A stretch of DNA of 64,000 bases from Thiogranum sp. (GTDB lineage Bacteria > Pseudomonadota > Gammaproteobacteria > DSM-19610): contig JASBSS010000018.1 of assembly GCA_030148805.1 (NCBI GenBank), forward strand, positions 62,001 through 126,000, given 5' to 3'. The notes beneath the pieces are model-generated. The model was given only the letters and a program-made list of their open reading frames with translations, was not told the DNA's origin and did not search any database. Below, in pieces: positions 1 through 64,000 of the stretch. Both the position numbers and the translations under genes were made by a program. How positions within the stretch are numbered: the first letter of the stretch is position 1; each line of letters begins with the position of its first letter.

Positions 1-114
1 GTGCAGGCGGTCGTTGTCGAGCGCGTTGATCAACGCGCGCAGGACATGCTCCTGGCCGACCATTTCGGCGAATTTACGCGGACGCCACTTGCGCGCCAGA
101 ACCTGGTAGCTCAT
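1..114 (-). CDS. dnaX: DNA polymerase III subunit gamma/tau, N-terminus (partial)
   Basis: The first 38 codons of a gene that runs off the left edge. The start reads MSYQVLARKWRPRKF followed by VGQEHV, the diagnostic N-terminus of the DnaX clamp-loader ATPase. DnaX loads the beta clamp and links the polymerase cores at the replication fork. The ATG is at 112-114 on the minus strand. The Walker motifs lie outside the window. The gene lies just downstream of the 4.5S RNA gene on the same strand. Confidence 0.9.
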   Translation of the reverse strand, partial: MSYQVLARKWRPRKFAEMVGQEHVLRALINALDNDRLH

Positions 115-180
115 AAACTATGATTCAGAAATCGGACTTGTCGGATCACAGGCCCCAGTATAACAGCCGGGCTGAAAGGA

Positions 181-292
181 GGTGACCCGCACCAGCCACA
201 CCCCGGCGCCCAAATCCACTGCTGCGGCTGCTCCCTTCCGGGCCTGACCGGGTTCACAGCTTATTGTCGCGGGGGGACCGATGCGGGCCACC
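181..292 (-). ncRNA. ffs: 4.5S (signal recognition particle) RNA
   Basis: The minus strand carries the SRP RNA apical core: GGTCAGGCCCGGAAGGGAGC, then AGCCGCAGCAG, which matches the Ffh-binding tetraloop and internal-loop region of bacterial 4.5S RNA. The ends pair over a long helix (GGTG-GCCCGCA at 282-292 with TGCGGG-TCACC at 181-191), giving about 112 nt against 114 nt in E. coli. The RNA binds Ffh and works in co-translational membrane targeting. The exact ends are inferred from pairing. Confidence 0.93.
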
Positions 293-334
293 ATAACCGG
301 GATTGCTGGCACGGCCATTGCCGCAAAGAGCGGC

Positions 335-363
335 ATTGTACCCTGCGCGGGGCCGGCGGTCAT
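335..363 (-). promoter_or_regulatory. Candidate sigma70 promoter for ffs
   Basis: On the minus strand a TACAAT hexamer (335-340) is preceded at 17 bp by ATGACC (358-363). Transcription would begin about 35-40 nt upstream of the mature 4.5S 5' end, consistent with a leader removed by RNase P. The -10 match is good and the -35 match is four of six. Confidence 0.5.
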
Positions 364-516
364 CCGCCGTGGAAAGGCACCGGGAACCAGGCCCGCGGCG
401 GCGGCATTCACCCCAGAAGCTGCGTGTGTTTAAACCTTTGGGTTCCCGGAATAATTCCTGATAAAATCACTCAACTATTTTCTGGCAGATGCGGACAAGC
501 ATCAGGAGTGATTCAC

Positions 517-852
517 ATGCAGGCAGAAGTCAACGGCAAAACCATTGAACTGAGCGAGGCCGGGTGGTTGGTCAACCTGGACGAGTGGAGCGAGGAACTG
601 GCGGTCGAAATCGCCAAGAATGAAAAAATCCCCCAGCTGACCCAGGAACATTGGGACATCATCAACACGGCGCGCGAATACTTTCTGGACAATGGGACCG
701 TGTGCGAGCCGCGGCAGTTCTCGAAAATCATGAAAACCCGCTATGGCAAGGACCGCAGCGACCAGAAGTACATCTATTCGCTGTTCCCGACCGGTCTGAT
801 CAAGTGCGCCAACAAGGTCGCCGGACTGCCCCGCCCGAAAGGCTGTAGTTGA
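517..852 (+). CDS. tusE: TusE/DsrC-family sulfur relay protein
   Basis: A small 111-residue cytosoplasmic protein of the DsrC/TusE family, which carries persulfide sulfur on a C-terminal cysteine arm, in TusE for tRNA 2-thiolation and in DsrC for sulfite reduction or sulfur oxidation. Visible features are the WSEELAVEIA and LTQEHWDII helices and the C-terminal arm AGLPRPKGCS with the conserved penultimate Cys. The second DsrC cysteine, 11 residues before it, is Asn here, and a Cys sits 13 residues before instead. It therefore follows the TusE pattern rather than true DsrC. The ATG at 517 was chosen because AGGAG (504-508) lies 8 nt upstream. An intrinsic terminator follows. Whether it acts in tRNA thiolation or in sulfur oxidation cannot be decided from the sequence. 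Confidence 0.82.
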   Translation: MQAEVNGKTIELSEAGWLVNLDEWSEELAVEIAKNEKIPQLTQEHWDIINTAREYFLDNGTVCEPRQFSKIMKTRYGKDRSDQKYIYSLFPTGLIKCANKVAGLPRPKGCS

Positions 853-876
853 TCCCCGAGGGCCCACATCCCGGCG

Positions 877-903
877 AAAAAGCCCCTTTCCGGGGCTTTT
901 TTT
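877..903 (+). terminator. Rho-independent terminator after the TusE-like gene
   Basis: AAAAAGCCCC-TTTC-CGGGGCTTTTTTT forms a GC-rich stem of about 6 bp extended by A-T pairs, with a seven-T run on the plus strand. It lies 25 nt past the stop codon. The A-run upstream could also let it work on the minus strand. Confidence 0.85.
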
Positions 904-950
904 ATGGCGGATACTTGAGAGCCTGATTTCGCGACGAGCCCATCAATACC

Positions 951-1937
951 GTGGACAGCGACTCGACGTTGCCGCCCGTGTTTGCGCGCCCCACGCTGGC
1001 GGTCAGCGCCTGCCTGCTGGGACAACCGGTGCGCTACGACGGCGGCCACAAACGGCTTGCCTACCTCACCGACACCTTGGCCGCGCAGGTCGAGCTGGTC
1101 GCGCTGTGCCCGGAGGCCGGCAGCGGTCTGGGCGTGCCCCGCGCGCCGATTCAGCTGATCGGGGATGCCGCGCATCCCCGCGCCCTGGCCGTACACGACC
1201 CCACGCAGGATGTCACCGCCCCCCTGCAACGCTACGCCCGCGAGCGGCTCGCCGAGCTGCGCCAGGCCAGCGGCTGCCTGCTCAAGCGCGACTCGCCCAG
1301 TTGCGGTTTGCGCGGCGTCAAGCTGCGTGCCAGCCCCACGGCGCGCGCGCGACGCCGCGCCACCGGTATCTTCGCCGCGGCGGTGCAGGCGCAGCTGCCT
1401 TGGTTGCCGCTGGAACAGGAAGACGTGCTGGACGTCCCCTGGCGGCGCGACAGTTTTCTGCTGCGGCTTTACACCTACAGCCGTTGGCAAGAGCTGCTGC
1501 GGGAGGCGTCGGAACGAACCGCGCTGGAACGCTTTCATCGCCTGCACCTTCCCCTGGTCATGGCGCGCTCGCAGGCGGCCGGCCGCCGCCTCACGCGCTA
1601 TGTGCAATCGAGCCGGCATCCCTGGCACCACGCCGGCACCCCCTACATCCAGGCGCTGCTTGACGTGTTGCGTCGCCCGGCGACGCGCGCGCGTCACCAC
1701 CGGGTCTTGCGCAGTCTCGCGGACTCGTTGCAGCCGCGAGTCGCAGCCCCCGTTTTGCGCCAACTGCACGCGCAGCTCCAGGCCTACGAGAACGGTTCCC
1801 TCCCCTTTTCCAGCGTCCACGCAGCCTTACGCCGGTGCGCCCACCAGGCGACCGCTGCCGATTTTTGCGGCTGGCTCTACCTTGACCCGTATCCTCCCAG
1901 TCTGCGGGACACGAAGCCCGAAACCGCCGCGGAATAA
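951..1937 (+). CDS. DUF523-DUF1722 fusion protein (YbgA-like)
   Basis: A 328-residue two-domain protein. The N-terminal DUF523 part (about residues 15-160) has the typical VSACLLGQPVRYDGG, CPE-x-GLGVPR and KRDSPSCG motifs with conserved cysteines. The C-terminal part (about 180-310) is DUF1722, with WQELLREA, FHRLHLPLVMARS and YIQALLDVLRRP. This fusion occurs in many Proteobacteria, sometimes near photolyase genes, and its biochemical role is unsettled. The start is a GTG at 951 without a clear ribosome binding site, shortly after the upstream terminator. No photolyase gene is visible here. Confidence 0.85.
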   Translation: MDSDSTLPPVFARPTLAVSACLLGQPVRYDGGHKRLAYLTDTLAAQVELVALCPEAGSGLGVPRAPIQLIGDAAHPRALAVHDPTQDVTAPLQRYARERLAELRQASGCLLKRDSPSCGLRGVKLRASPTARARRRATGIFAAAVQAQLPWLPLEQEDVLDVPWRRDSFLLRLYTYSRWQELLREASERTALERFHRLHLPLVMARSQAAGRRLTRYVQSSRHPWHHAGTPYIQALLDVLRRPATRARHHRVLRSLADSLQPRVAAPVLRQLHAQLQAYENGSLPFSSVHAALRRCAHQATAADFCGWLYLDPYPPSLRDTKPETAAE

Positions 1938-2388
1938 AGCGGGCCACTGCAGGGTCTCTCCTTCGGGTGTCGCCGCAAGCCTTCACCAAATGGGGGCGTA
2001 ACCGCCTCATTGGTTGTCGTTAGCCCCAATCGCCCTTCGACGACATCTCCACCGGGATGGATCAGCCCCTGGTTTATCAATGGGATAGAGCAACCTCCAG
2101 CAACTGGCCTGAATTGTGCTTTCAATTTTTTCATGAACAACACGGAACTGGATTTTAGCGGTGTTTGTCAGGTGTTCCTGACGTCAAGACCCGACACACC
2201 CCGCCAGGCGCAGGAGCGCCCCGAGGGCAGAGAAGCCACCTGTCTGGAGCCGCTCATGCGCGCGGCGCTGGACTGGAGTCAACACAATCGCGCCCGGCGC
2301 AGACGGCTTGGCCTGGAATGAGGCACGGCCGGGCGACAACGCGATGCTAGGGTACCGGCAGCCCCCTCCCGTACCCGTGAGAGGTTGA
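1938..2388. other. Low-information stretch with a weak small reading frame
   Basis: This 450-base stretch has no convincing gene. A plus-strand frame at 2133-2321 could encode 62 residues (start MNNTELDFSG, basic end RARRRRLGLE). It has no ribosome binding site and no recognisable family. I see no tRNA, terminator or repeat. The stretch ends at the leader of the small anti-sigma-like gene. Confidence 0.4.
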
Positions 2389-2610
2389 ATGAGAATCACC
2401 GAATTTCAGTTGCATGCGTTTGTCGACGGGCAATTGCGCACCGAGGAACAGACCGATATTCTTTCCCGGGCTGCGGCGGACACGGAACTCGCCCAGCGCA
2501 TCGCCAGCTTGCAACATCTGAAACAATTGCTCCGCCATGCCTACGGCGAGGCCCGGCCGCCGGAACGCCGCAGGACGCGCACGGCCTCCGGCAAACCCCT
2601 GCGCGACTGA
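2389..2610 (+). CDS. Small anti-sigma-factor-like protein
   Basis: A 73-residue protein starting MRITEFQLHAFVDGQL, which resembles the N-terminus of transmembrane anti-sigma factors (pattern: xxDExLhAYVDGEL). The helix DTELAQRIASLQHLKQLLRHAYG fits the family. It stops before any membrane segment and has no zinc-binding HxxxCxxC motif. GAGAGG (2376-2384 region) precedes the ATG. No sigma-factor gene adjoins it, so it may be a remnant or a small cytoplasmic regulator. The function is inferred from weak resemblance only. Confidence 0.45.
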   Translation: MRITEFQLHAFVDGQLRTEEQTDILSRAAADTELAQRIASLQHLKQLLRHAYGEARPPERRRTRTASGKPLRD

Positions 2611-2720
2611 CCGGGCGCAGGTTCACCGCGCGCAACTTTCGCCCGCCCGAAATATCTAACAGCCCGGAGCATCCAAAGTTAATGCGCCTGTCACTGGCGC
2701 GTAGTAGGCTTGCATTCGTC

Positions 2721-3527
2721 ATGGTGAAACGTTTCGCTTTTCTGCTAATCCTGATCAGTGTGTTGGTCGCCTGCGCGACCAGCCCCACCGGGCGGCGTCA
2801 GCTGATGCTGGTCTCCGAGCAACAGGCCATCAGCGCGTCGAAGACCGCCTACGCCCAGACAATCCAACCCCTGGAAGACGCCGGCAAGGTAGACAACGAT
2901 CCGGCGCTGAAACGCCGCGTGGTCGGCATCACCGAGCGGCTGGTCGCCCAGGCGGTGAAAATGCGGCCGGAGACCGCCAATTGGGATTGGAGCGTCAAGG
3001 TCATCGACGAACCCGAGGTCGTCAACGCCTGGGCCATGGCCGGCGGCAAGATGGCCATCTACACCGGTTTGATCCGCAAGCTGAACGCCAGCGACGACGA
3101 AATCGCCCAGGTGATGGGGCACGAAATTTCGCACGCGCTGGCCAACCACCAGGCTGAACAGATGTCGATCGCCCTGGCCACGACCGTGGGCGTGGCGGCG
3201 GCCGGCGCGGTTTCGGACCGACCGGGCCTGACGACCACCGCCGCCTCGGCCGCTGCCGCCCTGGCCATCAAGTTGCCCAATAGCCGTACCGCCGAAAGCG
3301 AGGCGGACCGTATCGGCATAGAACTGGCCGCCAAGGCTGGCTATGATCCCCGCGCGGCGGTGACACTATGGGAGAAAATGGCGAAACTCGGCGGCCCGCA
3401 GCCACCGGTGTTTTTAAGCACCCACCCCTCGCCGGAAAACCGCCGCGAGACGTTGCAGGCACTCATTCCGCAGATGATGCCCTACTACCAGAGCAAACAA
3501 CCGCGGCCTGTCTTCAAGCTGCATTAA
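2721..3527 (+). CDS. M48 family metalloprotease, lipoprotein
   Basis: A 268-residue zinc protease of the Oma1/BepA/LoiP type, probably in the periplasm and anchored by lipid. MVKRFAFLLILISVLVAC is a signal peptide ending in a lipobox (LVAC). The catalytic motif is MGHEISHALANH (HExxH), and the third zinc ligand is in AESEADRIG. The family degrades or matures outer-membrane proteins and shows quality-control activity. An in-frame ATG at 2682 would add 13 residues before the signal peptide. I prefer 2721 because it gives a normal lipoprotein N-terminus, although no good ribosome binding site is seen for either. The tRNA-Ser gene lies just downstream on the other strand. Confidence 0.88.
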   Translation: MVKRFAFLLILISVLVACATSPTGRRQLMLVSEQQAISASKTAYAQTIQPLEDAGKVDNDPALKRRVVGITERLVAQAVKMRPETANWDWSVKVIDEPEVVNAWAMAGGKMAIYTGLIRKLNASDDEIAQVMGHEISHALANHQAEQMSIALATTVGVAAAGAVSDRPGLTTTAASAAAALAIKLPNSRTAESEADRIGIELAAKAGYDPRAAVTLWEKMAKLGGPQPPVFLSTHPSPENRRETLQALIPQMMPYYQSKQPRPVFKLH

Positions 3528-3529
3528 TT

Positions 3530-3620
3530 TGGCGGAGAAGGAGGGATTCGAACCCTCGATACGCTATTCACGTATACACACTTTCCAGGCGTGCTCCTTC
3601 AACCACTCGGACACTTCTCC
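3530..3620 (-). tRNA. tRNA-Ser (anticodon GGA)
   Basis: The minus strand folds as a class II tRNA: acceptor GGAGAAG/CTTCTCC, a long variable arm (about GTGTATACGTGAATAGCGTATC), T arm GAGGGTTCGAATCCCTC and an encoded 3' CCA. The anticodon loop is CTGGAAA, so the anticodon is GGA (serine UCC/UCU). A TATACC hexamer (3635-3640) 15 bp downstream of TTGCAA (3656-3661) is a plausible promoter. Confidence 0.96.
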
Positions 3621-3670
3621 GGGAAACGCGGCAGGGTATACCAGATGCCGGCCACTTGCAACGCGGCTGG

Positions 3671-4339
3671 CTATTGGATGACTCGCGTCGGCAGGCGACG
3701 CGCGGGGCGCTTGTTGCCGCGCTCGCTGCGCTCCCTGGCCCGCTCGCCGACCCGGCTGGAAAGATGGTGCAGGGTCTCGGCCGCGCTCAGATAGTCGCGC
3801 GCCAGTTCGGCTATCTTGCGCCGCTGCGAGCGCGCCTCGTCGCGCAGCGCGTCGAAGGCCTGGATGGCGCTCAGGTTGCAACGTTCCATGAAAATCCCCA
3901 CTACCATGCTGATTTCGCGGCTCTGGGACAGCGCCTTGTCCATCTGCTCCATGGCCTCCTTGAGTTGGCGCAGTTCGCCGGCACGACTGAGCGCCGACTG
4001 CACCGCGGCCAGCAGCTGATCCAGATCCAGCGGCTTGACCAGATACGCCAACGCGCCGGCGTCGGCGACCCGCTGCACCATTTCCTCTTCGGCGTAGGAG
4101 GTCAGGGAAATGAAAGGCAGGTCGGCGTCGCGCAGACTCAAGGCGACCTCAAAGCCGTCTTTCAGCGGCATGCGCAAATCGAGAATGGTGAGATCGGGGC
4201 GGTGCTCGTGGGCCAGGCGCTCGGCCTCGACGCCGTTGCAGGCTTCGAGGATTTCATAGCCGGCGGCCTTGAGGCCGCTACTGATGCTGCTGAGCACTTC
4301 CCTGTCGTCGTCGGCGATCAGCACGCGAGATACACTCAT
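3671..4339 (-). CDS. Response regulator with ANTAR RNA-binding domain
   Basis: A 222-residue protein. Residues 1-125 form a receiver domain with acidic pocket DDD (10-12), phosphoacceptor D54 (ILDLRMP), T/S at LTSY and K in LVKP. A coiled segment (ELRQLKEAMEQMDKAL) leads to an ANTAR domain (about 140-195; VVGIFMERCNLSAIQAFDALRDEARSQ). ANTAR proteins bind paired hexaloop hairpins in nascent RNA and prevent termination, as NasT and AmiR do. The tail (RARERSERGNKRPARR) is strongly basic. No sensor gene adjoins it and no ANTAR hairpin pair was found here. A TATACT hexamer at 4363-4368 may be its -10 element. AAGGGAG precedes the ATG. Confidence 0.9.
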   Translation of the reverse strand: MSVSRVLIADDDREVLSSISSGLKAAGYEILEACNGVEAERLAHEHRPDLTILDLRMPLKDGFEVALSLRDADLPFISLTSYAEEEMVQRVADAGALAYLVKPLDLDQLLAAVQSALSRAGELRQLKEAMEQMDKALSQSREISMVVGIFMERCNLSAIQAFDALRDEARSQRRKIAELARDYLSAAETLHHLSSRVGERARERSERGNKRPARRLPTRVIQ

Positions 4340-4438
4340 AGTCGACGTTCTCCCTTCGGCTGAGTATAGTCAACGCCGACAGACGTTAGTATGCGGGCGC
4401 CGTCTGCCTGCACTGTAAAAGAAAGCCGGAAAATTTTC

Positions 4439-4444
4439 TATACT
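4439..4444 (+). promoter_or_regulatory. Candidate -10 element for glk
   Basis: TATACT lies 30 nt upstream of the chosen glk start, in an AT-rich patch (AAAATTTTCTATACT). No good -35 hexamer is found at 16-18 bp, so the assignment is weak. Confidence 0.3.
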
Positions 4445-4474
4445 GTGTGGCAAGGGCCACCCCAGGAAACACAA

Positions 4475-5470
4475 GTGCAGATTCTCACGGGCGATATCGG
4501 CGGCACCCACACCCGACTGGCGCTGGGTGCAGTACGCGACACACGGATCTGCATCGAACAGCGGCAAACCTTCCCCAGCCCGGCCTACGGCGGCCTGAGC
4601 GAAATCGTGCGCGCCTATCTCCCGGCCCGGCAGGGCACGCCCGCGATCGCCGCGTTCGGCGTCGCCGGGCCGGTCCGTCACGGCTGCAGCCGCATCACCA
4701 ACCTGCCGTGGGAGATCTCCACCCGCAGGCTGCGCGACGAGTTGCAGCTGGGCGCGGTTTATCTGATCAACGACCTGGAGGCGCTGGCGTGGGGAGTCGA
4801 CAGTCTCGACGCGGACGAACTGGTGTGTTTGCACGCGGGCGCCGCGCAGGCGACCGGAAACCGCGCGGTGATCGCCGCCGGTACCGGCCTGGGCCAGGCC
4901 GGACTGTACGCCGACGGCGAGCGCTGGTACCCCTTCGCCACCGAGGGCGGACATACCGACTTCGCGCCGCAAGACGAGCGCGAGTGGCGCCTGCTACGCT
5001 ATCTGCAGGCACGCCACGACCATGTGAGCTGGGAACGGGTGCTCTCGGGGCCGGGCCTGGTGACCCTGTTCGAGTTCCTGTTGCACGAGCACCAGGCCCC
5101 GACCCCGGACTGGTTCGCCGATCCCAGGCTCAATCCCGGCGCCCGCATTACCGAACTGGGGCTGCAACAGGCCGACGCCCTGTGCGTGGAGACCCTCCAC
5201 TGGTTCGTGCGGCTGTACGGACGCGAAGCCGGCAATCTGGCGCTGAAGATGAAGGCCACCGGCGGGATTTATCTGGGGGGCGGCATTGCACCGGACATAC
5301 TGCCGGCGCTGCAGGACGGGGCCTTTGTCGAGGCGTTCTTGGGCAAAGGACGAATGCGGCCGTTGTTGGAGAACACCCCGGTACAGGTCATCAACAACGA
5401 TCTCACCGCGCTGATCGGCCTGACCCGTTACGCCCTGACGCAGCAGCCTGCGACCGGCACCGCTATTTGA
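4475..5470 (+). CDS. glk: Glucokinase
   Basis: A 331-residue enzyme of the bacterial glucokinase (Glk) family, which phosphorylates glucose with ATP in the cytoplasm. Motifs: phosphate-binding LTGDIGGTHTRLALG at the N-terminus, NLPWEIS and INDLEALAWG around the catalytic Asp, AAGTGLGQAGL, FATEGGHTDFAP, and GGIYLGGGIAPDILP near the C-terminus. The GTG at 4475 gives the usual N-terminus and has CAGGAA at 4463-4468. A longer frame to 4391 would add 28 unsupported residues. Its 3' end overlaps the end of the convergent sspB by 8 bp. Confidence 0.9.
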   Translation: MQILTGDIGGTHTRLALGAVRDTRICIEQRQTFPSPAYGGLSEIVRAYLPARQGTPAIAAFGVAGPVRHGCSRITNLPWEISTRRLRDELQLGAVYLINDLEALAWGVDSLDADELVCLHAGAAQATGNRAVIAAGTGLGQAGLYADGERWYPFATEGGHTDFAPQDEREWRLLRYLQARHDHVSWERVLSGPGLVTLFEFLLHEHQAPTPDWFADPRLNPGARITELGLQQADALCVETLHWFVRLYGREAGNLALKMKATGGIYLGGGIAPDILPALQDGAFVEAFLGKGRMRPLLENTPVQVINNDLTALIGLTRYALTQQPATGTAI

Positions 5471-5840
5471 CCACCTTCAGCGCCGGGCGCGTCGGTCTGT
5501 CGTCGGGACCCCCGGGCTCGGGCCCGCCGTCCTCATCCTCGCTGAACATCATGCCGCGCCCGTTTTCCTTGGCGTAGATCGCCAACACCGCCCCGATCGG
5601 CAGCGAAACGAGTTGCGAGACACCGCTGAAACGGGCCAGAAACGTCACCTCGTCGTTGCTCACCCGCAGCCCCTCGACCGCGCTGGGGCCGATATTCAGA
5701 ACGATTTTTCCGTCCTGGATATATTGACGCGGCACGTCCACGCCCGGCGCTTCAGCATTGACGAGCAGGTGCGGCGTGCAGCGGTTGTCCAGCAACCACT
5801 CGTTGACGGCGCGGATCAGATAGGGCCGGTTGGAGGTCAT
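5463..5840 (-). CDS. sspB: ClpXP protease specificity-enhancing factor SspB
   Basis: A 125-residue adaptor that delivers ssrA-tagged proteins to ClpXP. The N-terminal part (about 1-105) has RPYLIRAVNEWLLDN, TPHLLVN and FSARFSG-like FLARFSGVSQLVSLP, all typical. A flexible acidic linker (SEDEDGGPEPGGPDD) leads to the C-terminal ClpX-binding tail RPALKVVK. It follows sspA by 21 nt on the same strand, the standard sspAB order. The stop overlaps the 3' end of glk. Confidence 0.95.
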   Translation of the reverse strand: MTSNRPYLIRAVNEWLLDNRCTPHLLVNAEAPGVDVPRQYIQDGKIVLNIGPSAVEGLRVSNDEVTFLARFSGVSQLVSLPIGAVLAIYAKENGRGMMFSEDEDGGPEPGGPDDRPTRPALKVVK

Positions 5841-5861
5841 GGCGAAGCGACACCGCGGCGA

Positions 5862-6488
5862 CTACTCACCCATTTCCTTTTCCGCCTCGGTCAGGCTGGC
5901 CTTGAAAGATTCGCGGGCAAACATGCGCTCGGCGTACTCCCTGACCGCCTTGGCCTGGGCCGGCAGTTCGATGTTGTAGTGTTTCAGCCGCCACAGGACC
6001 GGGGCGATGGTGGCATCGACCAGGGAGAATTCATCGCTGAGGAAATAAGGCTTGGCGCTGAACACCTCCGCACTGGCGGTCAGACTGTCGCGCAACATCT
6101 TGCGCGCCTTGGCGACCAGTTTGTCGTTGCGCGAATCCAGGTCCGCGATCAGCGAATACCAGTCCTTCTCGATCCGATAGAGCGCCAGGCGACTGCGCGC
6201 GCGCGACACCGGATCCACCGGCATAAGGGGCGGGTGCGGAAAACGCTCGTCTAGGTACTCGGTGACCACCTGCGGGTCGTAGAGCACCAGCTCACGGTCG
6301 ACCAGCGTGGGCACGCTCTGGTAGGGGTTCAGGTCGATCAGGTCTTCGGGCAGATTGCCGGGTTCGATATTGACGATCTCGACCGTAATCCCCTTTTCGG
6401 CAAGCACCATGCGCACGCGGTGGCTCTGCGGGCAGCTTGCATCGGAAAACAGCGTCATCACCGAACGGCGATTGGCGATTACAGCCAT
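5862..6488 (-). CDS. sspA: Stringent starvation protein A
   Basis: A 208-residue glutathione-S-transferase-fold protein that binds RNA polymerase and changes promoter use under starvation or acid stress. The N-terminal thioredoxin-like domain has SDASCPQSHRVRMVLAEKGI and VPTLVDRELVLYDPQVVTEYLDERFPHPPL, and the C-terminal helical domain has SLVDATIAPVLWRL. GGAG precedes the ATG at 6486-6488. petABC-sspA-sspB is a conserved gene order in Beta- and Gammaproteobacteria, and these genes may be co-transcribed. Confidence 0.94.
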   Translation of the reverse strand: MAVIANRRSVMTLFSDASCPQSHRVRMVLAEKGITVEIVNIEPGNLPEDLIDLNPYQSVPTLVDRELVLYDPQVVTEYLDERFPHPPLMPVDPVSRARSRLALYRIEKDWYSLIADLDSRNDKLVAKARKMLRDSLTASAEVFSAKPYFLSDEFSLVDATIAPVLWRLKHYNIELPAQAKAVREYAERMFARESFKASLTEAEKEMGE

Positions 6489-6576
6489 GGTTATCTCCAG
6501 TTGCTAAAGCCGACAATGCCAGCGCCGGTCGGACCGGGCGCTGGCATTGCCAACCTACAGATGTTCTTACAGAAAT

Positions 6577-7317
6577 CTAGTGGACGTCTTTCCAGTACTC
6601 TTTCTTCAGCAAATAGGCGACGACGAAGAAAACCAGCAAGAACAGCAGAACTTTGACACCCAGGGCCATCCGTTGCTGCTTGATCGGCTCACCCATGTAG
6701 GCCAGGTAATTTACCAGATCACGCACCGTGCGGTCGAACTCGGCCGGCGTTTGCAAGCCCGCCTCCTTAAGTTCGATACCTTCCAATACCTTGTGCTCGT
6801 GGCCGTCCTCGTCCGTCACCGTCTTGTACACCGGTGCCTGCACCCCCTGCAAGCGCCACAACACATTTGGCATACCGACATTGGGGAAAATCCTGTTGTT
6901 CACCCCAAACGGCCGCGAGTCGTCGCGGTAGAAACTGTGCAGGTAAGTATACAGCCAGTCGACGCCGCGCACACGCGCCACCAGGGTCAGATCCGGGGGC
7001 GCGGCGCCGAACCAGTTCTTGGCATCGGCGCTGGTCATCGCGATGCTCATGTGATCGCCGATCTTCGAATCGGTGAACATCAGATTCTCGATGACATCGT
7101 CCTCACTCAGGCCGAGGTCGCGCGCCAGGCGGTTGTAGCGTTGATACTGCGCGGAATGGCACCCCATGCAGTAGTTGACGAAGGTGCGCGCGCCCCGTTG
7201 CAGCGACTCCTTGTTCTGCGGATCGATGTTGGCCTTTTTCAGATCGACGTCGCCGCCGCTGGCCGACGCCAGCGCCGGCAGGGCAAGCAACACAAGAGCT
7301 AGCAGTTGTTTTTTCAT
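6577..7317 (-). CDS. petC: Cytochrome c1 of the bc1 complex
   Basis: A 246-residue periplasmic heme protein with a cleavable signal peptide (to about ASA at residue 20) and a C-terminal membrane anchor (LLFLLVFFVVAYLL). The heme c site is CMGCH (about residue 50). Met ligand candidates lie in NVGMPNVLW. It takes electrons from the Rieske protein and passes them to soluble cytochromes. Its ATG follows the petB stop by one base (TGACATG), so translation is probably coupled. Confidence 0.95.
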   Translation of the reverse strand: MKKQLLALVLLALPALASASGGDVDLKKANIDPQNKESLQRGARTFVNYCMGCHSAQYQRYNRLARDLGLSEDDVIENLMFTDSKIGDHMSIAMTSADAKNWFGAAPPDLTLVARVRGVDWLYTYLHSFYRDDSRPFGVNNRIFPNVGMPNVLWRLQGVQAPVYKTVTDEDGHEHKVLEGIELKEAGLQTPAEFDRTVRDLVNYLAYMGEPIKQQRMALGVKVLLFLLVFFVVAYLLKKEYWKDVH

Positions 7318-7318
7318 G

Positions 7319-8569
7319 TCAGTGGGACCCCATCGTCACGCGTTCCGGGACCGGTTTGGTTGGATCGAGCTTGGTGTAGAAAGGCATCAGCAGGAAGAAG
7401 GCGAAATAGACCGCCGTTCCCACCTGCGCCATCAAGGTCTTGACGTCGGTCGGCGCCTGCGTGCCCAGCCAGCCGAGCACGAAGAAGGAGATGACGAACA
7501 ACGCCAACATGGTCTTGAAGATCGGTCCACGGTAGCGGATCGACTTCACCGGACTACGATCCAGCCACGGCAGGAAGAAGAGGATCACCACCGCGGCGCC
7601 CATGACGATGACACCGAGGAACTTCGAACTCAGCGGGCCGATGTCGAAGGTGATCGCACGCAGCATGGCGTAATACGGCGTGAAGTACCAGACCGGCGCG
7701 ATATGCTCCGGCGTTTTCAACGCGTTTGCCGGTTCGAAATTCGGCGGCTCGAGGAAGTAACCGCCGCCCTCCGGGATAAAGAAAATCACAAAGGCGAAAA
7801 ACATCAGGAACACCACCACGCCCACGATATCCTTGACCGTGTAGTAGGGATGGAACGGAATGCCGTCCCTGGGGATGCCGTTCTCGTCCTTGTTCTTCTT
7901 GATTTCCACGCCGTCGGGGTTGTTCGACCCGACTTCGTGCAGCGCAAGTATATGCATCACCACCAAAGCCACCAGCACCAGCGGCACCGCGATGACGTGC
8001 AGCGCGAAAAAGCGGTTCAGCGTCACATCGGATATCACGTAGTCGCCGCGAATCCACAACGACAGGCTGTCGCCGATGCCGGGAATGGCGCCGAACAACG
8101 ACACGATGACCTGGGCCCCCCAGTAGGACATCTGGCCCCAGGGCAGCAGGTAACCGAAGAAGGCCTCGGCCATCAACGCCAGATAGATCATCATGCCGAA
8201 CAGCCAGATCAGCTCGCGCGGTCCCTTGTAGGAACCATAGAGCATGCCGCGAAACATATGCATGTAGACCACGATGAAAAACGCGGACGCGCCAGTGGAA
8301 TGCATATAGCGGATCAGCCAGCCCCACTCGACATCGCGCATGATGTACTCGACCGAGGCGAAAGCCTCGTTGGCGTCGGGCTTGTAGTTCATGGTGAGAA
8401 AAATACCGGTAACGATCTGGATCACCAGCACCAGCAGCGCCAGCGAACCGAAGAAATACCAGAAGTTGAAATTCTTGGGCGCGTAGTACTTGGACAGATG
8501 CTCTTCCCACATCTTGGTCAGGGGAAAGCGTGCATCGACCCAGTCACGCAGACTCACTAGCATACCCAT
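7319..8569 (-). CDS. petB: Cytochrome b of the bc1 complex
   Basis: A 416-residue membrane protein that holds hemes bL and bH and both quinone sites. Heme-ligand His pairs are in YMHSTGASAFFIVVYMHMF and in FFALHVIAVPLVLVALVVMH. The Qo-site motif reads PVWY, not the mitochondrial PEWY; PVWY is a known variant in Beta- and Gammaproteobacteria. The ATG at 8567-8569 overlaps the petA stop as TAATG. A longer frame running into petA on another frame is not credible. The family usually has 400-450 residues, so it is full length. Confidence 0.96.
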   Translation of the reverse strand: MGMLVSLRDWVDARFPLTKMWEEHLSKYYAPKNFNFWYFFGSLALLVLVIQIVTGIFLTMNYKPDANEAFASVEYIMRDVEWGWLIRYMHSTGASAFFIVVYMHMFRGMLYGSYKGPRELIWLFGMMIYLALMAEAFFGYLLPWGQMSYWGAQVIVSLFGAIPGIGDSLSLWIRGDYVISDVTLNRFFALHVIAVPLVLVALVVMHILALHEVGSNNPDGVEIKKNKDENGIPRDGIPFHPYYTVKDIVGVVVFLMFFAFVIFFIPEGGGYFLEPPNFEPANALKTPEHIAPVWYFTPYYAMLRAITFDIGPLSSKFLGVIVMGAAVVILFFLPWLDRSPVKSIRYRGPIFKTMLALFVISFFVLGWLGTQAPTDVKTLMAQVGTAVYFAFFLLMPFYTKLDPTKPVPERVTMGSH

Positions 8570-9168
8570 TACGCGGCTCCTTGGTCTTCGTCCACGCCCA
8601 CCAGAATGAGCGTGTCGCTGGTGTACTTGTGCGGCGGCACCAGAAGGTTGATCGGGGCGGGAACGGCCTTGTAGACGCGCCCGGCCAGGTCGAACTTGGA
8701 ACCGTGGCAGGGACAATGGAATCCGCCTTTCCAGTTGGCGTCGTAGGGCTGCGGCATGGCTTCCGGGACGTAACTCGGCGAACAGCCGAGGTGGGTGCAG
8801 ATACCCACCAGCACCAGGATCTCCGGTTTGATCGAACGCACCGGATTCTGGCAATAGGGCGGTTGCTGCGGCTCCTTGGACATCGGGTCGCGCAGACGGT
8901 CATCGAGGGTGGGCAGCGCCTGGAGCATTTCCTCGGTGCGCTTGACGATCCAGACCGGTTTGCCGCGCCACTGCACCCGGATCATCTGTCCGGCTTCGAG
9001 TTTGCTGATATCGGCCTCGACCGGGGCCCCGGCGGCCTTGGCCCGCTCACTGGGTAGCCAGGAGGCCACGAAAGGAACTGCTGTGTACACAGCTCCGACG
9101 CCCCCGACAACCGTGGTCGCGGCTATCAGGAATCGGCGTTTGCTGGTATCTACACCGTCGCCACTCAT
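8569..9168 (-). CDS. petA: Rieske iron-sulfur protein of the bc1 complex
   Basis: A 199-residue protein with a Tat-like N-terminus (TSKRRFLIAATTVVGGVGAVYTAVPF) that stays as a membrane anchor. The 2Fe-2S ligands are in CTHLGCSP and CPCHGSKFD. The soluble head moves between cytochrome b and c1 during quinol oxidation. It is the first gene of petABC. GGAGA precedes the ATG. A run of GAATAT repeats lies 63-86 nt upstream of the start. Confidence 0.96.
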   Translation of the reverse strand: MSGDGVDTSKRRFLIAATTVVGGVGAVYTAVPFVASWLPSERAKAAGAPVEADISKLEAGQMIRVQWRGKPVWIVKRTEEMLQALPTLDDRLRDPMSKEPQQPPYCQNPVRSIKPEILVLVGICTHLGCSPSYVPEAMPQPYDANWKGGFHCPCHGSKFDLAGRVYKAVPAPINLLVPPHKYTSDTLILVGVDEDQGAA

Positions 9169-9230
9169 TCACATTCTCCACACAAAAATCACCGGCTGAC
9201 GCCTGGTTACTGGGAAACGCTGGCGCCGAT

Positions 9231-9254
9231 GAATATTAGTATATTCAGATATTC
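9231..9254 (-). promoter_or_regulatory. GAATAT repeat cluster upstream of petA
   Basis: The minus strand reads GAATATCTGAATATACTAAT, then ATTC: two direct GAATAT copies and one inverted copy in 24 bp. It is the only AT-rich stretch before petABC. It contains TATACT and TAATAT, either of which could serve as a -10 hexamer, but no good -35 is seen. It could be the core promoter, an operator or both. Confidence 0.3.
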
Positions 9255-9346
9255 AAACCCATAACTGGATAGCGGGCATAGCATGTAGGAAGTGCCCGTT
9301 TAGGTCAAGTAACGTAACGGTAAAACTGGCCTTCTTGGCGCTTTCT

Positions 9347-10105
9347 TCACACAGGATTCTCTATGTCCAGAAAAGTATGTTGTATACCGAAGTGCGCCGC
9401 CAGGTGCTCGCCCAGCGCCTGCACCCCGTAGCGCTCGGTGGCGTGATGACCGGCGGCGAAATAATGGATGCCATATTCGCGCGCGATATGCGTACTGGCC
9501 TCGGAGATTTCGCCGCTGACGAACGCGTCCAGCCCCCTTCGGGCCGCGGTTTCCAGATAGGATTGCGCCGCGCCGGTGCACCAGCCGATGGTTTCGATGC
9601 GGGCGGGGCCGGTGCCGACGTGCAGCGGTTCGCGGCCCAGAGTCCGCGCCAGGCGCGCGCTCAGTTGGTCGCTGGTGGCGGGCTCCCCGAGCCGCCCGCA
9701 CCAGACCAGGGGCGGTCCGTCGGCCTGACCGAAGCCATCGGTTTGCCGCCAGCCCATGCGCGCCGCCAGCTGGGCGTTGTTGCCCAGTTGGGCATGCGCG
9801 TCGAGCGGCAGATGATAGGCCACCAGGCTGATCCCGGCCCCCAGCAGGGCCCGGATGCGCCGCGCGCGCATCCCGGTCAGCACCGGACTCTCGTTCTTCC
9901 AGAAATAGCCATGGTGGACCAGCAGTACATCGGCCTGGTGGGCGATTGCCGCCTCGATCAGCGCCTGGCTGGCGGTCACGCCACTGACGATGCGCCCCAC
10001 TTCGGCCCGACCTTCCACCTGCAACCCGTTGGGACAGTAGTCGCGAAACCGTTGCGCATCCAGCAATTCGTCACAATAGTCCACCAGGGGCTGCAATCCG
10101 ATCAC
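9347..10105 (-). CDS. NIF3-like dinuclear metal-center protein (YbgI family)
   Basis: A 252-residue cytoplasmic protein of the Nif3/DUF34 family, which forms toroidal hexamers with two metal ions per subunit. Metal-ligand motifs visible are LLVHHGYFWK, AYHLPLDAHAQLGNNAQLA, and FVSGEISE with AAGHHATERYGVQALGEHL near the end. GTP cyclohydrolase-like or metal-chaperone roles have been suggested for the family, and the true function is not settled. It is divergent from the DegS-like gene, as in many Proteobacteria. Confidence 0.9.
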   Translation of the reverse strand: MIGLQPLVDYCDELLDAQRFRDYCPNGLQVEGRAEVGRIVSGVTASQALIEAAIAHQADVLLVHHGYFWKNESPVLTGMRARRIRALLGAGISLVAYHLPLDAHAQLGNNAQLAARMGWRQTDGFGQADGPPLVWCGRLGEPATSDQLSARLARTLGREPLHVGTGPARIETIGWCTGAAQSYLETAARRGLDAFVSGEISEASTHIAREYGIHYFAAGHHATERYGVQALGEHLAAHFGIQHTFLDIENPV

Positions 10106-10213
10106 CGCTCCTCCTTAAACACTGTCAACAAAAACTAACAGAGGTCTGCATTCGCCAACGCCGCCGCGTTCGGCGATAATCCCCAGGCCAAGGGGAACAA
10201 CCAAACACAACCC

Positions 10214-11374
10214 ATGAATATACGTGATACCGTTTCATTTTTCCTGCAAGCCGCCACCGTCGGAATCGTGGCCGCTTTTCTCCTGCTGCTGGTCAAACCG
10301 GACTGGTTCGAGGCCGACAAACCGGTGATCGAAGTTCGCCAGGCGCCCGCGCATACCCCCTCGGGCGCGGCCCCGGCGATGACCGCACCGGTCTCCTACG
10401 CCGACGCGGTGGCCAAGGCGGCACCGGCGGTGGTGAACATCTACACCTCCAAGACGATCACCCGCCGCCGCCACCCGCTGCTCGACGACCCGCTGTTTCG
10501 CTATTTCTTTGGCGATCAGCTCGACACCCCCAGCCGCCAGACCCAGACCAGTCTCGGCTCCGGCGTCATCGTGTCGCCCCAGGGCTATGTACTGACCAAT
10601 AATCACGTGATCGCCGGTGCCGACGAAATCCAGGTCCTGTTGCAGGACGGGCGCAGTTCGCGCGCCGCGGTGGTCGGCGTCGACAAGGACACCGATCTGG
10701 CGGTGCTGCGGATAAAGCTGGATAAACTGCCCAGCATCGCCATCAGCGCGGTCGAGAACCAACGCGTCGGCGATGTGGCGCTGGCGATCGGCAATCCGTT
10801 TGGCGTCGGCCAGACCGTCACCCTGGGCATCATCAGCGCCACCGGCCGCACGCACCTGGGCATCAACCGCTACGAGGATTTCATCCAGACCGACGCGGCG
10901 ATCAACCCGGGCAACTCGGGGGGCGCCCTGATCAACGCCTACGGAGAACTGATCGGCATTAATACCGCCATTTTCAGCCAGTCCGGCGGCTCCCAGGGGA
11001 TCGGCTTTGCCATTCCGACCCATCTGGCCTCCAACGTGATGAAGCAGATCATTGAAAGCGGTCACGTCGAGCGGGGCTGGCTGGGCATAGAAGCGCAGGA
11101 TCTGACGCCGCAGCTGGCGGAAACCTTCAGCCTGAAGGGCACGCGTGGGATGCTGATCGCCGGGGTACTGCGCGGCGGACCCGCCGACCGGGCCGGCCTG
11201 AGACCGGGGGACGTGCTGACGCATATCGACGGGCGCGCGGTGGAAAACGCCCATGCCGCGATGAGCCAGATCGCGCAATCCGCGCCCGGCACCCGCCTCA
11301 CGCTCGAGGGGGTGCGCGACGGCTCCGCCCTGGAGCTGTCAGTGGTGACCGGACGCCGGCCCGCCGACCGCTAG
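10214..11374 (+). CDS. degS: DegS/AlgW-like membrane-anchored serine protease
   Basis: A 386-residue HtrA-family protease. An uncleaved N-terminal membrane segment (about residues 10-30) holds it in the inner membrane. The trypsin-like domain has H131 (LTNNHVI), D161 (DTDLAVLRI) and S235 (NPGNSGGAL). A single PDZ domain follows (about 270-370; GWLGIEAQ, GGPADRAGLRPGDVLTHIDG). One PDZ and the anchor point to DegS/AlgW, which starts RseA cleavage in the envelope stress response, rather than to DegP. No rpoE-rseA genes are in the window. Confidence 0.88.
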   Translation: MNIRDTVSFFLQAATVGIVAAFLLLLVKPDWFEADKPVIEVRQAPAHTPSGAAPAMTAPVSYADAVAKAAPAVVNIYTSKTITRRRHPLLDDPLFRYFFGDQLDTPSRQTQTSLGSGVIVSPQGYVLTNNHVIAGADEIQVLLQDGRSSRAAVVGVDKDTDLAVLRIKLDKLPSIAISAVENQRVGDVALAIGNPFGVGQTVTLGIISATGRTHLGINRYEDFIQTDAAINPGNSGGALINAYGELIGINTAIFSQSGGSQGIGFAIPTHLASNVMKQIIESGHVERGWLGIEAQDLTPQLAETFSLKGTRGMLIAGVLRGGPADRAGLRPGDVLTHIDGRAVENAHAAMSQIAQSAPGTRLTLEGVRDGSALELSVVTGRRPADR

Positions 11375-11384
11375 GCCCCTCCCT

Positions 11385-11876
11385 CTAGCCGCCGTCGGCC
11401 GTGGCGCCACCCTGTTGTTTTTTCTTGTTGATGTAATCTTCCAGCTGCTGGGCGGTGACCGGGCCGACCTGCCGCGCTACCGTTTGCCCTTGGGGGTCCA
11501 CGATATAGGTGGTGGGTAGACCGGGTATCGGCCCGAGAGGCGTTTGCGGCAACGGCTCTGAGCGCCAGATCGGATAGCTGATTAAGAAGGAATCGACGAA
11601 AGTCTGCAGCTGCTCGCGGCCGATATCCTCGAAGTTGATCCCGATCACCATCACACCCTGGTCCTTGTTCCGCTCATAAAAGCTCACCAGATCCGGAAGT
11701 TCCTCCTGACAGGGGGGACACCAGGTGGCCCAGTAGTTGACCACCAGCCATTTGCCCCGGTAGTCGGACAAGGCATGCGTTTTACCGTTCAGGTCCGGCA
11801 GACTGTAGTCGAGCGGCTCGGCGGTGGCACTCGCACCCAACACCATAAACAAAGTGAACACCGCCAAATAACGCAT
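11385..11876 (-). CDS. TlpA-like periplasmic thioredoxin-fold protein
   Basis: A 163-residue exported protein. The signal peptide ends near ASATA (about residue 18). The redox motif is WCPPC in NYWATWCPPCQEELP, and the cis-Pro region is PTTYIVDPQG. Such proteins reduce disulfides in the periplasm, often for cytochrome c or copper-site assembly. It converges on the DegS-like gene with a 10-bp gap. The C-terminal tail (NKKKQQGGATADGG) is low complexity. Confidence 0.88.
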   Translation of the reverse strand: MRYLAVFTLFMVLGASATAEPLDYSLPDLNGKTHALSDYRGKWLVVNYWATWCPPCQEELPDLVSFYERNKDQGVMVIGINFEDIGREQLQTFVDSFLISYPIWRSEPLPQTPLGPIPGLPTTYIVDPQGQTVARQVGPVTAQQLEDYINKKKQQGGATADGG

Positions 11877-12062
11877 AAAGATCTACCTTCTGGTCAGGCC
11901 GCGGCAAACGCGGCAGGAAATTTTAATTAATCGTTAAGACCGACTGCCAAGCGCGGGGTTCCCAGCGCTGAGTTCACTTCAACAACCGGCTTCTAGGCTG
12001 CGATAGTACAGATTTTTCTTCGCTTACCGCTAACCGGCGGAGACCCACTGTCCACCGCCGGT

Positions 12063-13619
12063 ATGCAACAACTACAGCTTACAATTCCCGCGCAGGCAGA
12101 GCATCAGGCCGGCGTCAAGATCCACCCCCGGGAACTCAGGTCCTGGCTGGACGACCTGCCGTTCCTCGACGGCCCCCGCTGTCTCCGGCTGCTGCGCACC
12201 CAGCTGCGCACCATGAACCGGCTGAGTCTTCCAGCCCCCCGGCGGCTCGCCCTGCTTGAGCTTTTTCTTAATACATATCATAGAGTTAGCGAGGCTCACG
12301 GAGCGCATCCGGAGAGTGCCTCGCAACTGAAGAATCTGTGCCAGGATATCGGCTTCGGCTACAAAATCGCCACCCACGATCTGGTCAACCGGCCCCACGG
12401 GTTTCTCGAGGCCCGCCAGCTGCCGCTGGCCCTGCTAGGGGCGATCCACCTGCTCGGACTGCAACTTCAGGACTGCTACATCCACTATCGGCGGGCGCCA
12501 CGCTCGCTCTGGGCCGAGTGCCTGGCCCTGTACGCCTATGCCTGGCGCAATGAGAAGGAGAGCTTCAGCCATCCGCTCGGACCTTGTGGCGAACAGCAGA
12601 TCGACCGCAATTTCCGCCTCATCGCCCTATTGCATCTCGCCGACCCCTATCGTCTGCCCCAGGGGATGGCCGGCGCCCTGCGCAGCTATTTCTCCCAACG
12701 CATCGACTTGTGCAGCACCCACAGCGAAATTTCCGACGACAACGCGCTCCACCTGGCCCTGAAGGAAAGCCGCAAACCGGATACCGCCGTCGAGCCGGAG
12801 TCCCCGCTGTATCTCAACATCGAGGCGTTGCTCGCCCGCATGCAGCAGGATGCCGATACCCTGGAGCAGCAGGGACAGGCCCGCAGTTTGGGCCTGCCTG
12901 CGCAAACGCCGGTCCCCACGCTGCTGCGCAGCCTTCGCCAGACGCTGCAGTACTGGCGCCGGCAGCAATCGCGGGCCAGCGAACGCGAACAGACCCATGT
13001 GCGTATCGAGGTCGTCTGCGGCCTCGACGCCGTCTACTGCATGGTCAACGGCGGCCAGCGCTTCGATCCCGATGCCTTTGTCGACCCGCTGCAGGATCAA
13101 TCCATCGATCTGGGCGCGGTGGCACTCGCCACCGCCGTCCAGGAGCCACCCACCCCCTTTTGCTGCGACGGCCTCAACCGCAGCGGCGGCGGGTTGGCCT
13201 TGCGCTACGCTGGCCGCCTGGCCCAGCGCCCGCAGGTCGGGCAGTTGGTCGCCTTGCGCCGCGACGGCCGGACCCACGGCGGCTGGGTGGTGGCCGTGTG
13301 TCGCTGGCTGATGCACAACGACGACAACAGCGGCTTTGAGATGGGGCTCCAGTACCTGGCACGGGAACCGCGAGCGGTCGCGATCAGCGGACACGGCGGC
13401 CCGGGAGGCCAAGGCATGGCCCAGGCCGGCATCGTGGCACTGCAGAAACGGGGAGAACAGCGGGTCCACACCTTAATCGTGCGCAGCGCGAGCCTGCCGC
13501 CGGACGGCCGGGTCACGCTCTATGAGCAAGGGCGGCCGCAGGCGGTGGTGTGCTCGGAGCGACTCGAATCGGGGCCCTGCTTCGAGCGCTTTGTATATCG
13601 CCCCTCAGGGGCAAAATAA
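12063..13619 (+). CDS. PilZ-domain-like protein with long helical N-terminus
   Basis: A 518-residue protein with no signal peptide. The N-terminal about 300 residues are mainly helical, with WLDDLPFLDG, LLRTQLRTMNRLSLP and RLALLELFLNTYHRV. In the C-terminal half, CDGLNRSGGGLALRY holds the NxSxxG part of a PilZ c-di-GMP site. It is followed by GQLVALRR, WVVAVCRWL and FEMGLQYL, which fit the PilZ beta barrel. The preceding RxxxR half of the site is not obvious, so binding is uncertain. A cytoplasmic c-di-GMP effector is the likely role. It stands alone and converges on the LysM lipoprotein gene. Confidence 0.6.
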   Translation: MQQLQLTIPAQAEHQAGVKIHPRELRSWLDDLPFLDGPRCLRLLRTQLRTMNRLSLPAPRRLALLELFLNTYHRVSEAHGAHPESASQLKNLCQDIGFGYKIATHDLVNRPHGFLEARQLPLALLGAIHLLGLQLQDCYIHYRRAPRSLWAECLALYAYAWRNEKESFSHPLGPCGEQQIDRNFRLIALLHLADPYRLPQGMAGALRSYFSQRIDLCSTHSEISDDNALHLALKESRKPDTAVEPESPLYLNIEALLARMQQDADTLEQQGQARSLGLPAQTPVPTLLRSLRQTLQYWRRQQSRASEREQTHVRIEVVCGLDAVYCMVNGGQRFDPDAFVDPLQDQSIDLGAVALATAVQEPPTPFCCDGLNRSGGGLALRYAGRLAQRPQVGQLVALRRDGRTHGGWVVAVCRWLMHNDDNSGFEMGLQYLAREPRAVAISGHGGPGGQGMAQAGIVALQKRGEQRVHTLIVRSASLPPDGRVTLYEQGRPQAVVCSERLESGPCFERFVYRPSGAK

Positions 13620-13632
13620 AAGCCCCTGAGGG
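13601..13632. repeat. Inverted repeat between convergent genes
   Basis: CCCTCAGGGGC-AAAATAAAA-GCCCCTGAGGG: an 11-bp perfect stem with a 9-nt A-rich loop. It spans the PilZ gene stop codon. No T-run follows on either strand, so it is not a standard intrinsic terminator, but its place between convergent genes suggests transcript-end protection or termination. Confidence 0.6.
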
Positions 13633-13668
13633 CCGTGGGACACGCCGGCTGGCGGGGGAGGGATGCGT

Positions 13669-14418
13669 TTAACGCAGATCCAGGCTCCCCCCGAGGTAGT
13701 TGCGGTCCGACTCCTCAACCACGCCCACGGACCAGGCGCCCCGGTTCTTGGCATGATTGATGGCCATTTCCGCCTCCTCGGCGGAAGGATTCTGGTTGAT
13801 GCTGAAATCCTGCCCAGGGTAGATCAGATCCGCGTCCTTGATCTGATCCCGATTGGCTTTGTAGATCAGCGGCCACTCATAGGGGTTGTTGTAGATTTCC
13901 TGCTTGCCCGCGATCGACCAGAGGCTGTCGCCACGGACCACCTGATACTGTACGCTGGAACTCTGCCGCTCGGTCATCAGCGGCGTGAGCAGATCGTAGG
14001 CTTTGCGGCCCTCGGCGTTGTGGATGGCATCATTGGCCGCCGCCAGCGATTTCTGTTGTTCGGCACTGAGGCCGGAGGCCTGGCTGAGGCTGGCGTACAT
14101 GACCTTGGCCTTTTCCAGATAGTACTGGTTCACGGCCAGTTCAGCCTGAGAGCGCGCCTTGTTGGCCAGCTTGACCGCAGCGTCGGTGTTTCCAGCCGCG
14201 GCTTCCTTTTCGGCGTCAGCCAGCATCGATTCGGTATCGCGCCAGATCCAGTCGAGCGCTTTCGCCTTGGCTACGGCCGATTTGGCGGAGTCAATGGCCT
14301 GCGAGGCAGCGGCGGACGAATCCTCCTTCATCGGCGCCTTCGGCGTGGTCGAACAGCCGAACAGACCCAACAGGAAAAGGACAGGAACCAGTTGCTTGCC
14401 AAAAATCATTCTTTTCAT
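13669..14418 (-). CDS. LysM-domain lipoprotein with DUF4398-like helices
   Basis: A 249-residue lipoprotein. The signal sequence ends in the lipobox LFGC (residue about 22). Helical repeats like DUF4398 follow (AIDSAKSAVAKAKAL, DAAVKLANKARSQAELA). A LysM domain (about 150-210) starts YQVVRGDSLWSIAG and contains YEWPLIYKANRDQI and LIYPGQDF, so it probably binds peptidoglycan. GGAG precedes the ATG at 14416-14418. A longer frame to 14607 has no support. A second DUF4398-like lipoprotein gene lies just upstream on the same strand. Confidence 0.88.
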   Translation of the reverse strand: MKRMIFGKQLVPVLFLLGLFGCSTTPKAPMKEDSSAAASQAIDSAKSAVAKAKALDWIWRDTESMLADAEKEAAAGNTDAAVKLANKARSQAELAVNQYYLEKAKVMYASLSQASGLSAEQQKSLAAANDAIHNAEGRKAYDLLTPLMTERQSSSVQYQVVRGDSLWSIAGKQEIYNNPYEWPLIYKANRDQIKDADLIYPGQDFSINQNPSAEEAEMAINHAKNRGAWSVGVVEESDRNYLGGSLDLR

Positions 14419-14628
14419 GAATGTAACTCCGCTAGTGGTTGTTCCATGGTTACTTTTTTCACACATTATTAATACGCCGGAAGCTAACACCCGATTCGAC
14501 CGGGTGTCAAGCCGCGGCGGCCACCCATCGACTCCGCCAAGCGTACCGCATGCCTGTATAGTCCACAAAGACGGATCAGGCCGAAAAAAATTCCTTCTCC
14601 ACGGCAAAATGTGACCCGTCGCACAATT

Positions 14629-14940
14629 CTAGGGAGACTCCGACTGCTGCGCCACCTCGCGCGCCCGAATCGCCTCGTCACGGGCACTGGCCGCGCTCTC
14701 CCGGGCCTTGCGGAAATGACGATCCTTGAGCATCTGCTCGGCGGTCCGGAGCAATTGCTCGGCTTTCTGGTAGTGGCCGCTGGCGTTGCGCGACGCGCCC
14801 GCCACGCGTGCCGCCTCGAGCGCCTGACGCGCTTCGCTCATCTCCTGCACCGGGGCCGAACCGCAGGCACTGACCAGTCCCCACAGCGTGCACGCCGCGA
14901 GCAGACGCGAAACGGACGCAAGCTTTTTGCGAGGAAACAT
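14629..14940 (-). CDS. DUF4398-type small lipoprotein
   Basis: A 103-residue lipoprotein. The signal ends in LVSAC (Cys at about 26). The mature part is helical with MSEARQALEAARVAGA, YQKAEQLLRTAEQML and ARDEAIRAREVAQQ, the alternating AxxxLxxA pattern of DUF4398. Such proteins are found near peptidoglycan-binding lipoproteins and OmpA proteins; their function is not known. It shares strand and family with the LysM gene downstream and the OmpA gene at 56-58 kb. Confidence 0.8.
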   Translation of the reverse strand: MFPRKKLASVSRLLAACTLWGLVSACGSAPVQEMSEARQALEAARVAGASRNASGHYQKAEQLLRTAEQMLKDRHFRKARESAASARDEAIRAREVAQQSESP

Positions 14941-15081
14941 GGTGGATTTGATCGGCGATACGCGGCGGCTGCTCCAATGCGACAAGCTAGCATCGCCACC
15001 GGAGACGGTCAAGAAACCCCGCCCGGCGTGGACGTCTCCCAGGCGATGGCGGACAATAACGGGGCTTAGAGGAGAACGCCT

Positions 15082-16024
<943 letters not shown>

Positions 16025-16028
16025 GTCG

Positions 16029-16379
16029 GTGGCGACGCTAAGCTACAGCCTCCTATTGGGCGGCTATTTCGGCATCATGCTGTTGCTGCCGCTGTGGTAC
16101 GGCTGGCTCGCCCCGCCGCAATTGATCGCCCCGCAACTGGCATTGGCGCTGCTCGGCCTGCCGCTGTTCGCGCCCTTGCGCGGGTTGCTCCATGCCCGCC
16201 GTTACACGGTGAAATGGAGTCTGTTTCTGTCGCTGCTGTACCTGAGCCACGGTTGCATGGAGGCCTGGAGCAACCCGACGGCGCGTGGCCTGGCGCTGGC
16301 CGAGGTGGCGCTGGCGCTGGGCTGGTTCGTCGGCGGAATCAGCTACGTCCGCGCGACCCGACCGACGGCCACGGCATGA
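16029..16379 (+). CDS. DUF2069 membrane protein
   Basis: A 116-residue inner-membrane protein with four hydrophobic segments (about 8-27, 32-52, 64-80, 88-108). The LYLSHGCMEAW and WVGGISY-like FVGGISYVRATR parts are typical of DUF2069, which commonly follows wrbA in Gammaproteobacteria. The function is unknown. The start is GTG at 16029, 4 bp after the wrbA stop. Confidence 0.8.
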   Translation: MATLSYSLLLGGYFGIMLLLPLWYGWLAPPQLIAPQLALALLGLPLFAPLRGLLHARRYTVKWSLFLSLLYLSHGCMEAWSNPTARGLALAEVALALGWFVGGISYVRATRPTATA

Positions 16380-16413
16380 CGGACCGGACGGGCCCCGCCC
16401 CCGCGATGCCTTC

Positions 16414-17109
16414 TCACTCCAGCTCCAACACCGCTTTCACAAACGGCACCGTGAGTCTGCGCCGGGCGGCCAGGGAGGCGTGATCCAACCGCTCCAGCAG
16501 TTCCATCAACACCGACAAATCCCGTGGCAGGCGCTTGAGCAGATAGCGCGCGGTCTCCTCCGGCAGATCGAATCCGGCCTGGCGCGCCCGCAGGCGCAGC
16601 GCCTGCAGACACTGTTCGTCGTTCAAGGGGCGCAGTTGATAGACCAGCGCCGCACCCAGGCGCGAGCGCAGATCCGGCAACCGCACACCACTGCCCCCCG
16701 GCGCCGTGCGGGCGCTGATGACCAAACGGCCGTTGCGGTTGAGGATGCGGTTGTACAGGTGAAACAGCGCCTCCTCCCAGCCGTCCAGGCCAGCGACGGC
16801 ATCGAGATCGTCGAGACACACCAGATTGAATTCCTCCCAGCCGGAAAGCACTTCCGGCGCCAGTTGGCGGTGCTCGCGTAACGGCAGATAGGCCGCGCTG
16901 TGGCCGGCGCTGTCAGCGCCATAGCAGCAGGCCTGCAACAGATGGGTCTTACCGCTGCCGGCATTCCCCCAACAATAGATCGAGCCGTGCGCGGAGCCTG
17001 CGGCGATGAGTTGCAGTTGCCGGTGAAGCTCGGCCTGCGGCCCGGGCACAAAGCTGGAAAACCGCGCCGAGGCCCGCAGGCGCAGGCCGAGCGGAAGCTG
17101 TTCGTTCAT
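16414..17109 (-). CDS. hda: DnaA regulatory inactivator Hda
   Basis: A 231-residue AAA+ protein that with the beta clamp stimulates DnaA-ATP hydrolysis and stops re-initiation. The N-terminus MNEQLPLGL is the clamp-binding motif. Walker A is GNAGSGKTHLLQA, Walker B is LVCLDDLDAV, and the sensor and box VIII residues are in RLPDLRSRLGAALVYQL. Its ATG overlaps the stop of the upstream phosphatidyltransferase gene by 4 bp. Family length matches. Confidence 0.93.
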   Translation of the reverse strand: MNEQLPLGLRLRASARFSSFVPGPQAELHRQLQLIAAGSAHGSIYCWGNAGSGKTHLLQACCYGADSAGHSAAYLPLREHRQLAPEVLSGWEEFNLVCLDDLDAVAGLDGWEEALFHLYNRILNRNGRLVISARTAPGGSGVRLPDLRSRLGAALVYQLRPLNDEQCLQALRLRARQAGFDLPEETARYLLKRLPRDLSVLMELLERLDHASLAARRRLTVPFVKAVLELE

Positions 17110-17651
17110 CGACCGGCCCGCGCCCGCCGACTCCAGGTGACCACGTAGTCCAGTCCGCTCCAGACGACGCTGACGGTCACGGCGTAGATCAGCAGCGGGT
17201 TCCAGCCCGTCGGCACCCAGGGCGCGATCTGCTGCACGATCACCACCAGCACCAACAGGATCTGCAAAAAGGTATTGAGCTTGCTGATCAGCGTCGGCTG
17301 CGCCTCCAGCCGGGCGACGCGAAAATTGTAGACGATGGCGCCCGCGACGATGATCACGTCGCGCGCCACCACCAGCACCAGCAACCACAAAGGCAGCAAC
17401 CCGATCCAGGCGAGCGCCGCGTAACAGGTCACCAGCAGCAGCTTGTCGGCCAGCGGGTCGAGCAGCGCCCCAAGGCGACTGGTCCAGCCGTATTGCTTGG
17501 CCAGGAAGCCGTCCACGGCGTCGGAAAAACCGGCGAGAAAGAACAAGCCCAGCGCCGGGGCAAAGCGATGCTCCAGCAACAGCCAGGCCACCGGCGCCAC
17601 CAGCAGGATCCGCAGCAGCGTAATCAGATTGGGTATGTCCTTGCGGGTCAC
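17106..17651 (-). CDS. CDP-alcohol phosphatidyltransferase family membrane protein
   Basis: A 181-residue membrane protein of the PgsA-like family. The CDP-alcohol motif is SDAVDGFLAKQYGWTSRLG followed by ALLDPLADK; the four Asp are present, but the usual AR after DG is AK. The family joins a CDP-diacylglycerol to an alcohol such as glycerol-3-phosphate. Four or five membrane segments are visible. The start is GTG at 17651, overlapping the DUF2066 gene stop. The exact substrate cannot be told. Confidence 0.85.
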   Translation of the reverse strand: MTRKDIPNLITLLRILLVAPVAWLLLEHRFAPALGLFFLAGFSDAVDGFLAKQYGWTSRLGALLDPLADKLLLVTCYAALAWIGLLPLWLLVLVVARDVIIVAGAIVYNFRVARLEAQPTLISKLNTFLQILLVLVVIVQQIAPWVPTGWNPLLIYAVTVSVVWSGLDYVVTWSRRARAGR

Positions 17652-18709
17652 GGTTGCAGCCGGAAACGCCAGGTCAGGGGATCGTCGACCGGGTGCAAGG
17701 TCCGACCCAGTGAAATCAGCCGCCGCAGACTGCGCTCATCGGCGTTCAGCCCGAGGCTGAACGCCACACTGTGCCCCTCCACCCGCACCACGTCGAGCCG
17801 ATCGACGGAACTGAGCGAAGCCAGATAGGCCGCCGCGCGGGCGTAGTCGTCAAGATTGCGCACGTCCTCGACCAGCAGACTCCGGCTGCCCGCGGTGGTC
17901 GCCACCAGGGCATAGCGCTGCGCCAGCCACTGGGTGGCGTCCGCGAGGCCGGCGGCCAGCGCCGCCTCGACACTCTCGCCATGGCTGCTCCAGGCCTGCT
18001 GGCTGCCCCCGTCGATCAGTTGCCAGCCGGCGCGCCAATCGCCGACGGAACTACGCTCCACCCTCACCGTAAGAATCGCCTGCGCCCGATAGCGTTGCGA
18101 GGCGGTCTGAATGCGCGCGAAGAAATTCCCCCATATATCGGTGAAGTCGACCTGTCGCTGGTCTTCCAGGTCCATCAGCGGCAGCGTCAACGGCAACCCA
18201 TAACGCTGCCCGAGCTGACGTAGACTGGTGTTCACCGGCCGCGGGTCGGTTTCCCCGGCGACATAACGCTGGCCGCGATCGTCGACCGCCAACCACACCA
18301 ACACGTCGGGGCGCTCCTCCCCCCAGTACGGCAACCCCGCCAAGCGCAGTTCCCGAGCCAGGGATACGCCGTCGAACTGAGCCCACAGAGCCAGACCGGC
18401 GGCGCCCGAATCCACAAAGCGGTACTGCTCGACAAAACGCCCGGGCTCTTCCAGCAGCCCGGCCGCCGCCGGGCTTTGCAATACCGAGCGGTCACCGGTC
18501 AGGCGTACCAGCACCTCCTGCAGGGCGTCAGCCAGCGCCGCGTCGCGCGCCGGGCCGTCACGGCCGGCGACCGCGACCTGGGCCTCGAACAAATGCTCGA
18601 CGCGCGCCGCCAGGGTCGCGGCCGACGCCATCAGCAGACTCGCCAACAACAGCGTAAACGAGAGCTTTTTCAAACCAGTAACCCACAGTTGCGATCGAAA
18701 CCTTACCAT
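17648..18709 (-). CDS. DUF2066 periplasmic protein
   Basis: A 353-residue exported protein. A signal peptide (KKLSFTLLLASLLMASAATLAA) lies at about residues 14-35. The DUF2066 region follows, with EAQVAVAGRDGPARDAALADAL, EVLVRLTGDRSVL and FVEQYRF. The role is unknown, but the gene is conserved beside hda and purM in Gammaproteobacteria. The ATG at 18709 gives a long n-region; a TTG before KKLSF would give a tidier signal peptide. It is divergent from purM. Confidence 0.8.
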   Translation of the reverse strand: MVRFRSQLWVTGLKKLSFTLLLASLLMASAATLAARVEHLFEAQVAVAGRDGPARDAALADALQEVLVRLTGDRSVLQSPAAAGLLEEPGRFVEQYRFVDSGAAGLALWAQFDGVSLARELRLAGLPYWGEERPDVLVWLAVDDRGQRYVAGETDPRPVNTSLRQLGQRYGLPLTLPLMDLEDQRQVDFTDIWGNFFARIQTASQRYRAQAILTVRVERSSVGDWRAGWQLIDGGSQQAWSSHGESVEAALAAGLADATQWLAQRYALVATTAGSRSLLVEDVRNLDDYARAAAYLASLSSVDRLDVVRVEGHSVAFSLGLNADERSLRRLISLGRTLHPVDDPLTWRFRLQP

Positions 18710-18793
18710 ACCATAGCCTCCGCGCCGGTGGCGCTCTGGCGAAGCCGGCCGGTTTACTTGTAAAATTGCCTTTTAACCCGCGCGGAGCCTGTA

Positions 18794-19852
18794 GTGTCAG
18801 GACAGCAATCCCCTTCCGCCGGCGCCCCGGTCACCTATCGTGACGCGGGCGTCGACATCGATGCCGGCAACGAGCTGGTCGAGCGCATCAAGCCGTTCGT
18901 GGCCCGCACCCGACGTGATGGCGTGGTCGCCGGCCTGGGCGGCTTCGGCGCCCTGTTCGAGCTGCCGCTGGAGCGTTATCGGCGGCCCTTGCTGGTCTCG
19001 GGCACCGACGGCGTGGGCACCAAGCTGAAGCTGGCCATCGACAGCGGCCGCCACGACACCATCGGCATCGATCTGGTCGCCATGTGCGCCAACGATATCG
19101 TTGTCCAGGGGGCGGAGCCTCTGTTCTTTCTGGACTACTACGCCAGCGCCAAGCTGGACCTCGAGGTCGCCAGCGACGTCATCAAGGGCATCGGGCGCGG
19201 CTGCGAACTGGCCGGCGCGGCCTTGATCGGTGGCGAGACCGCCGAGATGCCGGGCATGTATCAGCGCGACGATTATGACCTGGCCGGCTTCTGTGTCGGG
19301 ATCGTGGAAAAGGAACGCCTGATAGACGGACACACCGTGACGCCCGGCGATACGCTCATCGGGCTGGCCTCGTCCGGACCGCACTCCAACGGCTATTCGC
19401 TGATCCGTAAAATCCTTTCGCTGGCCGAGGCGCCACTCGATACCCTCCTCGAGGGCAAACCGCTGCTCGACTGGCTGATGGCGCCGACGCGTATCTATGT
19501 CAAGCCGTTGCTGGCGCTGCTCGAGCAGGTGGAAGTGCGCAGCCTGTGCCACATCACCGGTGGCGGCCTGCTGGAAAACCTGCCCCGCGTGCTGCCGGAA
19601 AATTCGGTGGCGCATATCGACACCCGCAGCTGGCGCTGGCCGGCCGTATTTCGCTGGTTGCAGGAGCAGGGTCGGATCGCGGAAACGGAAATGTATCGAA
19701 CCTTCAATTGCGGGGTCGGCATGGTGATGTGTGTGCCGGCCGATCAGGTCGATCGCTGTCTGTCGCTGCTCCAGGCTCAAGGGGAAGAGGCATGGGTGCT
19801 GGGTCGCGTGGAATCCGGTCAGGGTACGGCGCGTGTGGAGCTGAATGGCTGA
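18794..19852 (+). CDS. purM: Phosphoribosylformylglycinamidine cyclo-ligase
   Basis: A 352-residue enzyme of step five of purine synthesis (FGAM to AIR, ATP-dependent). Motifs: [73 protein letters not shown] and [16 protein letters not shown]. The start is GTG at 18794 with CGGAG 7-11 bases upstream. It overlaps purN by 8 bp. Confidence 0.96.
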
Positions 19853-20531
19853 AACGCAACGACCCGTGTCGCTGGTGGTGCTGATTTCCGGACGCGGCTC
19901 CAACCTCAAGGCAATCCTGCGGGCGATCGACGCCGGACAACTCAACGCCACGGTAAAAGCGGTCATCAGCAGCCGCGCCGGAGCCGAGGGCCTGCGCTGG
20001 GCGCAAGCGGCGGCGATCGATACCCTGGCCCTGGATGCACGCGATTATCCGCGGCGGGAAGACTATGACCGGGCGTTGCAAGGGCTGATCGAAGGCTTCG
20101 CGCCCGATCTGGTGCTGCTGGCGGGCTTCATGCGCATCCTCAGTGCGGACTTCGTGCGTCATTTCCGCGGCCGCCTGCTGAATATACACCCGTCGCTGTT
20201 ACCGGCGTTGCGCGGACTGCGCACGCATCAGCGGGCCATCGAGCAGGGCCTGCGCGAACACGGCGCCAGCGTCCATTATGTCACCGAGGAACTCGACAGC
20301 GGCCCGGTGATCATACAGACACGGGTGCCGGTGTTGCGCACCGACAGTGCCGAAACGCTGGGCGCCAGGGTATTGCAACAAGAACACGGGCTGTACGTGC
20401 ACGCGCTGCAGCTGATCGCCGGCGGCGAAATCCGCTGGGGCGATGACGGCCGGATTCTGTATCGCGGCCGCCCGCTGACGCAACCGCTACAGGTCACTCA
20501 ACCATCGGATACCGTATGCACCGTCGACTGA
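19845..20531 (+). CDS. purN: Phosphoribosylglycinamide formyltransferase
   Basis: A 228-residue folate-dependent GAR transformylase. Motifs: [13 protein letters not shown] at the N-terminus, [13 protein letters not shown], the catalytic NIHPSLLPA with its His, and [19 protein letters not shown] with the catalytic Asp. Canonical sequences have LPxFxGLxxHxxA; here it reads [13 protein letters not shown]. The ATG lies inside purM and the stop overlaps the DUF3108 gene by 16 bp. Confidence 0.95.
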
Positions 20532-21283
20532 AAACCACTGTAGCCACTTGCGCGTGGTTGTTGCTGACCCTGCCGGGCGAGGCGGCGGCGGGCGGATCGT
20601 CCCTGCCGTACCCGGATTTCATCGCCGAATACAGCGCCAGCGTCAACGGTATCGGCGTCGGCACCGTGACCGTGACCCTGACCCATCAGACCGACGGCAG
20701 CTACCTCTACCGGCAGGAGTCGGTCAGTAGCGGCCTGGTGGCCCTGTTCGCCGCCAGCGATTCGGTCGAAAGCAGCCGTTGGCGACTGCAGGAGGGACGT
20801 ATCGTCCCGTTGGAATACCAGTCGCAGCGCAAGGGTGGCGACGACGACGACAACGAGCATCTGCTGTTCGACTGGAAACGCAACAAGGTCAAGAACGTCG
20901 GCGCCGGTCCGCACTGGGAAATCGATCTGCCCGTCGGCACGCTCGATCGACTGGTCATGCAACTGGCGATGTTGTTCGACCTGCGCGACGGGGCACACCG
21001 CTTCGACTACGAAGTGCCGCGCGAGGGCCGCCTCAAGGAATACCGTTTTGCACTGCAGGGCGAGGACACCATCGAGCTGACCTCGGGAGTCTATCGCACC
21101 CTGAAGGTCGCCCGCACCAATGACGACAAGGACCGCAACCTGGTGTGGAGCGCGCCGGAGCTGGACTATTTCCCGGTGCGTTTTCTCAAGGACAAGAAAA
21201 ACGGGCTGAAGATCTCCTTGCTGCTGCGCAAACTGGATTTCGCGCCCTTCGGCGACAGCAAGGCGCTGGAAGTGGCTCCCTGA
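20516..21283 (+). CDS. DUF3108 periplasmic protein
   Basis: A 255-residue exported protein. The signal peptide ends near AAAGG (about residue 26). The mature part starts YPDFIAEYSASVNGIGVGTVTVTL, and RLVMQLAMLFDLRDG and YRTLKVARTNDDKDR are typical of DUF3108, which is conserved after purMN in Gammaproteobacteria. It is predicted to be beta rich. The function is unknown. It converges on dcd with a 10-bp gap. Confidence 0.83.
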   Translation: MHRRLKTTVATCAWLLLTLPGEAAAGGSSLPYPDFIAEYSASVNGIGVGTVTVTLTHQTDGSYLYRQESVSSGLVALFAASDSVESSRWRLQEGRIVPLEYQSQRKGGDDDDNEHLLFDWKRNKVKNVGAGPHWEIDLPVGTLDRLVMQLAMLFDLRDGAHRFDYEVPREGRLKEYRFALQGEDTIELTSGVYRTLKVARTNDDKDRNLVWSAPELDYFPVRFLKDKKNGLKISLLLRKLDFAPFGDSKALEVAP

Positions 21284-21293
21284 GACCCGAGCC

Positions 21294-21863
21294 TCAGGTC
21301 TTGGGCAGGGTGACGCCCGTCTGCCCCTGGTATTTCCCGCCACGATCCTTGTAGGAAGTCGCGCAGACCTCGTCGGACTCCAGAAACAGCACTTGCGCCA
21401 CGCCCTCATTGGCGTAGATCTTCGCCGGCAGCGGCGTGGTGTTGGAAAACTCCAGCGTGACGTGTCCCTCCCACTCCGGCTCCAGCGGCGTCACATTGAC
21501 GATAATCCCGCAGCGCGCATAGGTGGACTTGCCCAGACAGATCGTCAATACGTTGCGCGGAATCCGGAAGTACTCCACGGTGCGCGCCAGGGCGAAGGAG
21601 TTGGGAGGGATGATGCAGACATCGGAGGTCACGTTGACAAAGCTGTCATCGGCGAAATTCTTCGGGTCGACGACGGCCGAGTTGATATTGGTGAAGATCT
21701 TGAATTCGTTGGCGCAGCGGATATCGTAACCGTAGCTCGACGTGCCGTAGGAGATCACCCGACCGGTGCCTTCGTGCTCACGTATCTGGCCGGGCACGAA
21801 AGGCTCGATCATGCCTTCTTGTTCCGCCATGCGGCGGATCCAGTTATCCGATTTGATAGACAT
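21294..21863 (-). CDS. dcd: dCTP deaminase
   Basis: An enzyme of 189 residues from the ATG at 21863 (a GTG one codon upstream is also possible). It deaminates dCTP to dUTP, the main dTMP route in Gammaproteobacteria. Motifs: [13 protein letters not shown], the catalytic Glu in [28 protein letters not shown] with the Ser/Arg, and the C-terminal [18 protein letters not shown] that closes the active site. It belongs to the trimeric monofunctional family. apbC lies upstream on the same strand. Confidence 0.96.
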
Positions 21864-21959
21864 CACAGGTCCCGCGGGAATCGAAGCGGCAACAATACCG
21901 GGAAACGCACGCCAAAAAAAGCCGCGCCCGCTCGCCGCGCGCGACCTGGCGTGGCCGCC

Positions 21960-23051
21960 TCAGTTGTTCTGGATCACGATTTGCGGGAACTTGGCGGCGT
22001 AGTTCTTCGACTTCAGCGCCAGCTTAGCCGCGGTACGCCGGGCGATGTCACGATAGATCTGAGCAATTCGCCCGTCGGGTTCGGCGACCACCGAAGGCCG
22101 GCCCGAATCCACCTGCTCACGGATATTGCGATCCAGCGGTAGCGCGCCGAGAAAATCGACGTCGTAGTCGTCGGACATGCGCTGACCGCCACCCTCGCCG
22201 AAGATATGTTCCTCGTGACCGCATTCGCTGCAGATGTGAATGCTCATGTTCTCGATGATGCCCAACACCGGCACCTCCACCTTCTCGAACATCTTGAGAC
22301 CCTTGCGCGCGTCCAACAGGGCGATATCCTGAGGGGTGGTGACGATCACCGCGCCGCTGACCGGCACCTGCTGGGCCAGGGTCAGCTGCACGTCGCCCGT
22401 GCCCGGCGGCAGGTCGATCACCAGATAGTCGAGATTGCGCCAATTGGTGTCGCCGAGCAGCTGCTGCAGCGCCTGGGTGACCATCGGCCCGCGCCAGATC
22501 ATCGGCGTCTCCTCATCGACCAGGAAACCGATCGACATGGTCTGGATGTGGTAGCTCACCAACGGCTCCAGCGTCTGGCCGTCCTTGGATTCCGGCTTGC
22601 CGTGGATGCCCAGCATACGCGGCTGACTGGGCCCGTAGATGTCGGCGTCGAGCACCCCGACGCTGGCCCCCTCGGCCGACAGCGCCAATGCCAGGTTGGT
22701 GGCGGTGGTCGACTTGCCGACCCCACCCTTGCCCGAGGCCACGGCGATGATGTTCTTGATCCCGTCGAGCGTCTTGACACCTTTTTGCACCGCGTGGGCC
22801 TCGATCGCCATGTTCACGTTCACCCGCGCCTTGGCCACCCCGGGCACCGACTCCACCAGCTGCTTGAGCTTGGTCGAGAGTTCCTCCAGATAGCCCTTGG
22901 CGGGAAAACCGAGCACCACGTCGACCACCACCTGATCGCCCTCGATCATGACGTTGCGCACGCATTTGGCGGACACCAGGTCCTTTTCCATGTACGGATC
23001 GATGTACTCCTTGAGCTTCTCTTCAATCTGCTCCCTGGACAGGTCTGCCAT
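21960..23051 (-). CDS. apbC: Iron-sulfur cluster carrier protein ApbC (Mrp)
   Basis: A 363-residue P-loop protein with a short N-terminal MIP18-like domain (about 1-80; EGDQVVVDVVLGFPAKGY). Walker A is the deviant SGKGGVGKSTTATNLA. Other motifs are LDADIYGPSQPRMLG, MIWRGPMVT, IDLPPGTGDVQLTL and a C-terminal CSECGHEEHIFGEGGG whose CxxC holds the Fe-S cluster in the dimer. It carries 4Fe-4S clusters to apo-proteins. The ATG at 23049-23051 was chosen over a frame extending to 23153. A TACAAT hexamer at 23122-23127 may be the -10. Confidence 0.94.
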   Translation of the reverse strand: MADLSREQIEEKLKEYIDPYMEKDLVSAKCVRNVMIEGDQVVVDVVLGFPAKGYLEELSTKLKQLVESVPGVAKARVNVNMAIEAHAVQKGVKTLDGIKNIIAVASGKGGVGKSTTATNLALALSAEGASVGVLDADIYGPSQPRMLGIHGKPESKDGQTLEPLVSYHIQTMSIGFLVDEETPMIWRGPMVTQALQQLLGDTNWRNLDYLVIDLPPGTGDVQLTLAQQVPVSGAVIVTTPQDIALLDARKGLKMFEKVEVPVLGIIENMSIHICSECGHEEHIFGEGGGQRMSDDYDVDFLGALPLDRNIREQVDSGRPSVVAEPDGRIAQIYRDIARRTAAKLALKSKNYAAKFPQIVIQNN

Positions 23052-23184
23052 GGTTTTTTCCTCGTCAGTGCTCGGTAAACGGCCGTCGGGCCTTGAAAAT
23101 CTGCGAAAATTTCGAGGCGCGATTGTACACAATTTGGAAAATGCGGTCTCCATCGCGTTTTGTGCGGTTAAGGGCGTCCGCGTC

Positions 23185-23229
23185 CACCCCTGCCAGCGCG
23201 GCGCGAGTTGCGCCGCGCTGGCAGGGGTG
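23185..23229. repeat. Perfect 20-bp inverted repeat hairpin
   Basis: CACCCCTGCCAGCGCGGCGC at 23185-23204 and its exact reverse complement at 23210-23229 are separated by GAGTT. No T-run follows on either strand, so a simple intrinsic terminator is unlikely. It lies upstream of apbC and downstream of a small membrane-protein gene. It may be a REP-like element or a strong transcript-stabilising hairpin. Confidence 0.85.
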
Positions 23230-23320
23230 CCGAAACCGGATGACCGGGACTTTGTCTACAAAGGAATTTTTCCCCGGGCACGGGGCCAACCCGAGGTTCC
23301 GCCACGGTGCCCGGAGGCCC

Positions 23321-23776
23321 CTAACCGGCTTGCGCGTGGGTATGCTCGCGGATGAGCTGCTCCACCCGGGCTTCCAAGGCACGGTAACGCGCATGAATTT
23401 CCGCCGAAGACAGCTCACCGCGGCGCGCCAGCTGCTCCCACTGGCGCAACCCGGCGGCAATGGCGTTGATCTCCGCCAGATCACGCGGATCCGACAGGGC
23501 GGCCTTGTGCAGCCAGGCGAGGGAGGCCCGCAGGGCCGCGGCGCCGTGGCGGTCCTCGCTAGCCAGGGCCTCCATGGCCTGATGATAGATGTCGAGCTGC
23601 CGGTTGGCTTCCAGCAGGTCGGTGCGGGTCCGGTCGTACAGGTCGGGACGATGCTGATACAGATAGAACACCAGTGGCAGCGCCACCAGGCCCAGCAACA
23701 GCAGCCCTTGCAGCGCACGCCGGCGGCGAGAACGGCGCTCCGGCGAGCACCCTGACCCGAGTGATTTAGCCTTCAT
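23321..23776 (-). CDS. Uncharacterised single-span membrane protein
   Basis: A 151-residue protein I do not recognise. A basic N-terminus (RRSRRRR) leads to one membrane segment (about 25-42; LQGLLLLGLVALPLVFYLY). The rest is helical and probably periplasmic, with LYDRTRTDLLEANRQLDIYHQAMEAL and YRALEARVEQLIREH, likely coiled coil. The ATG at 23774-23776 was chosen; a GTG two codons upstream is possible. It follows the sensor kinase gene on the same strand after 120 bp and may be part of that transcript. Confidence 0.6.
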   Translation of the reverse strand: MKAKSLGSGCSPERRSRRRRALQGLLLLGLVALPLVFYLYQHRPDLYDRTRTDLLEANRQLDIYHQAMEALASEDRHGAAALRASLAWLHKAALSDPRDLAEINAIAAGLRQWEQLARRGELSSAEIHARYRALEARVEQLIREHTHAQAG

Positions 23777-23896
23777 AGGCACCTATTCGTCGTCGCGGAG
23801 AGCGCCCTCTGGCCTGCCGCAACAGGCCAACCCCTCCGCCGTCGCTTGCTCTGACCTTGGCGGCGGTATTTGGTTCGGCGGCAAGGGCGGCGGCGC

Positions 23897-25312
23897 TCAC
23901 ACGGTTGCGCGTTCGCCGCCGGGGAACACCATCGTCACCACCAGCCCGGGACGATTGTCCCCGAAGGTGAGATGCGCCTGATGCAGTCCGGCGATGGCGT
24001 TGACCAGACTGAGACCCAAGCCGTTGCCGGGGCTGCTGCGGGCCTGATCGAGACGGGTGAAGCGCTGCAACACGCGCTCGCGGTCGGCTGCGGGGATGCC
24101 CGGCCCCTGGTCGGACACACGGATCCGGGCGCCCGTGGCGTCGGCCTCGACCCGCACCTGCACCTGGGTGCCGCGCGGCGAATACTTGATGGCATTTTCC
24201 AGCAAATTGCCCAGCGCCTGGGCCAGCAGATCGCTGTTGCCGTGCACCGTGGCGCGGGCCGTGGCCCGCAACGAAAGATCCTGCCCCCGCTGCTGTGCCA
24301 AGGGCAGATAAAACTCCACGCCCTGGGCGGCGATCGCGGTCAGGTCCACAGGCTGCATTTTCACCCGTAGCGTGCCCGCCTCGGCTTGAGCGATCTGCAA
24401 GATGGCGTTAAAGCTGCGCATGAGCTCTTCGGTGTCACGGATGGATTCCTCTATCACCCGCCGATACTCGTCGCCGTGGCGCTCGCCGAGCAACACCACG
24501 TCCAGACGATTGCGCAGGCGCGCCAGTGGCCGGCGCAGGTCGTGGGCGACGTTGTCGGTCACATCGCGCATCCCCTGCATCAACTGCTCGATCCGATCGA
24601 GCATGTTGTTCAAGCGGCCCGACAACTCGTCGAACTCATCGCCTCGACCGCTCAAAGGAACGCGCCGCGACAGGTCGCCGCGGATGATGGTCTCGGAAGT
24701 GGCAGTGATATTGTCGATGCGCGCCAGAATCGTACGCCCCATGAACACACCCATGGCCAACGCCAGCAGCACGATGATCACCAGCAGGCCGGAGAGCGCG
24801 TAGATACTGAACAGCTGCATCTCGTCGGCCTGGGCCACACTACGGGTGAGCAGCAGGATCGAGCCGTCGGCAAACCGCTTGCCGATCGCCGGCCAGTATT
24901 CATCCTCGTCGCCGACGTTGGGATACATATCGTCATCGATCCACGCAGGGTGCACGGTTTCATCGAGCGTCACCTGATCGTCCCGCTCCCGCGGCCAGCG
25001 GGCCAGATTGCCGGCCACCTTACGCCCCTGGGCATCGGTCAGCAGATAGTAACGGCCGTCCGGGCCGCCGCCCCGGCTTCTTGCGACCACCTCGCGACGC
25101 AAGGCCGCGAACCCCTGCGCCGCTTCGGTATTGCGCAGATCCACGAACTCGTCGTGCAAGCCGGCGTACAGCTGAGCGTCGACGTAGCGGCTGGTCGCCC
25201 AGTGATAGGCACCGAGCGCCGCCCCGGCCAACAGGATGTACAGACTGGCATACCACAGTGACGTCCGCACGGCGGTGGTGCGGAACAGACGCTTGAGTTC
25301 AGGGCGTGTCAC
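23897..25312 (-). CDS. Two-component sensor histidine kinase
   Basis: A 471-residue inner-membrane kinase. TM1 is at about 15-35 (SLWYASLYILLAGAALGAYHW), a periplasmic domain of about 120 residues follows, and TM2 is at about 170-192. A HAMP domain (VPLSGRGDEFDELSGRLNNM) leads to the H-box DNVAHDLRRPLARLRNRL with H257. The ATPase part has LLENAIKYSPRG, SDQGPGIPA and GNGLGLSLVNAI. It resembles QseC/CusS-type kinases. The start is GTG, overlapping the regulator gene by 14 bp. The periplasmic domain is acidic (DDDMYPNVGDEDEY), which could suit cation sensing, but this is inference. Confidence 0.9.
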   Translation of the reverse strand: MTRPELKRLFRTTAVRTSLWYASLYILLAGAALGAYHWATSRYVDAQLYAGLHDEFVDLRNTEAAQGFAALRREVVARSRGGGPDGRYYLLTDAQGRKVAGNLARWPRERDDQVTLDETVHPAWIDDDMYPNVGDEDEYWPAIGKRFADGSILLLTRSVAQADEMQLFSIYALSGLLVIIVLLALAMGVFMGRTILARIDNITATSETIIRGDLSRRVPLSGRGDEFDELSGRLNNMLDRIEQLMQGMRDVTDNVAHDLRRPLARLRNRLDVVLLGERHGDEYRRVIEESIRDTEELMRSFNAILQIAQAEAGTLRVKMQPVDLTAIAAQGVEFYLPLAQQRGQDLSLRATARATVHGNSDLLAQALGNLLENAIKYSPRGTQVQVRVEADATGARIRVSDQGPGIPAADRERVLQRFTRLDQARSSPGNGLGLSLVNAIAGLHQAHLTFGDNRPGLVVTMVFPGGERATV

Positions 25313-25976
25313 TGAGCTTGTAGCCGACACCACGGATGGTGTGCAGCAGCGGCGGCGCGAAGCCACGATCGATCTTGGTGCGCAAGCGGCTGATATGCAC
25401 GTCGACCACATTGGTCTGGGGGTCGAAGTGATAGTCCCATACCTGCTCCAACAGCATCGTGCGGGTCACCACCTGACGTTGATGCCGCAAGAGAAAGTTC
25501 AACAGTCGGAATTCGCGCGACTGCAGGCGAATCAGCCGTCCGGCGCGGGTCACCCGATGGGCATTCAGATCCATCACCAGATCGGCCAGTTGGATCCGCG
25601 AGTCCGACTCCTCCGGTCGTTGCCGTCGCACCAAGGCATCCAGGCGCGCCAGCAGCTCGCTGAAGGCATAGGGTTTGACCAGATAGTCATCGCCGCCGGC
25701 CTGCAGGCCCGTCACCCGATCGTCGACTTCGCCGAGCGCCGAGAGCACCAGCGCCGGCGTGCGATCGCCGCCGGCGCGCAGCATTCGGATCACCGCCAGC
25801 CCGTCCCGACCCGGCAGCATACGGTCGACAATGAGCGCCTCATACCCGCCGCCGAGCGCCAGCTGCAGCCCGTCTTCGCCGTCAGCGGCGTGGTCCACGC
25901 TGTGGCCGCTTTCGTTGAGTCCTTTCAGCAGATAACCGGCCGCGTCGCCATCGTCTTCGATCAACAGGATATGCAT
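25299..25976 (-). CDS. OmpR-family response regulator
   Basis: A 225-residue regulator. The receiver domain has E7-D8-D9, phosphoacceptor D51 (LIVDRMLPGRDG) and YLVKPYAFSELLAR. The winged-helix DNA-binding domain has LQSREFRLLNFLLRHQRQVVTR and DVHISRLRTKID, with HTIRGVGYKL at the end. It pairs with the overlapping kinase gene. A TATTAT hexamer (25985-25990) has the palindrome ATTACC-N4-GGTAAT 21 bp upstream, so autoregulation is likely. The same palindrome stands before the RND pump genes. Confidence 0.92.
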   Translation of the reverse strand: MHILLIEDDGDAAGYLLKGLNESGHSVDHAADGEDGLQLALGGGYEALIVDRMLPGRDGLAVIRMLRAGGDRTPALVLSALGEVDDRVTGLQAGGDDYLVKPYAFSELLARLDALVRRQRPEESDSRIQLADLVMDLNAHRVTRAGRLIRLQSREFRLLNFLLRHQRQVVTRTMLLEQVWDYHFDPQTNVVDVHISRLRTKIDRGFAPPLLHTIRGVGYKLSDTP

Positions 25977-26011
25977 ACCCGCCCATAATAGCCGCAGCGA
26001 TCCGCCACCGC

Positions 26012-26027
26012 ATTACCGTATGGTAAT
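26012..26027. promoter_or_regulatory. Putative response-regulator operator, site 1
   Basis: ATTACC-GTAT-GGTAAT, a perfect 6-bp inverted repeat with a 4-bp spacer. It sits between the divergent regulator gene and the Cys-rich secreted-protein gene. Measured from the TATTAT hexamer of the regulator gene, its centre would lie near -42, where OmpR-type activators bind. An almost identical site is at 34055-34070. Confidence 0.65.
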
Positions 26028-26114
26028 ACTCCCGCCACCTTCGCGACATGGCCGCGCCCCTAGACTCCCTGTGGTCGAGACGACAGTTCATGCCCTGGCG
26101 CAAGGAGTCGCATC

Positions 26115-27119
26115 ATGTACCTGACAAACCACACCCGTCGCAATCCGCTTGCCAACACCCCCGGCGCCAGCCCGTGGTTGATGGCGCTGCTCCTGGCCTC
26201 CACCGCGGTGCTGGCCGATGAAGACAAACACAACGCGCGCGAGCGTGATGACGCCGCCCGCGGGCCCTGTTCCACGACCGCCCGCCTGGCCTACCAGGCA
26301 TGCCGGAACGACGTGCGCGACAACTATTTCCTGCAACTGGGAAAATGCCAGAATGAAGCCCAGCGCGACAGGCGAAACGTGTGTAACACCGAGGCCAAGA
26401 AAACTCGCGACGAAGCCCGCAGCCTATGCGGCGAACAGAGAGTCGCGCGCCTGGAGATCTGCGCACTGGTGGGCGAGGCGCCTTACGATCCGGCCATCAA
26501 CAGCGCGGATTTTCTCAGCCCCGAGCAGACCGCGATGAATCCCAACCCCTGGTTTCCCCTGGTACCCGGGACCATCCGCGTTTACCGGGCCGGCGATGAA
26601 ACCACCACCGTTACGGTCACCGCCGACACTCGGATCCTGCTCGGCGTGACCACCCTGGCAGTGCGCGACGTCGTTACGCGCGGCGGCGTCCCGATCGAGG
26701 ACACCACCGACTGGTACGCCCAGGACCTCTACGGCAACGTCTGGTATTTCGGCGAAGTGGCGCAAAACTTCGACCAGGGCATACTCACCGATCTGGACGG
26801 TTCCTGGGCTGCGGGTGTCGATGGCGCCAAACCTGGTATCCAGATGCCCGCGGCGCCCCAGGTCGGCGACGTGTATCGGCAGGAGTTTCTCCTCGCAGAG
26901 GCCGAGGACATGGCGCAGGTACGCAATCTGCACGCGTCGGCGAGCGTCGCCGCCGAAGGTGCCAGCTGTTCCGGCAATTGCCTGCAGACGCGGGAATTCC
27001 TTCCCTTGGAACCGGACGCGGTGGAATTCAAGTTCTACACCCCCGGGGTGGGCCACATCCTCACGCTCGATGCGAACACCGGCGAACGCGAGGAACTCGT
27101 CGAGCTTATCAGACCCTGA
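26115..27119 (+). CDS. Uncharacterised Cys-rich secreted protein
   Basis: A 334-residue exported protein; the signal peptide ends near VLADE (about residue 35). I do not recognise its family. The mature N-terminal part (about 48-120) is helical, rich in charge and has spaced cysteines (GPCSTT, YQACRND, GKCQNEA, NVCNTEA, SLCGEQ, EICALV). A beta-rich part follows with WFPLVPGTIRVYRAGDETT, TDWYAQDLYGNVWYFGE, CSGNCLQTREFLPLE and a YTPGVGHILTLD end. AAGGAG (26102-26107) precedes the ATG. It is divergent from the two-component system and shares its operator region, so it is a likely target. A terminator follows. Confidence 0.75.
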   Translation: MYLTNHTRRNPLANTPGASPWLMALLLASTAVLADEDKHNARERDDAARGPCSTTARLAYQACRNDVRDNYFLQLGKCQNEAQRDRRNVCNTEAKKTRDEARSLCGEQRVARLEICALVGEAPYDPAINSADFLSPEQTAMNPNPWFPLVPGTIRVYRAGDETTTVTVTADTRILLGVTTLAVRDVVTRGGVPIEDTTDWYAQDLYGNVWYFGEVAQNFDQGILTDLDGSWAAGVDGAKPGIQMPAAPQVGDVYRQEFLLAEAEDMAQVRNLHASASVAAEGASCSGNCLQTREFLPLEPDAVEFKFYTPGVGHILTLDANTGEREELVELIRP

Positions 27120-27143
27120 GATCACCGCCCTTGCAGAGGGCTT

Positions 27144-27176
27144 GCAGGGAGGGCCCAAGCCCCCCCTGCTTTTTTC
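27144..27176 (+). terminator. Rho-independent terminator
   Basis: GCAGGGAGGG-CCCAAGC-CCCCCCTGC followed by TTTTTT. The stem is GC rich with one mismatch or bulge. It lies about 25 bp past the stop of the Cys-rich secreted-protein gene and separates it from the porin gene. Confidence 0.75.
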
Positions 27177-27250
27177 TTTACGCCGCCACCCGTGGCGCTG
27201 CATAATAAAAACAACCCGCCGACCCACAAGAAACGCCCAAGGTTCCAGCC

Positions 27251-28366
27251 GTCAACACTGCACCCGCGCGATTCATTGCCGACGCTTTCACGGCGGCCGT
27301 CACCGGCACCCTGGCACTGTGCCTGATCATCGGCCCGAGCGCGCAGGCCGATGCGCCGACCCCGGAGACCCAAGACAGCGTGCGGCTCTACAGCACGCGC
27401 TCGGAGCAACGTGAAGCGGGCATCGAACACAAGCTGACCCCGTGGCTGAGCGTCGCCGGGCTGGCGGAGTTCGAGTGGGAATACGACAATAACGCCTTCA
27501 GCAACCTGCGTTCGAATCATGGCAATGCCGATGCGGCGGCCAATGTCCAGCTACACAGCAGCGTGACGCCCCTGTCGTTTGCCAGCGGCGAGTTGATCCT
27601 GAACTATGATACGGATCAAGACCGCCTCGGGCTGGACGAAGCCACCGCCGCCCTGGAACTGGGCGACTGGGAGCTGGGCTACGGCCGCCAGTATCTGCCA
27701 TTCGGGGTTTATTTCAGTCATTTTGCCAGTGCACCGCTGCTGGAATTCGGCGAGACGCGGGACGTCGCGCTCAACCTGGATTACGACTACGGCGATCGGT
27801 TTAGCGTCTCCGCCGCGCTCTTTCGCGGGCAGGGGCGCAACCAAAACTCCTCGGGTTCGCGCGCCCCTGACTGGGCACTGGCGCTATCGACCTGGGTGAA
27901 CGGCTCGCTGCGGCTGGGGGCCAGCTATCTATCCGATCTTGCCGACGCCGACGGTGACCTGCTTGCCGACAACGGTCACCGCCACCTGCGGCAAGTGGGT
28001 GCGTACAGCGCTTATCTGCTGTGGTCGTCCGAGCATTTCGAAGTGACCGCCGAGGCGATTGCCGCCACCGGCCCCTTGCGCGAATTACCCGCCGATCGGA
28101 ATCAGCCGTTGGCCTGGAATCTGGAGTTCGCCCAGTTCCTGCACGCCCATTTCGACTGGGCACTGCGTCTCGAAGGCAGCCGCGAACTCCAGGACGCGGC
28201 GCAATTACGCTATGGCGCGTCGATCAGTTTTCGTGCCGGCCGCTACGCCAGCCTGACCCTGGATTATCTGCGCAGCCGCTACAAGCCAAATTTTGTCCGC
28301 GACGACGGCGGCCATCCCCTGAACCACGCCGACCGCCTGGCGGCTCAGCTGTCTATCGCCTTCTAG
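27251..28366 (+). CDS. LbtU-like siderophore porin, non-standard start
   Basis: An outer-membrane beta-barrel protein of about 371 residues. Alternating segments (LSVAGLAEFEWEYDN, LGDWELGYGRQYLPFGVYFSHF, VALNLDYDYGDRFSVSAALFRGQ, LRLGASYLSDL) and the terminal LAAQLSIAF are typical of barrels; order and motifs resemble LbtU of legiobactin uptake. The frame is open from 27206. A good signal peptide (FTAAVTGTLALCLIIGPSAQADA) lies upstream of the first GTG at 27380, but it has no ATG, GTG or TTG. The most likely start site is GTC at 27251, 8 nt after AAGG, where GTG may have mutated; ATT at 27275 is another choice. Translation or activity may be impaired. Confidence 0.6.
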   Translation, partial: VNTAPARFIADAFTAAVTGTLALCLIIGPSAQADAPTPETQDSVRLYSTRSEQREAGIEHKLTPWLSVAGLAEFEWEYDNNAFSNLRSNHGNADAAANVQLHSSVTPLSFASGELILNYDTDQDRLGLDEATAALELGDWELGYGRQYLPFGVYFSHFASAPLLEFGETRDVALNLDYDYGDRFSVSAALFRGQGRNQNSSGSRAPDWALALSTWVNGSLRLGASYLSDLADADGDLLADNGHRHLRQVGAYSAYLLWSSEHFEVTAEAIAATGPLRELPADRNQPLAWNLEFAQFLHAHFDWALRLEGSRELQDAAQLRYGASISFRAGRYASLTLDYLRSRYKPNFVRDDGGHPLNHADRLAAQLSIAF

Positions 28367-31300
28367 CGAATTTTTCCGCCGTCGACGTCAGTCCCCGATA
28401 TACCAACGGCATGACGATGAGCACCAGGGGGATCTGCACCACCAGGCCGGCGATGATGGCAACCGCCAAAGGTTGCTGCATTGCCGCGCCCTGACCGAGC
28501 GCCAATGCCAGCGGCGAGAGCGCCAGAATCGCGGCCAGCGTGGTCATGGCGATCGGCCGCAGTCGGTTGTGCCCGGCCTGCACCAGCGCAGCGGCCCGGT
28601 CGACACCGGCGCGCACCAGTTCGTGGTATTCCGAGAAGTAAAAGATCGACACTTCGGTGACTATGCCCACGATCATCGTCATACCCATCATGGCGGTGAT
28701 GTTCAATTCGATACCGGTCACCCACAAACCGGTAAACACCGCCGCCATCGCCAACAGCGGCGCGCTCATGATGGCCAGCGCCGCGGCGAACTCCTCGTAC
28801 AAGAACAGCAACAAGAGAAACACCAGCGCCAGGGCGGCGACGAACACCCCGATGAGACCGCGAAACGCGATCTGCTGCTGCTGATACAAACCTCCCAGTT
28901 CAAAATACATCGACCCCGGCAACAGACCGTCACGCCCCAGCACCTGCTTGACCTGACGTATCGTCGAGCCCAGATCGCGTCCACTGATACGCGCGGTCAC
29001 CGCCACCATGCGCTTGAGATTGTCGCGCACGATCTGCGCCTGCCCGGTCTCCACGCCGACGTGCGCGACCCGTTTGAGCGGAAAACGGTGGCCGTCCGGC
29101 GCGCGCAGCCAGAGGCTATCGATGGCGGCGATGCGCTCGCGGGCCGCGGGCGGCACCCACACACGCACCCCCACCAGCTTGACATCCTCCTGGATCCGGG
29201 TGGTCACCAGACCCTCGAACCAGGCGTTGAGCTGCTGCGTAACCGCGTCCGGATCGATGCCCTCCAGCGCCGCCTTGTCGCGATCGACGACGATGTTGAC
29301 GGCGTCGCCTGCCAGCACGATACCGCTCTTGACGTCGACCACGCCGTCGATGGCGGCGATCGCCTTCGCCACCCGTGGCGCGGTGGCGGCCAACGCCTGC
29401 GGCTGGTCGCTGTAGAGCTTGATCTCGATCGGTTGCGGCACGGCCGTCAGATCGCCGATCAGATCCTCCATCAGCAAGGCCATTTCCACCTCCACACCGG
29501 GCACCCGCTGCTCGATGCGCCGGCGGATATCGTCCATGACCTGGTCGATGGGCGCGCGCGGCAGCGACTTGAGGCGGACGAAGATATCGCCCTCGTTGGC
29601 CTCGGTGAGACCGCCGCCGAGTTGCAGCCCGGTGCGGCGCGAATAGGTCTCAACGGCGGGATTGGCGCGCAAAACCGCCTCCAGCTGGCGCAGCAGACGG
29701 TCGGTTTCGCTCAGCGAGGTCCCCGCGGGGATGCGGTAGTCGAGAATAAAACCGCCCTCGTCCATGTGCGGCATGAAACCGGAACCCACCTGTTGATAGG
29801 CGAAATAACCGACCAGCAGCAGCGGCACCACCCCCAGGCCCACGAGTAGCGGGCGGCGCATCAAGCGCTGCATCAACCGTAGATAGCCCGCCTGTAGCCT
29901 GGCGAAGCGACCGCCGACGTCCTCGCGCTCGCCGTCGCGGGCACTGAGCAGGTGTTCGGCCAGCAGCGGCACCGCCAGCCAGGCCAGCAGAAAGGAGATG
30001 ACTAGGCTGCTGGCCATGGTCAACGACAGAGCCTTGAAAAACGCCCCCGTCACCCCGCCGAGAAACGCCAGCGGCGCGAAAATGACGATGGTGGCTGCCG
30101 ACGACCCCGCCAGCGGGGGGGTGAACTCGATGGCAGCGCTGCGAATGCTCGGCGCCAGCTCGCCACTGCGCTCGCGCAAGCGGCGGATGATGTGCTCGAT
30201 CATCACGATGGCGTCGTCGACAATCAGCCCGACCGCCGCGGCCATCCCGCCCAGCGTCATAATATTGAAGCTCATGTGCAGCACCTGGAGCAGCACCAGG
30301 GTGCTGGCCAGTACCGCGGGCACGATAAAGACGGCAATCAGGGTGATCTTCAGGCTGCGCAGAAACAGCAGCAATACCAGCGCCGCCAGCACCACGCCGA
30401 TGGCGATGGCATCCCGCACGCTGCCGGCCGCGGCGGTGATCAGCTGGCTCTGGTCATACCAGTTGGCGATCTGTACACCGGCGGGGAGCTTGTCGCGATA
30501 CGCAGCGAGACGGCGCTGAACGTCGCCCACGATCTGCACGGTATTGCCATCGGGCTGCTGATAGACCTGCACCAGTACGGCATCCTGGCCGTCGGCGGTC
30601 ACCCGCTGCCACTGTGGCGCCAGCGTCGGGAAGACGCGCGCGATGTCCTCCAGCCGCACCAGACCGTCGGCCCCGCTGCGCAGCACCGTGTTTTCGATAC
30701 TGGCCAGCGAGCGCAAGCGGGTATCGGACAACAACAGGTAAAGTTTGTAGCGCTCCTCCATGCGCCCGACGGCCTGTAGTACATTGCTCGCCGACAGGGC
30801 CGTGGCCACATCGGCGAAGGTCAATCCGTAGGCGGCCAGCTTCTCGGGGTCGACCTCGACGCGATACTCGGCCTGCTCGCCGCCGAGCACCGCCACCCGG
30901 GCCACGCCGTTGATCGACGACAGCAACGGCACCAGCTGATAACTGGCCAGATCGCGCAGCTGCACCAGCGTTTCGCTGTCCGAACGCAGGCTGTAGGCGG
31001 CCACCGGAAATACCGTCGGATCCATCCGCCGCACACTGAAGCGGGTGCCCGCCGGCAGTTCGGCCAGCACCTGGTTGATGGCCGATTCGACCTGCAACAG
31101 GGCGGAGACCATATCGTCGCCCCAGGCAAAATTGATCGACAACTCGGCGCTGCCCCGGCTGGTCGTGGAGCGCAGCCCGACCACGCCCGGCACCGAACGC
31201 ACCGCCTGCTCCACCGGCCGGGTGACGGCGATGACCATCTGATCGGCCGGGCGATCGCCAGCGTCGAGGGTGACTACCACACGGGGAAAATCGACGTGCG

Positions 31301-31412
31301 GAAACAGGGCCACCGGCAGACGGAACGCGGCGGCGACCCCGGCCAGCGCCAACAGGGCGGCCAGGAACAGAATCGAGCGGCGGTGCACGGCCGCCCAATG
31401 GACAATACCCAT
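28353..31412 (-). CDS. RND efflux transporter permease
   Basis: A 1019-residue proton-driven pump of the inner membrane with the RND layout: TM1 (about 12-30), a large periplasmic domain, TM2-6 (about 340-470), TM7, a second periplasmic domain and TM8-12. The proton-relay motif in TM4 is GLIVDDAIVMIEH with the two Asp. This suits drug/amphiphile (HAE-like) pumps rather than heavy-metal CusA pumps, though assignment by eye is limited. It forms one operon with the adaptor (1-bp overlap) and outer-membrane factor. Its 3' end overlaps the porin gene by 14 bp. Confidence 0.9.
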   Translation of the reverse strand: MGIVHWAAVHRRSILFLAALLALAGVAAAFRLPVALFPHVDFPRVVVTLDAGDRPADQMVIAVTRPVEQAVRSVPGVVGLRSTTSRGSAELSINFAWGDDMVSALLQVESAINQVLAELPAGTRFSVRRMDPTVFPVAAYSLRSDSETLVQLRDLASYQLVPLLSSINGVARVAVLGGEQAEYRVEVDPEKLAAYGLTFADVATALSASNVLQAVGRMEERYKLYLLLSDTRLRSLASIENTVLRSGADGLVRLEDIARVFPTLAPQWQRVTADGQDAVLVQVYQQPDGNTVQIVGDVQRRLAAYRDKLPAGVQIANWYDQSQLITAAAGSVRDAIAIGVVLAALVLLLFLRSLKITLIAVFIVPAVLASTLVLLQVLHMSFNIMTLGGMAAAVGLIVDDAIVMIEHIIRRLRERSGELAPSIRSAAIEFTPPLAGSSAATIVIFAPLAFLGGVTGAFFKALSLTMASSLVISFLLAWLAVPLLAEHLLSARDGEREDVGGRFARLQAGYLRLMQRLMRRPLLVGLGVVPLLLVGYFAYQQVGSGFMPHMDEGGFILDYRIPAGTSLSETDRLLRQLEAVLRANPAVETYSRRTGLQLGGGLTEANEGDIFVRLKSLPRAPIDQVMDDIRRRIEQRVPGVEVEMALLMEDLIGDLTAVPQPIEIKLYSDQPQALAATAPRVAKAIAAIDGVVDVKSGIVLAGDAVNIVVDRDKAALEGIDPDAVTQQLNAWFEGLVTTRIQEDVKLVGVRVWVPPAARERIAAIDSLWLRAPDGHRFPLKRVAHVGVETGQAQIVRDNLKRMVAVTARISGRDLGSTIRQVKQVLGRDGLLPGSMYFELGGLYQQQQIAFRGLIGVFVAALALVFLLLLFLYEEFAAALAIMSAPLLAMAAVFTGLWVTGIELNITAMMGMTMIVGIVTEVSIFYFSEYHELVRAGVDRAAALVQAGHNRLRPIAMTTLAAILALSPLALALGQGAAMQQPLAVAIIAGLVVQIPLVLIVMPLVYRGLTSTAEKFARRR

Positions 31413-32449
31413 CAGGGGCGGGTCCGGACAGACATTCCGTCGGTCAACTCATAGTTACCGCTGGTCACCACCTGATCGCCGTGGCGCAGGTCGCCGGACA
31501 CTTCGATCAGGTCCCCCGAACGTGCACCGACACGTACCGCGACACGACGCGCACGACCGCCCTCAAGCCTATACAGGTGGGTGTCCGGGGATTGCCCGAG
31601 GATGGCGCTTTGCGGCACCGTCAGGGCCTGGCGCGTGGCCAGGCGGATGCGCCCCAGCACCCGGCTGCCCAAAACCAGCCGATCGACCTGCGCGGCGGGG
31701 ATGGGCACCAGAATTTCGACCAGATGGGTGGCCGGATCGATCATGGCATGCACTTCGCGCACGCGCGACTCGACCCGGACCGCGGGACCGAACACCGAGG
31801 TGATCGTGACGCCAGTGCCTACGCTTAAGCCCCCCAGGTCCTCGGGTTCGACACCCAGCCGCGCGATCAGCTTCTGCTCGGCGGCGATCAGCATGGCCGT
31901 GGTGTCGGCTTGCACGCGCTGTCCCTGGGAAACGTCCAGGCGGGTGACAATCCCATCCATGGGAGCGCGCAGGATTTCGCTGGCCACATCCAGACCGCGT
32001 TGACGCAGGGCGTCCAAGGTGGCGCGCGCGTCCTGGAGATTCTTCTCGGCCACATCGACCTGGGACTTGGTGGCGAGTTGTTCCGCGAACAACCGTTGCT
32101 GCCGTTGGCGCTCGCGCCGGGCATAGTCGACCGCGCTCTGTGCCTGTAGATACTGCATGCGCGCATCGGGAGCGGTGACCACCTCCAGCAGCCGGTCACC
32201 GCTGTTCACGCGCTGCCCCAAGCGCACCCAGACCCGATTGATCAAACCGGCGTGCGGCAGCGACAGACTCAACACCTGATCCGGGTCGGGATCGAGCACG
32301 CCGAAAGCCGACAGTGTGTCGTGCACCGCCTGCGTCTGCACCGTCGCGGTCGTCACCAACACGCTGGAATTCTCGGCCACCGCCGGTGGCGGCGGCGCCA
32401 TCAGCAACAGCAGGCAAAGCAAGGCAGGTACGGCAACCCGTCGGTTCAC
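31412..32449 (-). CDS. RND efflux periplasmic adaptor (membrane fusion protein)
   Basis: A 345-residue exported protein, signal peptide ending near AVAEN (about residue 25). Lipoyl half-motifs flank a helical hairpin: LSLPHAGLINRVWVRLGQRVNSGDRL, then the coiled coil (YLQAQSAVDYARRERQRQQRLF to ARATLDALRQRG), then LRAPMDGIVTRLDVSQGQRVQ. Beta-barrel and membrane-proximal domains follow. It connects permease and TolC-like channel. It overlaps the channel gene by 4 bp (ATGA). Confidence 0.9.
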   Translation of the reverse strand: MNRRVAVPALLCLLLLMAPPPPAVAENSSVLVTTATVQTQAVHDTLSAFGVLDPDPDQVLSLSLPHAGLINRVWVRLGQRVNSGDRLLEVVTAPDARMQYLQAQSAVDYARRERQRQQRLFAEQLATKSQVDVAEKNLQDARATLDALRQRGLDVASEILRAPMDGIVTRLDVSQGQRVQADTTAMLIAAEQKLIARLGVEPEDLGGLSVGTGVTITSVFGPAVRVESRVREVHAMIDPATHLVEILVPIPAAQVDRLVLGSRVLGRIRLATRQALTVPQSAILGQSPDTHLYRLEGGRARRVAVRVGARSGDLIEVSGDLRHGDQVVTSGNYELTDGMSVRTRP

Positions 32450-33882
32450 GGCGTCTCCTTCTGGTCGGGATTGGGCATTGTTGTCAGTGGCTGCTCGGGA
32501 TAGCCGGGCAAGGCCAGCAGCGCTTCCAGAGCGATGCGATTCTCCCAGCGGCTTTGCTCCAGGCTGATCTGCTCGAGGCGTTTATTCACCCAGGTGGATT
32601 CCATGTTGAGAAACGTCAGCGCCTGGATATCGCCCCGGCCGTACGCCCGGCGAGCGCGTTCGACCAGCGCCTTGAGCCGCGGCAGATACTGCTGCAACCG
32701 CTGCTGCTGTTGCTGCAACAGCGTTTGCAACCGCAGCAGCCGATCCACGTCCATGCGCGTGTGCGCCAGCCGCGCCCGGTACTCCTGGCGCAACTGCTCG
32801 CGCGTGGCGGCTTCCACCGCGATGGCGCCGCGATTGGCGCTAAACAGCGGCAGCGTGAGATTGACGCTCAGCCCGACGGTCTCGACATCGCCGGTGTCGC
32901 GCGCCCGGTTGACGCCGATGCCGAGGGAGGGAAACTGCGCCAGGACGGCCGCTCTGACACTGGCCTCCTGACTGGCATAACCGGCCTGCAGTGCCAATAA
33001 ATCCGGTCGCAGGCGCGGCAGGACGCGCAGCCGCGCCCGCGCTTCCTGGGCGCTCACCGTCGCCGGAGACGCCAGCGGCACCAGGGTCACATCCACCTCC
33101 GGGGCCAACCCCAACAGCAGATTGAAGTCGTGTCGGGTCTGGTTATGCGTCTGTTCGAGCTGGTTGATCTGGCTGAAGGTGTCGATCAGCGCAGTCAGAT
33201 CGGTACCGTTGACATCGAGGGTCAAGTTACCGGCGGCGAGCGCGCGCGCCGAGCGTTGATAGCGCTCCTGATAAAGGTCTCGGATGGCGTGCAACAGCGC
33301 CAGGCGCCGCTGCTCGAGCTGCAACCGCACCGCCAGCGAACGCGCCTGCTGAATGACCTGCCACTCCTGCCACAGCAGATCGAGGCGGACCTTGTCTTCG
33401 CCACGGCGGGCGGCGTCGAGGCGCGACTGACGGGTCAGCAGCGGAACAATATCGTAGCCCAGGCCGAAGGACCAGGCGTTGACCAGGCCGGCGGTGTTCC
33501 CGGTGGGCTTATCGAAGCCCGCGCTGAGTTGCGGATCCGGCAACAGGCCCGCCGCAAAAGCCTGCGCCCCGGCCACTGCCAGGCGCGCGCGCTGGGCGCG
33601 TAATTGCGGATTATTGAGCACCGCCAGGGTCCCCACTTCGGTCAGATCCAGACCGTCGGTGGGATCGAACTCGGCGCCGCCTGCGCCATTGGCACCGCGG
33701 GTGGCCGCGCTGCGCAAGGCCTCGAGCGACGGCGCCAGCGCGGGGTCGTCCGGCAAGGGGCGTGGCTGGTAGGTCGCACAGCCGGCGAGCACAGCCGCAA
33801 GCCCCAGTACCCCGACGAGCCGTCCTCGCCGCCTGGGTTTCCAGCCAGAGGCCGTCCCGCCTTGACGGGAAAGATCATTCAC
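32446..33882 (-). CDS. TolC-family outer-membrane efflux lipoprotein
   Basis: A 478-residue outer-membrane channel. The signal ends in lipobox VLAGC (residue about 29). TolC-type repeats are visible: TVLNNPQLRAQRARLAVAGA-like AVLNNPQLRAQRARLAVAG, LLPDPQLSAGF, and in the second half LRPDLLALQAGYASQEASVRAA and FPSLGIGVNRARDTG with LTLPLFSANRGAI. The long helix HTRMDVDRLLRLQTLLQQQQQRLQQYLPRLKALVERA is part of the tunnel. The GTG at 33882 was chosen over a TTG at 33984 because it gives a normal signal. It is the first gene of the pump operon; its upstream region holds operator site 2. Confidence 0.9.
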   Translation of the reverse strand: MNDLSRQGGTASGWKPRRRGRLVGVLGLAAVLAGCATYQPRPLPDDPALAPSLEALRSAATRGANGAGGAEFDPTDGLDLTEVGTLAVLNNPQLRAQRARLAVAGAQAFAAGLLPDPQLSAGFDKPTGNTAGLVNAWSFGLGYDIVPLLTRQSRLDAARRGEDKVRLDLLWQEWQVIQQARSLAVRLQLEQRRLALLHAIRDLYQERYQRSARALAAGNLTLDVNGTDLTALIDTFSQINQLEQTHNQTRHDFNLLLGLAPEVDVTLVPLASPATVSAQEARARLRVLPRLRPDLLALQAGYASQEASVRAAVLAQFPSLGIGVNRARDTGDVETVGLSVNLTLPLFSANRGAIAVEAATREQLRQEYRARLAHTRMDVDRLLRLQTLLQQQQQRLQQYLPRLKALVERARRAYGRGDIQALTFLNMESTWVNKRLEQISLEQSRWENRIALEALLALPGYPEQPLTTMPNPDQKETP

Positions 33883-34054
33883 GAGCCTGTTTGCTCCTAG
33901 AGTTGTCGCGTTCGGGAGAGTCCACCAGCCGGCCTTGCGCAACACGGCATAACGCGCGCGGCCCCCCTTTTCAGTTATCGTCAAACTAGCACAAGATAAC
34001 AGAGATCAAGACAATGTCAGGCCGGCATTCTGCCCCGCTCCGGCCTTGGCGGAC

Positions 34055-34070
34055 ATTACCATTCGGTAAT
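34055..34070. promoter_or_regulatory. Putative response-regulator operator, site 2
   Basis: ATTACC-ATTC-GGTAAT, the same palindrome as at 26012-26027. It lies between the divergent efflux operon and the methyltransferase gene. Toward the pump genes a CAGAAT hexamer (34027-34032) is 22 bp away, against 21 bp for the TATTAT of the regulator gene at site 1. A further GGTAAT half-site is at 34087-34092. Confidence 0.65.
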
Positions 34071-34116
34071 CTCCGCACAAGTTTGCGGTAATGCCCCCCC
34101 TGCTACGCTCTGCGGC

Positions 34117-34806
34117 ATGAAAAAACTCAACACTCAGTTCAGCCATGGCGAGGCGAACCCGCCGGAAACCGACTGGCGCCTGCAACGGGCCCGCACGGTA
34201 CGCCTGTCTCTGATACGCCGCAGCTTCGTCGCCTTGATCATCACCAGCGGAGTACTGCTTACGCCCTTGACCTCGCGCTGGCCGGTCACTGGTCCTTTCA
34301 TGCGCGATGTTACGGTTATGTTAGGAATGCTGTTGATCGGCACCGGCGCGGCCCTGAGGTTGTGGGCCGGCCTCTATCTCGGCGGCCACAAGGAGCGCCG
34401 GCTGGTTACCTGGGGCCCCTACAGCTGCGTGCGCAATCCGCTCTACCTGGGGAACATTGTCGCCGCCGGGGGCATCGGCCTGATCAGTGGATCGCCCTAT
34501 GTACTGATATTGACGCTGGCCGCGACGACACTGGTCTACCTCGCCACGATCCGCCAGGAAGAACACAAACTGCAACCGATCTTTGGCCCTGACTACACCC
34601 GCTATCTGCAGGCGGCGCCGCCCCTGCTGCCGCACCCGGGCGCCGTGCGCCGCCTGATCAGCGACACCACGCCCTGTATCATCACCCATTTCAGCCTGGC
34701 GCGCGAACTCAGGCGCTGTCTCGGCCTGGTGGCGCTCGGCTTCGTCGCCTTCGGGCTGGCGACCGCCGCCCCTCTGGTTCAAAGCCACCTGGCCGCGTTG
34801 CTCTGA
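34117..34806 (+). CDS. Isoprenylcysteine methyltransferase-like membrane protein
   Basis: A 229-residue membrane protein. Hydrophobic segments are at about 35-52, 65-85, 115-140 and 200-222. The ICMT/PEMT-like signature is VTWGPYSCVRNPLYLGNIVAAGG and later IRQEEHKLQPIFGPDYTRYLQ, in which SAM-binding residues lie. Bacterial members methylate lipid-like or small substrates that are mostly unknown. Promoter and start are unclear: TACGCT (34104-34109) would leave almost no leader. Its divergence from the pump operon across the operator suggests co-regulation. Confidence 0.8.
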   Translation: MKKLNTQFSHGEANPPETDWRLQRARTVRLSLIRRSFVALIITSGVLLTPLTSRWPVTGPFMRDVTVMLGMLLIGTGAALRLWAGLYLGGHKERRLVTWGPYSCVRNPLYLGNIVAAGGIGLISGSPYVLILTLAATTLVYLATIRQEEHKLQPIFGPDYTRYLQAAPPLLPHPGAVRRLISDTTPCIITHFSLARELRRCLGLVALGFVAFGLATAAPLVQSHLAALL

Positions 34807-34831
34807 GGCGCCGACCCGGGTACCCCATCCC

Positions 34832-34861
34832 CTGATCCGCGCGCCAAATATCTGGCATAAT
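34832..34861 (+). promoter_or_regulatory. Candidate sigma70 promoter for metG
   Basis: CTGATC (34832-34837), an 18-bp spacer and CATAAT (34856-34861). The -10 matches five of six positions and the -35 three of six. It would give a leader of about 28 nt before the metG ATG. Confidence 0.4.
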
Positions 34862-34895
34862 GTCCGCTTAACTGTGGCTCCGTACGGGACATTTC

Positions 34896-36944
34896 ATGCC
34901 GGAACATCGACGCACCCTGCTGGTGACCAGCGCGCTGCCCTATGCCAATGGGTCGATCCATCTGGGGCACCTGGTCGAATATATCCAGACCGACATCTGG
35001 GTGCGCTTTCAGAAAATGCGCGGCCACGACTGTGTCTACGTCTGCGCCGACGATGCCCACGGCACGCCGATCATGCTGCGCGCCCAGCACGAAGGCATCA
35101 CGCCACAAGCGCTGATCGAGCGCGTGGCGCGGGAACACCGCGCCGATTTTGCCGATTTTCTGATCGGTTTCGACAACTATCACAGCACCCACTCGGAGGA
35201 GAACCGCGAACTCTCGGCGCTGATCTACCAACGCCTGCGTGACGCCGGACATATCGAGACGGCCACCATCACCCAGGCCTACGACCCTGAGGAGCAGATG
35301 TTCCTGCCGGATCGTTTCATCAAAGGCGAATGTCCGCGTTGCGGCGCCGCCGACCAATATGGCGATTCCTGTGAAGTCTGCGGCGCCACTTACGCGCCGA
35401 CGGAACTGAAAAACCCCGTTTCGGCGGTCTCGGGCGCCACGCCGGTGGAGAAACAATCGCTGCACTATTTCTTCCGCCTGGCCGATTTCGAGGACAGCCT
35501 GCGCGCCTGGACCGGCGGCGGCCACCTGCAGCCGGAAGTCAGCAACAAACTCGGCGAATGGTTCAAGGAGGGCTTGCGCAACTGGGACATCTCGCGCGAC
35601 GCGCCCTATTTCGGCTTCGAGATACCGGACGCGCCGGGCAAGTATTTCTATGTCTGGCTGGACGCGCCGATCGGCTACCTCGCCAGCTTCAAACACTACT
35701 GCGAGCGCAGCGGCAAGGACTTCGAGGCCTATCTCAAGGAAGACAGCGGCACCGAGTTGTACCACTTCATTGGCAAGGACATCATCTATTTTCACGCCCT
35801 GTTCTGGCCTGCAATGCTCGAAGGGGCGGGCCTGCGCAAACCCGACGCGATCTTCGCCCACGGTTTTCTCACCGTCAACGGTCAGAAGATGTCCAAATCG
35901 CGCGGCACTTTCATCAAGGCGCGCACCTATCTGGACCATCTGCATCCGGAATACCTGCGCTATTACTTCGCCGCCAAACTCGACGCCGGCGTCGGCGACA
36001 TCGACCTCAATCTGGAGGATTTCACCCAGCGGGTCAACAGCGACCTGGTGGGCAAGTACGTCAACATCGCCAGTCGCAGCGCCAACTTCATCGTCAAGCA
36101 GTTCGACGGCCGGCTGCTCGGCGTCGACGAATTCTGCGCCGACGCAGAAGCGCTCGAGCGCTACGTGAGCGATGTCGAGGTACATACGAAAATCATTGCC
36201 GAGGCGTACGAAGCGCGAGAATTCAGCCAGGCCATGCGTAAAATCATGGAGATCGCCGCCCAGATCAACCAATACTTCGACGAGCAGGAACCCTGGAAAC
36301 TGGCCAAGGACCCGGCGCAGAAAGACCGTTTGCACCAGGTCTGTTCGCGGATTCTGCACGGTTTCCACCAGCTGTCGGTGTTGCTCGCTCCGGTACTGCC
36401 CGGCATCACCCGGCGGGTGGCGCGGGAATTGTTCGGGCTGGCGCGCGATTTCACCTGGGACGATCTCGACCCGCAACGCTTTCCCCGCCATCTCAATCCG
36501 TTCAAGCATCTCGCCCAGCGCATCGACAGCGACAAGGTACAAGCCATGATCGACGCCTCCAAAGAAGACATGTCCGCCTCGCCGGCAACCCCAAAATCAA
36601 CCGGCGAAGCGATCGCCGCCACCATCAGCTTCGCGGATTTCGCCAAAGTGGATCTGCGCGTGGCGCGCATCGCCAAAGCCGAGGCGGTGGAGGGTGCCGA
36701 CAAGCTGCTGCGACTGACGCTGGATCTCGGCGGCGAGACACGCAACGTCTTCGCCGGCATCAAAAGCGCCTATCAACCCGCGGACCTGGAAGGCAAGCTC
36801 ACCGTGATGGTGGCCAATCTGGCGCCGCGCAAAATGCGCTTCGGCGTCTCCGAGGGCATGGTGCTGGCGGCCGGGCCCGGCGGCGAGGAACTCTACATTC
36901 TCGAACCGCACGCCGGCGCGCAGCCGGGCATGCGGATCCAGTGA
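34896..36944 (+). CDS. metG: Methionyl-tRNA synthetase
   Basis: A 682-residue class I synthetase. The HIGH-type motif is [10 protein letters not shown]; the zinc knuckle has [18 protein letters not shown]; the KMSKS loop is [11 protein letters not shown] (about residue 330). The anticodon-binding helical domain follows, and after a linker the C-terminal tRNA-binding OB-fold domain (about 575-682; [33 protein letters not shown]) supports dimerisation. The length is that of the long dimeric form, as in E. coli. The rsx operon begins 75 bp downstream. Confidence 0.97.
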
Positions 36945-37019
36945 CATGGCGGCAATTCACCGAAAACACTGGCGGTTAATCGTCTGGCGGCGACTCCATT
37001 CTGGGGTACCATCTGCGGC

Positions 37020-37601
37020 ATGAGCGAACTCGCCCTCATCCTCGTCAGCACCGTTCTGGTGAACAACTTCGTGCTGGTGAAATTTCTCGGTCTGTGCCCG
37101 TTCATGGGGGTGTCGCGCAAAATCGAGACAGCGACGGGAATGGCCTTGGCGACCACCTTCGTGCTCACCCTGTCGTCGGTGTGCAGCTACCTGGCCAACG
37201 AATACCTGCTGGCGCCGCTGGGACTGGAATACCTGCGCACCATCACCTTCATCCTGGTCATCGCCGTGGTGGTGCAGTTCACCGAAATGGTGGTGCACAA
37301 GACCAGCCCGCTGCTCTACCAGGTGCTGGGCATTTTCCTGCCGCTGATCACCACCAATTGCGCGGTGCTCGGCGTCGCCCTGCTCAACGTCCAGGAACAG
37401 CACGGATTTCTCGAATCGGCGGTCTACGGCTTTGGCGCCGCGGTCGGCTTCTCGCTGGTGATGATCCTGTTCGCCGGCATCCGCGAGCGGGTGGCGGCGG
37501 CCGACGTGCCGGCGGCCTTTCAGGGCTCGGCCATCGCCCTGATCACCGCCGGACTGATGTCGCTGGCGTTCATGGGTTTCTCCGGCCTCATCAAGGGCTA
37601 G
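37020..37601 (+). CDS. rsxA: Rnf/Rsx electron transport complex subunit A
   Basis: A 193-residue integral membrane protein with six hydrophobic segments. The motifs [20 protein letters not shown] and [19 protein letters not shown] each carry one Cys of the membrane Fe-S site shared with RsxE. The complex moves electrons between NADH and ferredoxin coupled to ion flow; in E. coli Rsx keeps SoxR reduced. It is the first gene of rsxABCDGE. rsxB follows after 7 bp. Confidence 0.95.
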
Positions 37602-37608
37602 CCGCGAG

Positions 37609-38172
37609 ATGCTGACCGCGATCCTCGCACTCGGCACGCTGGCGGCGCTGTTTGGCCTGTTGCTGGGGTATTCGGCCATACGCTTCCGCGTGGAGGGCGA
37701 TCCGATCGTCGACCAGATCGACAATCTGTTGCCGCAGACCCAATGTGGCCAATGCGGCTTCCCCGGTTGCCGGCCCTATGCGGAGGCCATCGCCGGCGGG
37801 GAGGCGGATATCAACCAATGTCCACCGGGCGGCGACAGCGGCATCCAGGCGCTGGCCGAGCTGCTCGGGGTCGACCCCAAGCCCCTGAATGCCGAACATG
37901 GCGAACACACCGAGGCGCGTGTGGCGGTGATCGACGAGCAGACCTGCATCGGCTGCACGCTGTGCATCCAGGCGTGTCCGGTCGACGCCATCCTCGGCGC
38001 CGCCAAGCAGATGCACACGGTGATCGCCCGCGAGTGCACGGGCTGCGATCTCTGCGTGGCGCCCTGTCCGGTCGACTGTATCGAAATGGTGCCGGTCGAA
38101 CGTGCGCTGGCCACCTGGAAGTGGCCTTATCCGCAGGGAGAACACCGGCCGATCGCGGATACCGGCAGCTGA
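37609..38172 (+). CDS. rsxB: Rnf/Rsx complex ferredoxin subunit B
   Basis: A 187-residue Fe-S protein with an N-terminal membrane anchor ([20 protein letters not shown]). The first cluster domain has [10 protein letters not shown], and two 4Fe-4S ferredoxin sites follow: [16 protein letters not shown] and [16 protein letters not shown]. It accepts or supplies electrons on the cytoplasmic side. Its TGA overlaps the ATG of rsxC. Confidence 0.95.
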
Positions 38173-39773
38173 TGGTGGACCTGCTGCAACAGCCGCTGGA
38201 CATCGTCGGTGGCCTGCGCCTGGCGGCCAACAAGGCGCAGTCGCTGCGCAGCCCCCTGCGCGCCGCACCCATCCCCGAGCGTCTGATCGTGCCGCTGGGC
38301 CAACACATCGGCGATCCGGCCGAAGCGAGCGTGGAGGTCGGCCAACAGGTGCTCACCGGACAGGTCATCGGCCGTTCGCTGAACTATATCGGCGCGCCGG
38401 TGCACGCCCCCGCCTCCGGCACCGTCTGCGACATCGGCGACTATCCGGTGGCGCACCCGTCCGGCCTCAAGGCCACCTGTGTGGTCATCCAGAGCGACGG
38501 ACAGGACCGGCGTGCCGAGACCGGTCTGCGCATGCCGGCGGCGTTGGCGGCCGACCCGGCCGACATCCGCCAGCGGGTCCGCGACGCCGGCATCGTCGGC
38601 CTCGGCGGCGCGGGATTCCCCAGCGCGGTGAAACTCAACCCCGGCCGCGAAGTCGAGCTGCTGGTGATCAACGCGGCCGAATGCGAACCCTATATCAGCT
38701 GTGACGAGGCGCTGATGTGCGCCCGTCCCGAGGAGGTGATCGCGGGTATCCGCATCATGCAGCACGCCCTGCAGGCCCGTCAGGTCGTGATCGGCCTGGA
38801 AGACAACATGCCCGCGGCCTTCGATTGTCTCAAGCGCGGCCTGGAGGCCGTCGGCGAGACCGCCATCCGCATCATGCCGGTGCCGACGGTCTACCCGGCA
38901 GGCGGCGAAAAACAATTGATCTATGCACTCACCGGCGAAGAGGTCCCCAGCCAGGGACTGCCCGCCGATCTCGGCATCGTCTGCCACAATGTCGGTACCG
39001 CCGCGGCCGTGGCGCGCGCGCTGGGACAGGGCGAGCCGTTGATTTCGCGCATTGTGACCGTCACCGGCGCCGGGGTGCGGGAGCCGTGCAATCTCGAGGT
39101 CAGAATCGGCACCCCCATCGCCGAGCTCGTCGCCGCCTGCGGCGGCTACAGCGATCAGGTCACCCGTCTGCTCATGGGCGGCCCGATGATGGGCATCTCC
39201 CTGACCAGCGACCGGCTGCCAGTGATCAAGACCACCAACTGCATCCTCGCCGCCAGTGACGCCGAGGCGCCGGCGCCGGCGGCCGCGCGGCCCTGTATCC
39301 GCTGTGGCAAATGCGCCGAAGTCTGCCCCGCCTACCTGCTGCCGCAACAACTCTTCTGGTACGCGCACGCGCGCGACTTCGACAAGGTGCAGGACTATAA
39401 CCTGTTCGACTGCATCGAATGCGGCTGCTGCGCCCAGGTCTGCCCGAGCCATATTCCGCTGGTACAGTACTACCGCTTCGCGAAAACGGAAATCTGGGAT
39501 CTGGAGCGCCAGCGCGCGCGCGCCGACGTCGCCCGCCAGCGTCACGAGTTCCGCCTGGAACGCCTGGAGCGGGAGAAGCAAGCCCTCGAGGCCCGGCGCG
39601 CGGCGGCCAAGAAAGGTCTGGAGACGCGTGAAAAAAGCGGCGACGCGGACGCCAAGAAGGCGGAAATCGCCGCCGCTCTGGCGCGCGTCCAGGCCAGGAA
39701 ATCCGGCCAGGCCGCAACCCCTGGGACGGGCGCCCCGGACGACTCCGCAAACACCTCCAAGGCCAACCGCTGA
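38172..39773 (+). CDS. rsxC: Rnf/Rsx complex subunit C (NADH-binding)
   Basis: A 533-residue soluble subunit. The N-terminal barrel-sandwich and Rossmann-like NADH/FMN parts contain GLGGAGFPSAVKL and NAAECEPYISCDEAL. Two 4Fe-4S sites lie at about 375-425: CIRCGKCAEVCP and CIECGCCAQVCP. The C-terminal tail (about 440-533) is a charged Ala/Lys/Arg-rich helix, a common but variable RsxC feature. The ATG at 38172 overlaps the rsxB stop; a frame running 143 codons further upstream is out of phase with rsxB and not real. Confidence 0.95.
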   Translation: MVDLLQQPLDIVGGLRLAANKAQSLRSPLRAAPIPERLIVPLGQHIGDPAEASVEVGQQVLTGQVIGRSLNYIGAPVHAPASGTVCDIGDYPVAHPSGLKATCVVIQSDGQDRRAETGLRMPAALAADPADIRQRVRDAGIVGLGGAGFPSAVKLNPGREVELLVINAAECEPYISCDEALMCARPEEVIAGIRIMQHALQARQVVIGLEDNMPAAFDCLKRGLEAVGETAIRIMPVPTVYPAGGEKQLIYALTGEEVPSQGLPADLGIVCHNVGTAAAVARALGQGEPLISRIVTVTGAGVREPCNLEVRIGTPIAELVAACGGYSDQVTRLLMGGPMMGISLTSDRLPVIKTTNCILAASDAEAPAPAAARPCIRCGKCAEVCPAYLLPQQLFWYAHARDFDKVQDYNLFDCIECGCCAQVCPSHIPLVQYYRFAKTEIWDLERQRARADVARQRHEFRLERLEREKQALEARRAAAKKGLETREKSGDADAKKAEIAAALARVQARKSGQAATPGTGAPDDSANTSKANR

Positions 39774-40810
39774 TGGACTTCCCCACCCAGAGCTCGCCCT
39801 ATCTGCCGGCCTCCAACGACGTCGGACAATTGATGTTGCGGGTGTCGCTGGCACTGGTGCCGGGGGCGTTGTGCCTGTTCTGGTTCTTCGGCTGGGGCGT
39901 GGTCTTCAACCTGGTGCTGAGCGCGCTGAGCGCGGTGCTCGCCGAGGCGGCGATACTCGCTTTACGCGGCCGCCCGATCAGGCCCGCGCTCGGTGACGGC
40001 AGTGCGCTGCTCACCGGCCTGCTGCTGGCACTGGCGCTGCCGCCGCTGGCGCCCTGGTGGATCCCGGTGTTGGGCGCGGCCTTTGCCATCGTCGTCGCCA
40101 AGCAGTTGTTCGGCGGCCTGGGTTACAACCCGTTCAATCCCGCCATGGTGGGCTTTGTCGTTCTGATCATCTCCTTTCCGCTGCAAATGACGTTGTGGCC
40201 GCCACCGACGGGCCTGCACGAGGGCCATGCCCTCGACCTGGGCGAAACTTTCAGGTTGATCTTCAGCGGCGCGACGCCGGATTCTCACACCCTGGACAGC
40301 CTGACGATGGCGACGCCGCTCGACAGCGCGAAAACCCAGCTTGGGCTGGATTACACCTGGAGCGAAATCCGCGCCAAGCCTTTGTATGGCGGTTTCGCCG
40401 GCTATGGCTGGGAGTGGATCAACCTGGCCTATCTGGCCGGTGGGTTGTGGCTGTGGCGCAAACGCGTCATTCAATGGCAGATCCCCGTGGCCCTGTTGGG
40501 CGCACTGGGCGCCACCGCGCTGCTGTTCCACATCGGCGATAGCGACACCTTCGGTTCGCCTCTGTTCCATCTGTTCAGCGGCGCCACCATGCTGGGCGCG
40601 TTTTTCATCGCCACCGATCCGGTCTCCGCCGCGACCACGCCGCGCGGCCGACTCTACTACGGCGCCGGTATCGGCGTTCTCACCTACGTGATTCGCACCT
40701 GGGGCGGCTATCCCGACGCCATCGCGTTTTCGGTGCTGCTGATGAACATGGCCGCACCCACCATCGATTACTACACCCAGCCGCGGGTCTTCGGGCATCG
40801 GGACAAGTAA
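39773..40810 (+). CDS. rsxD: Rnf/Rsx complex subunit D
   Basis: A 345-residue membrane protein related to NqrB, with about ten hydrophobic segments. The site of covalent FMN attachment should be T181 in DSLTMATPLD. Other conserved parts are GGLGYNPFNPAMVGFV and FIATDPVSAATTPRGR. Its ATG overlaps the rsxC stop (TGATG). rsxG follows after 6 bp. Confidence 0.95.
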   Translation: MDFPTQSSPYLPASNDVGQLMLRVSLALVPGALCLFWFFGWGVVFNLVLSALSAVLAEAAILALRGRPIRPALGDGSALLTGLLLALALPPLAPWWIPVLGAAFAIVVAKQLFGGLGYNPFNPAMVGFVVLIISFPLQMTLWPPPTGLHEGHALDLGETFRLIFSGATPDSHTLDSLTMATPLDSAKTQLGLDYTWSEIRAKPLYGGFAGYGWEWINLAYLAGGLWLWRKRVIQWQIPVALLGALGATALLFHIGDSDTFGSPLFHLFSGATMLGAFFIATDPVSAATTPRGRLYYGAGIGVLTYVIRTWGGYPDAIAFSVLLMNMAAPTIDYYTQPRVFGHRDK

Positions 40811-40816
40811 GCCGCC

Positions 40817-41449
40817 ATGCGCTACCGGCCCGTGCTCATCTCGGTCATTTTCCTGTTCCTGTTCGCGGTGATCGGCAGCGGACTGGTGGCCTACATGCAT
40901 GAGAACACCGCCGCGCGCATTGCCGACAATCAACGCCGCGCCCTGCTGCAGAGCCTGAATGAACTGATCCCCCACGCCGACTACAACAACGACATCTATA
41001 CCGATATCGTCTACGTGCGCGACCCGGAACTGCTCGGCACCCCACAGCCGGTGCCGGTCTACCGGGCGCGCAAGAACGGCTGGCCGGTCGCCGCCGTATT
41101 CGCCCCGGTCGCGCCCAATGGTTACAACGGCGCCATCCGTCTGCTGGTGGCCGTCAGGGTGGACGGCACGCTCGCCGGCGTACGGGTGCTCGCCCACCGG
41201 GAGACGCCCGGGCTCGGCGACCACATCGAGGCCGATCGCTCCGACTGGATCCTCGCCTTCAACGGCAAGTCGCTCCAGGATCCCAAGCCGCAAAACTGGA
41301 AAGTGAAACGCGACGGGGGCGTATTCGATCAGTTTACCGGCGCCACCATCACGCCGCGCGCGGTCGTGGCCGCGATCAAGAACACGCTGTTATACTATCA
41401 GGCCCACGGCCACGGCCTGTTCGAGAAACACCCGGCGAAGACATCATGA
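40817..41449 (+). CDS. rsxG: Rnf/Rsx complex subunit G
   Basis: A 210-residue periplasmic FMN protein with one N-terminal membrane span (about 6-26). FMN is expected on T177 in [29 protein letters not shown] is the usual conserved stretch. It overlaps rsxE by 4 bp (ATGA). Confidence 0.94.
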
Positions 41450-42135
41450 GCGGCTACCGCAGGATTTTGCGCGACGGTCTCTGGACCAACAATGTCGGTC
41501 TGGTGCAGCTTTTGGGCCTGTGTCCGCTGCTGGCGGTGACCGGCACCTTCATCAACGGCCTGGGTCTCGGGCTGGCGACGCTGATCACGCTGGTCGCCTC
41601 GAACGTGATCATTTCGCTGATCCGCAAACTGGTGCGGCCGGAGGTCCGTATTCCGGTATTCGTACTGGTCATCGCGTCAGTGGTGACCGTGATCGAGTTG
41701 AGCATGAGCGCCTATCTTTACGGGCTCTACAAAGTCCTGGGCATTTTCATCCCGCTGATCGTCACCAATTGCTCGATCATCGGCCGGGCCGAAGCCTTCG
41801 CCTCCAAGAACAGCGTCGGGCGTGCCCTGACCGACGGTTTCGCCATGGGCCTGGGGTTTCTGCTGGTGTTGGTCACGCTCGGCGGTCTGCGCGAAATCAT
41901 CGGCCAGGGCACGCTGTTCGCCGGGGCCCACCTGATGTTCGGCGAAGCCGCGCGCACCTGGACGATTACGCTGATCGACAACTACAGTGGATTTCTGCTG
42001 GCCATTCTGCCGCCCGGTGCCTTCATCGGCCTGGGCCTGCTGATCGCGCTGAAAAATGTCATCGACCGGGCGGGCCAACGGCGCGCCGCCCTCGTGACGA
42101 CGCCACCGCCGGCGCCAGCGAGGACCACGGCCTGA
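41446..42135 (+). CDS. rsxE: Rnf/Rsx complex subunit E
   Basis: A 229-residue membrane subunit homologous to Rsx[20 protein letters not shown] and [23 protein letters not shown] carry its Cys ligands. Six hydrophobic segments are visible. It closes the rsx gene set, and nth follows after 7 bp, as in E. coli and many other Gammaproteobacteria. Confidence 0.95.
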
Positions 42136-42142
42136 AAGGCGC

Positions 42143-42778
42143 ATGAACCAGCAAAAACGCACAGACATCTTTACCCGCTTACGCCGGGAAAACCCCGAAC
42201 CGACCACCGAGCTCGAGTACGCCAACCCCTATCAGTTGCTGGTGGCGGTCACCCTCTCGGCGCAGGCGACCGATGTCGGGGTCAACAAAGCCACCCGTGG
42301 GCTGTTCAAGAAGGTCCGGCGCCCGCAGGATATGCTCAAACTCGGGGAACCGGGCCTGAAATCGCACATCAAAAGCATCGGCCTGTTCAACACCAAAGCC
42401 CGGAATCTGCTCGCCGCCGCGAAACTACTGGTCGAACAACACAACGGCGAGGTGCCGGCAAGCCGCGAGGCGCTGCAGGCCCTGCCCGGCGTGGGACGCA
42501 AGACGGCCAACGTCGTCCTCAATACGGCCTTCGGTCAACCGACCATCGCCGTCGATACGCACATCTTCCGGGTCTGCAACCGCACCGGCATTGCGCCGGG
42601 GAAAAACGTCACCGAGGTCGAACGCCGCCTGGAGCGCTGCGTACCGGCCGAGTTCAAACAGGATGCCCACCACTGGTTGATCCTGCACGGACGCTACACC
42701 TGCCTGGCGCGCACCCCCCGCTGCGGCAGCTGCATTATCGAAGACCTGTGCGAGTTTCGTCACAAAACCGAAGTCTGA
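42143..42778 (+). CDS. nth: Endonuclease III
   Basis: A 211-residue DNA glycosylase/AP lyase for oxidised pyrimidines. The helix-hairpin-helix is LQALPGVGRKTANVVL with the catalytic Lys, the catalytic Asp lies in AVDTHIFRVCNRTG, and the 4Fe-4S loop is CLARTPRCGSCIIEDLC (C-x6-C-x2-C-x5-C pattern). It is the last gene of the rsx transcript. Confidence 0.96.
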   Translation: MNQQKRTDIFTRLRRENPEPTTELEYANPYQLLVAVTLSAQATDVGVNKATRGLFKKVRRPQDMLKLGEPGLKSHIKSIGLFNTKARNLLAAAKLLVEQHNGEVPASREALQALPGVGRKTANVVLNTAFGQPTIAVDTHIFRVCNRTGIAPGKNVTEVERRLERCVPAEFKQDAHHWLILHGRYTCLARTPRCGSCIIEDLCEFRHKTEV

Positions 42779-42854
42779 CTTCCCCGCGGAACCTGCCCGG
42801 GCGCCTTGCAATCCGGGTACGCTGACGGGTACTCTTGGATGAGGCACAAAAAAC

Positions 42855-43295
42855 GTGGTATTTAGCCAGGATCGCGACAAACTACGCCAACTGTACTGCG
42901 AGGCTTGGCAACAACATCGGCAGGGCCGCGAACTGGAGCCGTTGCAGACGCAGATCGTCGCGGTCGTGGAACGCCACCCGGAGTATCAGGCGCTGCTGGA
43001 ACAACCCGAACGGGCGCTGGCACGCGAATATCTGCCGGAACTGGGCGAGACCAACCCGTTCCTGCACATGGGCATGCACCTGGCCATCCATGAACAGGTG
43101 AGCACCGACCGCCCGGCCGGTATTCGCGAGATCTATCAGCGCACGGCCGCCGCCGGCGCCGACCCGCATGCGCTGGAGCATCAGTTGATGGAATGTCTGG
43201 CGGAAACGCTCTGGCAAGCACAGCGCGACGGCCAGCCGCCAGACGAGGACAGCTATCTGCGCTGTATCCGTGCGCGCCTGGGTCAGGTCTTTTGA
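42855..43295 (+). CDS. DUF1841 family protein
   Basis: A 146-residue cytoplasmic protein of the DUF1841 family, known from Beta- and Gammaproteobacteria. Features are a largely helical fold, NPFLHMGMHLAIHEQVSTDRP in the middle and HALEHQLMECLAETLWQAQRDG near the end. Its function is unknown; conserved His and Glu residues could bind metal, but this is inference. The start is GTG at 42855. It lies 76 bp after nth and may be read with it. Confidence 0.82.
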   Translation: MVFSQDRDKLRQLYCEAWQQHRQGRELEPLQTQIVAVVERHPEYQALLEQPERALAREYLPELGETNPFLHMGMHLAIHEQVSTDRPAGIREIYQRTAAAGADPHALEHQLMECLAETLWQAQRDGQPPDEDSYLRCIRARLGQVF

Positions 43296-43345
43296 GAGTC
43301 GCGACGCCGCCGGCGCAGATGGCCTGGCAAAAAACGGACCTTAAC

Positions 43346-43374
43346 GGAACCTTTACCTTTCCCGCCCGGTCGTA
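43346..43374 (+). promoter_or_regulatory. Candidate ECF-type promoter before bufA
   Basis: GGAACCT (43346-43352), a 15-bp spacer and GGTCGTA (43368-43374). This resembles the RpoE-class pattern GGAACTT-N15/16-GGTCTAA. It would leave a leader of about 90 nt before bufA. No sigma70-like alternative of similar quality is seen between 43296 and 43470. Confidence 0.35.
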
Positions 43375-43470
43375 AGGGTTGTTGTCCGCCCAACGGTGGA
43401 CGGAAACGACTTCCACCTTCACGTGGCGAGCGCGTACGATGCCACAAATCAAGTCCTTAGGAGGCTTATC

Positions 43471-43800
43471 ATGAAAAGTCCTGCAAAAAACCTGTCGGTG
43501 GCCGTGGGCGCCGCTTTCATTTCGTCCCTGGCGGGAACGGCGGTCGCCGCGACGGAAAACCCCTTCAGCATGACCCAATTGTCCAGCGGCTACATGGTCG
43601 CCGAGAACCAGGAAGGCAAGTGCGGCGAAGGCAAATGCGGCGGCATGGGTGACAAGAACAAGGTCAAGGCCGAAGGCAAGTGCGGCGAAGGCAAGTGCGG
43701 CGGCATGGGCGACACCCACGCGGGTAAGACCGGCGAGGAAATGGGCAAAGCCAAGGCCGAGGGCAAGTGCGGCGAAGGCAAGTGCGGCGGTAACAAGTAA
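43471..43800 (+). CDS. bufA: Bufferin-type metallophore precursor (BufA1/HvfA family)
   Basis: A 109-residue precursor with a signal peptide (to about AVAA, residue 26). The mature part carries three copies of EGKCGEGKCGG, six EGKCG motifs in all, separated by MGDKNKVKA and MGDTHAGKTGEEMGKAKA. Each Cys of the mature part lies in such a motif. In studied bufferins and HvfA these Cys become heterocyclic copper-binding groups through the MNIO enzyme and its partner, and the product buffers periplasmic copper. AGGAGG (43459-43464) gives a strong ribosome binding site. bufB, bufC and doxX follow. Confidence 0.92.
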   Translation: MKSPAKNLSVAVGAAFISSLAGTAVAATENPFSMTQLSSGYMVAENQEGKCGEGKCGGMGDKNKVKAEGKCGEGKCGGMGDTHAGKTGEEMGKAKAEGKCGEGKCGGNK

Positions 43801-43812
43801 ACCGGTTTCACC

Positions 43813-44673
43813 ATGGCGGCCGCGAAGTTTCCCGTGCATGGTGCCGGTCTGGGGCTGCGGCGGACCCTGCTGGGTCCGCTGGCGGACCAGCCGCCGGCGC
43901 AGGTCGGATTCTACGAAATCGCGCCGGAAAACTGGATTGGCGTCGGCGGGCGGTTTGGCAAGCAGCTGCGCGCCTTCACCGAACGCTACCCCTTTGTCAC
44001 CCACGGCCTGTCGCTGTCGATCGGTGGCCCGGCGCCGCTGGACGAAACCTTCCTGCGGCGCCTCAAGCGTTTCCTCGATCAGCACGGTATCGCCACCTAT
44101 ACCGAACACCTCAGCTATTGCAGTGACGACGGGCATCTGTACGATCTGATGCCGATTCCCTTCACCGCCGCGGCCGTAGCGCATACCGCGGCCCGGATCC
44201 GCCGAACTCAGGATATCCTCGAACGGCGCATCGCCCTGGAAAACGTCTCCTATTATGCCGCCCCCGGCCAGGAGATGGCCGAGATAGACTTCATCCGCGC
44301 GGTTCTCGAAGAGGCCGATTGCGACCTGTTGCTGGACGTCAACAACATTTACGTCAACAGCGTCAACCACGGCTATGACGCCGAGCAGTTTCTAAGCGCG
44401 TTACCGGCGCAACGGGTGGTGTATTGCCATATCGCCGGTCACTTCAACGAGGCCGACGATCTGATCGTGGACACCCACGGTGCCGATGTCATCGAACCGG
44501 TGTGGCGGCTGCTGGAGCTCGCCTATCGCCGCTTCGGAGTGATGCCGACCCTGCTGGAGCGCGATTTCAATATTCCGCCGCTGCCGCAGCTGCTGGGCGA
44601 AGTCGACCGGATTGTCGCGACCCAGGCGCGGTTTGCCGGCCTGAGGCCAGAGCGTCATGCCGGACACGCCTGA
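43813..44673 (+). CDS. bufB: MNIO-family (DUF692) bufferin maturase
   Basis: A 286-residue TIM-barrel multinuclear non-heme iron oxygenase. Metal-ligand and conserved motifs: [74 protein letters not shown] and [14 protein letters not shown]. It is expected to modify the Cys of the EGKCG motifs in BufA in the cytoplasm before export. It starts 12 bp after bufA without a strong ribosome binding site, and overlaps bufC by 17 bp. Confidence 0.93.
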
Positions 44674-45445
44674 GGTGGATTTCATCCGCCAGCAATATGC
44701 GTTCGCTGCGCATATTCGCGATCCCCGGCATCAGCCGCCCCCCGAGGGCATCGAGGATCGCCGACTGGGCATTTACCGTGAACTTTTTTTCAATAACATC
44801 GAGAATTTCCTCAGCAACAGTTTCCCGGTGCTGAAACGGATCCTCGCTCCCTCCGCGTGGCTGGCGCTGGCGCGCGATTTTTTTGCCCACCATCGCTGCC
44901 ATTCGCCCTTGTTTCTGGAGATCCCGCGGGAATTTCTCAATTACCTGGAAATCGAGCGCGGTGAGCGCGCCGGGGATCCCCCGTTTCTGCGCGAACTGGC
45001 CCACTACGAGTGGGTCGAACTGGCATTGTCGGTCGCCGAGGAACCGCCGCCTCCCAGCGTCGAGGCGCAGGGCGACCTGCTGGCCGCGGCGCCGGTGTTG
45101 TCAGCCCTCGCCTGGCCGCTGGCCTATCACTATCCGGTCCACCGCATCGGCCCGGAGTTCCAGCCGCAGGCGCCGCTGGCGCAACCGGTCTACCTGCTGG
45201 TGTATCGCGACCCGGCGGACGAAGTCGGCTTTCTGGAACTGAACGCGGTCTCGGCGCGCCTGTTCGCCCTGCTGCAGCAAGAGCCGCGCCGCGATGGCCG
45301 GTCGCTGCTGCGCCAGATCGCCCAGGAGCTGGCGCATCCGCAACCGCCGCAAGTCGTTCAGGGGGGCGCGGAGATTCTTGAACAATGGCGGCAATTGGGA
45401 ATCGTATTGGGCACGGCCAGACCGCCGGAACGACCAAGGGAGTGA
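44657..45445 (+). CDS. bufC: Bufferin peptide modification partner (DUF2063, BufC/HvfC)
   Basis: A 262-residue protein. The N-terminal DUF2063 domain (about 5-100) has [44 protein letters not shown] and [23 protein letters not shown]. The C-terminal part resembles the RRE-like or winged-helix region of HvfC, with [25 protein letters not shown]. Family members hold the precursor peptide for the MNIO enzyme. DoxX follows 4 bp downstream. Confidence 0.92.
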
Positions 45446-45449
45446 TGCC

Positions 45450-46040
45450 ATGTATCCGCTGATACAACTACAACGACTGCTCGACCACACCCGCGCGCTG
45501 GATTTTCTCGCCCCGCTGGCGCTGCGCCTGTACCTGGTGCCGATTTTCTGGATGGCGGGCTCGAAGAAACTGCAGGATATGGATAACACCATCGCCTGGT
45601 TCGGCAACCCCGACTGGGGACTCGGCCTGCCCTTCCCGGCGCTGCTGGCCTGGGCGGCGGCGCTCACCGAGGCCGGCGGCGCAGTGTTGCTGCTGATCGG
45701 TCTCGCCGTGCGTTGGATATCGATTCCGCTGATGATCACCATGGTGGTCGCTGCCGTCACCGTCCATTGGCAGCACGGTTGGCTGGCGATCGCCGAAGGT
45801 TCGGGGCTTTTCGCCACCGAACGCACCCACGGGGCGATCGAGCGCCTCGACCGGGCCAAGGAAATTCTGCAGACGCATGGCAACTACGAATGGTTGACGC
45901 AAAACGGCAGTTTCGTGGTCCTGAACAACGGCATCGAGTTCGCGGCGACCTATTTCGTCATGTTGCTGACCCTGTTTTTCATCGGCGCCGGCCGGTATTT
46001 CAGCATGGACCACTGGATCCGTCAGGCTTTTATGCGCTGA
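45450..46040 (+). CDS. DoxX-family membrane protein (HvfX-like)
   Basis: A 196-residue inner-membrane protein with four hydrophobic segments (about 20-38, 65-82, 90-108, 160-178). LYLVPIFWMAGSKKLQDMDNTIAWFG and ALTEAGGAVLLLIGLAVRW are typical of DoxX. A soluble loop (IAEGSGLFATERTHGAIERLDR) lies between TM3 and TM4. DoxX genes usually close bufferin/hvf operons; their role is not known. AAGGGAG precedes the ATG at 45450. A frame extending to 45294 overlaps bufC and is rejected. Confidence 0.9.
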   Translation: MYPLIQLQRLLDHTRALDFLAPLALRLYLVPIFWMAGSKKLQDMDNTIAWFGNPDWGLGLPFPALLAWAAALTEAGGAVLLLIGLAVRWISIPLMITMVVAAVTVHWQHGWLAIAEGSGLFATERTHGAIERLDRAKEILQTHGNYEWLTQNGSFVVLNNGIEFAATYFVMLLTLFFIGAGRYFSMDHWIRQAFMR

Positions 46041-46121
46041 GCCGTCTGTCGCACGCCGCGCCGTCGGTAAGACCAGGATCCGTGCGTCTTTAAGCGGCGG
46101 GCAATTGAGTATACTGCCGGC

Positions 46122-48899
46122 ATGGACCGCCTGACCGACCCCACATCCGCCCCCGAGCCCGTGGCCAGCTACAACCTGGCCGTGGCGGGTATGACCTGCC
46201 AGCACTGCGTGGCGCGGGTGGAAAAAGCGATATTGGCCGTCCCCGGCGTGGAAACCGCCGAGGTGGACCTGGAAAGCGCGAGCGCCCGGGTCGAGGGCGG
46301 CCAACCGCATGCCGTGATCGCCGCGCTCGGGGAGATCGGCTATGAAGCCCGGCCTCAGGCAGACTCGCCGCCGAGCTGTGAGCTGACGCCGCCTGCTGAG
46401 CAAAGCGCGGCAGCTGCGCCCGTGGCCGGCCTGAGCGGCGCCTATCGGATAGAAATCGAGGATATGACCTGCGCCAGTTGCGTGGCACGGGTGGAAAAGG
46501 CCATTCTCGCCGTCCCCGGGGTCAGGAGTGCCGCGGTCAATCTGGTCGAGGGAGCGGCCTACGTGAAAGGCGGCGCCGCCGAGGACGTCGTCAACGCCAT
46601 TGTCGATCAGGGTTATCCGGCCCGGCCCGCAGAGAGCGCCCCCGGCGGCGAACTCCGGCTACGCTTCGCCACGCCACTGGCCGCCGGGCAACGGCAACAG
46701 GCCGACCACCTGCTACGCGCGGTGGCCGCCGACAGTGATCCGGTCTGGGCCGATGGACAGGTGGTGCGGCTCCCGCTGCGCGCCCATCCCGCCGACTATC
46801 TGCTGAGCTTGCGCCAGGCCGGCTTTGACGTCAGTGCCGAAGAAGACGCGGCCGACCCCTATCAGGCGCAGGAACAACAGGCACGGCGGGCTATCGGGCA
46901 GTCCCTGCGCCGGGCATTGGTGGCGGGTACGCTGGGTTTCGCGCTGATGGGGGGGATGATGGCCGGGTGGCTACCCCACGTGGAGGCCACTTCGGGGCTG
47001 GGCGATCCGAGCGGTCGAGGGTTTTGGCTGGCGGTGGCGGCACTGACCTTGGCGACCATGATCTACAGTGGGCGCGACTATTACCTTGGCGCCTGGAAAC
47101 AGCTGCAGCACGGGCGGGCCAACATGGACACGCTGGTGGCGGTCGGCACCGCGGCGGCCTGGCTGGCGTCGCTGCTGTTGATCCTGGCGCCGGATTTCGT
47201 CCCGGCCGCCCAGCGCCATCTCTATCTGGAGACCTCGGTGCTCATATTGGCTTTTTTACAGTTCGGTCATGCGCTCGAAATCCGCGCCAAGGCCCGAACC
47301 TCGCGCGCCATCGGCGCGCTGGTGGCGCTGGCGCCGAAAACCGCCCAGCTGGTGCGTAACGACCAGGAGCTGGGCCTGCCCGCCTCCCTGCTCCAGACGG
47401 GCGACGTTTTTCGCGTGCGCCCGGGGGACGCGATCGCCAGCGACGGCGTGGTCGTCCAAGGCGACTCGAGTGTGGATGAATCCATGCTCAGCGGTGAACC
47501 GCTGGCCGTGGCCAAGCACGTTGACGACGCGGTAACCGGCGGTACGATCAACCAATCCGGCACCTTGCTGGTGCGTGTCACCCGCGTCGGCGCCGAGTCG
47601 ACGCTGGCCGGTATCATCCAGGCAGTGAAACAGGCACAGATGAGCAAGCCGCCGATCGGTCGCCTGGTCGATCGCATCGCTGCAGTGTTCGTGCCGATAG
47701 TGATGCTGATCGCATTGCTGAGCTTTGGCGCCTGGATGTGGTGGGGGCCGCAGCCCCAGTTGCCCTTCGCGTTGACCACGGCGATAGCCGTGCTGGTGAT
47801 CGCCTGCCCTTGCGCCCTGGGCCTGGCCACCCCCATCGCCATCATGGTCGGCATGGGCCGGGCCGCGCGCTTCGGCATCTTGATCCGCAATGGCGATGCG
47901 CTGCAATCGGCAGCCGCCATTTCTCATCTGGTGGTCGACAAGACCGGTACATTGACTGAAGGCAAACCGCAGATCACGGCGCTTTACCCCAGCGACGGCG
48001 TCACCGAGGAGCAGCTGTTACGCTGGGCGGCAAGCCTCGAGCAACCCTCCGGGCACCCCCTGGCCCGGGCCGTGCTAGCCTCGGCCCAGGCGCGCGCCAT
48101 CGCCCCGTTGCCGGCGGAGGATTTTCACGCCGAGGGCGGACAGGGCGTGCGCGCCCGGGTGGAGGCACGCGAATTGTTCCTCGGCCGCCAGGAATGGTTG
48201 CAGGAACTGGGTATCGACTGCGGCACCAGGCAACAGCAACAGGCCGATGCGTTGGCCCGCGACGGGAAAACGCCGATCTGGCTGGCCGACCGCGAGCGGG
48301 TCCTGGGCGTGCTCGGGCTGAGCGATCCGATACGCCACGACACGCCGGCGGCGATCGCGGCGTTGCACCGCGAGGGTATCCAGATCGTGATGTGTACCGG
48401 TGACCATCCCGACACCGCCCAGAGCGTTGCCCGGCAGCTGAACATCGACGTGGTCCACAGTCGCATCCTGCCGCAGCGCAAGGCCGAGATCGTCGCCCGA
48501 CTACAGGCCCAGGGTCACACCGTGGGAATGGTGGGCGACGGCGTCAACGACGCTCCCGCGTTGACCCAGGCGCATGTGGGCTTCGCCATCGGCGCAGGCA
48601 CTGACGTGGCGATCGAGAGCGCCGACGTCACGTTGGCCAGCGATTCGCTGACCAGCGTGGCCGGGGCGATCGCGCTCTCGCGCGCCACGCTGCGCAATAT
48701 TCGCCAGAACCTGTTTGGCGCCTTCATTTATAATGTGGTTGGGATTCCCCTGGCCGCCGGCGCCTTGTATCCGTTTACCGGCTGGCTGCTGAGTCCGGTG
48801 TTCGCCAGTCTCGCCATGGCGCTTTCCTCGGTCACCGTGGTCACCAACGCCAATCGCCTGCGACTTTTTCAACCGACGGAGTTCAAATCCGATGAGTGA
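46122..48899 (+). CDS. copA: Copper-translocating P-type ATPase
   Basis: A 925-residue P1B-ATPase. Two N-terminal HMA domains carry CxxC at 26-29 (GMTCQHC) and 117-120 (DMTCASC). A third ferredoxin-like domain (about 172-245) lacks a CxxC. The membrane CPC is at 562-564 (ACPCALGL), the phosphorylated D606 is in DKTGTLTEG, and [10 protein letters not shown] closes the P domain. It exports Cu(I) to the periplasm. TATACT (about 30 bp upstream) is a possible -10; no CueR palindrome was recognised. It overlaps the CopZ-like gene by 8 bp and follows the bufferin operon by 81 bp. Confidence 0.94.
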
Positions 48900-49098
48900 C
48901 ACCGTAACACTGACAGTCACCGGCATGACCTGCCAACACTGCGTGGCCGCTGTTCGTGAGGCATTGCAGGCGGTCGAGGGGGTGCAGGAAGCCGAGGTCT
49001 CCTTGGCGGACAACCGCGCCACCGTGAAGGGTCAGGCCGACCCGGCGGCGCTGATCGCGGCGCTGCAGGAAAGCGGCTACACCGCCACGCTTTCCTGA
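48892..49098 (+). CDS. CopZ-like copper chaperone
   Basis: A 68-residue free HMA domain with [15 protein letters not shown] and [21 protein letters not shown]. It carries Cu(I) to CopA or a regulator. It is closely similar by eye to the first HMA domain of the adjacent CopA (both GMTCQHCVA). It overlaps copA by 8 bp and is surely co-translated. Confidence 0.92.
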
Positions 49099-49120
49099 CC
49101 AGGTCCGCGCCGCCGGCGGA

Positions 49121-50428
49121 TCAGAAATAGCGCGATAAACGCAGAGTGATATGACTGTCGTCGCGCAAGGCGGTGGCGACCACATCACCGCCGCCGCTGA
49201 ACCAACGGCTTTCCAGTTCCAGACTCCAATGATTGCTCAACCGCCGCTCGGCCTCCAGCGAGAATTGGCGGGCACGGGTATCGCGATCCACGACGACCCC
49301 GGCCAGCAGCGTGCTGCTCTGGACGTCGTTGAGGCTCAGGCGCATGCCGAAAAAGATATCGTCGTCGAGCAGCACCGGGGGCTGCCGGCTCGGGTCGCTG
49401 CTGCGCCCGTCCCAGGAATATTCCAGTAACAAACCCAGGTCGGCGTCGCTCGCCAGCACCTGATAGCGGGTGTACTCGAAGCCGCCGACCGCGGCGGCGT
49501 AATGCTCGCCGTGCTGGGCGCGCCACAGGCCCTCGAATTTCCACAGCCAGGCGCCGCGGGTGAGCTGGATGTCCGTGCCCACTTGCCGAATCAGATCGTA
49601 AAAGGGCACCAGGCGGTCTCCGGTTGCGTTCAACAGCAGCCTGGGCTCCCGACCGGTGCCGTCGAAATAATAGACGCCGAAGTCCCAATCCCCCAAATAA
49701 TGGGAATAGCGCAGCGCCAGATCGAGATGATTCTGCTCCGCGGCGGATTGATAGCGGGCCTGGCCGTCGGTCACCAGGGGAAAGCGCAAACGGCCGTGTT
49801 TGCCCGGGAAGGTCCGTTCGCGGAACCAGGGCAGCAGATAGAGATCCAGTGTCCCCCAATCGCGCTGGGAGGAGAGTTTGAGCATCGGCTGCCCCAGCTT
49901 GTCCTCGGCGTCGATATCCTCCACGAAATCGCTCTGGTTGATGACATCGACCAGATGATTCGATTCGGCGACGCCCCAGAAAACGCGGTTGAAACCGGCC
50001 AGCACCTCCCACGACCCGCTGCCAGCGCGCCAATAGGCTTCGCGCAAATCGACGTGGGTGCGGCGGCTGTCCTGGCTGTCGAGATGAACAAAGGGGATGA
50101 GACTGTACTGGGCGTCATCCTGGGTCCAGCTGAATTCCGGTTGCAGCAACAGGGAAGCCTGCAGGGAATCGAATTGTTTGGGGTAACGGGCGTCGTCGGG
50201 AAAAACGCGCGCCTCAGCCGCGGTATAACCGGACAAGCGGTAATCGGCCAGTGACGCAAGCGGCGTGCAGACGATCAACCAGACAGAGGCATAGCGAACG
50301 ATCCGGCGGGCGTGCCCGGGAGCGTGACGCGCAGGCGCAGGCGCAGGCGCAGGCGCAAGCGCCCGCCGGCGCATTTCGCTGCCGGCGGTGGAACTACGCC
50401 CCGATCGCCGTGACTCAATCGTCGACAT
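49121..50428 (-). CDS. Uncharacterised outer-membrane barrel protein
   Basis: A 435-residue exported protein. A long Arg/Pro-rich lead (ALAPAPAPAPARHA) precedes the signal-like segment IVRYASVWLIVCTPLASLADYRL. The rest shows alternating beta strands (SLQASLLLQPEFSWTQDD, DLALRYSHYLGDWDFGVYYFDG, DADLGLLLEYSWDG) and ends LRLSRYF with a terminal Phe. The ATG at 50428 overlaps the MFS stop by 14 bp; a start at 50374 is possible. I do not recognise the substrate. It is coupled with the MFS gene, which suggests an uptake or export pair. Confidence 0.75.
   Translation of the reverse strand: MSTIESRRSGRSSTAGSEMRRRALAPAPAPAPARHAPGHARRIVRYASVWLIVCTPLASLADYRLSGYTAAEARVFPDDARYPKQFDSLQASLLLQPEFSWTQDDAQYSLIPFVHLDSQDSRRTHVDLREAYWRAGSGSWEVLAGFNRVFWGVAESNHLVDVINQSDFVEDIDAEDKLGQPMLKLSSQRDWGTLDLYLLPWFRERTFPGKHGRLRFPLVTDGQARYQSAAEQNHLDLALRYSHYLGDWDFGVYYFDGTGREPRLLLNATGDRLVPFYDLIRQVGTDIQLTRGAWLWKFEGLWRAQHGEHYAAAVGGFEYTRYQVLASDADLGLLLEYSWDGRSSDPSRQPPVLLDDDIFFGMRLSLNDVQSSTLLAGVVVDRDTRARQFSLEAERRLSNHWSLELESRWFSGGGDVVATALRDDSHITLRLSRYF
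50331..50360. repeat. Hexanucleotide tandem repeat in coding sequence
   Basis: Four perfect GCAGGC units and one GCAAGC, 30 bp. On the minus strand they encode the Ala-Pro run near the N-terminus of the outer-membrane barrel protein. Unit length keeps the frame, so changes would vary the length of the lead, not switch the gene off. Confidence 0.85.
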
Positions 50429-51551
50429 TTCGTATGCCCCGCCACACTATCGCCAACGCCAACAACGCCGTCAACGCCGCCGCCAGATACATCCATTCAG
50501 CGCCGATATCCTGCCACAGATAACCGGCGGCGAAACTGCCCAGCGCACCGCCGGCGCCGAAGCTCAGGCTGCTGTAGAGCGCCTGACCTCGTCCCTGCAG
50601 ACGCCCGCGGAACAGGCGATGGAACAGATGGATCGATACCGCATGATACAACCCGAAGCTGGCCGCGTGCAGCACCTGCGCCACCAGCAGGGTCCCCAGG
50701 CTGTCCACCCCGAGAGCGATCATCACCCAGCGCAGGGCCGTCAAGGCGGTGGCCCAGAGCAGCAGCTGGCGGGCGCCGAAGCGCGGAAGCCAGTGACGCA
50801 TGCGGAGAAAGACACCGATTTCCGCCACCACACCCAAGGCCCATAGCTGGCCGATGAGGGTCTCGCTGTAACCGTGATTCGACAGATAGAGGCTGTAGAA
50901 GGTGTAATAAGGTCCATGGCTCGCCTGGATCAGGAAGCACACCAGCAGGACCGATATCACCACCGGCTGGCGCAACACGGCGGTGAGCGGGGGATTTTCG
51001 TGGCGCGGATGCGGCGCGACTTTCTCCGGCACCAGCAGGCTCGTGCCCCAAATGGCCGCGAACAACCCCAGCAATACCCAGGGCAGCACCCGGGTGCTGC
51101 CCTGGGACTCGAACATCAGGCCCAGGGCGGTCACGGTGAGAATGAAACCGATGGAACCCCACAAGCGGATACCGCTGTAACGATGGGTGTCGGTGGCCAG
51201 ATGATTGAGCGTATTGGCCTCGAATTGCGGTAAGGCGGCATTCCAGAAGAAGCTGAACAACGACATCACCAGCGCCATCGCCCAGTAGCCCTGGACCACG
51301 AACACCAGCGCGAAGCTGAGCAGCGACAACAGGCCGGCGATGCGCACGATTCGCATCCCTCGCCCACTGTGATCGGCGATCCAGCCCCAGATGTTCGGCG
51401 CGATAATCTTGGTGGCCATGATGATCGCCACCAGCTCGCCGATCTCCACCAGGCCAAAGCCGAGCGAGCGCAGGTACAGACCCCAATAGGGCACCAGCGC
51501 GCCGAGCGAGGCGAAATAGAAGAAATAGAAACCCGACAGCCGCCAGTACAT
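50415..51551 (-). CDS. MFS transporter (phenylpropionate permease-like family)
   Basis: A 378-residue permease with twelve membrane segments. The start FYFFYFASLGALVPYWGLYLRSLGFG, WGWIADHSGRG, RLWGSIGFILTV and the tail GFAGGALGS-like GAGGALGSFAAGYLWQ place it in the MFS_1-like/HcaT family. The substrate is unknown. A 30-bp perfect palindrome lies in the middle of the gene. Its stop overlaps the start of the outer-membrane protein gene. Confidence 0.88.
   Translation of the reverse strand: MYWRLSGFYFFYFASLGALVPYWGLYLRSLGFGLVEIGELVAIIMATKIIAPNIWGWIADHSGRGMRIVRIAGLLSLLSFALVFVVQGYWAMALVMSLFSFFWNAALPQFEANTLNHLATDTHRYSGIRLWGSIGFILTVTALGLMFESQGSTRVLPWVLLGLFAAIWGTSLLVPEKVAPHPRHENPPLTAVLRQPVVISVLLVCFLIQASHGPYYTFYSLYLSNHGYSETLIGQLWALGVVAEIGVFLRMRHWLPRFGARQLLLWATALTALRWVMIALGVDSLGTLLVAQVLHAASFGLYHAVSIHLFHRLFRGRLQGRGQALYSSLSFGAGGALGSFAAGYLWQDIGAEWMYLAAALTALLALAIVWRGIRNVDD
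51077..51106. repeat. 30-bp perfect palindrome inside the MFS gene
   Basis: CCCAGGGCAGCACCC followed directly by GGGTGCTGCCCTGGG, with no spacer. It encodes the loop QGSTRVLPW between membrane segments of the MFS protein. It has no loop, so as RNA it would form a hairpin with a small unpaired tip. Confidence 0.85.
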
Positions 51552-51635
51552 TCAACGCTCCGCCGGCGGGTCAGAAAGACGGCGCGGGCCGCGGGGGAAG
51601 CGACCGGCTCACGCCGGACTGTCGGCGGACAGGCA

Positions 51636-52736
51636 TCAGTGGTCGCTGGCGGGAATGACCGGCGTGACCGAAACCACCTCGCTGTTCTGTGCCCGCTGGC
51701 GCAGCCAGTGGTCCATCAACACGATCGCCAGCATCGCTTCGGCGATGGGTGTGGCGCGGATGCCGACGCAGGGGTCGTGGCGACCGGTGGTCACCACCTC
51801 TACCGGCTCACCCTCGAGGTTCACCGTGCGCCCGGCAAGCCGGATACTCGAGGTCGGCTTGAGCGCGATACTGACCTGAATTTCCTGGCCGGAGGAGATC
51901 CCGCCGAGGATGCCACCGGCGTTGTTGCTGAGAAAGCCCTGCGGCGTGATTTCGTCGCGGTGCTCGGTGCCTTTGTGCGTCACGCAGGCGAACCCGGCGC
52001 CGATTTCCACGCCTTTGACGGCGTTGATGCTGAGCATGGCGTGACCGATGTCGGCATCGAGCCGGTCGAACACGGGCTCGCCCAAGCCGGGCGGCACCCC
52101 GGTGGCGATCACATTGACGCGCGCACCCACCGAATTGCCCTCCTTGCGCAAGGCATCCATGTAGGCTTCCAGTTCGCCCACCCGTGCCGGATCGGCACAG
52201 AAAAAAGGGTTTTCCTCGACGCTCGACCAATCCTTCAACGCCAGTGTCAGCGGCCCCAACTGGGCCAGATAACCGCGGATCCCGATGCCGGCCCGCTCGC
52301 GCAGGTACTTGCGCGCAATGGCACCGGCGGCCACGCGCATGGCCGTCTCGCGCGCCGAGGAGCGCCCGCCGCCACGGTAATCGCGCACCCCGTACTTTTG
52401 CTGATAGGTGTAATCGGCGTGTCCGGGCCGGAAACGATCCCGGATTTTGCTGTAATCCTTGGAGCGTTGATCGGTGTTGTGGATCAGCAGGCCGATCGGC
52501 GTCCCGGTGGTACGGCCCTCGAAGACACCGGAGAGGATCTCGACCTCGTCGGCCTCGCGCCGCTGGGTGGTGTGGCGCGACTTGCCCGGCTTGCGTCGAT
52601 CCAGATCGCGCTGCAGGTCGCTGGCGGCGAGTTCCAGGCCGGGGGGACAGCCATCGACGATACAACCGATGGCGGGGCCGTGGCTTTCGCCGAAGCTGGT
52701 GACAGTGAAGAGTTTGCCGAAACTATTACCGGACAT
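51636..52736 (-). CDS. aroC: Chorismate synthase
   Basis: A 366-residue FMN-dependent enzyme, the last step of the shikimate pathway. Motifs: [83 protein letters not shown] (several diagnostic stretches in order), and [18 protein letters not shown] near the end. Family length is normal. Confidence 0.97.
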
Positions 52737-52881
52737 GGGGGTCTATTGTACAGGAGTTTATCGGCCGCGCTATCGGGCCGGGCCCGGCCCGGGCGGCGCG
52801 GTTAAAGCCTGTCGAGGTGGCGCCGCTAAATCGCATGAGTCCGTCATATTTGAGTCTATGCAAACAGGAAAGGGGGATACC

Positions 52882-53070
52882 GTGAGCCACTCCGGTCACG
52901 CCATCGGCAACTACCTCGGCAAACCGATTTTCGAATCCATCGAAATCCAGGACGAGGCCTATGTGTTTGATCGCATCGCCGAATACGAAGACGACGAATT
53001 CCCGCTCGACCGCCTGAGCGCCAACGAACTGCTGGTCGAACCGGGCTTGATCTACCGCCAGAAAGACTGA
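52882..53070 (+). CDS. Small acidic uncharacterised protein
   Basis: A 62-residue cytoplasmic protein with SIEIQDEAYVFDRIAEYEDDEFPLD and the end VEPGLIYRQKD. I do not recognise a family. GTG at 52882 has the purine-rich GGAAAGGGGG upstream; an ATG at 52858 in frame would add eight residues but has no site. It stands between aroC and the 104-residue hypothetical gene, both on the minus strand. Confidence 0.6.
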   Translation: MSHSGHAIGNYLGKPIFESIEIQDEAYVFDRIAEYEDDEFPLDRLSANELLVEPGLIYRQKD

Positions 53071-53122
53071 CCGCCGGGCCAGGGACGGCGTCGGCGAGCG
53101 ACCCGAGCACCGTCCGCGAGGC

Positions 53123-53437
53123 TCACTCCTCGACGTCCAGCCCCTTGAGATGAGTCTCGTTGATTTTCAACAACAACTGTTTGAACGGCAGTATCCGTTC
53201 GTCCTGATGCGCCACCACCCGGACAAACGGCAGGTCCTGCTTCCCAAAACGATAACTGCCGTCCGCCATGGAAGCACGCAGCTTGCGCACGTCCTGTTCC
53301 AGTTCGGCGAGAAACTCCGTCGCCGCACCCATGGAATCCATGTCGTATTCCGCGGCCAGGCGCAGATCCTCGATTTCGAATAAGGCCTGATCCACCAGGT
53401 CGACGTATTGTTCGGCGGTTTTTGGTCTGCCAAGCAT
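53123..53437 (-). CDS. Uncharacterised conserved-looking small protein
   Basis: A 104-residue cytoplasmic protein, mostly helical, starting MLGRPKTAEQYVDLVDQALFEIEDL and ending LLLKINETHLKGLDVEE. The middle has SYRFGKQDLPFVRVV. No signal or membrane segment is visible. Codon use is like its neighbours. I do not recognise a function. It follows prmB on the same strand after 70 bp. Confidence 0.7.
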   Translation of the reverse strand: MLGRPKTAEQYVDLVDQALFEIEDLRLAAEYDMDSMGAATEFLAELEQDVRKLRASMADGSYRFGKQDLPFVRVVAHQDERILPFKQLLLKINETHLKGLDVEE

Positions 53438-53507
53438 TCTCGGTCCTCCGTCTCGATGGCGGACGCCGGGAAAACCGTAAGCCCGGCGGCCGCGTGGTCA
53501 AACAAGC

Positions 53508-54428
53508 TCAGGCCAACGCCCGGGCGAACACCGGTTGATAGGTTCGCGCCTGGGCGGCATCCAGCAACAACACCCCGTGGCCGCCGCGTTCGAATTCCAG
53601 CCAGGTGAACGGCACCTCGGGGAAACAGTCGCACAGCAACGCTTCGCTGTTGCCGACCTCGATCACCAGGATACCCTCGTCGCTGAGGAAATCGGCCGCC
53701 TGGGCAAGAATGCGCACCACCACCTCCAGGCCTTCCTTCCCGGCCAGCAGGCCGATCTCCGGCTCGTGCCCATATTCAGGCGCCAGGCTGCGCAATTCCG
53801 CTTCCGACACATAGGGCGGATTGCTGATAATCAACTGGTAACGGGACTCGGGCAAGGCCGCGAACAGGTCCGAATGGAACAAGTGCACCCATTCGTCGAG
53901 CTCGTGGCGCGCGATATTGGCCCGCGCGACCTCCAGCGCATCCGCCGACAGCTCCACCGCATCCACTTCGGCATTGTCGAAATGCATCGCGCAGGCGATG
54001 GCGATACAACCGCTGCCGGTACACAGGTCCAGTATCCGCTCTACCCCGTCGGGCTCCAGCCAGGGTGAGAAACCGCGCTCGATCCACTCGGCCAGCGGCG
54101 AGCGCGGCACCAGCACGCGTTCGTCGACCGCAAACGGCAGACCGGCAAACCAGGCCTCGCCGGTCAAGTAGGCCGCTGGCTTGCGGCTTTCCACGCGGCG
54201 CGCGAACAGTCCGGCCACCGCGGCGCGCTCGCTGGCGGTCAGGCGGGCAGCGAGGTAGTCGTCGGCGAAATCGAATGGCAGGTGCAAGGCGTGCGCCAGC
54301 AATACCCGCGCCTCGTCGAAAGCATTGTCGGTACCGTGGCCAAAACTCAGCCCGGCGGCGTTGAAACCGCTCGCACCCCAGCGGATCAGATCGCGGATGG
54401 TGACAAGTTCCTCTGGTACAGCGCTCAA
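53508..54428 (-). CDS. prmB: Ribosomal protein L3 glutamine methyltransferase
   Basis: A 306-residue SAM-dependent methyltransferase. The N-terminal helical part has FGHGTDNAFDEARVLLAHALHLP, typical of PrmB rather than PrmC. SAM motif I is ILDLCTGSGCIAIACAM and the catalytic NPPY is in LIISNPPYVSEAEL. It methylates Gln150 of ribosomal protein L3. The start is TTG at 54428, 7 nt after AGGAG. Confidence 0.92.
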   Translation of the reverse strand: MSAVPEELVTIRDLIRWGASGFNAAGLSFGHGTDNAFDEARVLLAHALHLPFDFADDYLAARLTASERAAVAGLFARRVESRKPAAYLTGEAWFAGLPFAVDERVLVPRSPLAEWIERGFSPWLEPDGVERILDLCTGSGCIAIACAMHFDNAEVDAVELSADALEVARANIARHELDEWVHLFHSDLFAALPESRYQLIISNPPYVSEAELRSLAPEYGHEPEIGLLAGKEGLEVVVRILAQAADFLSDEGILVIEVGNSEALLCDCFPEVPFTWLEFERGGHGVLLLDAAQARTYQPVFARALA

Positions 54429-54491
54429 CTAGGGTCTCCTGGCGCCGGCACCACTATCGCCGGCACGCCATCGATGGGATAATAGGCCGCC

Positions 54492-55133
54492 ATGATTTTC
54501 CACGACCCCCGAAAACTCCGATTGGCGCGGATTATACCCTGGTTGATCGTCGCCGCGCTGCTGCTGGCCTGCGCACCGCCACAGCCGCCACACCTGCAGC
54601 AAGGCACGCTGCTGCCAAAGGCCAAGCCGGTGGCCGGGTTCAACCTTATAAACGACAAGGGAGAAAGCTTCACGCTGAAGGATCTCCAAGGGCACTGGAC
54701 CTTTGCGTTCTTTGGCTATACCCACTGCCCGGACGTCTGCCCCACCTCGCTGTCCATGCTCGCCCGGGTCATGGCAAAACTCAAACAGCAGGAAAATCTG
54801 CCGCGCCTGCCGCGCGGCCTGTTCGTCAGCGTCGACCCCGCCCGCGACACCCCCGCGGTTATGGCGAAATACGTAAAATACTTTGACGCGGATTTTGTCG
54901 GCGTGACCGGCGAACCCGAACAGCTGCAGCCACTCACCCGCCAATTGGGCATCCTCTACGCCAAGGCCGCCGGGGATTCCGGCGACGCTGGCTACCATAT
55001 CGATCATAGCGCGGCCATCGTGCTGTTCGACCCGCGCGGTCGCTTTTACGCGCTGTTCAACGTGCCGCATGACGCTGACAAGATCGCCAGCGATTTCATG
55101 CTGATCAGAAACTACTACGAGGCGAGCGAATGA
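54492..55133 (+). CDS. SCO1/SenC family copper chaperone
   Basis: A 213-residue exported protein with a hydrophobic lead ending in the lipobox LLLAC (residue about 27). The copper ligands are CPDVCP (FFGYTHCPDVCPTSL) and the His in YHIDHSAAIVLFD. SCO proteins insert or reduce the CuA site of cytochrome c oxidase. It overlaps the PCuAC gene by 4 bp (ATGA). Confidence 0.93.
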   Translation: MIFHDPRKLRLARIIPWLIVAALLLACAPPQPPHLQQGTLLPKAKPVAGFNLINDKGESFTLKDLQGHWTFAFFGYTHCPDVCPTSLSMLARVMAKLKQQENLPRLPRGLFVSVDPARDTPAVMAKYVKYFDADFVGVTGEPEQLQPLTRQLGILYAKAAGDSGDAGYHIDHSAAIVLFDPRGRFYALFNVPHDADKIASDFMLIRNYYEASE

Positions 55134-55549
55134 GACTTCTATTAGTGCTGCTGGCGCTGTCGGCCGGTATCGTGTCCGCGGACGACGGCCTGGCGGTGAA
55201 AAACGCCTGGATCCGTGAAGCGCCTCCCGGCGCCAGCATGATGGCCGGCTATTTGACCATCGAGAACACCTCGCAACACGACAACGCGCTGGTCGCCGTG
55301 AGCAGCCCGGTGTTTTCCCACGTCATGATCCACCGCTCGGAGACGGTCGACGGTATCGCCCGCATGCACCACCTCGAACGCCTCCCCCTCCCGGCCGGTG
55401 GCTCGGTGGACCTCGCCCCGGGGGGCTATCATCTGATGATGCCGACACCGGCGGCGCAACCCACGGCCGGCGAGCGCATACCGCTCACCCTCCATTTCGC
55501 CGATCAGAGCGAATTGCAGGTCATGGCGCCGGTCAAAAAAAAGCCTTGA
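55130..55549 (+). CDS. PCu(A)C periplasmic copper chaperone
   Basis: A 139-residue exported protein (signal to about VSADD, residue 18). The Cu(I) site residues are visible as HVMIHRSETVDGIARMHHLE, which gives the HxnMx10MxH-like pattern, and GGYHLMM. It hands copper to SCO1 and the CuA site. The C-terminus ends KKKP. Its stop overlaps the TTG start of psd. Confidence 0.92.
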   Translation: MRLLLVLLALSAGIVSADDGLAVKNAWIREAPPGASMMAGYLTIENTSQHDNALVAVSSPVFSHVMIHRSETVDGIARMHHLERLPLPAGGSVDLAPGGYHLMMPTPAAQPTAGERIPLTLHFADQSELQVMAPVKKKP

Positions 55550-56439
55550 ACGGGGAGTCGCAGGCGGCACGGACCGCCAGCGGGTGGGATAGACTCAAAT
55601 CCTGGTGGCTGTACCCGCTGCCGCACCACGCGATTTCCCGTCTCACCTATCGGCTGACGCGGATTCAGACGCCATGGTTCAAGAATGCGCTGATCCGCTG
55701 GTTCGCCGACGCCTATCAGGTCGACTGGAGCGAGGCCCGGCACCAGCGACCCGACGATTACGCGACGTTCAACGCCTTTTTCACCCGCAGCCTGCGCGCC
55801 GACGCCCGTCCGATCGCCGGCGACGCGACGACCCTCGTCAGTCCCGCCGACGGCCGCGTCAGTCAGCTCGGTGACATCGTCGGCGATGCCATCGTCCAGG
55901 CGAAGGGTCATCAGTTCAGTTTGCAGGAACTGCTCGGCGGCGATGGCAGTCTGGCGACGGCCTTCGAGGGCGGCAAATTCATCACCGTCTATCTCTCTCC
56001 CCGGGATTACCACCGGGTACACATGCCGCTGGCGGGCAGCCTGCGCCGGACCCTGTATGTGCCCGGCCGTCTGTACAGCGTCGCCCCGCACACGGTGCGC
56101 AGCATACCGCGCCTGTTCGCCCGCAACGAACGGCTGGTCGCGGTGTTCGACACCGAGGTCGGTCCGATGGCGGTGATCCTGGTCGGTGCGATCAATGTCG
56201 CGGCGATCGAGACGGTCTGGTCCGGGCTGGTCACCCCCCCGCAACGCCCGCGCGTGGAAACGCGCGACTGGAGCGCGCAAGGCATCCACCTGGAGCGTGG
56301 AGCGGAAATGGGACGCTTCAATATGGGATCGACGGTCATTCTGTTGTTCGCCCGCGAAAGCGTGGACTGGTCGGCGCAAGTGGACGCGGAGCAGGATCTG
56401 CGCATGGGCCAGGCCATCGGCAGCCTGGCGGCCGAGTGA
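55546..56439 (+). CDS. psd: Phosphatidylserine decarboxylase
   Basis: A 297-residue membrane-bound enzyme, self-cleaved at a Gly-Ser bond to make the pyruvoyl group. The cleavage motif reads MGST (GRFNMGSTVILLF) in place of the usual LGST. Other motifs are FNAFFTRSLRADARPI, LVSPADGRVSQLG, KFITVYLSPRDYHRVHMP and VGAINVAAIETVW. It makes phosphatidylethanolamine. The start is a TTG overlapping the PCuAC stop; no other start fits. Confidence 0.93.
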   Translation: MNGESQAARTASGWDRLKSWWLYPLPHHAISRLTYRLTRIQTPWFKNALIRWFADAYQVDWSEARHQRPDDYATFNAFFTRSLRADARPIAGDATTLVSPADGRVSQLGDIVGDAIVQAKGHQFSLQELLGGDGSLATAFEGGKFITVYLSPRDYHRVHMPLAGSLRRTLYVPGRLYSVAPHTVRSIPRLFARNERLVAVFDTEVGPMAVILVGAINVAAIETVWSGLVTPPQRPRVETRDWSAQGIHLERGAEMGRFNMGSTVILLFARESVDWSAQVDAEQDLRMGQAIGSLAAE

Positions 56440-56463
56440 TACCGGCATCTCGGGCGGTCCCGA

Positions 56464-57843
56464 TCACCTGTTGTTGATCAGTATTTCCACGCGGCGGTTC
56501 GCGGCCCGACCGTCGGGCGACTCGTTGCTCGCCACCGGACGTTCCTCGCCATAGCCGGTGGCGATGATGCGGCTGGCGGCCACGTTACCCACCTCGACGA
56601 GAAAACGGGCGACATTATCGGCGCGCGCCTGCGAGAGCAACTTGTTGCTGGCGTCGCTGCCGGCCGAATCGGTATGCCCGGAAACCTCCACGTAGCTCTG
56701 GGGAAAGGTCTGCACCGCCTGGATTATCTTGTTCATGAGGGCGAAGTTGTCCGGGCCGATTTCGCTGCGCCCGGAGGGAAACCGGAAACCATGCGCGGAG
56801 ATCAGGATGTTGCGCTGCTGCTGATACACCCGCGCCTCGGCGGGACTGAACAAGGACTGCACCTTGTCGATAGCGGCGCGCTGTTCCGCGCTCAGCGACA
56901 ACTCCTGTTCGTACTGGGAGCGTTGCGCCGCCGTGTCATCGCGCTGCTGTTTGAGCTCGCGGATCGACTGCTGCAGACCCAATACCAGATCGCGATTGGC
57001 CTGGTCGAAAGGCAGCGCCGTGCCCAGCGGCGCATTGATGACGCTGAGTTGCTCCTGGTACCACAATAGCGTGTCCTCGCGACTGTAGCCGCGGCGTTCG
57101 AAATCCTTGATCAGTTCGGTAATCGCCGCGCTCTTTTGCGCCAGGAAGCGGGCCCGTCTGGCGTGCGCGTCGGCCTTCGCGGTGTGGGTGCGGTCGGCTT
57201 CGAGCACCGACTCGGCCAGGCGCATTTCCTCGGTGGCGAGCTGGAAGGTCTTGGGCGCGAATTTCGGTGCGTCCTGCTCCCGCGCCGCGGCCAAGGCCGC
57301 GGCCGCCGCCTCTACGGTGCCCTGTTTGAGGGCCGCCAGCTCCAGTTTCTCGTAACCGGCCAGCAACGTGGGCCGACGCTCCTTGGCGTCTTCCAGACGA
57401 CCGCGCTCGACCAAGCTGGCCACTTTACGAAAATCCTTTTCCAGGGTTTCGCTCTGTGACCCGAACGCGGCGGACGCCCCGGCGGCGGCCGCCCGTTTGC
57501 GCGCCTCGATCACCTCGCGAAGAATGTCGCGACTGACCGCCGCGCGCGCGCTGGCCTCCTTCAGGGCCTCGATGCCGGCCTCGGCGGCGCCATTGGCGCT
57601 GTTGGGTCGGCCGGCGGCGGCCTCGCTGAGCGCCTGCGCATAGTGACTGTCCGCGCTGCGGTAACCGTCCGGCGCCAGATCCGCGACGCCCTCTGCCGCG
57701 GCGGCCTGCAAGCGCTGGTCGAGCAGCGCGATACGTTCATAGCGCGCCCGAATTTCGTCTTCAGTCAGCTTGGGGGTGCCGGCGCAGCCTGCCAGGAACG
57801 CGAGGGCCACGAGCGGAATGCGATAGCGCAACGTCTTCATCAT
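56464..57843 (-). CDS. OmpA-family lipoprotein with DUF4398 domain
   Basis: A 459-residue lipoprotein. The signal ends in LAGC (residue about 20). A DUF4398-like domain (about 40-130) is followed by long coiled-coil-like helices (about 130-320; LEKDFRKVASLVERG, AAAALAAAREQ). A C-terminal OmpA domain (about 345-459) has FPSGRSEIGPDNFALMN, YVEVSGHTDSAGSDASN, LSQARADNVARFLVE and RIIATGYGEERPVASN, which binds peptidoglycan. It probably joins the outer membrane to the wall. Confidence 0.9.
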   Translation of the reverse strand: MMKTLRYRIPLVALAFLAGCAGTPKLTEDEIRARYERIALLDQRLQAAAAEGVADLAPDGYRSADSHYAQALSEAAAGRPNSANGAAEAGIEALKEASARAAVSRDILREVIEARKRAAAAGASAAFGSQSETLEKDFRKVASLVERGRLEDAKERRPTLLAGYEKLELAALKQGTVEAAAAALAAAREQDAPKFAPKTFQLATEEMRLAESVLEADRTHTAKADAHARRARFLAQKSAAITELIKDFERRGYSREDTLLWYQEQLSVINAPLGTALPFDQANRDLVLGLQQSIRELKQQRDDTAAQRSQYEQELSLSAEQRAAIDKVQSLFSPAEARVYQQQRNILISAHGFRFPSGRSEIGPDNFALMNKIIQAVQTFPQSYVEVSGHTDSAGSDASNKLLSQARADNVARFLVEVGNVAASRIIATGYGEERPVASNESPDGRAANRRVEILINNR

Positions 57844-58045
57844 CGGCCAGGGCTCTCCAGGTCCGTATCGAGCAAAGCGGGGCTATTCAATATAGCCCAT
57901 GCGAGACGCAAGCAGTACCCCGGCCGACAATCGGCTGCGCGCCAGCGCCGGTTTTTTGCCGGTTAGGGCACAAAGTGGGGATTCGTTGTTAACCCTCTGG
58001 CCGTCAGCGCGTTAGTCGCCTATGTGACCGCAAGAGGACCGAACG

Positions 58046-58426
58046 ATGAGAAACCTGCGCAAGACCCTGTTTATTCTGGCCCTGGGCGCCGGCAGCGCGA
58101 CGCTGGCCGGGACCACCCACGCCGGCGAGCGCTTCAGCCTGTACTACTCCACCGGCGGCTATTCGGGCCACGGCTACGGACACCGGCATGGCTACGGATT
58201 TCACGGTTTTGACCCGGCTTGGCATCACCGGCATGGAAGACACCCCCATCACGGCTACCGCGAACACCGATCGTCTCACCGTCAAGCCCATCGCGGGTAC
58301 CACCACGGGGGCCATCACCGCCGTTACGCCGAGCGGCATGACCTCTACCCGGACCGATACCGGCACCGCCCCAGGGAGCACCAACACCGGGATCGCCATG
58401 CGCATGTCTACCGCGACCGGCATTGA
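58046..58426 (+). CDS. His-rich secreted protein
   Basis: A 126-residue exported protein; the signal peptide ends at THAGE (about residue 27). The mature part of about 100 residues holds about 24 His and many Arg, Gly and Tyr (GHGYGHRHGYGFHG, HHRHGRHPHHGYREH, HQHRDRHAH). It has no defined fold by eye and is likely disordered. Metal binding (Zn, Ni, Cu) is the simplest guess. AGAGGA precedes the ATG. It lies 58 bp before the sigma-factor gene and may be the first gene of that unit. Confidence 0.72.
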   Translation: MRNLRKTLFILALGAGSATLAGTTHAGERFSLYYSTGGYSGHGYGHRHGYGFHGFDPAWHHRHGRHPHHGYREHRSSHRQAHRGYHHGGHHRRYAERHDLYPDRYRHRPREHQHRDRHAHVYRDRH

Positions 58427-58484
58427 CCGTGCCCGGTTGCCAGCGACTGGCTGCCCGGGTTGGGACAGCGTATTGTTACACCTG

Positions 58485-59093
58485 ATGGACGCCGACCCTA
58501 CCGGCGACGGGCACCTGGAAACGGCGCTGTCACTGGACAATTTTTTGCGTACGGTACAGCGCAAAGCGTATCAGGTCGCCTATGGGGCGCTGTGGGACCG
58601 CGAGACCGCGCTGGACGTCGTCCAGGACAGCCTGTTGCGCTTTGTCGACTATTACCGGCATAAACCGGCCGCGCAATGGCCGGCGCTGTTTCGCAGCGTG
58701 CTCAACAGCCGTATCAACGACCAGCGCCGCAAACGGCTGTTGGCGCGTAGCGGCCGGCGGCTGTTGTCGCTCACCGGGCTGAGCTTCGGCGCCACGCAGG
58801 CCGACGCCAAGGAGGAAGCCGAACTTCCGGCCGCGGCCGACGGACGCCCGGCGCGCACCCCTGAGCGCGAAGCAGCAAGCGGCGAACTGCGCCGGCTCAT
58901 TGACACCGCCGTGGGCGGTCTGCCGCAACGGCAGCGCCAGGTGTTTCTGTTGCGCGAGCAACTCGGCTTGAGTATTCAGGAAACGGCGGATACCCTCGGG
59001 TGTTCCGCCAACAGTATCAAGCAACATCACTTCCGTGCCCTGCGGGCACTGCGGGACCAACTGGCAGAGGTATGGCAGCATGAACGGCTTTGA
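58485..59093 (+). CDS. Sigma-70 family (ECF-like) RNA polymerase sigma factor
   Basis: A 202-residue protein. Region 2 (about 15-85) has FLRTVQRKAYQVAYGALWDRETALDVVQDSLLRF and FRSVLNSRINDQRRK. Region 4 (about 135-195) has GGLPQRQRQVFLLREQLGLSIQETADTLGCSANSIKQHHFRALRALR. No region 3 is seen. The ATG at 58485 lacks a strong ribosome binding site; an in-frame TTG at 58473 is possible. It overlaps the anti-sigma gene by 14 bp. Confidence 0.9.
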   Translation: MDADPTGDGHLETALSLDNFLRTVQRKAYQVAYGALWDRETALDVVQDSLLRFVDYYRHKPAAQWPALFRSVLNSRINDQRRKRLLARSGRRLLSLTGLSFGATQADAKEEAELPAAADGRPARTPEREAASGELRRLIDTAVGGLPQRQRQVFLLREQLGLSIQETADTLGCSANSIKQHHFRALRALRDQLAEVWQHERL

Positions 59094-59505
59094 GCAACAT
59101 CCGCATCCCGAGGTCCTGGATCGGCTGCGCGCGGGGATGTTCGACGACGATCCGCAGCAGCGCCTGCTTCTCGAACAGCACTTGAGCCACTGCCCCGCCT
59201 GCCGCGAAGCTTTCTCCTGGCCCGACCAACTGGGAACCTTCGGTGAAATCGACGAGCGACAACTCGACCGGCTGCGCCACGAGGCGCTGCGCGCGCGCGC
59301 GCCGGCAAGTCGTCGCTGGTTGCCGGCCGCCGCGGCCGCGGCGGTGTTGCTGGCCGTGTTCGCACTGGCCAACCTTGGCCATTCGCCCCCGCCACCGGCC
59401 CCGCGGGTGGCCGCCAGTGACGCGACCGTCCCCGATCTTTACGAAGATCTGGACTTCTATCTGTGGCTGGCCGACCATAAGGGAAAGCGGGATTCCTCGA
59501 CCTGA
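59080..59505 (+). CDS. Membrane-anchored anti-sigma factor (ZAS type)
   Basis: A 141-residue protein. The N-terminal zinc anti-sigma motif is HLSHCPACREAF (HxxxCxxC). One membrane span (WLPAAAAAAVLLAVFALANL, about 80-99) follows, then a short periplasmic tail (about 40 residues, DLYEDLDFYLWLADH). It should hold the cognate sigma factor at the membrane. It overlaps that gene by 14 bp. Confidence 0.87.
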   Translation: MNGFEQHPHPEVLDRLRAGMFDDDPQQRLLLEQHLSHCPACREAFSWPDQLGTFGEIDERQLDRLRHEALRARAPASRRWLPAAAAAAVLLAVFALANLGHSPPPPAPRVAASDATVPDLYEDLDFYLWLADHKGKRDSST

Positions 59506-59512
59506 CACCGGT

Positions 59513-59857
59513 ATGAAGATTAAGCGACTGATTCCCCTGGGCCTGGTTGTTTTCAGTCTCTGCGCCCACGCTTCGCCGGCCGCCACGGGCGGCGAGCGCC
59601 TGCAGCTGGCGCAGCGCGGGCAGATCCCCTGGCAATCGCTCTCGGCCGAAGAGCAGGCGGCGCTGCGGCGCTACCGGAAATCCTGGGACCACTACAGCGG
59701 CGAGCGCCAGGGCGAACTGCGCCAGGGCGCGCGACGCTATCTGCAACTGCCGCAGCAAAAACGCCGCGAAGTCGAGCAACAGCGCCGGGAGTATCGGGAG
59801 CTGTCTCCGGAGCAGAGACAGCGCCTGCGCGAGCAATACCAGCGCGAGCGGCACTGA
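59513..59857 (+). CDS. DUF3106 periplasmic protein
   Basis: A 114-residue exported protein with a signal peptide ending near ASPAA (about 23). The mature part is Gln/Arg/Glu-rich and helical: IPWQSLSAEEQAALRRYRKSWDHYSGERQ and YRELSPEQRQRLREQYQRER, the repeated W-x-x-L-x-x-x-Q pattern of DUF3106. Sigma, anti-sigma and DUF3106 in order is a recurrent module in Beta- and Gammaproteobacteria. Function unknown. Confidence 0.83.
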   Translation: MKIKRLIPLGLVVFSLCAHASPAATGGERLQLAQRGQIPWQSLSAEEQAALRRYRKSWDHYSGERQGELRQGARRYLQLPQQKRREVEQQRREYRELSPEQRQRLREQYQRERH

Positions 59858-59941
59858 CGACACCGCCCTGCCCCCGCCCTATTCACAGGGCTATGTGCAG
59901 CCGGTACAATGCTCGGCCCAGAGCGCAAGAATACCACCCCT

Positions 59942-60745
59942 ATGCATCCCATGCTGAACATCGCGGTGCGCGCGGCGCGTAACGCTGGAGAGATCATTGT
60001 CCGCCATTCCAACCGGATTGACGAACTGACCATCACCCGCAAGGACCGTAACGACTTCGTCTCGGAGGTGGATCGCCAGGCCGAGGACGAAATCATCGCC
60101 ATCATCCGCAAGTCCTACCCCGATCACGCCATCCTCGCCGAGGAGAGCGGCGAACGTGAGGGAAAGAACGATGATTTTCTGTGGATCATCGATCCGCTCG
60201 ACGGCACCACCAATTTCCTCCACGGGATGCCGCAGTTCGCCGTCTCCATCGCCCTGCAACACAAGGGGCGGCTCGAGCAGGGGGTCGTCTACGACCCCAT
60301 GCGCCAGGAATTGTTCACCGCCAGTCGCGGCAGCGGCGCCTTCCTGGACAATCGCCGGATTCGCGTCAGCAAGCAGGTCGGTCTGGCCGGCGCGCTGCTG
60401 GGCACCGGTTTCCCCTACAAGGACCAGGAACATCTTGAGACCTATCTGGCGATGTTCAAGGCACTGATCGTCGACAGCGCCGGTATCCGCCGTCCCGGAT
60501 CGGCGGCCCTCGACCTGGCCTATGTCGCCGCGGGCCGCTTCGACGGCTTCTGGGAAATCGGCCTCAATCCGTGGGACATGGCCGCCGGAATCCTGTTGGT
60601 GCGCGAGGCCGGCGGACTGGTGGGCGATTTCGCCGGCGGTCATGACTACATGAAAAGCGGCAATGTCGTCGCCGCCGCGCCCAAACTGTTCCCCGCGATG
60701 CTGCGCGAAATCCGCCCTCACCTTACGCCCGCGTTGCCTTTCTAA
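59942..60745 (+). CDS. suhB: Inositol-1-monophosphatase
   Basis: A 267-residue enzyme of the IMPase family, in which the E. coli SuhB also acts in rRNA transcription antitermination. The Mg-binding motifs are ILAEESGE, WIIDPLDGTTNFLHGMP and GLNPWDMAAGILLVREAGG. The ATG at 59942 was chosen over a frame beginning at 59909. The gene is followed by 370 bp without an obvious gene. Confidence 0.95.
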   Translation: MHPMLNIAVRAARNAGEIIVRHSNRIDELTITRKDRNDFVSEVDRQAEDEIIAIIRKSYPDHAILAEESGEREGKNDDFLWIIDPLDGTTNFLHGMPQFAVSIALQHKGRLEQGVVYDPMRQELFTASRGSGAFLDNRRIRVSKQVGLAGALLGTGFPYKDQEHLETYLAMFKALIVDSAGIRRPGSAALDLAYVAAGRFDGFWEIGLNPWDMAAGILLVREAGGLVGDFAGGHDYMKSGNVVAAAPKLFPAMLREIRPHLTPALPF

Positions 60746-61113
60746 GCGTCGTTTCGCGCTCAAGCCAGAGCGGCGATCGGCCGCTAACTGGGGAAAGCGG
60801 CGATTCGGGTTCACCTTTACGTGCGCCACCCGCCGAGACTGACAATAAAGATAACGACCAGGTGTTATGAAGCTGAGCGACAAGGCACTCCGGCTGATAG
60901 GCCGGAAACTACTGGACCGCCCGGACGCCACCCCCCTTCAGGATGAAAGGCCAAATCAGACAAGCCAGTATCGACCGGGAACGGCCAAAGGGGCGCGTCC
61001 GGCCACCGTATTGGATTTTCGCAAACCCCGACGTTAGCCCGCGTGCATGTTGTGGTCGATCGAAGGGTGCGCTAAGGTAGCAGCAACCGCCGGTTCGGTC
61101 AGGAGGTAAATGC
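60746..61113 (+). other. Intergenic stretch with a possible 56-residue gene
   Basis: This 368-base stretch holds one plus-strand frame of note at 60867-61037: 56 residues, basic, starting MKLSDKALRLIGRKLLDRP and ending TVLDFRKPRR. CCAGG lies 6 bases before its ATG, an average ribosome binding site. I recognise no family. AATAAAGAT lies just upstream as an AT-rich patch. No RNA gene or terminator is seen. The last bases (AGGAGG at about 61101) are the ribosome binding site of the next gene. Confidence 0.35.
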
Positions 61114-61455
61114 GTGAAACGTGGGCTTCTCATCTTACTGACACCCCCCTTGGCGGCCTGCCGCTTTGGCTGCGCCGGTTGCTGCGCCGCCCCCATCGGC
61201 GTGTTCTGGATTACCGCCATTGTCAGCATCAGTTACGGCCTGCTGGGCGGGCCGACTCACCTCATGGGGCCGAGCCTCAACACGATCCTGCTGGGCGCGG
61301 CTTTGTGGACGATCGCCGCTGTGTGGGCGGCGGTAACGATCCGCAGCGCCGACGAGGACCGCTGCGCCAAACGCAGCACGCGCTTTTGCCGGGGCATTCT
61401 CGCCGCCGGTGAGGAAGAGGCGGACCCCTTCGACGAAGTCCGCAAGGCCCGTTAG
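61114..61455 (+). CDS. Cys-rich small membrane protein
   Basis: A 113-residue protein of unknown family. A short hydrophobic lead ends in LAAC like a lipobox (Cys16), and three further cysteines follow in FGCAGCC (C20, C23, C24). Two membrane segments (about 28-46 and 53-73) follow, then a charged cytoplasmic tail with EDRCAKRSTRFCRG and DPFDEVRK. GTG at 61114 lies 7 nt after AGGAGG, whereas the ATG at 61110 is in another frame and too close. It converges on secF. The clustered Cys suggest metal or redox chemistry, but this is a guess. Confidence 0.72.
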   Translation: MKRGLLILLTPPLAACRFGCAGCCAAPIGVFWITAIVSISYGLLGGPTHLMGPSLNTILLGAALWTIAAVWAAVTIRSADEDRCAKRSTRFCRGILAAGEEEADPFDEVRKAR

Positions 61456-61468
61456 TTCACCACCGGGA

Positions 61469-62404
61469 TCAGGGCGAGGTGTCGACGTCCTTGCCTTCTT
61501 TTTCCAGGACCATCAGATCGGACTTGCTCACTCCCAACGCCAGCGACAGCGCGCCTGCCACGAAAATCGACGAGTAGGTACCCACAAAAATACCCACAAT
61601 CAGCGCCAGGGCGAAGGCATGGATGATCTCCCCACCCAAAAAGAACAAGGCCAGCAGAACCATCAGCGTGGTTCCGGAGGTCATCAGGGTGCGCGAGAGC
61701 GTCTGATTGATGGAGGCGTTCATGATCTCCTCGGGCGTGCCCTTGCGCATTTTGCGGAAGTTTTCCCGAATACGGTCGAAAACCACGATGGTGTCGTTTA
61801 GCGAATAACCGATAACCGCCAGAATCGCGGCCAGGACGGTGAGGTCGAACTCCACCTGCAGCAATGAAAACAAACCCAGGGTGATGGTGACATCGTGCAC
61901 CAGCGCCACCACCGCACCGACGGAGAAACGGTATTCGAACCGCAGCGCCACGTAAATCAGGATGCCGATCAAGGAGTACAGGACCGCCAGGCCACCCTGC
62001 TCGGTCAACTCGTCACCGACCTGCGGACCGACGAATTCAACCCGACGTTTTTCCACCGCCGGGTCGGCTCCGGCCAGCGCGGTCAGAACGTCCTCGCTGA
62101 GCTTGGCGCTGGCTGTGTCGGCGCGCGGCGCGATGCGGATGAGCACATCGCGCGCCGTACCGAAGTGTTGCACCTGGACGTCGTTGAAACCGGCGTTCTC
62201 CAACACGTCGCGGATGCCCCCGAGGTCGACCGCGTCGGGATAGGCGACCTCGATCAGGGTGCCGCCGGTGAAATCAATCCCAAAATCCAGACCCCGCATC
62301 GCCAGGGTGACCAGGGAACCGATCACCAACGCCAATGACAACATCATGGCAATCTTGCGCTTGCCCATGAAGTCGATTTGCGTGCCCTTGTTGAGTATTT
62401 GCAT
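61469..62404 (-). CDS. secF: Protein translocase subunit SecF
   Basis: A 311-residue membrane protein of the RND superfamily that assists SecYEG with the proton motive force. TM1 is followed by GLDFGIDFTGGTLIEV, then a periplasmic domain and TM2-6 with RFEYRFSVGAVVALVHDV and LNDTIVVFDRIRENFRK, which are diagnostic. The ATG at 62404 was chosen over a TTG four codons upstream. It follows secD by 12 bp. Confidence 0.96.
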   Translation of the reverse strand: MQILNKGTQIDFMGKRKIAMMLSLALVIGSLVTLAMRGLDFGIDFTGGTLIEVAYPDAVDLGGIRDVLENAGFNDVQVQHFGTARDVLIRIAPRADTASAKLSEDVLTALAGADPAVEKRRVEFVGPQVGDELTEQGGLAVLYSLIGILIYVALRFEYRFSVGAVVALVHDVTITLGLFSLLQVEFDLTVLAAILAVIGYSLNDTIVVFDRIRENFRKMRKGTPEEIMNASINQTLSRTLMTSGTTLMVLLALFFLGGEIIHAFALALIVGIFVGTYSSIFVAGALSLALGVSKSDLMVLEKEGKDVDTSP

Positions 62405-62416
62405 TGTGGATCCCAA

Positions 62417-64000
62417 TCAGATCGGCAGTCGTTTCAGACGTCGACCGCCGTAGGCCAGGTTGATAATCGCGCGGGTGCCCATGATGGCGGTGAACATCGA
62501 GGTGAGAATACCCAGCGACAGGGTCACCGCGAACCCCTTGATCGGTCCGGTACCGAAGCTGAAGAGCACGACCGCTGCGATCAGGGTGGTGATATTGGCG
62601 TCGGCGATCGTCGAGAACGCCTTGGCATAACCCGCGTGGATGCTGGCCTGGGGAGTGTTGCCATTGCGCAATTCCTCGCGGATGCGCTCGAAGATCAGGA
62701 CATTGGCATCGACCGCCATGCCTACGGTCAACACGATACCGGCGATACCCGGCATGGTCAGTGTCGCCTGCAACAACGACAGCAGCGCGACGATCAGGAC
62801 CAGGTTGAACGCCAGGGCCAGGTCGGCCACCAGGCCGAACACCTTGTAGTAGAGGGCCATGAACACCAGCACCACCAGGAATCCGATCACCACGGACTCG
62901 AAGCCCTGCTCGATGTTCTCCGCGCCCAGGCTGGGGCCTACGGTGCGCTCCTCGATGATACGGATAGGCGCGGCCAGCGCCCCCGAGCGCAGCAGCAGCG
63001 CCAGTTCATGGGCTTCCTCCGGGCTGTCGAGACCGGTGGTCTGGAAATTCTTGCTGAAGACATCGCGGATGGTCGCGACACTGATGATCTCCTCGACCTT
63101 GTGGTTGCTCAACACCTGCTTGCCGTCAACCGTCCGCGACGTGGTCTTGTTTTCGATGAAGACCACCGCCATCGGCTTGCCGACATTTTCCTTGGTGAAG
63201 TCGAGCATCTTGCGCGCGCCCTTGCCGTCAAGCGTGACCGAGACCTGCGGACTGCCCGAATTGTTGTCAAAACCGGAGCGCGCGTTGATGATCTGATCGC
63301 CGGTGACGATCACCCGGTTTTTCAGCAGGTAATAACGACCGTCGCGGGATTTGTACAGGCGGGTACCGGGCGGCACCGCGCCCTTGCGGGCCGCCTCGAC
63401 ATCGTGCTGCGTATCCACGGCGCGATATTCCAGGGTGGCGGTGGCGCCGAGAATACGCTTGGCCGCAGCGGTATCCTGCACCCCGGGCAACTGTACCACC
63501 ACCCGGCTGTCGCCTTGCTGCTGGATAATCGGCTCGGCGACCCCCAGTTCGTTGATTCGGTTGCGCAAGGTGGTGATATTCTGCTGCAGCGCGAGTTTTC
63601 GGGTTTCACGCGTCTCGTTCTCGCTCAGGCTCGCCTCCAGCAGATAGGCACCCCCCTTGTCGACATCGCGCAACTGCAGATCGCGGTAAGCCTCGTGGAT
63701 AACATCACTGCCCTTGCTGCGATCCTCGGCGTTGCGGAACTTGAACACCAATGTCTGCTTGTCGATGCGGATGCTGATGTAGCGCACCTTGGCCTCACGC
63801 AGCACGGTACGCAAATCCGAGGAGTAACGTTCGAGCGCCTTGTGCACCGCGGCGTCCATATCGACTTCCATCAGGAAGTGCACGCCACCCCGCAGATCCA
63901 GCCCCAGATACATCGGCAATGCGTTGATGGCCTGCAGCCAGCCGGGCGTGGACGGCGCCAGATTGAGCGCGACAATATAATTTGCGCCGAGAGCCTCTTT
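62417..64000 (-). CDS. secD: Protein translocase subunit SecD (5' end missing)
   Basis: The C-terminal 527 codons of secD. The frame stays open to the right edge (upstream residues KEALGANYIVALNLAPSTPG), so the start lies outside. Visible are YLGLDLRGGVHFLMEVDM, the P1 periplasmic domain, and TM2-6 with TVGMAVDANVLIFERIREELR, FSFGTGPIKGFAVTLSLGI and FTAIMGTRAIINLAYG. Together with secF it forms the standard secDF pair. Confidence 0.96.
   Translation of the reverse strand, partial: KEALGANYIVALNLAPSTPGWLQAINALPMYLGLDLRGGVHFLMEVDMDAAVHKALERYSSDLRTVLREAKVRYISIRIDKQTLVFKFRNAEDRSKGSDVIHEAYRDLQLRDVDKGGAYLLEASLSENETRETRKLALQQNITTLRNRINELGVAEPIIQQQGDSRVVVQLPGVQDTAAAKRILGATATLEYRAVDTQHDVEAARKGAVPPGTRLYKSRDGRYYLLKNRVIVTGDQIINARSGFDNNSGSPQVSVTLDGKGARKMLDFTKENVGKPMAVVFIENKTTSRTVDGKQVLSNHKVEEIISVATIRDVFSKNFQTTGLDSPEEAHELALLLRSGALAAPIRIIEERTVGPSLGAENIEQGFESVVIGFLVVLVFMALYYKVFGLVADLALAFNLVLIVALLSLLQATLTMPGIAGIVLTVGMAVDANVLIFERIREELRNGNTPQASIHAGYAKAFSTIADANITTLIAAVVLFSFGTGPIKGFAVTLSLGILTSMFTAIMGTRAIINLAYGGRRLKRLPI

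Follow-up and report, generated by a model that had tools for sequence, protein, structure and literature searches.

We conclude that the two copies of the palindrome ATTACC-N4-GGTAAT flanking a block of sensor and efflux genes in Thiogranum sp. are very probably operators of the adjacent OmpR-family response regulator, through which it would activate its own regulator-kinase operon and an OMF-MFP-RND efflux operon, with probable action on the divergent genes. This reading is based on the sequence of the sites, their uniqueness, their conservation, the promoter spacing and the restriction of the motif to one regulator clade; from these we infer that the regulator binds the sites, that it activates rather than represses, that it depends on phosphorylation and that it acts on the divergent genes. 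The window is the whole stretch analyzed, 64,000 nucleotides of contig JASBSS010000018.1 (assembly GCA_030148805.1), and the coordinates given are those of the window. G014 and G003 are two congeners. The genes and predicted operators of the locus are as follows.

23897 to 25333, minus strand: sensor histidine kinase (HAMP, HisKA and HATPase_c by Pfam), exact start uncertain, overlapping the regulator gene
25299 to 25976, minus strand: OmpR-family response regulator (Pfam Response_reg and Trans_reg_C), proposed binder of both operators
26012 to 26027, no strand assigned: predicted operator 1 (ATTACC-GTAT-GGTAAT), which precedes the minus-strand response regulator gene; 16 of 16 bases the same in G014 and G003
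26115 to 27119, plus strand: secreted protein of a family without match, divergent from the regulator and its probable target; homologues are divergent from the regulator in G034 and L079
27380 to 28366, plus strand: LbtU-type porin frame (NF033652, 107.8 bits, cut-off 90)
28353 to 31412, minus strand: RND permease (Pfam ACR_tran), drug-type rather than CusA/CzcA-type by score
31412 to 32449, minus strand: periplasmic adaptor (MFP) of the RND pump (TIGR01730, above cut-off)
32446 to 33882, minus strand: outer-membrane efflux protein (OMF; Pfam OEP), first gene of the efflux operon
34055 to 34070, no strand assigned: predicted operator 2 (ATTACC-ATTC-GGTAAT), with the efflux operon on one side and the methyltransferase gene on the other; 16 of 16 bases the same in G014 and G003
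34117 to 34806, plus strand: PEMT/ICMT-type methyltransferase (Pfam PEMT and ICMT), divergent from the efflux operon and a possible target

The regulator scored above the cut-off for both OmpR-family domains (PF00072, 71.1 bits; PF00486, 95 bits) and belongs to this family. Against TIGR01387, the model of the CzcR/SilR/CopR subfamily, it reached 243.7 bits, below the cut-off of 279.2, and its relatives in L072, L210 and L079 were also below it (247.3, 246.7 and 237.5 bits), whereas the genome also encodes, on contig C31, a cop-type paralogue that scored 336.7. The permease remained below the cut-off of the CusA/CzcA model TIGR00914 (432.9 bits, cut-off 701.45); its score for the drug-type model NF033617 was higher (567.5 bits), yet below that model's own cut-off of 1250, and its nearest solved chain was MdtB. 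The secreted protein had no match in Pfam or NCBIfam. The porin frame extends upstream without an ATG start in the window (27182-27400).

The earlier note had reported one palindrome with identical 6-bp arms at 26012-26027 and 34055-34070. A motif search of the window confirmed this, with ATTACCGTATGGTAAT at 26012 and ATTACCATTCGGTAAT at 34055 sharing both arms. The genome-wide search that it had called for, with many random hits as the unfavorable outcome, returned two perfect matches in 3,775,139 bases, and both were the sites described here. About 0.04 perfect copies per genome are expected from composition, and the reversed control pattern had no match in the same 3,775,139 bases. Two more places in the genome matched with one mismatch; a one-mismatch site on contig C38 falls inside an open frame and was set aside. 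In the window, three matches with two or fewer mismatches were found against 0.44 expected, and none of the shuffles reached three.

Could the palindromes be a chance repeat, or a hairpin or terminator, with no regulatory role? The window contains 46 perfect 6-4-6 inverted repeats, among which four arm sequences (those of the palindrome and three others) are present twice, so repetition by itself is weak evidence. In addition, the same core lies within long hairpins in G008 and G071. The pair is compelling because it is unique genome-wide, intergenic and conserved: two copies at one locus stand against the 0.04 expected, and the sites recur in two congeners and an independent lineage, at a fixed promoter position across the clade. 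Conservation appears to have largely contradicted the chance or hairpin explanation already, and we regard it as highly improbable.

Each of the two congeners has two perfect palindromes in its genome, both at this locus and with spacer bases identical to those of the window. When the alignments were anchored on the palindromes, all 16 core bases were identical at either site, with 9 and 19 identical bases in the 60-base flanks of site 1 and 37 and 12 in those of site 2. The conserved flank of site 2 is the methyltransferase side and includes another GGTAAT, the third half-site, whose 22-bp offset is fixed. G003 has neither the secreted protein nor the porin, and its regulator lies directly next to the 3' end of the permease gene. 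Site 1 is still there despite the loss of the divergent genes, which points to autoregulation as its main role. In G014, the secreted-protein gene is missing and the porin copy (L059, 4042-4240) has an in-frame stop. These genomes suggest that the secreted-protein and porin part of the locus is undergoing decay within the genus.

The predicted promoter elements around the two operators are given below.

25985 to 25990, minus strand: predicted -10 of the regulator gene (TATTAT), separated from operator 1 by 21 bp and from the ATG by 8 nt; TATTAT in G014 and TATGAT in G003, with the 21-bp spacing kept
26061 to 26066, plus strand: predicted -10 of the divergent secreted-protein gene (TAGACT), separated from operator 1 by 33 bp; TACACT in G014 and CAGAAT in L079 at equal distance
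34027 to 34032, minus strand: predicted -10 of the efflux operon (CAGAAT), separated from operator 2 by 22 bp; CAGAAT in G014 and CACAAT in G003
34087 to 34092, plus strand: GGTAAT, the third half-site, offset by 22 bp (two helical turns) from the operator 2 GGTAAT; offset equal in three species
34104 to 34109, plus strand: predicted -10 of the methyltransferase gene (TACGCT, preceded by TG), separated from operator 2 by 33 bp and from the ATG by 7 nt; TACGCT in G014 and TAAGCT in G003, with the spacing kept

The distances claimed earlier were confirmed by reading the sequence directly: TATTAT is 21 bp and CAGAAT 22 bp away from its site, and on both divergent sides the hexamer (TAGACT and TACGCT) lies at 33 bp. 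The accompanying claim of an operator center near -42 held for the spacings, and the center itself, at -42.5, is a prediction from the -10 hexamers with a predicted start. In all core-bearing regulators, the distance from the palindrome to the -10 was 21-24 bp. A -10-like hexamer lies 6-9 nt before the ATG of the regulator gene (25976-25990) and the methyltransferase gene (34104-34117), as well as upstream of the regulator genes in L072-L151. A TANNNT hexamer exactly 6 nt before the ATG was present in 17 of 90 regulator relatives, compared with a per-position mean of 1.33, which makes a leaderless regulator mRNA probable; the same probably applies to the methyltransferase mRNA. The third half-site had been missed in the earlier note; it is present in the window genome and both congeners, and none was seen at site 1 of the window. 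A GTTATC/GATAAC inverted pair downstream of the efflux -10 could not be seen in G014 and G003 and was dropped.

The earlier note also pointed out that each site faces a divergent gene, and took the symmetry to suggest one regulon. A -10-like hexamer was found on the divergent side at 33 bp in the window, G014 and L079 and at about 32 bp in G034 (AAGAAT), in all of which a divergent gene or its remains exist; it is missing at site 1 in G003, where these genes are lost. This part of the claim stands in a weaker form than the rest. The 22-bp and 33-bp distances are about one helical turn apart, and both promoters could thus be served from the same face. There is a substantial possibility, short of an even chance, that the regulator binds both sites while the divergent secreted-protein and porin genes and the methyltransferase gene are unregulated or repressed and the 33-bp symmetry is incidental. 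The persistence of site 1 in G003 and the missing gene and interrupted porin frame in G014 are consistent with this, as is the overlap of the third half-site with the spacer of the methyltransferase promoter: it sits between the -35 and -10 regions, a position that could mean repression there. However, the 33-bp spacing recurs at both sites and across species and is absent only without a divergent gene, and the third half-site and the methyltransferase -10 are both kept in three species. On balance, we favor probable action of the regulator on the divergent genes as well. A hybrid site, ATTACC-N4-TGTAAT (L003, position 1501; G000, contig C1:17524), was also observed; a second PEMT/ICMT-type methyltransferase gene, followed by a YHS-domain gene, lies about 290 bp downstream of it.

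Conservation of the arrangement extends beyond the genus. A gammaproteobacterial MAG, L072, carries the same set of genes (identity: regulator 70%, kinase 47%, permease 81%, MFP 68%, OMF 70%), and TTAC-N6-GTAA occurs only twice in 20 kb, at 9479 before the regulator and at 17386 before the OMF gene. In G034, of another family, ATTACCGCACCGTAAT precedes the regulator and is the sole ATTAC-N6-GTAAT in the genome. We surveyed the upstream regions of 80 regulator relatives and seven others (87 in total). The strict ATTACC search upstream of the 80 relatives gave only three matches, each with two mismatches. In one clade, the core TTAC-N6-GTAA lies 48-51 nt before the regulator ATG, far above shuffled sequence. 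With up to one mismatch, it was found at -54 to -46 from the ATG in eight of the 87 regions, as opposed to a shuffled mean of 0.21 and a maximum of 2 in 1000, figures that are somewhat optimistic since the relaxation to this core was chosen after the data had been viewed. The clustering in the tree and the pair of sites in L072 give partly independent support beside them. A single 25-row clade (97/93) contained all 12 core-bearing regulators, and the cop-type paralogues grouped separately (100/98); on its sequences, this clade is sister to the CzcR/SilR/CopR subfamily. The comparative evidence from the congeners, L072 and the promoter position in the clade supports the single local two-site regulon of the adjacent regulator that the earlier note had suggested.

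The motif is not universal in the clade. A recognizable core is missing in about half of its members, indicating that the operator drifts or is lost. In the strict motif search of 95 related genomes, most matches outside the genus were chance-like, and the control was similar in at least one genome. The second-closest pump orthologues, in G181 (79%) and G215 (78%), have no palindrome, though G215 carries a related regulator (61%) beside the pump. Most of the distant pump orthologues (55-67%) also have none, and several adjoin other two-component systems; thus, the motif does not simply follow the pump. RND pump orthologues were often seen beside distantly related OmpR-family two-component systems (L173, L177-L180, L182, L183 and L186-L188), and this variety of neighbors indicates that pump and regulator have been re-paired several times. 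In the Leucothrix relatives L081 and L084, TTAA-N6-TTAA, readable as a direct or an inverted repeat, occupies the equal promoter position and may be a transition between operator types.

Two further genomes hold the perfect palindrome once each. In G071, the only copy (L202, position 1165) lies about 270 bp upstream of a secreted-protein homologue, at the center of a perfect hairpin with 18-bp arms; in G008, the only copy (L009, position 1501) precedes the matched part of a porin homologue by about 150 bp, at the center of a perfect hairpin with 21-bp arms. Both thus precede homologues of the two genes divergent from the window regulator. Some cop-type boxes of this genus are long inverted repeats too. 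The hairpins of G071 and G008 might be terminators. G071 has a regulator of the motif clade with its own ATTAC-N6-GTAAT upstream, and no close regulator of this clade was found in G008.

The layout of the sites resembles that of known systems. AgrR of Cupriavidus metallidurans binds ATKACA-N4-TGTMAT as a 6-4-6 box on one helix face, with further half-sites in phase with it; it acts from type II positions, regulates itself positively and is active unphosphorylated (PMC7380067). The window sites share with this box the 6-4-6 ATTAC-N6-GTAAT form, an extra in-phase half-site, the place over the -35 region, autoregulation (predicted here) and metal-type relatives of the regulator. They match five of six arm bases and depart from the AgrR consensus at the inner base, which is C/G here and A/T in AgrR (ATTACA-N4-TGTAAT). 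Moreover, unlike AgrR, the regulator lies outside the curated CzcR/SilR/CopR subfamily and the permease is drug-type by score. In Pseudomonas, a related palindrome is common to CusR, CopR and CzcR (PMC11195947), and the regulon of E. coli CusR consists of a single target (PMC8249747). A palindromic operator between divergent units, autoregulation together with control of an adjacent resistance operon, and a very small regulon, all predicted here, are common to these systems (PMC11195947, PMC8249747), but the arm sequence is different and two operators flank the block rather than one shared intergenic operator. OmpR and other tandem-site regulators are of the same protein family and many act as activators; their sites are direct repeats (PMC7380067), in contrast to the inverted repeats found here. 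In a literature search, none of the listed titles and abstracts described an ATTACC/GGTAAT operator for response regulators.

A further comparison is within the genome itself. The C31 paralogue also has an ATTAC-N6-GTAAT inverted repeat upstream of its own gene, but with ATTACA arms (ATTACA-N4-TGTAAT), in a longer palindrome and 91 nt before the ATG, against 50 here. The genome thus also contains cop-type paralogues whose box deviates by a single base in each arm, and cross-regulation of CusR, CopR and CzcR via one palindrome is documented in Pseudomonas (PMC11195947). For these reasons, we considered whether the two sites are mainly operators of another regulator such as the C31 paralogue, under shared or crossed control. 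This is unlikely: across the clade, the sites track the gene of the local regulator and hold a fixed position in its promoter, the one ATTAC-N6-GTAAT of G034 precedes an orthologue of the local regulator, and the recognition-helix regions are unlike (DVHISRLR in the local regulator and DVAIRRLR in the paralogue). Because these regions differ in accordance with the boxes, the C/G arm base suggests, without proving it, insulation of the local system from the C31 system.

Taking the local regulator as the one that acts at both sites, we propose that it would bind each palindrome as a symmetric dimer over the -35 region, centered at about -42.5, so that the promoters would need only a -10. It would then activate two operons, the one that encodes the regulator itself with its kinase and the efflux operon (OMF-MFP-RND), the third in-phase half-site strengthening the efflux operator. 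The same dimers would probably act on the divergent genes, whose -10 at 33 bp puts the center at about -53.5, one turn further. More tentatively, the clade may be an uncharacterised OmpR-family branch with a C/G-variant inverted repeat, a leaderless autoregulated promoter and two-way activation (-42.5/-53.5), its targets being a drug-type RND pump and a secreted protein with a porin, and it may answer a non-metal stress.

Mechanistically, the system is of a known type; its operator is a variant and its regulator clade is uncharacterised. What is new is the conserved third half-site and the predicted leaderless regulator promoter. An unannotated block thereby becomes a testable regulon of two operators whose sequence is defined, and the regulator clade, found in several gammaproteobacterial lineages, is linked to a target motif. 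The one-base difference between the two boxes, together with the difference between the two helices, offers a natural case in which to study crosstalk avoidance by paralogous regulators in one cell.
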